Virus record (IMG/VR): IMGVR_UViG_3300047322_000568
Location: 1 to 25,379 of that record
Reading direction: 5' to 3' (one strand)
Length of the DNA: 25,379 nucleotides
DNA from: a virus
The position numbers and the translations under genes were made by a program. Of the stretch, positions 1 through 25,379 are shown in pieces. Within the stretch, counting starts at the first letter, position 1, and every line of letters begins with the position of its first letter. Under the pieces are notes generated by a model, which saw only the letters and a list, made by a program, of their open reading frames with translations, was not told where the DNA came from and searched no databases.

Positions 1-205
1 TGCCCATGTCCTCAGTGACGACCAGCGCACCTTTGCGGGGCGGGAAGTCGACGAAGCGGATGATCGGGACTATCTCTTTGCGCTCAGCCCAACCTTTCGA
101 GATACCGCCGACCGCGCCTTCTTCGCGGTAGACGTCTTGAATTCGTACCTTCACGGGAACCGGAGTGGCACCGGTTTCCGGGATGAACAGCACAGTGTCA
201 GCCAT
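1..205 (-). CDS. Partial phage structural protein, possibly head completion / head-tail joining
   Basis: Reading the minus strand from the ATG at 205 gives an open frame that runs off the left edge after 68 codons, beginning MADTVLFIPETGATPVPVKV. I do not recognise a diagnostic motif. The gene lies two genes past the major capsid gene, where lambda-like phages place the FI/FII head-completion genes. The stretch with KVRIQDVYREE, then a basic/hydrophobic segment, then RFVDFPPRKGALVV would suit a small beta-rich connector protein. That role rests on position only. The C-terminus is outside the window, so it cannot be judged whether it carries the DDLI tail seen elsewhere here. Confidence 0.6.
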   Translation of the reverse strand, partial: MADTVLFIPETGATPVPVKVRIQDVYREEGAVGGISKGWAERKEIVPIIRFVDFPPRKGALVVTEDMG

Positions 206-259
206 GTACTGATGCAGGCTTCTCCTGAACTTCCGCCGTTCTTCCCGGAAGCTGCTCAT

Positions 260-679
260 TTAGATCAGATCCGCGTCAGCAGCTTGAGTACCGGCAGCGG
301 GAGCATCAGCAGGAGCATCAGCAGGAGCATCAGCAGGAGCATCAGCAGGAGCATCAGCAGGAGCATCAGCAGGAGCATCAGCAGCCGGAGCATCAGCAGC
401 CGGAGCGCCCGCGCCGGTCTGGTCAAGTGCGGCTTGGTCGGCCAATGCTTGGTCAGCAGCGGCTTGATCCAGCGCCTCTTGGTCCCGGCCTACGCTGTAC
501 GAGTCCGCGTCAGAGTAGCCTTCCTCGCCCTTGGCGTACCGTGCTGCGCCGTGGACCAGCACGAACAGTTCCGTTTCGAGTTTGGTCGCAACGAAGGAGG
601 CACCCGCAGCGATAACCTCAATCGTATTCGCCAGTTTACCCGGCCGGTGGATGGTGTTGATCGCAATCAATTTAGGCAT
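260..679 (-). CDS. Small head-module protein with ADAP tandem repeats and ADLI tail
   Basis: This encodes 139 residues starting MPKLIAINTIH. The ATG at 679 is preceded by GGGAG six bases upstream; an in-frame ATG at 700 lacks such a site. Residues 1-50 form a compact hydrophobic domain (PGKLANTIEVIAAGASFVAT), similar in style to small phage proteins that follow the capsid gene. A low-complexity Ala/Asp/Gln region follows, then seven or more copies of ADAP encoded by a 12-bp tandem repeat, and the chain ends in ADADLI. The position after the major capsid gene matches lambda FI, an Ala-rich packaging accessory protein, but I see no sequence proof of that role. The final ADLI resembles the (D)DLI tail of six other proteins in this window. 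Confidence 0.8.
   Translation of the reverse strand: MPKLIAINTIHRPGKLANTIEVIAAGASFVATKLETELFVLVHGAARYAKGEEGYSDADSYSVGRDQEALDQAAADQALADQAALDQTGAGAPAADAPAADAPADAPADAPADAPADAPADAPADAPAAGTQAADADLI
301..402 (-). repeat. 12-bp tandem repeat array encoding ADAP
   Basis: Seven perfect copies of GAGCATCAGCAG occupy 301-384. Two 15-bp variants follow, each consisting of CCG plus the same unit (the last diverges into GAGCGCCCG). The 12-bp period preserves the reading frame of the host gene and encodes repeated Ala-Asp-Ala-Pro on the minus strand. Perfect copies suggest recent expansion by slippage, so copy number may vary between isolates. Confidence 0.95.
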
Positions 680-698
680 TTTCAACTCCCAGTGGAAC
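680..698. promoter_or_regulatory. Weak operator-like palindrome before the ADAP gene
   Basis: TTTCAAC-TCCCA-GTGGAAC matches 11 of 14 half-site positions of the recurring ATTCAAC-N5-GTTGAAT palindrome. It abuts the ATG at 679 and covers the ribosome binding site, so if bound it would affect translation or transcript passage rather than a -35 box. The match may be fortuitous. Confidence 0.3.
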
Positions 699-733
699 AA
701 CAGGGCAGCCTAAGCCGCCCTGCCGGTCCAGCT

Positions 734-1780
734 TTAGATAACAGTCGCGAAAAGCGAGTTGTTAGGGTTGACGGGAACTTCGAGCGGGGACGACTGGGTC
801 ATCACGTAGGTGACAGCCGGGTCATCACTGTTCCACTGGCGAGGGAACACCGGCATGGAGCGCAGCTGGGCGTTCACATCCAGGATCGCGCCGTAGCACT
901 CGATCATGTTCAGGTTCGGGCCGGTCAACAGCGCACCGTTGGCTGGCATGAACTTCGCGGTACCCGCGCCTTCCGGCAGATCGTACCAGTCGCTGGTGGC
1001 GTAGATTTCGAGGTTGCCGATGTTACCCAGGCGCTCGTTGTAATCGCCAGAACGGATGTCGGTGTTCAGGTCACCGGCAGTGCCGCGCTTCAGGACGTTC
1101 AGGGTTTCCTTCACCTGCAAGTTACGCAGGAAAGGACCGACCACGTCCGAACCGAGGGTCAGGCGGTTTACCGGGCCACCGAACGGCTGGCGACGGATCT
1201 GCTCGATCCAGGCGTTCAGGTTATCCACGATTGGCGCGTTGATGTCCGACCAAACGATACCCGCGCCACTCAGGACGATGGTGTTCGCTGGGTCACGACC
1301 GAAGTCGACAATGGTCTTCGGATAGTCCGGAGCTTCCAGAGTGACCTTGCCGTAGATCGCGGCCTGCGAGCACAGCCACTCCAGACGACGCTCAATGGCT
1401 TCGCGGTGCATGCGCAGGATGTCGCCCAGGATTTGCAGGTAACGCTGGTACGGCGACAGAGTGTTCGGGGTGAAGATGCCTTCCCCTGGGCGGCGCTTAA
1501 ACGCACGCGAAGGGTTCACCGGATCTTTCGGCTTCACGTAAGCCGGCTTGAAACGGAACACCTTGGACGCTTCGGACCACATTGGGCGGCCTTGGGCAGT
1601 CGGAATCACCAGCGGCGCCAGGCGACGGCCTTCGACCAGTTTTTCGAAGTCGATGTACTCGTTCTCCGAGTTGAACACCGACGCGACCAGCAGGTCTCGG
1701 AAGTAGGTGGACGGGGCCGGCACGTCACGGTAGTAGCCGATCAGCGTGCTGGTGTCCTGTGGACGAATTTCGATAGTCAT
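734..1780 (-). CDS. Major capsid protein (lambda gpE-like)
   Basis: The 348-residue product is close to lambda gpE in length (341) and follows the family pattern. It has an N-terminal segment with YFRDLLVASVFNSENEYIDF, the motif RRLAPLVIPTAQG, a central helical stretch with REAIERRLEWLCSQAAIYGK, and a C-terminal part with an N-rich end. It forms the icosahedral shell (Phage_cap_E family). The start is supported by GGGAGAA immediately upstream of the ATG at 1780. It follows the decoration protein gene by 36 bp, the same D-E order as in lambda, and precedes the ADAP-repeat gene. I recognise the family with good confidence; there is no sign of truncation. Confidence 0.93.
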   Translation of the reverse strand: MTIEIRPQDTSTLIGYYRDVPAPSTYFRDLLVASVFNSENEYIDFEKLVEGRRLAPLVIPTAQGRPMWSEASKVFRFKPAYVKPKDPVNPSRAFKRRPGEGIFTPNTLSPYQRYLQILGDILRMHREAIERRLEWLCSQAAIYGKVTLEAPDYPKTIVDFGRDPANTIVLSGAGIVWSDINAPIVDNLNAWIEQIRRQPFGGPVNRLTLGSDVVGPFLRNLQVKETLNVLKRGTAGDLNTDIRSGDYNERLGNIGNLEIYATSDWYDLPEGAGTAKFMPANGALLTGPNLNMIECYGAILDVNAQLRSMPVFPRQWNSDDPAVTYVMTQSSPLEVPVNPNNSLFATVI

Positions 1781-1816
1781 GATTTCTCCCTCTAGGCTGC
1801 TTTCGGCGGCCCTGGC

Positions 1817-2230
1817 TTATGCGTAGTAAGGCTTTTTGACGTAAATCTGGCACGCAGCCAGATCGAAGCCAGCCAGACGAGCCGCTTCAGTGGCCAGGGA
1901 CGCAGGCCAGTTCAGCGCGTTGATGTTGAAAGCGCCCGCCTTGTACAGCGGCATACGGCCCGCAACGCTGCCCGCTGGCACCTCGCCAACGGTGATCGCG
2001 TTCGCCTTGGTGATGGTAGTGCCGTCGACCAGGCTGATCGCACCGGTCTCGAAGTCCAGATCGACCGGAGTCCAGATCGGGATGCCGGCTGTGGCCAGCG
2101 TGCCGTTGTAGGAGCCCGAGACGGTGACCACGTCCGGCGAATCGCCAGCGAAAAGCTCGGGTACCATGCTCACGGTATCCGAGTTGAACGACGCCTGGCC
2201 CGGGGTTGGGTTTGCTGGAATGATGGACAT
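1817..2230 (-). CDS. Head decoration protein (lambda gpD-like)
   Basis: The 137-residue product is rich in small and hydrophobic residues and matches the HDPD pattern. Its N-terminus contains PELFAGDSPDVVTVSG, the middle VDLDFETGAISLVDG and ITVGEVPAGSVAGRMPLYKAG, and the C-terminus FDLAACQIYVKKPYYA. Proteins of this family sit as trimers on the expanded capsid and stabilise it. Lambda gpD is 110 residues, so this is slightly longer. The start codon overlaps the end of the protease/scaffold gene by one base, and GGGAG lies upstream inside that gene's last codons, which suggests translational coupling. Decoration and major capsid genes are adjacent, as in lambda. Confidence 0.9.
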   Translation of the reverse strand: MSIIPANPTPGQASFNSDTVSMVPELFAGDSPDVVTVSGSYNGTLATAGIPIWTPVDLDFETGAISLVDGTTITKANAITVGEVPAGSVAGRMPLYKAGAFNINALNWPASLATEAARLAGFDLAACQIYVKKPYYA

Positions 2231-2613
2231 TATTTAGTGCTCCCGTAGCCAGTAGCAGCACGGAACTCGTCCTGCGACTGTTGAGCCGTGGATGGTTCGC
2301 CACCGGTAGGGGCGATGTTTGGGTTGCCGTTGGCCATCGCAGCTTCGAAACCGGAAGCTGGGGCAGCGGTAGCCGCAGCAGGAGCGGCAGCGGCTACCTT
2401 CGGCGAGGCGTTCAGCATTGCTACCGCTGCGTCTACCGGCATGTCGGTATTCATAGCGATATGGGAAGCGAGAGCGCTGCGTTCAGCGGCGGCCTCGTTG
2501 GTCAGGATGCCCTGGATGCGTGTGCGCTCGGCCAAGGCACCTTCTTTCTGGCCATCGGCGCGGGCTGCATCCAGACCTGCCTGAATTTGCTCAGCGGTCT
2601 GTTCAGTCGCCAT
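2230..2613 (-). CDS. Nested in-frame scaffold protein (Nu3-like internal start)
   Basis: An ATG at 2613, in frame with the protease gene, is preceded by AGAGGA about eight bases upstream. It would give a 127-residue product starting MATEQTAEQIQAGLDAARAD. That region is a helical, Glu/Ala-rich segment followed by an Ala/Pro-rich linker and a short conserved-looking C-terminus (FEAAMANGNPN). In lambda the scaffold Nu3 is likewise translated from an in-frame start inside gene C. The site and position seen here fit that arrangement; separate expression is inferred. Confidence 0.6.
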   Translation of the reverse strand: MATEQTAEQIQAGLDAARADGQKEGALAERTRIQGILTNEAAAERSALASHIAMNTDMPVDAAVAMLNASPKVAAAAPAAATAAPASGFEAAMANGNPNIAPTGGEPSTAQQSQDEFRAATGYGSTK

Positions 2614-3510
2614 TTCGTCTTCCTCTTCATCATCTTCAGTGGTTTCTTCCTGGTCGCAGCAATAGGCGGCCAGGGCTTCGTCGACGGGACGAATTTCGTG
2701 AGCGAAGCCAACTGCTACGGCTTCATCTGCGCTGTAGGTCTGCGCTTCGGTGGCCAGCACCGCTTCGACGGTCATGCCCAAGTTGCGGGCGACGGTCTGG
2801 GCGAACAGCAGGCGCATCGAGTCAATGCGTTTTTGGATGCGGGCTTTTACCGGTGCGGGCAAGGCCTCGTAGGCGTTGCCGTCGACCTTGTGCTCGCCAG
2901 CGAAAATCAGCGTGATCTTGTAGCCGTTTTTATCCAGAGCCCCGGATACGTCGACGTGCGAGGTCAGGACGCCCACGCTGCCATCGCCGCCTGTGCGAGG
3001 CATGGTGATTTTGTCCGCGACCGAGGCAATGCTGAAGGCTGCCGAGTAAGCGTGCTCGTTCACGAAGGCCTGTACCGGCTTGGTGCCGCGCAGTGCGAAC
3101 ATCCGGTCGACGAGGTCGAAGTTGCCCGCGACGTCACCGCCGCCCGAGTTGATCAGCAGCGCAATACGGCGCACGCCGTAGTCAGCCATGCCGCGTTCAA
3201 AGGCTTTCTGGATGTAGATGTAGCCGGTGGCCCAGTCGTAAATCTGGTAGCCGAAATCGTGCAGCAACACACCCTTGATCGGGATAATCAGCGTGCCATC
3301 GACCACGTTGTACGGGCGGTAAGCACACTTCCAGCTATCCGCTGCCGGCCAGAAATCGTCCTGCATAACCGCTGGGGCCGCAGACTCTCGGGCGTTGATC
3401 TTCTCGATCTCACCGGACGCCGCGTGAACGCAGTCACTCAGCCAGGCCGCACGACAGGCGCTGACCATGACGGGGGTGTTCGCGAAGCGGGCCGCGAGCA
3501 AGTTACTCAT
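2230..3510 (-). CDS. S49-family capsid maturation protease with C-terminal scaffold (lambda gpC-like)
   Basis: This is a 426-residue protein. Residues 60-280 form an S49 (SppA/ClpP-like) serine protease domain: IALLINSGGGDVAG at 116-129, AYSAAFSIASVAD at 154-166 with Ser156 as likely nucleophile, and EHKVDGNAYE with Lys208 as the likely general base. A Cys-Cys and acidic linker follows (about 275-299). The rest, rich in Glu/Ala and then Ala/Pro, is a scaffold segment that can also be made from an internal start at codon 300. The protease is expected to act inside the procapsid. The gene overlaps the portal gene by 8 bp upstream and the decoration gene by 1 bp downstream. No catalytic residue appears missing. 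Confidence 0.92.
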   Translation of the reverse strand: MSNLLAARFANTPVMVSACRAAWLSDCVHAASGEIEKINARESAAPAVMQDDFWPAADSWKCAYRPYNVVDGTLIIPIKGVLLHDFGYQIYDWATGYIYIQKAFERGMADYGVRRIALLINSGGGDVAGNFDLVDRMFALRGTKPVQAFVNEHAYSAAFSIASVADKITMPRTGGDGSVGVLTSHVDVSGALDKNGYKITLIFAGEHKVDGNAYEALPAPVKARIQKRIDSMRLLFAQTVARNLGMTVEAVLATEAQTYSADEAVAVGFAHEIRPVDEALAAYCCDQEETTEDDEEEDEMATEQTAEQIQAGLDAARADGQKEGALAERTRIQGILTNEAAAERSALASHIAMNTDMPVDAAVAMLNASPKVAAAAPAAATAAPASGFEAAMANGNPNIAPTGGEPSTAQQSQDEFRAATGYGSTK

Positions 3511-5230
3511 GGGTCAGTTCCTCGATATATGCGCCGTCCGGGTTCTTGCCGGTGCTGCTCGGCGTACCGCTGGCGGCGTTCATGGTGTTCTGCGCAGTCG
3601 TGCTGTCGCCGAGCTTGAGGCCCAGGTCATCGACTATTTTCTTCTCACGGGCCAGCTGCGGCAGTACCTGGCGCCAGTCCTTGCCGAGGCGAGCGTGTTC
3701 GTCTTCGAGGGTGCTCAGGCCGAAGGTCATGCGGAGCACGGCGGCCTGAGTTTCCTTCAGCTCGTCGATCTGGCCCATGCTGGCGCCGATCCACTCTGCG
3801 GCGCAGTAAGCGTCAGAGTTCAGGCCGTCGTACCAGCTCGGGGCGTTCTTCGGCATCGAGGTTATCTGATTGCCGTTGATGGCCTCTTCCAGCCACAACC
3901 GGTAGAACCAGTTCGCGAAACGGTCGGCGACCTTGCGCTTCTGTACTCGCATGCTGCGGCCAGCGTCGGCAATGGCGGCCCGCAAGTTGGAGTAGTTGGC
4001 CGAGCTGTAGTCTTTGGACAGCTGCTCGTAGGTCGTGCCGGTGGCCGCCGCCAGGTAGCGCAGCAGCGACTTCTCGAAGTCGGTACCCACGCCGCCAGGC
4101 GTACCGGCCGCCTGAAACTTCATCTTCGTACCTGGGTAGAAGACCGGGATCTTGATCCCGTCCATCTGCAAGTCGCGAGAATTCTTGGTGTACTTCGCGA
4201 TCTCGCCCAGGTAGTTGTTGGCGTAGTTCGCAATGCCCTTCTTGTCACCGCCACCGGCTGCGGCCATCGCCACTTCAGTCGGCAGGTCGGACTCGATGCT
4301 CGCCGCGTACATGGCGTTCAGCACCGCATTCTGGAGAACCGTGTCGCGGAAACGCTTGGCCATCCGGGTTTCTTTCAACGCGGAGACGATGCGGGCGACA
4401 GCTCGAGTCTGGTCAGGCCGGGTCTGATCGATGATGTGCAGCATCTGCGACCGGTCCCACGCCAGGTTGCCCGTCACCTGCCCTCGGGTCGCGGGAACGC
4501 GCTTCCAGGTAGCGTTCGCGGGGCTGTTCCAGTCAGTCGGGTGGGCTTCGCGGATCCAGTAGGCTTGCGGAGCGCCCCAGATGTCGCGCTCGACGCCGCC
4601 GCGCATCAGCGGGGTATCCATCGCGCCGTATGGGTTCGATAGCCTGTCGGTGTCGATCAGCTGGCACGCTGTCGAGAAAGGGCGGACGGTGTTGCGCATC
4701 CACTCAGCAGACGCCAGGACCTCACCGCCGTGGCCGTAGATGCCCACCGCCAGCCGGCATAACCCGGTCAGCGTGTTCTGGCGTGCCGCGTCAGGGAAGT
4801 TGCGAGCGCTCTCCGCGTACAGCGTGAACTTGGCTTCAACTTCGTCCTGGAACTCAGCAGCCCAGACTTCGTCGAGGCCCAGAATCTTGATCTGCGGCTT
4901 GGCATTGAGCAGGAACTTCTCGCCGACGATGCCGTCTTGCAGGATGATCGTCGAGTTTGCAACGTAGGCGTCGTTACGATGGGCGTCACGAACACGGACG
5001 TCGAGCTGCTGCTTTTCCGGAAGAACGTCACGGTCAACCGACTGGAGCGGCGGGTGCCAGGAGGACATTTCTTTCGAATAGCCGCTGGAGCCTTCGTAGG
5101 CATCACCAGCAAACGGGCCCGAGGTGTAGCCGTTGCCACGGATAAGGTCTGCCGACTCTTTACCCGGCTCGTACCCGATAATCGGGTCGTAGTAAGGGAC
5201 GTCGGCCTCGACCTCAACCTTGATGCCCAT
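3503..5230 (-). CDS. Portal protein (lambda gpB-like, Phage_portal_2)
   Basis: The 575-residue product is close to lambda gpB in length (533). Family features include the N-terminal part ending ...HPPLQSVDRDVLPEK, then RVRDAHRNDAYVANSTIILQ (portal proteins of this group begin with a DL..LR.R.R.L.RN.pya.g pattern), WMRNTVRPFSTACQLIDTDR, MLHIIDQTRPDQTRAVARIV, and the C-terminal SSANYSNLRAAIADAGRSM with a downstream R.W.L.EAI helix. It forms the dodecameric ring at the packaging vertex. The start overlaps the stop of the gpW-like gene (TAATG), and its end overlaps the protease gene by 8 bp, so the three are probably translationally coupled. Confidence 0.93.
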   Translation of the reverse strand: MGIKVEVEADVPYYDPIIGYEPGKESADLIRGNGYTSGPFAGDAYEGSSGYSKEMSSWHPPLQSVDRDVLPEKQQLDVRVRDAHRNDAYVANSTIILQDGIVGEKFLLNAKPQIKILGLDEVWAAEFQDEVEAKFTLYAESARNFPDAARQNTLTGLCRLAVGIYGHGGEVLASAEWMRNTVRPFSTACQLIDTDRLSNPYGAMDTPLMRGGVERDIWGAPQAYWIREAHPTDWNSPANATWKRVPATRGQVTGNLAWDRSQMLHIIDQTRPDQTRAVARIVSALKETRMAKRFRDTVLQNAVLNAMYAASIESDLPTEVAMAAAGGGDKKGIANYANNYLGEIAKYTKNSRDLQMDGIKIPVFYPGTKMKFQAAGTPGGVGTDFEKSLLRYLAAATGTTYEQLSKDYSSANYSNLRAAIADAGRSMRVQKRKVADRFANWFYRLWLEEAINGNQITSMPKNAPSWYDGLNSDAYCAAEWIGASMGQIDELKETQAAVLRMTFGLSTLEDEHARLGKDWRQVLPQLAREKKIVDDLGLKLGDSTTAQNTMNAASGTPSSTGKNPDGAYIEELTHE

Positions 5231-5445
5231 TAGAAGCTCACTCGCATCGGGCCAGTGCCAACGTACACGCCAAGTTGCACCTGGAGACTGATGATGTAAG
5301 CGTTCAGCTCTTTGATGTTGCCCTGGTAATACTTGACCAGTTCGCCGTTACTGTCTCGCAACTCCAGGACAGACGTGCCCGTTACCAGTTTGTGGTAAGC
5401 CTCTTGAGCATCGGTAAGCCGAGCCTGGAGCAAGACAAGGTCCAT
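5230..5445 (-). CDS. Head-tail connector protein (lambda gpW-like)
   Basis: The 71-residue product matches lambda gpW (68 residues) in size and architecture. A first helix contains LLQARLTDAQEAYHKLVTG, a short beta hairpin follows (VLELRDSNGELVKYYQG), and a second helix reads IKELNAYIISLQVQLG. gpW-family proteins join the portal to the tail attachment site. The ATG at 5445 is preceded by a strong GAGGGGAAATC site. The gene lies between the large terminase and portal genes, as W does in lambda (A-W-B order). Confidence 0.88.
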   Translation of the reverse strand: MDLVLLQARLTDAQEAYHKLVTGTSVLELRDSNGELVKYYQGNIKELNAYIISLQVQLGVYVGTGPMRVSF

Positions 5446-5479
5446 GATTTCCCCTCAACCACGCGGCGTATTGCCAAGA

Positions 5480-5508
5480 ATCCTATATACCTGCCAGATG
5501 GATTTCAA
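5480..5508 (-). promoter_or_regulatory. Candidate sigma70 promoter for the gpW-portal-capsid genes
   Basis: On the minus strand TTGAAA (5508-5503), a 17-bp spacer and TAGGAT (5485-5480) lie in the 88-bp gap between the terminase and gpW genes. The -35 box overlaps an operator-like palindrome at 5504-5522. This could give the head genes a promoter separate from the terminase promoter. Confidence 0.45.
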
Positions 5509-5522
5509 ACTAAAAGTTGAAA
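5504..5522. promoter_or_regulatory. Degenerate operator-like palindrome before gpW
   Basis: TTCAAAC-TAAAA-GTTGAAA: the right half matches six of seven positions of the recurring GTTGAAT half-site, the left only four. As a plain palindrome it reads TTTCAAAC/GTTGAAA. It overlaps the -35 box of the candidate promoter for gpW. Confidence 0.4.
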
Positions 5523-5533
5523 TGTTGGCAAAT

Positions 5534-7639
5534 TTAGCTTAGTAGCGCGCCGATAGCCTCGATGTCCAAGTCTTCAACATCGTCGGAATCGGTGGCTGAA
5601 GCGTTCGAAGGATCGAACACCAAGTCGTTTTTATACCAATCTGCGTAACAGCCCTCCGGGTCGTCCCAGTCGAGCATGTCCCCGCGCATGCTATGCAGGA
5701 TCGCCATCGCGTAAACCAGCAGGTCCCACGCTTCGTTCCGTGCCTGCGTCTTACGCCAGCCATCCGTGTCCCGGACTTCCGCGACCATTTCGTTCCAGAA
5801 CCACGCGGGTAACCAGCTGGGGAAATTCACCTTGCCGCCGCCTGGGACTTTCCGGTCGAGCATCACGTTGAGCGTGTCCTTCAGCGCGTTGGCGTTCAGC
5901 AGCAGGACGGGGATCTCGCCGCGTGCATCCGCGTGCCGGTCTTTACGTGAGCTGTCCGGCCAAGTCGTCAGCGTCGTGGGCGCCCTCTTGTTCGGGTTGC
6001 CCTTCAGCAGCTTGAAACGGCGGTGCAGATCCGCAGGTATCTCCGTACCGTCTGAGTCGCGCAGCCGGCGATAGAAGTTGTAGGCATTCTTGGTCACTGA
6101 GCTGTCGTTCTTCAGATCCGCTGAACCTGCGGAGTCGCAGCCTGTCATCTTGATCTTCATGCGCCGACCGGAGCCATCGCCGAGCGGGTACGTCCGCAGG
6201 ATCGCCTTCTCGATCAGCACGTCCCAGTCTTCCAGGTACGACGCGGGCGAGATCATGTCCTTCTCGCCTTCCTCGTCGAGGCGATTCGAACGGCGAATAG
6301 CGAAACGGTCGATGACAGTCAGGTCACCGCCGACGCCGACGCCGACGACCTGGATCTCGAACCGGTGCAGCTGTACGTCGACCAAGGCCAGCAGGAAGCG
6401 GACGCCCTTCGGCACCACTCGCTCGCCGAGGTCCTGAGCCATTGCCTTGACGTCTTCCGCCAAGCGTCCGGCGTCCAGCCCTACTGGCATGAAGGGCTCA
6501 CCCTGGTCTGTGTTGACCGTGGTCTTGAGCGATTCCTGGCTGCCCGTGCGCTCAAACTCTTCCATCGCCTTGAGGTACTTCAACGCCAAGTCGCGCCAGT
6601 CGGTGAACAGTGCTGCCGGCCCCTTCATCCAGAAGCTGGCGATGTTGGACCTGAACGCGGTTCCCTCGAGCGAGCCGTCCGGCATCCACTTCTGGCCATC
6701 CATGACCCACCGGGCGTTGCCCAGCTTGATCTGGTTCAGCTCGTGTTTACCTGGGACTCCGTTCAGACCGTCGTGCCATATGATCTGGCCGCAGCAGGGC
6801 ATCACCATGACGGTGGCCTCGGCCGCTTCGACGTGGTCCGCGCTATCCGGGATCTGCAATAGGCTGAAGCGGGGCTCGACGGCGGTCTTGCAGCCTGGGC
6901 ATTTCCAGTACCAGCGCCTACGGTCGCCCCGGTTGTACAGCGACAGGATGCCCCTGGTCGGCGGCGCTTCGTGCGGGGTCCGCGGGCTCCATTTCGGATC
7001 CTCGATCTCGAAGCCTGGCGACGATTCCGCCACGGTCATCGCGTTGCGGCGGTAGGTTGTCGTCCGTTTGGCCCCCAGGTCATACGGCGAACCTTCGCCA
7101 TCGATGGACTCCGGCATGCGGTCGTAGTCCGCGAGCCACACACGAGGGACCGTCTTACCGGACAGCTCCGTGATCGAGGGCCACTTGATCTCGAGGTTCA
7201 TCCCCGACAGGAAACGGACGTTGTGTGCGGCGTGGCCGGACCTGCCGGGAGTGACCAGCTTCCCGATGTCTTTGGAGTGGCGGAACATCCGCTTCAGGTC
7301 CTTGTTAGACCAGTCCCGGGCGGTGGCCTGCGACATGAAGACGCCCATCATATCGGCCGGGTCGCACTTGGACGTGTGCGCGATCCAGTTATGAAACATA
7401 TCGGACTTACCGGTTCGGGCTGGCCCTACGAAGATTTCGCCGATGTAGTCGGGGCTGGTCAGCACTTCCATCGGCTCGACCAGATACGGCGCCATTTCGT
7501 TGTTCCAGAAGCCCCGGTACGAACCGGGGTTATCCAGGTATCGGTACTTCTCCGCAGCCTCGGCCACGGTCAGCCGCTCAGGTGGCCGGATCCCCGTGGC
7601 GGATGCCGCGATCATTTCCTCAAGGGTTTCAAACCGCAT
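5534..7639 (-). CDS. Terminase large subunit (lambda gpA-like, Phage_GPA)
   Basis: This is a 701-residue protein close to lambda gpA in length (641). The N-terminal ATPase has a Walker A-like VGPARTGKSD (residues 71-80) and Walker B VWLADYD (167-173). A CPGC (247-250) and CCG (282-284) pair suggests a zinc-binding insertion, common in this family. The C-terminal nuclease contains LLALVDVQLHRFEIQVVG with Asp421 as probable metal ligand, and GCDSAGSAD downstream. The enzyme cuts the concatemer and drives packaging through the portal. It overlaps the small subunit gene by 11 bp, and the start at 7639 is the only ATG ahead of the conserved PPERLTVAEAAEKYRYL region. The C-terminus is acidic but ends GALLS, without the DDLI tail. 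Confidence 0.94.
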   Translation of the reverse strand: MRFETLEEMIAASATGIRPPERLTVAEAAEKYRYLDNPGSYRGFWNNEMAPYLVEPMEVLTSPDYIGEIFVGPARTGKSDMFHNWIAHTSKCDPADMMGVFMSQATARDWSNKDLKRMFRHSKDIGKLVTPGRSGHAAHNVRFLSGMNLEIKWPSITELSGKTVPRVWLADYDRMPESIDGEGSPYDLGAKRTTTYRRNAMTVAESSPGFEIEDPKWSPRTPHEAPPTRGILSLYNRGDRRRWYWKCPGCKTAVEPRFSLLQIPDSADHVEAAEATVMVMPCCGQIIWHDGLNGVPGKHELNQIKLGNARWVMDGQKWMPDGSLEGTAFRSNIASFWMKGPAALFTDWRDLALKYLKAMEEFERTGSQESLKTTVNTDQGEPFMPVGLDAGRLAEDVKAMAQDLGERVVPKGVRFLLALVDVQLHRFEIQVVGVGVGGDLTVIDRFAIRRSNRLDEEGEKDMISPASYLEDWDVLIEKAILRTYPLGDGSGRRMKIKMTGCDSAGSADLKNDSSVTKNAYNFYRRLRDSDGTEIPADLHRRFKLLKGNPNKRAPTTLTTWPDSSRKDRHADARGEIPVLLLNANALKDTLNVMLDRKVPGGGKVNFPSWLPAWFWNEMVAEVRDTDGWRKTQARNEAWDLLVYAMAILHSMRGDMLDWDDPEGCYADWYKNDLVFDPSNASATDSDDVEDLDIEAIGALLS

Positions 7640-8282
7640 CAGACTCGACCTCTTCCTCTAGCGGCTCGACCGTCGAGGATGATGTCTGGCTGCGTTTCGG
7701 GGCTTCGATCATCAGCTGGTACACGCTGTCCAGCAGCTTGTCCGTTAACTGACCGATCAAAGCGCGCTGCTCGGCGGTCAGGCCGGTGGCGCGGTCGACT
7801 TCCTCAACCCAGAGGGAGGCTGTCGTTTTGAAGGAAAATGCCAGGTCGCCAAACACCGCGAGCACGTCATCCGTGCGCCATAAATCGCCCGCGTTCTCGG
7901 CCCATTTCTGATGCTTGAGCTTACCGTCCCAGAACGCGGCCTGAAGCATCGGCGGTAGATCGTTTGGTCGGAGACGCTGCATGTAGGCCTCGATGTCGAC
8001 CTTCGGCGGCACCAGAAACGCGGCGGCGTCCTTCAGCCGATACAGCGGGCTGCCCTTGCTCCGACCGATGACTTCACAGCCGCCTTCGGCCAGCTTCTTT
8101 TTGACCACGGCGCGGTCGCCACCGAAAACCTGATGCAACCAATGGGAGCTGACGCCGGCCCAGACATCCGCGATGTCCATGTTGACGGGCTCGTCTTTTT
8201 CCTCGGTGGTACCAATCAGATCGTCATCATCGGGGGCTTGCGGCGCCTTCCGGGATCCGGGTTTCTTTGACTGAGGGGCCAT
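7629..8282 (-). CDS. Terminase small subunit (DUF1441 / Nu1-like)
   Basis: This encodes 217 residues from the ATG at 8282, which has AGGTGA five bases upstream; a TTG nine codons further out lacks a comparable site. An N-terminal basic and acidic tail contains DDDDLIG at residues 18-24. It is followed by a winged-helix-like DNA-binding region (DVWAGVSSHWLHQVFGGDRA) and GSPLYRLKDAAAFLV, which resembles the Nu1/DUF1441 pattern of a DNA-recognition helix followed by a short hydrophobic strand. The remainder is helical and is presumably used for oligomerisation and binding to the large subunit. The small subunit recognises the packaging site. The assignment rests on the family-like N-terminus and on direct overlap with the large subunit gene. 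The DDDDLIG motif is shared with the primase linker. Confidence 0.8.
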   Translation of the reverse strand: MAPQSKKPGSRKAPQAPDDDDLIGTTEEKDEPVNMDIADVWAGVSSHWLHQVFGGDRAVVKKKLAEGGCEVIGRSKGSPLYRLKDAAAFLVPPKVDIEAYMQRLRPNDLPPMLQAAFWDGKLKHQKWAENAGDLWRTDDVLAVFGDLAFSFKTTASLWVEEVDRATGLTAEQRALIGQLTDKLLDSVYQLMIEAPKRSQTSSSTVEPLEEEVESDAV

Positions 8283-8332
8283 GTCGTCACCTACGCCTGT
8301 TTGGGGCAATCATGCCCCAGCGTAGGTTGCTA

Positions 8333-8351
8333 ATTCAACAGACGATTGAAT
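8333..8351. promoter_or_regulatory. Operator palindrome upstream of the terminase genes
   Basis: ATTCAAC-AGACG-ATTGAAT matches 13 of 14 half-site positions of the recurring palindrome. On the minus strand its TTGAAT can serve as a -35 box, with CATGAT 18 bp downstream as a poor -10. It is the only control element seen in the 87-bp gap before the packaging and head operon. Confidence 0.6.
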
Positions 8352-8369
8352 GGCTTGCGTCGAAAGTGC

Positions 8370-8648
8370 CTATACAAGCGGGTCTAGGTTGGCTATGAAC
8401 AGCAGTACATCCGCGTGGCACGACTTCGGCGCGCAAGAGCAAACGAGGTTCTTACCCCGAAGCTCCCGCTGGATGTGTCGGACTATCCCCGGCTGCTGCC
8501 AGATCCAAGCTCTATGCTCGGCGATGGCCTGCTCCCTGGTGCGACCTGGCTCTATCCGAAACCGGTTACCCCACTCGCTCGGGCGACCGACGTAGACCGC
8601 ATCGAGCGGGACACCATCGCGGTGTTTGTTCAGCACTCGAGGGTTCAC
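8370..8648 (-). CDS. DUF4326 domain protein
   Basis: The GTG start at 8648 forms a GTGA overlap with the stop of the upstream gene, giving 92 residues. The alternative ATG at 8693 would overlap that gene by 49 bp without a good ribosome binding site. The sequence matches DUF4326: NPRVLNKHRDGVP, then AVYVGRPSEWGNRFRI, then a helix, and at the end ELRGKNLVCSCAPKSCHADV. The Cys-x-Cys...Cys-His cluster near the C-terminus looks like a metal- or active-site element. The function of the family is unknown to me. It is the last gene of the methyltransferase operon and is probably translated by coupling to the SLOG-like gene. Confidence 0.85.
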   Translation of the reverse strand: MNPRVLNKHRDGVPLDAVYVGRPSEWGNRFRIEPGRTREQAIAEHRAWIWQQPGIVRHIQRELRGKNLVCSCAPKSCHADVLLFIANLDPLV

Positions 8649-9139
8649 ACCAGAAGGTCCAGATGGAGATTGCCGAACCGCCACCGGTTCCATAAGTTGT
8701 CGATCTCGACCTTACGCTTCTTGGCATACCGTATGCAGTTGCCAGTACCGCCAGAGCTGCCGTCCCAAAGCGCGGCGATCAGGTCTGCTCGGTCAACCAT
8801 CCAGCGGTTGCGCATTTCCATGGCCGTGCTCGAGTAACCGCCATGGGAGACCACAACGACCTCCGTGGCCTTCGCCAGGATCTCCCGGTACCGCTGCTGA
8901 AGGTCGGCTGGCCAGCGAGATTCCTGACCCTCGAAGGGAATAGCTGCGGTGAACGGGACACCCAGGACGTAGGCTGCCGCAGCCCAAGCCGTATCCCAGC
9001 CCAACGCCATCCCGGATATTATGCGCTCGGGCTCAACCTCATTCAGGTACGCCACGGCCAGACCGATCAGCCTTCCGTCGAGACGGTAGCTATGCCCACC
9101 GAGCTTCTCCGGACGGTGACCCGTGGCCGCGACGATCAT
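8645..9139 (-). CDS. SLOG / YpsA-like Rossmann-fold protein
   Basis: The 164-residue product opens [15 protein letters not shown], the signature of the YpsA/DUF1273 branch of the SLOG (DprA/LOG-related) superfamily. Other family marks are ISGMALGWDTAWAAAA, a nucleotide-binding-like GMALGWD turn, VPFTAAIPFEGQESRWP, and the C-terminal DLIAALWDGSSGGTGNCI, whose GGT loop usually contacts a phosphate. SLOG domains bind nucleotides or nucleotide-derived ligands. Whether this one senses, hydrolyses or sequesters a ligand cannot be read from the sequence. The ATG overlaps the stop of the methyltransferase gene (ATGA) and its own stop overlaps the DUF4326 start (GTGA), so the three form a tightly coupled operon. 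Confidence 0.87.
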   Translation of the reverse strand: MIVAATGHRPEKLGGHSYRLDGRLIGLAVAYLNEVEPERIISGMALGWDTAWAAAAYVLGVPFTAAIPFEGQESRWPADLQQRYREILAKATEVVVVSHGGYSSTAMEMRNRWMVDRADLIAALWDGSSGGTGNCIRYAKKRKVEIDNLWNRWRFGNLHLDLLV

Positions 9140-10440
9140 ATCAGGTCATCCGCACAGGTCAGATTAGATCGTCCGCACAGGTCTTTTTCGAGGAACGCTT
9201 CGACGAAGATCGTGGCTTGCTCCGCGTTGATCGCGTTTCCATAGGCGCGCAGTCGCACCACTCGGGAGGGAGCCCCATGAGCCAGCGGGAGTGTGCCGGG
9301 TTCAACTGGCCGCCACTTTCCATCCTGGCAGAAGAGCCAGTCAACAGTTCCCCAGAAGCGGTCAGCCTCGCTGCGCCGTCCGAAGTGACCCAGCCCGTCA
9401 GCCCCGCTGCTCCCCATAGCCAGCAGGGTTTCTGACTCGGCCCCCCGTGCGGGCCGTCCGAGGCGTTCGGCGTCGGCCAGCCCGAGAGCTGGACTGTGTC
9501 GTTCAGGTTCGACATCCCGTGCCCCTGAGCTTTCTTGGCCGCGATGTACTCCGGCCTGTGCGCGGGGAAGTGATCTCGCGCCACTGGCGTCGGCCAACCT
9601 GACAGCACCGCCGCATGGTTCAGCGTGATGTTCCTGGTCTCGAAGTCCTGCGACGGGAACCGCAACGAATCCGACGAGGTCGTCGTTGGCCAGCCGGCAT
9701 AGAGCATCGTCTGCTCTTCCAGATTGCCCGGGGCCAACGATGATCGACCGATTGACTCCCTGAATGCTCGACGCTTCTCCGTGGCTTCCTCGTCCCGGGT
9801 GCCTCGGCTGCTGCAAGTCGGCGTCTGCCACCCAGCCAGTTGCGCGCAGACGTCCAGCCTGTCCGTGCTCAATTTGCCATTGCGTATCCGGCCTCCGATG
9901 TAGCCCCCTTTGTAGTCCGAGGCTGCGGGTGTCGGCCAACCGTTCCCCGACCCAGTAGAGTCGGTCGCGGATGTGCGGCGCACAGACGCTCGCAGCCGGG
10001 AACGGGACGGCCCCGAAGGCGTAGTCCAGGGCTTCCAAGTCAGCGTGTACAAGATCGACCCAAGGCTCGACAGTTTTACTCGCAACCTGCTCTCCAAAGA
10101 GGACTGGAGGTCGGTGCTGCTCAATGAGCCAGGCAAAATATGGCCAGAGGTGCCGCTTGTCAGCAAACCCTTCTGCTGGGCCTGCGCCGGAGAAAGGCTG
10201 GCATGGGCAACTTCCGGTCCATACAGGTCTGTCGTCAGCCCAACCAGCTCTTCGAAGAGCGTAAGACCAGACGCCGATGCCTGCAAAGAAATGGCATTGG
10301 GTGTACCCACGGAGGTCATCGGGAGAGACATCTAGAATGCTCCTTTCGTCGACATCACCTGGGGCGATATGCCCTGCGGCAATGAGGTTGCGGAGCCACT
10401 GCGCTGCCTGCTTATCAAACTCGTTGTAATAGGCTGCCAA
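9136..10440 (-). CDS. DNA (cytosine-5) methyltransferase with TCADDLI tail
   Basis: This is a 434-residue enzyme transferring a methyl group from AdoMet to C5 of cytosine. Visible motifs are motif [13 protein letters not shown] (FAGIG at 52-56), motif [14 protein letters not shown] with catalytic Cys80, motif VI as GEQVAS (116-121), motif [16 protein letters not shown] (154-164), and motif [17 protein letters not shown] near the end. Residues of roughly 170-370 form a variable region with repeated LAD-type units. The start is a TTG at 10440; it gives the N-terminus [16 protein letters not shown], which matches the family as I recall it, and AGGCGG lies upstream. The whole gene from codon 37 onward also encodes a second protein in the +1 frame. 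It ends in TCADDLI. A likely role is protection from host restriction. Confidence 0.92.
9138..9183 (-). repeat. 23-bp tandem duplication giving both overlapping frames the same C-terminus
   Basis: Read on the minus strand, units 9183-9161 and 9160-9138 both follow GACCTGTGCGGAYGAYCTR plus ATMT. They differ at four positions. Because 23 is not a multiple of three, the first unit encodes TCADDLI-stop in the nested frame and the second encodes TCADDLI-stop in the methyltransferase frame. All four differences are third-position synonymous changes in the frame that uses each unit. Confidence 0.93.
9159..10331 (-). CDS. Nested overprinted gene: GWPTP-repeat protein with TCADDLI tail
   Basis: A 390-codon frame lies wholly inside the methyltransferase gene, shifted by one base on the same strand. 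Its ATG at 10331 is preceded by AAAGGAG with eight bases between, a better site than that of the host gene. The protein starts [14 protein letters not shown], contains [20 protein letters not shown] and [19 protein letters not shown], and then five units of the GW(P/Q)T(P/T) type ([38 protein letters not shown] and two diverged ones). Near the end it has [18 protein letters not shown], and it ends CADDLI. From memory, proteins of this type are common in phage databases and often labelled methylase; I see no methylase motif in this frame. Function is unknown. The GWPTP units coincide with LAD units of the other frame. Confidence 0.78.
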
Positions 10441-10479
10441 TGTGAAATCCGCCTTTTGCTGATTAGGGGGTCTGGGCGG

Positions 10480-10509
10480 ATTCTACATTGGCTATAGTTG
10501 GATATTCAA
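10480..10509 (-). promoter_or_regulatory. Candidate promoter of the methyltransferase operon
   Basis: Minus-strand TTGAAT (10509-10504), an 18-bp spacer and TAGAAT (10485-10480) lie 40-70 bp before the TTG start at 10440. The -35 box is part of the operator palindrome at 10504-10522, so repressor binding would block it. Confidence 0.55.
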
Positions 10510-10522
10510 CTGTTTGTTGAAC
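10504..10522. promoter_or_regulatory. Operator palindrome upstream of the methyltransferase operon
   Basis: ATTCAAC-TGTTT-GTTGAAC matches 13 of 14 half-site positions of the recurring palindrome. It overlaps the -35 box of the candidate methyltransferase promoter and lies just downstream of the endolysin gene stop. Confidence 0.65.
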
Positions 10523-10524
10523 GA

Positions 10525-11154
10525 TTAGGCGATCAGAACGGACTTGGCCAGCGTCCATCGTGCCTGCCGGTCCGCCAGGCCGTTGGTACCCCCGTTGATG
10601 CTCTTGGTCAGGCCGATGAAATCGCCACTATCGGCGAACGCGGCGCAACCGTGGGCGGACCAGTACCAGCCGGCAGAGAGCGCGGCTACGTGGTCATCGA
10701 GCAGCATGTTCGGGTTCGCGATCAGGTCGAGGCCCAAGGCTTTACCGCAGGCCAAGTAGTTGTCGTGGAACGTGATCTGCTTCAGCCCTTTGCCTGCGAA
10801 TTTCCAGCCTTCATCCGCCGCGTTGCCGAAGCGGCCGCCGTACACCAGATTCGCGATCTGGATCTGCCGGTCCATTGGCACCGAGTCTTCGCCGTCGTGC
10901 CGACCGAGGACCCGCGCCTGCTCGGGGGTTACCCTGGTGCTGAACGTGGCTCGCAGACCGTCGACGTTGTAGTCAAACGATTCCTGAAGGCGACGGAAAC
11001 CGCCCGACTCGGTACCGATCTGCGCAAGGAACGCGGCCTGCCGAGCGGGCGTGGTGATGTCGTACTTCTGCATTGCGACCGTCAGGGTGTCGATCCAACG
11101 CGCAGCCAGTACCGCAGAGATACCCGTCGCACGCCTAAACTGGTCTAGATTCAT
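10525..11154 (-). CDS. Endolysin, glycoside hydrolase family 19
   Basis: The 209-residue product matches phage GH19 (chitinase-like) endolysins, which cleave peptidoglycan glycan strands. It opens MNLDQFRRATGIS; AAFLAQIGTESGGFRRLQES carries the catalytic Glu49, and FAGKGLKQITFHDNY is the usual GRGxIQxTGxxNY element with Lys and Phe substitutions. ALSAGWYWSAHGCAAFAD and ITKSINGG-type (LTKSINGGTNGL) motifs complete the fold. There is no signal peptide or membrane segment, so export would need a holin, which I did not find in the window. The ribosome binding site is weak (GAG nine bases before ATG). The gene sits downstream of the repressor gene behind a terminator, away from the spanin genes. 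Confidence 0.92.
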   Translation of the reverse strand: MNLDQFRRATGISAVLAARWIDTLTVAMQKYDITTPARQAAFLAQIGTESGGFRRLQESFDYNVDGLRATFSTRVTPEQARVLGRHDGEDSVPMDRQIQIANLVYGGRFGNAADEGWKFAGKGLKQITFHDNYLACGKALGLDLIANPNMLLDDHVAALSAGWYWSAHGCAAFADSGDFIGLTKSINGGTNGLADRQARWTLAKSVLIA

Positions 11155-11162
11155 GGTGGAAT

Positions 11163-11181
11163 TCTCAACCTTTGGTGTAAT
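11163..11181. promoter_or_regulatory. Weak operator-like site before the endolysin gene
   Basis: TCTCAAC-CTTTG-GTGTAAT matches 10 of 14 half-site positions of the recurring palindrome. It lies 9-27 bp upstream of the endolysin ATG. Listed because every other copy also sits just before a gene; on its own it is not convincing. Confidence 0.22.
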
Positions 11182-11191
11182 TGGGTGGCAA

Positions 11192-11217
11192 GAAAAACGC
11201 GCCTTAGCGCAGCGCGT
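11192..11217 (-). terminator. Rho-independent terminator after the repressor gene
   Basis: On the minus strand ACGCGC (11217-11212), a nine-base loop and GCGCGT (11202-11197) form a perfect 6-bp stem followed by a T run. It should end repressor transcripts before the endolysin gene. Confidence 0.75.
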
Positions 11218-11256
11218 ATTCTCAAACTTATCTCTCGGGCTTGACTCTGTCGATGC

Positions 11257-11922
11257 CTAAAGGTCTTTGCTGAAGTTTTCGATCTTCTTCACTTTGTCTT
11301 CTCCGCACCAGTAATCGCCACCTCTATGGCTGACCGGCAGAACCACGAAACCGCCTTTACGGTGAGCGTGCTCCGCGATCAGGTGCTCTTCCAAACTGAG
11401 CATGTAGACTCTACTGGTCTTGACCGGCACCACACCGACAATGCGGCAGTGCAGGTACTCTTTCGGCAACGTGAAGGTGAACTCGTTGTTTCCTTCATCT
11501 TTCGCCAGGGCGACGTGGATAGCCATCTGCACACCTCTATTGATGGCGTAGACGTCGACATAGCCTGACTGGGGATCCTTCTCCGCAGGGAACGCGCAGC
11601 TAGCGCCATTAAGCTGGAGCATGCCAGTGACGATGTTCACTGCGCCGTCGATATTGGCGCTCCGGGCACGCTTTTCCCGAGGATCGAGGTCTCCCTTTTT
11701 CCCCAACGCCAGCCAAGCTTCATCGCACTCGAGAACCCTAGCCAGCTCCGCGAACTTATCTGGACGTGGTCTGGACTCACCGAGGAACCATTTGCGAACG
11801 GCTTCGTGGCTAACCCCCATCTTCTCTTTGATGTAGGTCTGCCGACCGTGGCCGTATGGCGGGATGTTCGGGTTCCCATCGCATGCGGTGTTTATGCGGT
11901 CGGCGAAAGTTTCGTTGCTCAT
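11257..11922 (-). CDS. CI-like phage repressor, XRE HTH with non-S24 C-terminal domain
   Basis: This is a 221-residue protein. The N-terminus carries an XRE-type helix-turn-helix at about residues 28-62 (TYIKEKMGVSHEAVRKWFLG, then RPRPDKFAELARVL). The C-terminal half contains GYVDVYAINRGVQMAIHVAL, FTFTLPKEYLHCRIVGVVPV, YMLSLEEHLIAEHAHRKGGF and YWCGED. I find no GDSM-type serine or the later lysine motif of LexA/S24 autoproteases, so RecA-stimulated self-cleavage is not expected. It is probably the lysogeny repressor and the best candidate to bind the 19-bp palindromes in this window, one of which lies in its own upstream region. The Shine-Dalgarno sequence is weak. A terminator follows. Confidence 0.8.
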   Translation of the reverse strand: MSNETFADRINTACDGNPNIPPYGHGRQTYIKEKMGVSHEAVRKWFLGESRPRPDKFAELARVLECDEAWLALGKKGDLDPREKRARSANIDGAVNIVTGMLQLNGASCAFPAEKDPQSGYVDVYAINRGVQMAIHVALAKDEGNNEFTFTLPKEYLHCRIVGVVPVKTSRVYMLSLEEHLIAEHAHRKGGFVVLPVSHRGGDYWCGEDKVKKIENFSKDL

Positions 11923-11963
11923 TTCATCACGCTCACTTTCAGGTACTCCTGCTTGACTCTCGC

Positions 11964-11982
11964 ATTCAACTATTCGTTGAAT
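11964..11982. promoter_or_regulatory. Perfect operator palindrome upstream of the repressor gene
   Basis: ATTCAAC-TATTC-GTTGAAT has two perfect 7-bp half-sites and serves as the reference for the family. It lies 42-60 bp before the repressor ATG, where it could mediate autoregulation. The 144-bp gap around it (11923-12066) holds no gene. On the minus strand TTGAAT could be a -35 box, but no good -10 is seen 16-18 bp downstream. Confidence 0.75.
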
Positions 11983-12066
11983 ACTTGGCCCGTAGCTCGA
12001 CCCTGGCGGGGTGGTTCCCCTCGCTGGGTTGTGTTGAGCACGGCCCTAATTAATTAGTAGCTTCTG

Positions 12067-13533
12067 CTACTCAGGCCTCCATATAGTTGCTTCGATTAGA
12101 GCGTCCTGTGTTGCATCCTTTAGCGGAAGTACCGCCATGACATCTTCGTCTTTAGTGCCTAACGCGACGATATGATGTATGAAAACCGTGTTTTCCTGAC
12201 CCGGTCGGTGCAGCCTCTTATTCAGCTGTTGGTAGAATTCTAAACTCCAGCATAGACCATACCAAACGGTGATGCACCCGCCGTACTGCAAATTCAATCC
12301 GTGGCCGGCTGACTGGGGATGTGCAAGTAACAGTTGAATCTTACCAGCGTTCCACCGCTTCTGTAAATTTGCAGTCTCGCCAACGACTTCCGCGTGCGGG
12401 TACCGTTTTTTCAATTTTTCCAAGTCGAACTTGTAGCTGTACGCGACCAAAACGGGCCGACCAGCGGCTTCCTCTATCACTAGATCCAGGGCATCTAGCT
12501 TCATGCTGTGGATCTCAATCGCGTTACCGTCTTCGTCGTAGACGGAGCCGTTTGCGAGTTGCAGCAATTTGCCAGTAAGCACGCCGGAGTTCACCGCTTC
12601 GATGTCGTGCTCAGCGAGGATCAGGTCTTTCTCAAACTGCTTGTACTGCTTCATCACCTTCGGTGGAAGGCGGATTGGGATCGTATTGTAGACAACGTCT
12701 GGCATGTCGATGAAATCAGCAGTTTTCATGCTGATCGTGATGTCTTTGATCCGCTCGATGATGCAGTCAAAAGCCCCCGGTCGCAGGGTGTACTTGTAGC
12801 CCATGTAATCGCTATCGAACCAACGGCGCCTGTAGTCGGTGAAGCTCGATCCCAGACGTTTGCCCTGGTCCAGCAGGAAGTATTGGCTCCAGATGTCTTC
12901 GAGGCCGTTGGGCGACGGCGTACCGGTCATGCCCACGATCCGGTCGATCCTCTTCCGGACTCGGCAGAGCGCACCGAAGCGCGTGAGATTACCCTTCACC
13001 TTCTTCATGGCCTTGCGGACTTCAGCCTCGATCTCTTCGTCCGGCGTGCTCTTCGGCAGCTTCGTTATCACGCCGTCGATGACCTGCTGGACAGCGACCT
13101 TAGTTGGTTTGTTCCGCTTCGTGGGATTTTTGAAGCCCGACATTTCGTCGATCACGACCATGTCGTAGGGCCAGTCATCGCCCCAGAATTCGATCAGCCA
13201 GGTGAGGTTCTCCTTGTTGATGATGCTCAGCTCAGGCAAGCGTCGGGCCCGTTGTTCCCGCCGCTCGGGGACTCCGGTCAGCACCTCGTAGTGCAGGACC
13301 GCGGTATGCCGCCAAGCTTCGATCTCTTCTGGCCAGGTTTCCTCCGCTACCAACAGCGGGGCTACGACCAGGACGTGGGCTACCAGAAACTCGTCGAGCA
13401 GACGCCTAACTACGGTCAGAACGGCGCCGGTCTTGCCGATGCCCATATCCGCAGCCAGCATGAACTCCGGGTTGGCGTACATCGCCTCGACGGCTACGTG
13501 CTGGGAGACCCGCAGCTTCTCGTACTCACGCAT
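12067..13533 (-). CDS. SNF2-like superfamily 2 DNA helicase
   Basis: This 488-residue protein has the two RecA-like lobes of an SF2 helicase. Lobe 1: Q-like segment RVSQHVAVEAMYANPEFML, Walker A AADMGIGKTGA (28-38, Lys34), motif II VVIDEMSGFKNP (126-137), motif III GMTGTPSPNGLEDIW. Lobe 2: VLVAYSYKFDLEKLKK, motif V SAGHGLNLQYGG and motif VI QLNKRLHRPGQENTV. The DEMS box and the NGLEDIWSQYFLLD segment are typical of phage SNF2-type helicases. It likely acts in replication or recombination. It ends the minus-strand replication operon and overlaps the VRR-NUC gene by 8 bp; SNF2 helicase plus VRR-NUC is a common phage pair, consistent with joint action on branched DNA. Confidence 0.92.
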   Translation of the reverse strand: MREYEKLRVSQHVAVEAMYANPEFMLAADMGIGKTGAVLTVVRRLLDEFLVAHVLVVAPLLVAEETWPEEIEAWRHTAVLHYEVLTGVPERREQRARRLPELSIINKENLTWLIEFWGDDWPYDMVVIDEMSGFKNPTKRNKPTKVAVQQVIDGVITKLPKSTPDEEIEAEVRKAMKKVKGNLTRFGALCRVRKRIDRIVGMTGTPSPNGLEDIWSQYFLLDQGKRLGSSFTDYRRRWFDSDYMGYKYTLRPGAFDCIIERIKDITISMKTADFIDMPDVVYNTIPIRLPPKVMKQYKQFEKDLILAEHDIEAVNSGVLTGKLLQLANGSVYDEDGNAIEIHSMKLDALDLVIEEAAGRPVLVAYSYKFDLEKLKKRYPHAEVVGETANLQKRWNAGKIQLLLAHPQSAGHGLNLQYGGCITVWYGLCWSLEFYQQLNKRLHRPGQENTVFIHHIVALGTKDEDVMAVLPLKDATQDALIEATIWRPE

Positions 13534-13804
13534 GGCGTTTCACTCCGAGGATCCGCAGGGCCTGCAAGCAGCTGTCGCAAACGTGGACTTCGGCGCCGGC
13601 CGCCAGGAACAGTTCGATCTCTTTCGCCTGACCTGGCTTGGGCTCTTTGCCGGCCTGCTTGAACTCGATCAGGACGATCCTGCCGGCCTTGAGGAAAAAC
13701 CGGTCCATGCCGTTGCGGCGACCAATCCATTTCAGCTTTCGCACGATCCAGCCATCTTTCTGGGCCAGGTCGCACACGTACTCTTCCTCGGCAGCCTCGA
13801 TCAT
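13526..13804 (-). CDS. VRR-NUC domain nuclease
   Basis: The 92-residue product is a stand-alone VRR-NUC (PD-(D/E)xK superfamily) nuclease. It has an N-terminal Glu-rich helix (EAAEEEYVCDLAQKDG), then the strand RKLKWIGRRNGMDRFFL with Asp34, IVLIEFKQAG with Glu47 and Lys49, and PKPGQAKEIELFLAAGAEVH with Gln59, which together match the G-x-D...ExK...Q core. The usual GxPD loop reads NGMD here. VRR-NUC proteins cleave Holliday-junction-like structures. GAGGT lies seven bases before the ATG. The gene follows the polymerase gene closely and overlaps the helicase gene. Confidence 0.9.
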   Translation of the reverse strand: MIEAAEEEYVCDLAQKDGWIVRKLKWIGRRNGMDRFFLKAGRIVLIEFKQAGKEPKPGQAKEIELFLAAGAEVHVCDSCLQALRILGVKRHA

Positions 13805-13814
13805 CCGGTTGACC

Positions 13815-16019
13815 TCAGTCTTTGCGATAGCGAAGCGCGGTGTAACCCGCAGCGGAGACAGGGCAGCCCTCGGCCCAGTCTGGTAAATCGATCAACCGGC
13901 CAACGAAGTCGTCCAGATCCGCGTCTTCGTCACCCTCGGCGCCCAATTCATCGTGTACCTGAAGCACGACGCCGAAACCGCCCTCTTCCGCGTTCTCCCA
14001 GCCGTTCATCATGATGTCGCGAGCGATGCCCTGGACGAACGACTGGAAGATGTCGCCGCCGTAGGTGGTCATGGGGATCCAGCGCTTGGTCTCACCGTCG
14101 ACGCCCCAGAAGTGGACGACATCTTTCATCTTGCCGAACTTTTTCTCCCGCTTGAGGGAAGCCTTGGCGCGGTAGATCCGGCGCCCGTTCGGCAACCTCG
14201 AGACGAGGAACATCACGCCGTTGATACGTTGGGCGCCCAGGGCGCAGCGACCATCAGCAAATTTGAACCACTTACCTGGGCTCTTCAGTGCATCGATGGC
14301 GCACTTCTCGGCGTCATACCAGCACTGCTGGATGCCCGGGTGACGCTCACGCCAAGCCAGCTTCACGGTCTCAGATGCGAGCCATTCGTCCTGCTCAGTG
14401 CCCGACATCTGGCCGAAGCTGTTCCAGTTTTTGTGCGCCTGCCTGACGAACTCTTCGTCGATGGCGTCTTTGATGATTTCCCAGTAATCGGCCATATGGA
14501 CGTTGTAGTTCGCGCCCATGCTGATGAACGCACCGACGCCGCCGCCGAAGCCCAGCGCCAGTTCCGATACCTTACCCATGATGTTCCGCTGGACTTTGGT
14601 GATCTGCTCCGGCGTCAGCCCGAGGATCTGCGCGGCGGTCACCTTGTACAAGTCCGGGCCTGCGCGGAGGAACTCACCAGGCTCCTTCGGATCCGGGATT
14701 TTGTTGCCATCTTCGTCCAGCAGGAACGTGTCATAGAGTATGAACGCCGCGATCTTCCACGCCTCGTTACCGAGCCACGCAGCTACGCGGCCTTCGATGT
14801 TGGAGTAGTCCGCGCAGAACAGCCGTTTGAACTTGGCAGCTATGATGTGAGCCCGCAGGCAGGACGAGATAGCCACCGGTACCGGGCCGTGGAACAGCTC
14901 GATCAGATCGGCCGCCCAGCTAGGGTCGTCGGTGTTGAGGATCAGGTCGATAAGCTTCAGAACCTCTTGCCACTTCAGACCGCCGCGTGACGGCAGGTTC
15001 TGGAGCTGGGCGCCTTTGCCTGCCGCTCGGCCGGTGTTGGCGCCGTGGTGCATGAAGTTCTCGCGCATCCGACCGTCGATATAGGTCAGTTGCTGGAAGC
15101 GCACCAGCTTGGCTACGGACGATTTACCCGCCTCCTGCCGTAGCTCGAGCAGGCGACAGGCTTGCTCGTCGTCCTTGTGCTCTTCCAGCAGGTGGATGAC
15201 GGCGGTCTTGTCCAGGGAGCCTACCGCGATGTCGCGAGCGCCGAGCCAGTTCTTCAGACCGTTGAGGTCTGTCGGGCCTGAGCACTCGCCGCCTGTGATC
15301 TCAACCATTTCTCGCCGGTACCGGTCGGCCACGACGTTCATGATGGCCTGCGACCGGTCAGCCAGCTCCAGATCGATCTGCACGCCGCGCATGTTGGTAC
15401 GGTGGTCGAGGATCCAGAGCCGGCGTTCCTGCTCGCTGAGCGGCTTCACGAACCGGTCAAGCTCACGCTCGACGACCGTATCCTGTTTGCAGTAGGCGCC
15501 CAAGTGTTGACGAAGATCAGGGGTATCCCACCAGTGCAGGATCGATGGGTCCTCGCCTTTCCGGGCTTTCCGGGGCTTGGCCATCTTCATCATCAGCTTT
15601 TTGCCCGCATCGTCCTTGCTGACCGTCAGGCCCAAGGCTTGGCTGGCACCGGCTAGGTCACGGGGCAGCGCCATCACGGCGGCCCTCACGGCGGTGCAGT
15701 CCATCTGTTCGAAGGGGAGCTTTTTCAGACCGAAGCGCGGCACCAGAATGAAGTTCCAGATGCACCACTCGAAGCCGGCGTTATGGGCACCGAAAATGAA
15801 TTTGTTCCGCAGTGCGTAGACCAGATCGTCAGGGAATTCCTCTTCGTTCCACGGGTCCCAGAGTTCCACGTCGCTGTCGCCGATGGCCCAGCTCATGCAC
15901 CAGATGTCAGTCTGCGGATGGTGTGCGTACTGGTACGCGGTGACAGCACCCTTAGCCCTGCCGAACGGAACCGGAGAGCGGCTTTCAAAATCGAGGTGGA
16001 CCTTCTCGCTGTCACTCAC
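13815..16019 (-). CDS. Family A DNA polymerase with 3'-5' exonuclease domain
   Basis: This encodes 734 residues from GTG at 16019. Exonuclease motifs are HLDFESRS (Asp10, Glu12), AHNAGFEWCIWN and YCKQDTVVERE. Polymerase motif A is LFCADYSNIEGRV, motif B NIMGKVSELALGFGGGVGAF, and motif C VLQVHDELGAEG. It lacks a 5'-3' exonuclease domain, as phage replicases of this type usually do. An upstream in-frame GTG at 16058 lies inside the terminator hairpin, so I prefer 16019, although its Shine-Dalgarno sequence is weak (GAG nine bases before). It follows the ssDNA-binding protein gene across a terminator and precedes the VRR-NUC gene. This is the likely replicative polymerase of the phage. Confidence 0.93.
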   Translation of the reverse strand: MSDSEKVHLDFESRSPVPFGRAKGAVTAYQYAHHPQTDIWCMSWAIGDSDVELWDPWNEEEFPDDLVYALRNKFIFGAHNAGFEWCIWNFILVPRFGLKKLPFEQMDCTAVRAAVMALPRDLAGASQALGLTVSKDDAGKKLMMKMAKPRKARKGEDPSILHWWDTPDLRQHLGAYCKQDTVVERELDRFVKPLSEQERRLWILDHRTNMRGVQIDLELADRSQAIMNVVADRYRREMVEITGGECSGPTDLNGLKNWLGARDIAVGSLDKTAVIHLLEEHKDDEQACRLLELRQEAGKSSVAKLVRFQQLTYIDGRMRENFMHHGANTGRAAGKGAQLQNLPSRGGLKWQEVLKLIDLILNTDDPSWAADLIELFHGPVPVAISSCLRAHIIAAKFKRLFCADYSNIEGRVAAWLGNEAWKIAAFILYDTFLLDEDGNKIPDPKEPGEFLRAGPDLYKVTAAQILGLTPEQITKVQRNIMGKVSELALGFGGGVGAFISMGANYNVHMADYWEIIKDAIDEEFVRQAHKNWNSFGQMSGTEQDEWLASETVKLAWRERHPGIQQCWYDAEKCAIDALKSPGKWFKFADGRCALGAQRINGVMFLVSRLPNGRRIYRAKASLKREKKFGKMKDVVHFWGVDGETKRWIPMTTYGGDIFQSFVQGIARDIMMNGWENAEEGGFGVVLQVHDELGAEGDEDADLDDFVGRLIDLPDWAEGCPVSAAGYTALRYRKD

Positions 16020-16044
16020 GGCTGAATTCTCTATCTTGCAGTTG

Positions 16045-16070
16045 AAAAAAGGGCGCACCGGGCGCCCTTT
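16045..16070 (-). terminator. Rho-independent terminator between SSB and polymerase genes
   Basis: On the minus strand AAAGGGCGC (16070-16062), loop CCGGT and GCGCCCTTT (16056-16048) form a 9-bp stem with six T residues at 16050-16045. It lies inside an apparent operon and could act as an attenuator lowering polymerase expression relative to the ssDNA-binding protein. Confidence 0.88.
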
Positions 16071-16083
16071 CTTTGGTACTGAC

Positions 16084-16680
16084 TTAGATCAGATCGTCGC
16101 TGTCTTCGTCGTCGTCGAGATCGTCCAGGTAATCGTCCGCATCCACCGGAGCCGCACCGAACGCCTCGCCTTCCTTACGGTACCGGACCACCTCGATCGT
16201 GGCGAACAGACCGTTACCGCCCTGCTCTTTCTTGGTGACCGCGTAGAAGCTGACCACGGCGTCGACGTAGCAGCCGCCGTAGATCACGTTGTCTTCTTCA
16301 GTCAACGCAGATTTGTCGCGGTTGAGTACCTGCGGACGGCGCACGTTGGACGCCTTGACGATCATCATGCCCTCGTAGCCGGCGTAGACGTCGCCCTCGG
16401 CGTTGGTCACCTCGTCACCGCTGACGTAGGCCTTACGCTTGACCTCGATGTTGTCGTAGATCTTCTGGGCTTTATCTTTCCAGGTGTCGAGTTTGATCTT
16501 TTTGATCGCAGCCTCGATCTTCTTGATAACGGCCTTACCGTTATCCGTGTCGGGGTCGATGATGAACGAGGCGCCAAACTTCGGCTTGCTGTCGGGGGTG
16601 GACTGCTCAGCTTTCCAAACTTTCGGGAAGGATAGGCGAACACCGGTAAGGGTTACAACGTCTGGGCGTGCATCAGCCAT
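16084..16680 (-). CDS. ssDNA-binding protein, Enc34-type (DUF2815), with DDLI tail
   Basis: The 198-residue product matches the DUF2815/Enc34 ssDNA-binding family, functional analogues of T7 gp2.5 with an OB fold. Marks are VVTLTGVRLSFPKVWKAEQ, PKFGASFIIDPDT, YAGYEGMMIVKASNVRRPQV, YGGCYVDAVVSFYAV and GLFATIEVVRYRKEGEAFG. The last 25 residues are strongly acidic and end EDSDDLI. Acidic tails in this class recruit partner proteins and compete with DNA for the binding groove. AAGGA precedes the ATG. The gene follows the DUF2800 nuclease gene by 12 bp, the usual order, and is followed by a strong terminator. Its tail motif is shared with six other proteins here. Confidence 0.9.
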   Translation of the reverse strand: MADARPDVVTLTGVRLSFPKVWKAEQSTPDSKPKFGASFIIDPDTDNGKAVIKKIEAAIKKIKLDTWKDKAQKIYDNIEVKRKAYVSGDEVTNAEGDVYAGYEGMMIVKASNVRRPQVLNRDKSALTEEDNVIYGGCYVDAVVSFYAVTKKEQGGNGLFATIEVVRYRKEGEAFGAAPVDADDYLDDLDDDEDSDDLI

Positions 16681-16692
16681 TTTCGTATTCCT

Positions 16693-17946
16693 TTAAATGA
16701 GATCGTCGAGTTCAGGCTGAAGCGTCCGCCCGAGCAGGTCATCGTCGTTGTCGTCGAGGTCCAGGTCTTCCAGCAGGTTGACCAGGGGTATCAGTGCATC
16801 ACGCTTGTCCGATACCGGGACCAATGCTGGTCGGCCGTCAGGACGGTGGATCAGGTGTTCTGCTTTTTTCCAGTTGCGGGTGCCAGCGATGATTTCCAGT
16901 TGTGCAGGGCTCTTCATGTTTCGGGTGTACAGATCCTTGTCGGGGATCTTGCCGCGCCAGTAGGCCTCGGCTTCAGCTTCGTCAGTCCAAGTACGGTCGC
17001 CGAGGGTGGCAACAGCTTTGAAGCCCGGGGTCTCGCCGCCGCGCAGTGCTTCGTCGAGCTGGGTACCGCTGAGGTTACTCAGCCAGGACGAGATCAGCTG
17101 CTTGTGCATCAGCACGTAACTTCGGCGCTCCGGCGTCATTTCGTCGATGTCGGCCAATTTCGGGTCCCTCTTTCTCAGGGTCGTCAGATCGGTGAATTCC
17201 AGACCGAGCAGGTCCAGCACAAAGGCGTTTAACTTGCGGCAGCCCGAGTTGCGCGCTGCTCGGCAGAACTGGCAGCCCTTCACAGTTGGGTGCATGTAAT
17301 CGAGCAGGTCCGCTTCATCAGCGGCGTCGGCTTCGGCAACCATTTCCACCGCAGCTTCGACTTCCTCGCCGAACTTCAGCATGTCCTCTAGGCTGACCCG
17401 CCACTCGCTGCCCCGACCGGCCACACGAGGTTGGTCGATCCGTAGGAGGAACTCCTTCGCGTTGGTTTTGCCCTGGGCGTAGTTTTTCCAGAAGCCCAGG
17501 CCGTAGATCATTTCCTGCTTGTTGCCTTCCGCGTCTACGGGTACACCTGCGCCGAACTTTAAGTCGTCTATGATGATTTCTTTGGGCGCGATGCCGCCTG
17601 CGTCCAAAGTCCCGAAGCCCCCGGGAATCCAGGGATCCATCGTTACGCGGTGTTCGAACACCCAGGTCGCCCGGGACTCGCGGATCCGGTCAATGCCTGG
17701 TTGCAGATGGCCGACCCAGTCCGGCGTCACTTCGAAGAAGAGGTCGTCTGCGGGTATCCACTCGCCGACCAGATCCTGAACATCGATACCTTCAGTCAGG
17801 CAGCGCTCCCTCACGGTGTGGGCCGCTGTGCCTTCCGATGAATAGATGCTTGTGACGTCGTCGAACCGGTCTTCCATCCGGGGTGCGGCGTAGCAGACCA
17901 TCCAGCGCTCTGCGCCCGAGGGGCTGAGCCTCGCATGCTCTGACAT
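16693..17946 (-). CDS. DUF2800 PD-(D/E)xK nuclease with Fe-S cysteines and DDLI tail
   Basis: The 417-residue product opens MSEHARLSPSGAERWMVC, the typical DUF2800 start with Cys18. The nuclease core contains TAAHTVRERC, then GGFGTLDAGGI (Asp115), and IIIDDLKFGAGVPV (Asp128, Lys130), a RecB/Cas4-like metal site. A second cysteine group, GCQFCRAARNSGCRKL (Cys225, 228, 236), together with Cys18 would ligate a 4Fe-4S cluster as in AddB and Cas4. It is probably an exonuclease that works with the ssDNA-binding protein in phage recombination. The tail has DNDDDLLGR and ends PELDDLI. GGAG lies nine bases before the ATG. It is followed 12 bp later by the ssDNA-binding gene. Confidence 0.9.
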   Translation of the reverse strand: MSEHARLSPSGAERWMVCYAAPRMEDRFDDVTSIYSSEGTAAHTVRERCLTEGIDVQDLVGEWIPADDLFFEVTPDWVGHLQPGIDRIRESRATWVFEHRVTMDPWIPGGFGTLDAGGIAPKEIIIDDLKFGAGVPVDAEGNKQEMIYGLGFWKNYAQGKTNAKEFLLRIDQPRVAGRGSEWRVSLEDMLKFGEEVEAAVEMVAEADAADEADLLDYMHPTVKGCQFCRAARNSGCRKLNAFVLDLLGLEFTDLTTLRKRDPKLADIDEMTPERRSYVLMHKQLISSWLSNLSGTQLDEALRGGETPGFKAVATLGDRTWTDEAEAEAYWRGKIPDKDLYTRNMKSPAQLEIIAGTRNWKKAEHLIHRPDGRPALVPVSDKRDALIPLVNLLEDLDLDDNDDDLLGRTLQPELDDLI

Positions 17947-18003
17947 AGCGGGATTCTCCGGAACGGTCGCCCGGGTAGGAGACCGTAGTGCTCAGAAGGC
18001 GGG

Positions 18004-18621
18004 TTAGATTTCTACTTCGTCTTCGTCGATCTCTTCGAACTCGGCGTCCTCGACGTCGAACTCATGACCGGCCATTTTGCGTTTGACGAGGTTGATCGCC
18101 AGGGCGTAGTGCTCTTCCGGCATGTCGGTAATTTTCGGGCCGCCGAAGCGAGCGATGATTTCCTTGGCGAAGGCGCGGCGTTCGTCGCGAACGTCACCCT
18201 CGAGGTCTTTCGGCAGGAAAGCGCCGAAGGCATTGGCCAGGTCTTCAACGGTTGGCTCGTCGCCGCCTTTAGCCTTCTCAGCTTCGGCCTTAGCCTTGGC
18301 GTCCTTCAGCTTTTTGTTGTAGCCAGTTTCGGTGGTCTTGGTCAGGTTCGGGTTTTTCTTCTTCAGCTTGTCGTACTCAGCCTGGCTGGCGACCTTGCCA
18401 ACAGTGCCGGCCTTGTTGTCCGCCCAGAAGATAGTCCCCTCTTCCTGCTCTTCTTCCTTCTGTGTCTTGCCTGGGCCGGTCTTATCGGCAGGCGCGACAG
18501 CCTTCTCGGTTTTGCCAGCAGGAGCTACGACATTCACTGTGCCGCCGCCAGCTGTGCGGATCGCTTCGGCTAGTACCAGAAGGGCCGCCGTGTGGTCATT
18601 GATGGCTTGTTCCAAACTCAT
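18004..18621 (-). CDS. Unknown early protein, first gene of the replication operon
   Basis: This encodes 205 residues from the ATG at 18621, which has GGAG seven bases upstream. A longer frame back to 18762 would cross the operator region and is not supported. The N-terminus MSLEQAINDHTAALLVLAEA is an amphipathic helix. The middle is an Ala/Pro/Lys-rich linker with a KEEEQEEG block. A KNPNLTKTTETGYNKKLKD segment and Lys/Ala-rich coiled-coil-like stretch come next. The C-terminal domain has DVRDERRAFAKEIIARFG and MPEEHYALAINLVKRKM, then an acidic end EIDEDEVEI. I do not recognise its function. Its place ahead of the DUF2800 and ssDNA-binding genes suggests a role in replication or recombination. 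Confidence 0.8.
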   Translation of the reverse strand: MSLEQAINDHTAALLVLAEAIRTAGGGTVNVVAPAGKTEKAVAPADKTGPGKTQKEEEQEEGTIFWADNKAGTVGKVASQAEYDKLKKKNPNLTKTTETGYNKKLKDAKAKAEAEKAKGGDEPTVEDLANAFGAFLPKDLEGDVRDERRAFAKEIIARFGGPKITDMPEEHYALAINLVKRKMAGHEFDVEDAEFEEIDEDEVEI

Positions 18622-18704
18622 TGGTGTTCTCCGGTCTTTTAGTAAATTCAGGTAGAAGGCCGTTGCGCCTGCTGATTCGAATTGAAGCTCAGGCGCCCAG
18701 AACC

Positions 18705-18723
18705 TGTCAACTATTAGTTGAAA
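18705..18723. promoter_or_regulatory. Operator palindrome in the divergent early control region
   Basis: TGTCAAC-TATTA-GTTGAAA matches 11 of 14 half-site positions. It lies in the 209-bp gap between the leftward replication operon (ATG at 18621) and the rightward Cro-like gene (ATG at 18831). On the minus strand its TTGACA could act as a -35 box with TTCAAT 18 bp on. A further half-site GTTGAAT lies at 18736-18742. The position suits a repressor-controlled switch. Confidence 0.62.
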
Positions 18724-18769
18724 GTATTTGTCAAAGTTGAATTGATTTGCTGATCGTTGCAATAACGGC

Positions 18770-18799
18770 TTGCGAAATTGCTAGAGCGATCAATAGAAT
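18770..18799 (+). promoter_or_regulatory. Candidate promoter of the Cro-like gene and primase operon
   Basis: TTGCGA (18770-18775), an 18-bp spacer and TAGAAT (18794-18799) precede the Cro-like ATG at 18831. It lies about 47 bp from the operator at 18705-18723, so repression would not be by simple overlap with the -10 box. A GATAAT at 18802-18807 is an alternative -10. Confidence 0.45.
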
Positions 18800-18830
18800 G
18801 GCGATAATTCCCCTATTAGATGAAAATATC

Positions 18831-19079
18831 ATGGGCCTAAAACAGAGCCGGTACAAAGACCTCGGAAAGCTACACAGCCTTCTGCTAAAGGCATGTCCGC
18901 CCGACTCCCATGGGAAACAATCGATCCCGACCCTGGCGACAGCCCTCGGTATCAGCCACCAGTACGTCTATAAATGGGTGACCGCAAACAAGGTCCCTCC
19001 GGCCTTCGTCATGAAGATCGTGAACCTTTCTCAGGGCCGCACCGAGGTCAAGGACTTCCATCCTTACGTTTTCGGCTAA
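18831..19079 (+). CDS. Cro-like HTH regulator
   Basis: The 82-residue product starts MGLKQSRYKDLGKLHSLLLK. A helix-turn-helix spans about residues 28-50: SIPTLATALGISHQYVYKWV, then ANKVPPAFVMKIVNLSQG. The end VKDFHPYVFG is typical of Cro/YdaS-type proteins. It is the first gene of the rightward operon, divergent from the replication operon, as expected for Cro. No strong Shine-Dalgarno sequence precedes 18831; an upstream in-frame ATG at 18798 lies inside the candidate -10 box, so I prefer the later start. It likely antagonises the repressor at the shared operators. Confidence 0.82.
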   Translation: MGLKQSRYKDLGKLHSLLLKACPPDSHGKQSIPTLATALGISHQYVYKWVTANKVPPAFVMKIVNLSQGRTEVKDFHPYVFG

Positions 19080-19090
19080 GCCCTACGCAC

Positions 19091-19110
19091 ATCGCCGCAG
19101 CAGCGGCGAT
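19091..19110. repeat. Perfect 8-bp inverted repeat after the cro-like gene
   Basis: ATCGCCGC-AGCA-GCGGCGAT forms a GC-rich stem-loop 11 bp after the Cro-like stop. It has no T run, so it is not a standard intrinsic terminator. Its last two bases overlap the operator at 19109-19127. Confidence 0.6.
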
Positions 19111-19127
19111 TCAACTTCCGGTGGAAT
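19109..19127. promoter_or_regulatory. Operator palindrome before the small HTH gene and primase operon
   Basis: ATTCAAC-TTCCG-GTGGAAT matches 13 of 14 half-site positions. It lies 13 bp upstream of the -35 box of the promoter at 19141-19170. Confidence 0.62.
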
Positions 19128-19140
19128 TCGCTTTTAAGAG

Positions 19141-19170
19141 TTGAAATACTCCAGACCTTACGAGTATTCT
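19141..19170 (+). promoter_or_regulatory. Candidate promoter of the HTH-primase genes
   Basis: TTGAAA (19141-19146), an 18-bp spacer and TATTCT (19165-19170) lie 33-62 bp before the ATG at 19203. It would let the primase genes be expressed separately from the Cro-like gene. Confidence 0.5.
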
Positions 19171-19202
19171 GATTTTCGAAAAATCGAATTCAGGAGAAAT
19201 CG

Positions 19203-19400
19203 ATGTCAGGCCCCACGAACACCCAGCGTCTACGCGAGCTGATGACGGAACACAGCTTGAGCCCCGAGGCAGTTGCAAAACTGCTGGGTCGCTCAGCTCA
19301 AACCGTCCGTGAGTGGCGGTGCGCGAACGCGAACAACATCAGCGACAACAACCTCGAACTCCTGGAATTCAAGCTGAAGTGCGGCAGGGGCCAAAAATGA
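19203..19400 (+). CDS. Small HTH DNA-binding protein
   Basis: The 65-residue product starts MSGPTNTQRLRELMTEHSLS, with a helix-turn-helix at about residues 20-40 (EAVAKLLGRSAQTVREWRCA), followed by a helix ISDNNLELLEFKLKCG. It is probably a transcriptional regulator of the early genes; its position after the Cro-like gene recalls CII, but I see no specific CII similarity. AGGAGAAATCG precedes the ATG, a strong site. Its stop overlaps the next start (ATGA). Confidence 0.82.
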   Translation: MSGPTNTQRLRELMTEHSLSPEAVAKLLGRSAQTVREWRCANANNISDNNLELLEFKLKCGRGQK

Positions 19401-19630
19401 AAGAGTCGGCCCGCTACACCAAGCTCGCCCGAAAACTCCATGCCGCTGTGACCACTGAACAATTGAAGCTCGCCTGCGCGGGCTTTTTCCTCACCGGTAC
19501 ATCGCACCAGAACCTCCGCGAGGGGGTAGCCGCCACGGGTCTTATCCAGAGCCGATGGCTCGCTATCACTTCGACCGTGCTCAGCTACGACGCGGCAGAG
19601 TCAATCCTGCTTGGGGGTCAAGGACAATGA
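19397..19630 (+). CDS. Small unknown protein between HTH and primase genes
   Basis: This encodes 77 residues from the ATG at 19397, coupled to the preceding stop by an ATGA overlap, and it ends in an ATGA overlap with the primase gene. The sequence MKESARYTKLARKLHAAVTT, then KLACAGFFLTGTSHQNLREG and TGLIQSRWLAITSTVLSYDA, looks like a compact all-helical protein with a possible HTH. I do not recognise it. The two four-base overlaps make a real gene likely. Confidence 0.72.
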   Translation: MKESARYTKLARKLHAAVTTEQLKLACAGFFLTGTSHQNLREGVAATGLIQSRWLAITSTVLSYDAAESILLGGQGQ

Positions 19631-22488
19631 GCAGCAAGAAAATCACTTATGGGCGGACGACTGCTGCGGACCGCGGCACCATCGTCACCCACGAAGGGAC
19701 CTGGCCTGAGATCGCCGAGCTATTCCGTGAACCCTTGCGCCGGAAGATCACCCAAGAACAGTACGCGGGCATGTCGCCGAAAAACCGGGCGCATTCCAAG
19801 AACACAGGCCTGTTTTTCGGGGGCAAGTGCGATAACGGTCACCGAGGCGACAACACCCTGGTGTCCCGTTCGATGGTCAACCTCGACCTCGACGATCACT
19901 GCGCCGAAATCTGGGCTGACTACATGCTGCTGGGCACGATCCCTGCGCTGGACGGTCTGGCCTACCTAATTCACTCGACGCGCTCGAGCACATCCGAGAC
20001 GCCGAAGTTCCGGATCTGGCTGCCACTGTCCCGCGAGGTCTCACCGGCTGAGTACGAACCGGTTGCCCGGGGCATCGCAGAAATGCTGGACGCCTCGATG
20101 ATGGCCGTGGCCCGCGAGAGCTACACACCGGCTCAGGGGATGTACCTGCCGAGCGTCAGTTCCGACCAGGACTACTACTTCAGCGTTATCGAGGGCAGCT
20201 TCTTCAATCCCGACCGGACCCTGAACCGGTACCCGGCCGATGACGCCTCAACGTGGCCACGCAAGCCGAAGGAACAGGTAACCGAGTACGTCCCCGGTCG
20301 GAAGATGACCCATCCGGAGGACAAAAAGGCTCTCGCACCGATCATTGCCGCCGTCCACCGAGCGTTCGATCCGCACGATTTCATCACCGAGTTTCTGGGC
20401 GACGTCTACCTGCCGGCCGGGGACCGCTATTCCATCGTCAGTGCCAGCGGCGCCCCGAGCGTGCGGGTGTACGACGACGCCTTTATCCACTCTGACCACG
20501 GCTCCGATCCTGCCGTGGGCCAGCACAACACCTTCGACCTGGGCCGTATCCACCTGTTCGGCGACCTCGATGCCGACTTCGAAACCGACGCCATGTTCAT
20601 GACGGAATGGCCGTCGTACAAGGCAATGTCGGCGTTCATGCTCGAGCACGATGAAGTCCGTGAGGCCCTGGCCCAGATCGAGATCGAGATCGAGGAAGAA
20701 CGCAACGGCGGCATGCTCGATCTGCTGGCCGATCTGGACGATGAAGAACCCGAGCCCGACGAACCGGAGCCGGAAGAAGACGATGACGACGACGACCTGA
20801 TTGGCCGGATAAAACCAGCCAAGAAGAAAACGAAGACCATCGAGGACGTGCTGAAGAAGGTCAAGGCTTCGATAGCCAGGGCCAAGTCGCTGGACGACCT
20901 TGAGCGCCGTCTGGAGATCATCCGAGGCTTCCCGACTACCGATTTCCGTGACCTACACCGCGATCTGGTCGCACCGGACATCCAGCGCAAGTTCAAGGAG
21001 CTGACGGGCGAGTCGATCACCAAGGCCGTCGCCCGGAAAATGCTGGCGTCGACCATTGAGAACCTGCGCAAGCAGGTGGAAGGCCTCGACGTACCGGTTT
21101 GGCTGAATCCGTGGGTCTACATTTCCTCGACCAACACCTTCCTGAATCTGGACACCAAGCAGGTGCTGCCGAAGGACGGCTTCAACGGCTTATACAGCGG
21201 CGAGGCCGGCGAGGAACACGGCACCAACAATAACGGCACGCCGAAGGTGCTCCCTTCGGACCTGGCTCAGTCGGTCTACATGCTGCCCAAGCCGTACACG
21301 ATCAAGTTCCATCCGGACAAGCCGAGCTTGTTCGAGGACGACGGCGTCCTGTACGTCAACACCTACCGGGCAGCGCACCCTTCATCGGGCGGCTACAAGG
21401 GAAAGGCCGGCGTGAAGCTGCTTCTGCGGCTACTGGTCGACCTGTTCCCCGACGAGATCCACCAGCGCATGGTGCTGGACTTCATCGCTCACTGCGTTCG
21501 GTACCCCGGCAAGAAGCTGAAGTACGCCCTGCTGATCAAGGGCTGCGAGAACGAAGGCAAGTCGCTGTTCGCCGAGTTGATCAAGAAACTGCTGGGCACG
21601 CACAACTGCATGACCATCGGCAACGAGCAGCTGACTGAGAAGTTCAACGCCTGGGCCTTCGAGAAGCTGTTCTGCACCGTCGAGGAAATCAAGATCGTCG
21701 GGAAGGAAGCCTACGAGGTGCTGAACAAGCTCAAGCCGGTCATCACCAACCCCGAGATTCCTATTCGCCGGATGCGGACCGACGCCTCCCACGAGCTGAA
21801 CTTCTGCAACCTGTACATCACGACGAACTTCGAGGACTGCCTGCCGCTCGAGGACGACAACACCCGTTTCCTGGTGCTGTTCACCCGCTTCCTGGTCAAC
21901 GCCGAGGTCAAGGCCTGGCACGCCGAGCTGAAGAAGATCGAAGGCTCCGTCTACACGCGGGAGCTTTGGGACCACATTCAGGAGCGCCCCGCTCAGTTCC
22001 TCGAGTTCTTCGCGAAGTACGAATTCAGCGAGGCCTACGACCCGGATGGCGGTCGCGCACCGGACACCGTGTTCAAGCGGATCATGGCCGAGGATGGGAA
22101 AAACGAGGAACGGGTACTGCTCGACGACATGCTGGAGAGCGAGGAAAACCCGACCATCACGTCCGAGATATTCATCTGGGCGAATTTCCGGGCGATCCTC
22201 GATTCGAAGGATCTGGCGCCCAATCTGCGCAACCGCGCCGTGGGCAGTTTTTTGAAGCCGCTGGGTTTCATCAAAGCCAAACCGACGACAATTCGCGTCA
22301 ACGGGGACGTCAGAAAGACCCTGGTTTGGACCCGAAATTCGAGTCTGATCAACCGAAATGCCGAAAATGCACTCACTCAAGAGGGCCGCGACAAGGCAAA
22401 AGCAGCGATGGAAGCCGTCGAAGCGCTCGACGATGGCGAAGATTTGCGCAGCAACGTGATCCAGATGCAGAGGAAAAACCGGAAATAG
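19627..22488 (+). CDS. Primase-helicase: AEP-like N-terminus plus SF3/DUF5906 helicase
   Basis: This encodes 953 residues from the ATG at 19627 (ATGA overlap with the gene before; an earlier ATG at 19555 would lie within that gene). Residues 1-230 resemble an archaeo-eukaryotic-type primase domain: SMVNLDLDDH (Asp87 and Asp89 as the catalytic DxD) and TPKFRIWLPL. Residues 370-400 form an acidic linker with six Asp followed by LIGR. The C-terminal helicase (DUF5906/D5-like SF3) has Walker A KGCENEGKS (Lys645), Walker B CTVEEI (Glu686-687) and NLYITTNFEDCLPLEDDNTR as the sensor/arginine region. It should prime and unwind DNA at the phage origin. A terminator and a repeat-rich region with origin-like features follow at once. 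Confidence 0.9.
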   Translation: MSSKKITYGRTTAADRGTIVTHEGTWPEIAELFREPLRRKITQEQYAGMSPKNRAHSKNTGLFFGGKCDNGHRGDNTLVSRSMVNLDLDDHCAEIWADYMLLGTIPALDGLAYLIHSTRSSTSETPKFRIWLPLSREVSPAEYEPVARGIAEMLDASMMAVARESYTPAQGMYLPSVSSDQDYYFSVIEGSFFNPDRTLNRYPADDASTWPRKPKEQVTEYVPGRKMTHPEDKKALAPIIAAVHRAFDPHDFITEFLGDVYLPAGDRYSIVSASGAPSVRVYDDAFIHSDHGSDPAVGQHNTFDLGRIHLFGDLDADFETDAMFMTEWPSYKAMSAFMLEHDEVREALAQIEIEIEEERNGGMLDLLADLDDEEPEPDEPEPEEDDDDDDLIGRIKPAKKKTKTIEDVLKKVKASIARAKSLDDLERRLEIIRGFPTTDFRDLHRDLVAPDIQRKFKELTGESITKAVARKMLASTIENLRKQVEGLDVPVWLNPWVYISSTNTFLNLDTKQVLPKDGFNGLYSGEAGEEHGTNNNGTPKVLPSDLAQSVYMLPKPYTIKFHPDKPSLFEDDGVLYVNTYRAAHPSSGGYKGKAGVKLLLRLLVDLFPDEIHQRMVLDFIAHCVRYPGKKLKYALLIKGCENEGKSLFAELIKKLLGTHNCMTIGNEQLTEKFNAWAFEKLFCTVEEIKIVGKEAYEVLNKLKPVITNPEIPIRRMRTDASHELNFCNLYITTNFEDCLPLEDDNTRFLVLFTRFLVNAEVKAWHAELKKIEGSVYTRELWDHIQERPAQFLEFFAKYEFSEAYDPDGGRAPDTVFKRIMAEDGKNEERVLLDDMLESEENPTITSEIFIWANFRAILDSKDLAPNLRNRAVGSFLKPLGFIKAKPTTIRVNGDVRKTLVWTRNSSLINRNAENALTQEGRDKAKAAMEAVEALDDGEDLRSNVIQMQRKNRK

Positions 22489-22510
22489 GAAAAATCGCCG
22501 TTCACAAAAG

Positions 22511-22530
22511 CCGCCTTCGGGCGGTTTTTT
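22511..22530 (+). terminator. Rho-independent terminator of the primase operon
   Basis: CCGCC-TTCG-GGCGG (22511-22524) with a stable UUCG-type tetraloop is followed by six T residues at 22525-22530. It starts 22 bp after the primase-helicase stop. Confidence 0.92.
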
Positions 22531-22573
22531 GTTGGGAAAAATTCGTGTTTGGGTTTTCGGGGGGTTACGAAAA

Positions 22574-22589
22574 GGGGCTTTTTAGCCCC
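22574..22589 (-). terminator. Terminator for the leftward spanin genes
   Basis: GGGGCT-TTTT-AGCCCC: read on the minus strand, the stem is followed by TTTTCG. It would stop transcripts coming leftward from the spanin genes before they meet the primase operon. Confidence 0.65.
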
Positions 22590-22710
22590 AAAAACGGCTA
22601 TTTGTAACCAGTGGCTCCCGGATTGGTTACACTAGAATTTCGTTAGTTTTCAATGACTTACATACGTTGTAACCAATGTAACCACGTAACCAATACGTTC
22701 TGCTTTGTCT

Positions 22711-22734
22711 ATGTGTGTGAGAAATGTGTGTGAG
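22711..22734 (+). repeat. Direct repeat ATGTGTGTGAG inside the candidate origin
   Basis: Two exact copies of ATGTGTGTGAG at 22711-22721 and 22724-22734, separated by AA, lie between the two groups of GGTTAC sites. Confidence 0.8.
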
Positions 22735-22889
22735 TACGAACCGGACGAGAACAAGAATGACGGTGTGATATTTATCTCGTATGGAGTTATGAATATTATT
22801 GGTTATATTGGTTACATTGGTTACAGATATAGATAAACACCTGAAAACATTACCTTTTCTCTGTAACCAATAACTGTAACCAATAGAAT

Positions 22890-23183
22890 TTAAGGGGTTA
22901 CACCCTTCGCAGCAGCTTCTTCAGCCCGGGCCTTGGCCTGGAATTCACGGAGACCGGCGAGTCGAGCGTTGCAGTTCTCGGTATCCGTCTTTCGCGCCGC
23001 TGCCAACTCGCCCGCCTGCCGAAACGTCCCACCGGCTACCGACGCGGTGATGGGGCAGTCCACGAGCTGGCTGTCCGGCAGGTACACGTTCACGTACTCC
23101 GTCGTGGCTACCGGCGCGTGGCTACCGCAGCCACTGATCAAGCTGGCTAGGCACACGCACATCCAAACATTTGATCGATTCAT
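22890..23183 (-). CDS. Outer-membrane spanin lipoprotein (Rz1-like)
   Basis: The 97-residue product starts MNRSNVWMCVCLASLISGCG. It has a basic N-terminus, a hydrophobic stretch and a lipobox-type LISGC with Cys19 as the probable lipidated residue. The mature part has VYLPDSQLVDCPITASV and a Glu/Ala-rich helix. It should be anchored in the outer membrane and pair with the inner-membrane spanin encoded upstream, in whose gene it starts (overlap of 62 bp in another frame), a classical Rz/Rz1 layout. AAGGGG lies before the ATG. The mature part is longer and less Pro-rich than lambda Rz1. Confidence 0.82.
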   Translation of the reverse strand: MNRSNVWMCVCLASLISGCGSHAPVATTEYVNVYLPDSQLVDCPITASVAGGTFRQAGELAAARKTDTENCNARLAGLREFQAKARAEEAAAKGVTP

Positions 23184-23469
23184 CGCTGTCCCCTTGGACT
23201 TTCTGGATATTCCCGATTGCGGTGATGGTCTGGCCGAGTTTTTTGTTGTTCTCAGCCGTTTTATCGCCGATGCCCTTCAGTGCTGCATCAAAGGCGTCGA
23301 ACCGTTGACCCAGTAGGGTGGATTGCCTTTTCTGTTCCTCGACCGCCTGTGTCGCTATATCGGCCCTCTGCGAGGCAAGATCGCGGTCACCTGCGACCAC
23401 ATCCAGCCGCCACCACAAGACTCCGACCAGAATCGCCATCGCGGCGAGCACTCCCAGCATGATTTTCAT
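23122..23469 (-). CDS. Inner-membrane spanin (Rz-like)
   Basis: This encodes 115 residues from ATG 23469, which has the strong site GGAGG; an in-frame ATG at 23493 lies within the operator. The N-terminus MKIMLGVLAAMAILVGVLWW is a signal anchor, followed by a long periplasmic coiled coil (ASQRADIATQAVEEQKRQST to NNKKLGQTITAIGNIQKVQG) and a C-terminal SIKCLDVRVPSQLDQWL, the typical Rz ending. It works with the lipoprotein spanin to fuse the membranes at lysis. The endolysin gene is some 12 kb away, so the lysis genes are split. Confidence 0.85.
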   Translation of the reverse strand: MKIMLGVLAAMAILVGVLWWRLDVVAGDRDLASQRADIATQAVEEQKRQSTLLGQRFDAFDAALKGIGDKTAENNKKLGQTITAIGNIQKVQGDSDESIKCLDVRVPSQLDQWLR

Positions 23470-23487
23470 AGTTACCTCCGGTTTTAT

Positions 23488-23506
23488 ATCCAACTAACAG
23501 TTGAAT
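23488..23506. promoter_or_regulatory. Operator palindrome upstream of the spanin genes
   Basis: ATCCAAC-TAACA-GTTGAAT matches 13 of 14 half-site positions. It sits between the leftward spanin ATG at 23469 and the rightward gene at 23596, and may control one or both. TATAAA on the minus strand at 23487-23482 could be a -10 box for the spanins. Confidence 0.62.
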
Positions 23507-23595
23507 TCTCGGTGAAACAGTACGAAACTCCCAATCAAGGGCGTCCGAGTCAACCGGATATTGCTCGACAACGAGAAAAACCAGGAGAAACACCA

Positions 23596-23853
23596 ATGGC
23601 CAGCAGACACAGCGATGTAATCGTGGGTATGTCCACCGTTCCAAAGCACGAAAGCGGTGGTTGGGCTCTCCCTGGTGGCGGGATCACCCGCAGCCAGGCA
23701 GAGGCCGTCCGAGTCGCAACCGTTATCGACGCACTGCTTCGGGCTCGAGCCGGGTCCGCGGCGACATCCTCCTGCGGGCGACTGATCCGGGCGCTGAGTT
23801 GCACACGCCGGATGGCCAACCCTGACGCAGCTCGGCACATCGTCTCCGTATGA
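23596..23853 (+). CDS. Small unknown protein, first gene of a rightward accessory operon
   Basis: This encodes 85 residues from the ATG at 23596, which has GGAGAAACACCA upstream. The N-terminal half (HSDVIVGMSTVPKHESGGWA, then LPGGGITRSQAEAVRVATVI) looks like a small conserved phage domain with a GGWALPGGG turn followed by a helix. The C-terminal half is Arg/Ala/Ser-rich and low in information. I do not recognise a function. Its stop overlaps the next ATG by four bases, which supports an operon with the zinc-finger-like genes. Confidence 0.65.
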   Translation: MASRHSDVIVGMSTVPKHESGGWALPGGGITRSQAEAVRVATVIDALLRARAGSAATSSCGRLIRALSCTRRMANPDAARHIVSV

Positions 23854-24095
23854 GCCTGCAAGTGTCCCACTGCCGCTGCCGCTGCCCGAGCTGCGGCCTG
23901 TTCTTCAACAGCATCGCCGGCTTCGACAAACACCGCATTCCGGACGAGTTGTTCGACGGCAGACGCTGCCGCAGCGAATCGGAAATGCTGGCAGCCGGCA
24001 TGGGTACCAACACGGCGGGCTACTGGGTCACCGCTTTGAGTGAGGGCGGCTTCTGGAAATCCGGTACCGCCGATTACCTGGACGACTTGATATGA
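23850..24095 (+). CDS. Zinc-finger-like protein with DDLI tail (copy 1)
   Basis: The 81-residue product has HCRCRCPSCGLFFNSIAGFD followed by KHR: a CPSC pair, a hydrophobic FF/F core and a His give a short zinc-finger-like element. It continues with GRRCRSESEMLAAGMG and YWVTALSEGGFW, and ends DYLDDLI. The Cys-x2-Cys...His...RRC(R/M)...EM layout is shared with the next gene, so they appear to be paralogues. The start forms an ATGA overlap with the upstream stop, and the stop overlaps the next start. It may bind nucleic acid or a protein; its function is not known to me. Confidence 0.8.
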   Translation: MSLQVSHCRCRCPSCGLFFNSIAGFDKHRIPDELFDGRRCRSESEMLAAGMGTNTAGYWVTALSEGGFWKSGTADYLDDLI

Positions 24096-24409
24096 ACCAC
24101 AAGTGCCCGACCAACAGCCAGTGGAAATGCCCAGCCGCCAGGGAGGCGCTCGCCCTCACCGAACGCGCCATAGCCAGCCAAGGTTTGTCTGCCGGGATGG
24201 AGTGCATCAGCTGCAAACAGAAATTTTTCAGCGTGATCGAGTGGCGGCGGCATCAGCTCACCGGCAAGCCCAGGTGCATGACTGCTGAGCAAATGCGTGA
24301 AGCCCGTTTGGCCAAAGCTGCATGGGGCTGGTGGGTAGACGTAAGTACCGGAATTGAAAATGCCGCGCTCGAGACCATCGAGACCAACGACAACGACGAC
24401 CTGATCTAG
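24092..24409 (+). CDS. Zinc-finger-like protein with DDLI tail (copy 2)
   Basis: This is a 105-residue protein. The N-terminus (MNHKCPTNSQWKCPAAREAL) adds a Cys-containing helix not present in the previous gene. The core MECISCKQKFFSVIEWRRHQ, then PRCMTAEQMREARLAKAAWG and WWV, follows the same plan as the preceding product: CxxC, FF, His, RC-M and a final WWV/YWV. It ends NDNDDLI. The start is translationally coupled (ATGA) to the previous gene. The two adjacent relatives probably arose by duplication and have since diverged strongly. Function unknown. Confidence 0.8.
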   Translation: MNHKCPTNSQWKCPAAREALALTERAIASQGLSAGMECISCKQKFFSVIEWRRHQLTGKPRCMTAEQMREARLAKAAWGWWVDVSTGIENAALETIETNDNDDLI

Positions 24410-24420
24410 GAGAAGCACCG

Positions 24421-24765
24421 ATGGATACCCTCTACGCACCCGGCCAGCACCCGCAGGTTTCCCGCGCAACACTCGGCCCGCACAAGCTGATGCTGGAGAA
24501 CGACAACACCGGTCTGACCAAGATGGAGATCCATTACGGTTTTTCGGATCCGGCAGATCGGCTCCGGGTTTTCATCAGCCCTGTGCTGGGCGGCAGCCTC
24601 AGTTTCCCGATGCACTTGGAGCAGGCCGTCTACGTCCGCAACTTCCTGAATGAGTACATCGAGAATATCGCCCGTATCGCCCTGAAGCAGGAGAAGACCC
24701 CAGACGAGATCGACCAGGAAAATGCGGCCAAGGATTGGGCTCAACCGCCCGGATCTGGCGGCTGA
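24421..24765 (+). CDS. Unknown accessory protein
   Basis: The 114-residue product begins 11 bp after the previous stop with AGGAGAAGCACCG before the ATG. It contains LMLENDNTGLTKMEIHYGFS, then VFISPVLGGSLSFPMHLEQA and a helix VYVRNFLNEYIENIARIALK, ending in an acidic and then Gly/Pro-rich tail. There is no signal peptide or membrane segment. I do not recognise it. The codon usage and ribosome binding site look like those of its neighbours, and it is likely part of the same operon. Confidence 0.75.
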   Translation: MDTLYAPGQHPQVSRATLGPHKLMLENDNTGLTKMEIHYGFSDPADRLRVFISPVLGGSLSFPMHLEQAVYVRNFLNEYIENIARIALKQEKTPDEIDQENAAKDWAQPPGSGG

Positions 24766-24856
24766 TATTCCGAGAAAACAGGATGCCGCAGCCCCTAGCA
24801 AGTCCGCTACATTGGAATCCCTTCAAACCCGCAATACCACTTGAGAGGTAGCACCC

Positions 24857-25156
24857 ATGAGAATGTTCCGCAGCATTACCTTCGCACTCGGTATGGCGCT
24901 TGCCGCCATTGCCTCCTTCCCCACCTACGCCGTCGAGTTCGTAAGCCAGACTGTGTACCTGTCGACGATCACCGATTTCGGGGTCAGCCAGGCTAAGTTC
25001 GGTGTCGAGCTGGCGCAGCACCGGCAGGCGCAAGTCGCCCATGTCGATACGGTGAACTCCGACCTTACGCGTGAAGGCCACGGCTTCCGACAGGCTTCCG
25101 CAACTGACATCGCTACTAGCGCTGAACCTGTCCCGCGTGAGACTCGAATCTGTTAA
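24857..25156 (+). CDS. Small secreted protein with signal peptide
   Basis: The 99-residue product starts MRMFRSITFALGMALAAIAS, a classical Sec signal with probable cleavage after TYA (residue 25). The mature part of about 75 residues (VEFVSQTVYLSTITDFGVSQ onward) is polar, with DTVNSDLTREGHGFRQAS, and shows no recognised domain. GAGAGGTAGCACCC precedes the ATG, and a terminator follows. It may be a periplasmic or envelope factor expressed from the prophage; that role is a guess from the signal peptide and from its end-of-operon place. Confidence 0.7.
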   Translation: MRMFRSITFALGMALAAIASFPTYAVEFVSQTVYLSTITDFGVSQAKFGVELAQHRQAQVAHVDTVNSDLTREGHGFRQASATDIATSAEPVPRETRIC

Positions 25157-25181
25157 CACCGAAGCCCACGCAACCGAGAAG

Positions 25182-25202
25182 CCCGCCTAGTGCGGGTTTT
25201 CT
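25182..25202 (+). terminator. Rho-independent terminator of the accessory operon
   Basis: CCCGC-CTAGT-GCGGG (25182-25196) followed by TTTTCTTTT lies 25 bp after the stop of the secreted protein gene. Confidence 0.88.
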
Positions 25203-25223
25203 TTTGCCTGGAGATTGGTAGAC

Positions 25224-25308
25224 CGCGAAATCGGAAAAATCGGATTTCAGGATGGGGGTCGAAAAAGCGTGTTTTTCAGGGCTGCATATGGGCGCGAAAT
25301 CGGAAAAA
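25224..25308. repeat. Pair of 16-bp direct repeats near the right edge
   Basis: CGCGAAATCGGAAAAA occurs at 25224-25239 and again at 25293-25308, 69 bp apart. A short inverted repeat GAAATC/GATTTC (25227-25232 and 25243-25248) overlaps the first copy. The 150-bp stretch between the terminator and the ATG at 25353 holds no gene. Confidence 0.75.
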
Positions 25309-25352
25309 ACCGACGAAAGTGTTCACTGAGATTGTTATTAAGGGTCGAAACC

Positions 25353-25379
25353 ATGTCGGATACCGCGCTCGGCGCCGCT
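25353..25379 (+). CDS. Possible start of a gene running off the right edge
   Basis: An ATG with AAGGG eight bases upstream opens a frame of nine codons (MSDTALGAA) to the window edge. Too short to assess. Confidence 0.35.

Follow-up and report, generated by a model that had tools for sequence, protein, structure and literature searches.

The window, our term for the whole 25,379-base stretch of DNA that was analyzed, is a virus record whose replication genes resemble those of Casjensviridae. It contains two ORFs with a shared 4 nt overlap that encode the predicted zinc-finger proteins Zn1 and Zn2, and translation of these ORFs confirmed that both proteins terminate in DDLI, as an initial annotation had stated. 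The features considered here are the following.

23850..24095, plus strand: Zn1, a predicted FDXHR-type zinc-finger protein of 81 aa; tail YLDDLI, DDLI codons at 24081-24092
24092..24409, plus strand: Zn2, a predicted diverged zinc-finger paralog of 105 aa; tail DNDDLI, DDLI codons at 24395-24406
16084..16680, minus strand: Enc34/T7-type ssDNA-binding protein (SSB; PF10991, phrog_112); tail DSDDLI
16693..17946, minus strand: DUF2800 exonuclease (PF10926 at 217.9 bits, phrog_69); internal DDLLG and tail ELDDLI
7629..8309, minus strand: terminase small subunit (phrog_141); DDLIG near the N-terminus, DDLI starting at 8225
19555..22488, plus strand: primase/helicase (phrog_9765); DDLIG in a linker, DDLI starting at 20791
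9136..10440, minus strand: C5-cytosine methyltransferase frame (PF00145, phrog_363); tail CADDLI
9159..10331, minus strand: ORF in another frame, almost fully overlapping the preceding one (phrog_1008 / phrog_31772); tail CADDLI
18004..18762, minus strand: conserved protein before the exonuclease; ends EDEVEI, outside the motif
260..700, minus strand: ORF for a low-complexity protein, located past the major capsid gene; ADADLI as a weaker form of the tail

The initial annotation described Zn1 and Zn2 as diverged zinc-finger-like paralogs, and this reading holds: a single BLASTP comparison, with the tail included, aligned them with 21 identities in 73 columns (29%, E = 1e-5), and a Zn2 query retrieved the Zn1 ortholog in each of three further phage contigs (E 1.6e-5, 5.8e-5, and 6.2e-4), which supports paralogy. 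The finger elements it listed as shared are real, as seven positions (C12, C15, F19, H28, C40, G57, and W59 in Zn1 numbering) are invariant in an 11-sequence alignment that includes both window proteins. The CxxC, His, and Cys ligands of the FDXHR type (C12, C15, H28, and C40) are conserved in all 11 sequences, and we regard both proteins as putative zinc binders with an FDXHR-type CxxC...H...C finger. Against PF24071, the phage FDXHR zinc-binding domain (cut-off 27 bits), Zn1 scores just under the threshold (24.3 bits, E 2.9e-5), its orthologs in contigs G008 (29.7 bits) and G006 (28.0 bits) exceed it, and Zn2 gives no match. A scan of viral contigs with Zn2 returned no relative, though contig G001 encodes one at 86% identity, and the scan is thus no test of absence.

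The AlphaFold (AF2) model of Zn1 has a mean pLDDT of 66.9, with residues 1-6 and 64-81 below 50 and the finger between them mostly at 70-90; it comprises a finger of two strands and one helix, followed by a short helix and strands. As modeled, Zn1 is a small domain bearing a free tail. A fold search with this model gave no match at E ≤ 0.001, all matches being weak (E 3.7 or worse); several of these are C2H2 fingers. Binding to DNA, RNA, or protein are all possible contributions of the pair, and the adaptor role that the initial annotation suggested for it, delivering something to the DDLI partner, is a hypothetical one.

The DDLI element across the window

Directly before a stop or glycine, DDLI occurs eight times in the six frames of the window, compared with 0.01 occurrences expected from codon-shuffled frames, an excess that rules out chance. 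Its carriers are Zn1, Zn2, the SSB, the DUF2800 exonuclease, the terminase small subunit, the primase, and both overlapping methyltransferase frames, and the DDLLG within the exonuclease constitutes a ninth copy. Because the eight DDLI copies use eight distinct codon spellings, the tail is in general not a DNA repeat. The SSB matches PF10991 at 104.4 bits (cut-off 26) and has an acidic C-terminal tail (LDDLDDDEDSDDLI), the two features by which we class it as Enc34 type.

The methyltransferase region provides the one local exception to a non-repeat origin: its two tails lie within an imperfect 23-bp tandem repeat with 19 of 23 bases alike (window 9130-9185), and each frame still has its own DDLI codons. 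Both overlapping ORFs match families labeled DNA methyltransferase (phrog_363 and PF00145 for one, phrog_1008 for the other). In phage YMC16, the same ORF pair ends DLDELI in both frames with different codons, and one frame has an additional EDLIG. Almost full overlap in two frames holds for the window pair and for the L012 ORFs 8381-9451 and 8454-9437, each ORF belonging to a family labeled methyltransferase and having a DDLI/DELI tail of its own. A tblastn search with the second frame hit 214 phage records, and in 83 the match spans at least 80% of the frame. The presence of tails in both frames of the window and of YMC16, in the latter with different codons, argues for translation of both, and the second ORF is likely a translated overlapping gene.

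The 260..700 ORF ends in a weaker version of the tail; in Phobos and YMC16, genes that follow the capsid gene have the ends DGLI and DDLV, respectively. The window protein combines a series of DAPA repeats with its ADADLI end, and its longer counterpart in G001 has a different repeat followed by the end AADADLI. The conserved protein at 18004..18762 ends EDEVEI, and its relatives end DDLV, DGLI, DGLV, or DDVV. Family searches with this protein gave nothing above noise, and a fold search with its model (mean pLDDT 56.1) gave no match at E ≤ 0.001; the low-confidence model suggests small ordered parts downstream of a disordered N-terminus.

Form and distribution of the motif in related genomes

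Seven named phage records (PspYZU01, Phobos, Ppu-503, YMC16/01/N133, and duplicates) match a 2.7-kb stretch of the window distantly, at about 70% identity over 18 to 32%. The 58.8-kb contig G001 is far closer, with an SSB 95%, an exonuclease 98%, a Zn1 99%, and a Zn2 86% identical to those of the window. We analyzed the motif in 17 genomes: the window; contigs G001, G002, G003, G005-G009, and G012; and Phobos, PspYZU01, YMC16, AchV4, Ruegeria phage V18, PS6, and PCA1. This set, from which G004 was left out, was largely chosen by SSB or exonuclease, and several of its members are partial. Its 895 proteins were called with a codon-usage caller, with the deposited annotation of Phobos and YMC16 compared alongside. 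The caller misses genes, and the methyltransferase ORFs and 260-700 of the window were taken from the six-frame list; genes across cuts between genome pieces are lost or shortened in the calls.

The motif takes the form acidic-[DE][DEG]-[LM]-[ILV], followed by Gly or the chain end. The expressions for it were drawn up after some of the genomes had been inspected, and the 17-genome and family counts are therefore partly post hoc; the 17-genome counts also include the near-duplicate pairs window/G001 and Phobos/PspYZU01. Among the 895 proteins, the C-terminal form occurs 70 times compared with 1.55 after local shuffling and none on reversal, again ruling out chance, and the internal form 50 times compared with 6.3 and 3, respectively. 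Across 14 genomes, [DE][DE]L[LIV] in an acidic context is followed by Gly in 34 of 75 cases and by the chain end in 32; in a plain context, either follows in 27 of 93. Just ahead of the acidic pair, 42 of 102 instances have Leu, Phe, or Ile and 47 have an acidic residue. With this frequent aliphatic or aromatic residue three positions ahead of the last Leu, the hydrophobic positions often follow an i, i+3, i+4 pattern, from which we infer that the motif is probably a short acidic amphipathic helix capped by Gly or by the C-terminus.

The same element is found on the SSB, exonuclease, RdgC, primase, and terminase small subunit of related phages, including Phobos, PspYZU01, YMC16, Ruegeria phage V18, and several IMG/VR contigs. 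Counted by family, 14 of 17 exonucleases and 12 of 17 SSBs have it, as do 11 of 13 terminase small subunits, 10 of 11 primases, and 8 of 11 RdgC proteins. It is also present on 7 of 12 of the proteins that precede the exonuclease, on 3 of 8 members of a polymerase family, and on 2 of 12 portals and 2 of 16 SF2 helicases; on the primase it is mostly internal and is C-terminal only in G009 and YMC16. Of the 34 families present in at least six genomes, 24 never carry it; these include the capsid, protease, large terminase, and VRR nuclease families. Families tend to carry the motif together (p ≤ 0.0007; nine families in 15 genomes, with the window and PspYZU01 left out). The RdgC proteins without it belong to AchV4, PS6, and PCA1, where the families that can bear the motif do so in 1 of 7, 0 of 7, and 0 of 6 cases, respectively, counting those present in each genome; these three genomes and G005 have few copies or none. 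YMC16 has the highest number per genome, about ten unrelated carriers. In Ruegeria phage V18, the internal form, DDLLG, stands at the chain end of both the SSB and the exonuclease. In Phobos and PspYZU01, the exonuclease ends QQLI and has an internal copy of the motif. There are also gaps within the core group: the G003 SSB ends DDPI, the G012 exonuclease LFDD, and the window protein at 18004-18762 EVEI.

Whether the tail follows the finger family or the genome was a question raised by the initial annotation, and comparison of the homologs answers it in favor of the genome. Zn orthologs in G001, G006, G007, and G008 have the tail, the G001 Zn2 with one copy more (DDLLG) than that of the window, as do related finger proteins in Phobos and in PspYZU01, where a single tail holds two or three copies of the motif. 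Zn1 orthologs match PF24071 and share its CxxC...H...C core; unlike the window Zn1, three other PF24071-type homologs, from Cutibacterium phages P14 and CAP 7-1 and Arthrobacter phage Persistence, lack the tail, which rules it out as a trait of the finger family. These are three of 121 matching records, all from actinobacterial phages, two of which (P14 and CAP 7-1) are relatives of each other. Tailed homologs in phages with no other DDLI protein, the result that the annotation had named as evidence against it, were not encountered in these three of the 121 records, whose three proteins are all tail-less, an outcome in favor of the annotation. By these comparisons, the DDLI tail goes with the genome and not with the zinc-finger family. 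The annotation had also read the retention of the tail in two strongly diverged paralogs as a sign of its importance; that the tail matters stands, and the pair is the weakest evidence for it, since the tail is spread far wider than two paralogs.

Lineage-specific variants of the tail

Searches with the exonuclease and SSB alignments gave viral contigs, with at least 80 loci per list, whose tails differ by lineage. Among the matches listed, lineage-specific tails include DLLG, DDLGI, DDDF, [DE]FW[GD], EGLV, DDVV, and others. In 77 contigs among these matches, 6.3% of 1,473 proteins have an acidic-hydrophobic-hydrophobic end, compared with 0.9% at a position 20 residues upstream.

Covariation between SSB and exonuclease tails was measured as motif-free tail similarity against shuffled pairings. 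Among the matches listed, the two tails covary at 90% redundancy (p ≤ 0.0002, n = 92) and at 70% (p ≤ 0.0002, n = 68), and more weakly at 50% (p ≤ 0.034, n = 30), with the related genomes not being independent of one another. A partial Mantel test regressed on core distances gave r = 0.215 for the same pair of tails (p ≤ 0.0005, n = 86 genomes among the matches listed). SSB and primase tails also covary among these matches (p ≤ 0.037, 0.009, and 0.040 at 90, 70, and 50% redundancy), the exonuclease-primase pairing is not significant at any of the three levels, and control pairings with polymerase, VRR nuclease, and SF2 helicase tails show no covariation.

One joint switch can be followed within a set of close relatives: SSB EALI accompanies exonuclease ADLI in L128 and L129, versus DVFN/DVFS with DMFS/DMFV in L130, L136, and L143. 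The L128 SSB is closer to the L136 SSB than to that of L129, yet its tail is of the L129 type. Between the SSBs of the two groups, only two gap-free positions follow the tail class, and both are in the tail. A single recombination event, with the end of the SSB gene as its site, could also account for this switch.

A candidate docking motif and its receptor

We consider it very probable, from the sequence patterns above, that the DDLI tail is a genome-wide short linear docking motif for one common receptor. That the carriers lack homology, obey a strict local rule, and vary in concert is most simply read as use of a common docking site, and the suggestion of the initial annotation that the tail meets a partner common to the other DDLI proteins is still the best reading. 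The motif, displayed on a flexible tail or linker, would bind this receptor and so collect SSB, exonucleases, primase, methyltransferase, terminase small subunit, and zinc fingers at one place. The need for every carrier to fit this receptor would explain why each phage lineage retains a variant of its own. As for Zn1 and Zn2, they would join the assembly as small tethered modules that bind nucleic acid or protein.

Acidic phage SSB tails, hub motifs, and phage zinc-finger proteins are already known. The titles and abstract openings covered by our literature search, whose scope left out most subscription journals, contained no account of a tail shared across a phage genome. T7 is known to have two proteins with such acidic tails, gp2.5 (SSB) and gp4 (helicase-primase). 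The likeness lies in an SSB, from the same fold group, and one further replisome component both ending in an acidic tail; in the group studied here, the SSB has an acidic-hydrophobic tail, and the motif on 10 of 11 primases is mostly internal rather than C-terminal. Unlike T7, this group has up to about ten unrelated carriers, internal copies, the Gly/stop rule, and lineage variants. In the cited portions of the T7 literature, gp4 acidic tails bind basic patches of the polymerase, gp5 (PMC12593628, PMC8472574), and the gp2.5 tail is implicated in polymerase and primase-helicase contacts (PMC5686142).

The bacterial SSB-Ct (DDDIPF) resembles the tail in placing acidic residues before a hydrophobic tip. 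In that system one carrier protein has several binders, whereas here there are many carriers, the two tip residues are L-I, L-V, or L-L instead of P-F, and some copies are internal, before Gly; the terminal Pro-Phe was not found on these tails, which end in Leu-Ile and its variants. The SSB-Ct hexapeptide is described in its source's opening text as conserved and engaged in several essential interactions (PMC5872125). The closest relatives of the window SSB by family are the Enc34 ORF6/DUF2815 SSBs (PF10991), of which it is a member with an acidic tail; the Enc34 protein differs in ending with an acidic stretch and Val, judging from the translated cloning primer given in PMC5686142.

Four more specific alternatives were weighed. 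The receptor could be the OB-fold groove of the phage SSB, which would accept its own tail and those of the other carriers. An SSB is present in all 17 genomes, a set largely chosen by SSB or exonuclease, and its C-terminus contacts neighboring molecules in several crystals according to the structural passages of PMC5686142. We nevertheless regard this as unlikely, given that the SSB core is unchanged at the tail switch between L128/L129 and L130/L136/L143 and that the partial correlation of SSB core with tail type (0.003 and -0.088) amounts to none. More broadly, a receptor search by partial correlation of tail type with SSB, exonuclease, VRR, and SF2 helicase cores yielded no useful signal, its largest value (0.143) relating the exonuclease core to its own tail.

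The host beta sliding clamp is a less likely receptor still. As a hub for a short motif, QL(S/D)LF, that many replication and repair proteins display in a loop or at the C-terminus (reviewed in PMC11139829), the clamp would serve phages with either polymerase type, and in Curvibacter phage PCA1 (L030) the exonuclease, primase, and VRR nuclease end DLFN, DLFG, and DLFT, near the last residues of the clamp motif. These three ends may themselves be a variant tag. The tails, however, have an acidic residue in place of the first Gln of that motif; the same parts of the review state both that Glu at this position greatly reduces affinity and that Gln is not strictly necessary (PMC11139829). Canonical motifs are not enriched either: Q-aliphatic-x-L-[FLI] ending within three residues of the C-terminus occurs in 0 of 895 proteins, and in whole proteins it is at the shuffled level (39 versus about 43). 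With a pocket as widely conserved as that of the clamp, one would not expect variants like DFWG or DDVV.

The phage DNA polymerase, for which the basic patches of gp5 that bind T7 helicase acidic tails set a precedent (PMC12593628, in the portion cited), is likewise a decidedly doubtful receptor here, although the polymerase is the receptor in T7. In its favor, full-length PolA proteins of the 17 genomes lack the motif and have ends such as RYRKD (eight of nine in the cluster). The related contigs G006 and G008, though, have the same tail types and polymerases of different PHROG families (phrog_1252 and phrog_17). Moreover, five short PolA-labeled proteins of 357-379 aa (G005, L163, L168, L175, and L181) end AEDLI, AEDLV, or AEDLL, and the G006-type polymerases of G003 and G012 end in the motif, so polymerases can be carriers. 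The tagged short proteins (L022:1647-2720 in G005, and those of L163, L168, L175, and L181) are perhaps split polymerases. A polymerase gene follows the SSB gene in G006 (L195:6-1877, phrog_1252), G007 (L197:1688-3688, a homolog), and G008 (L200:1867-4119, phrog_17).

Finally, the tail could be a non-specific acidic DNA mimic that keeps DNA-binding proteins off their own DNA site, a role discussed for T7-type SSBs in passages of PMC5686142 that also describe acidic tails as general in phage SSBs, dsDNA binding upon truncation of the Enc34 tail, and C-termini lying in the sheet of a neighboring molecule in crystals of Enc34 ORF6, two DUF2815 proteins, and T7 gp2.5; this is very unlikely, because a mimic acting in cis needs neither a common hydrophobic pair, nor the Gly/stop rule (66 of 75), nor concerted variant change in unrelated proteins, and some copies are internal, placed in the linker of the primase and close to the N-terminus of the small terminase subunit.

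For the docking motif, the receptor candidates left are another phage protein or another host protein. Going further, and only tentatively, the tag may be a lineage-specific molecular address, borne by most DNA-acting proteins of a phage and also by the second-frame methyltransferase product, whose receptor coevolves with it and which defines a lineage's own replication and packaging machinery. If so, the tag would mark uncharacterized proteins, the zinc fingers included, as parts of that machinery. The shared tag offers a handle on function in that it nominates the zinc fingers, the protein before the exonuclease, and the overlapping methyltransferase ORF for one complex, and its change across non-homologous proteins offers a clean system for the joint evolution of motif and receptor. 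In several of the loci L159-L176, the exonuclease, VRR nuclease, or SF2 helicase ends FWG, FWD, or similar, a possible further variant.
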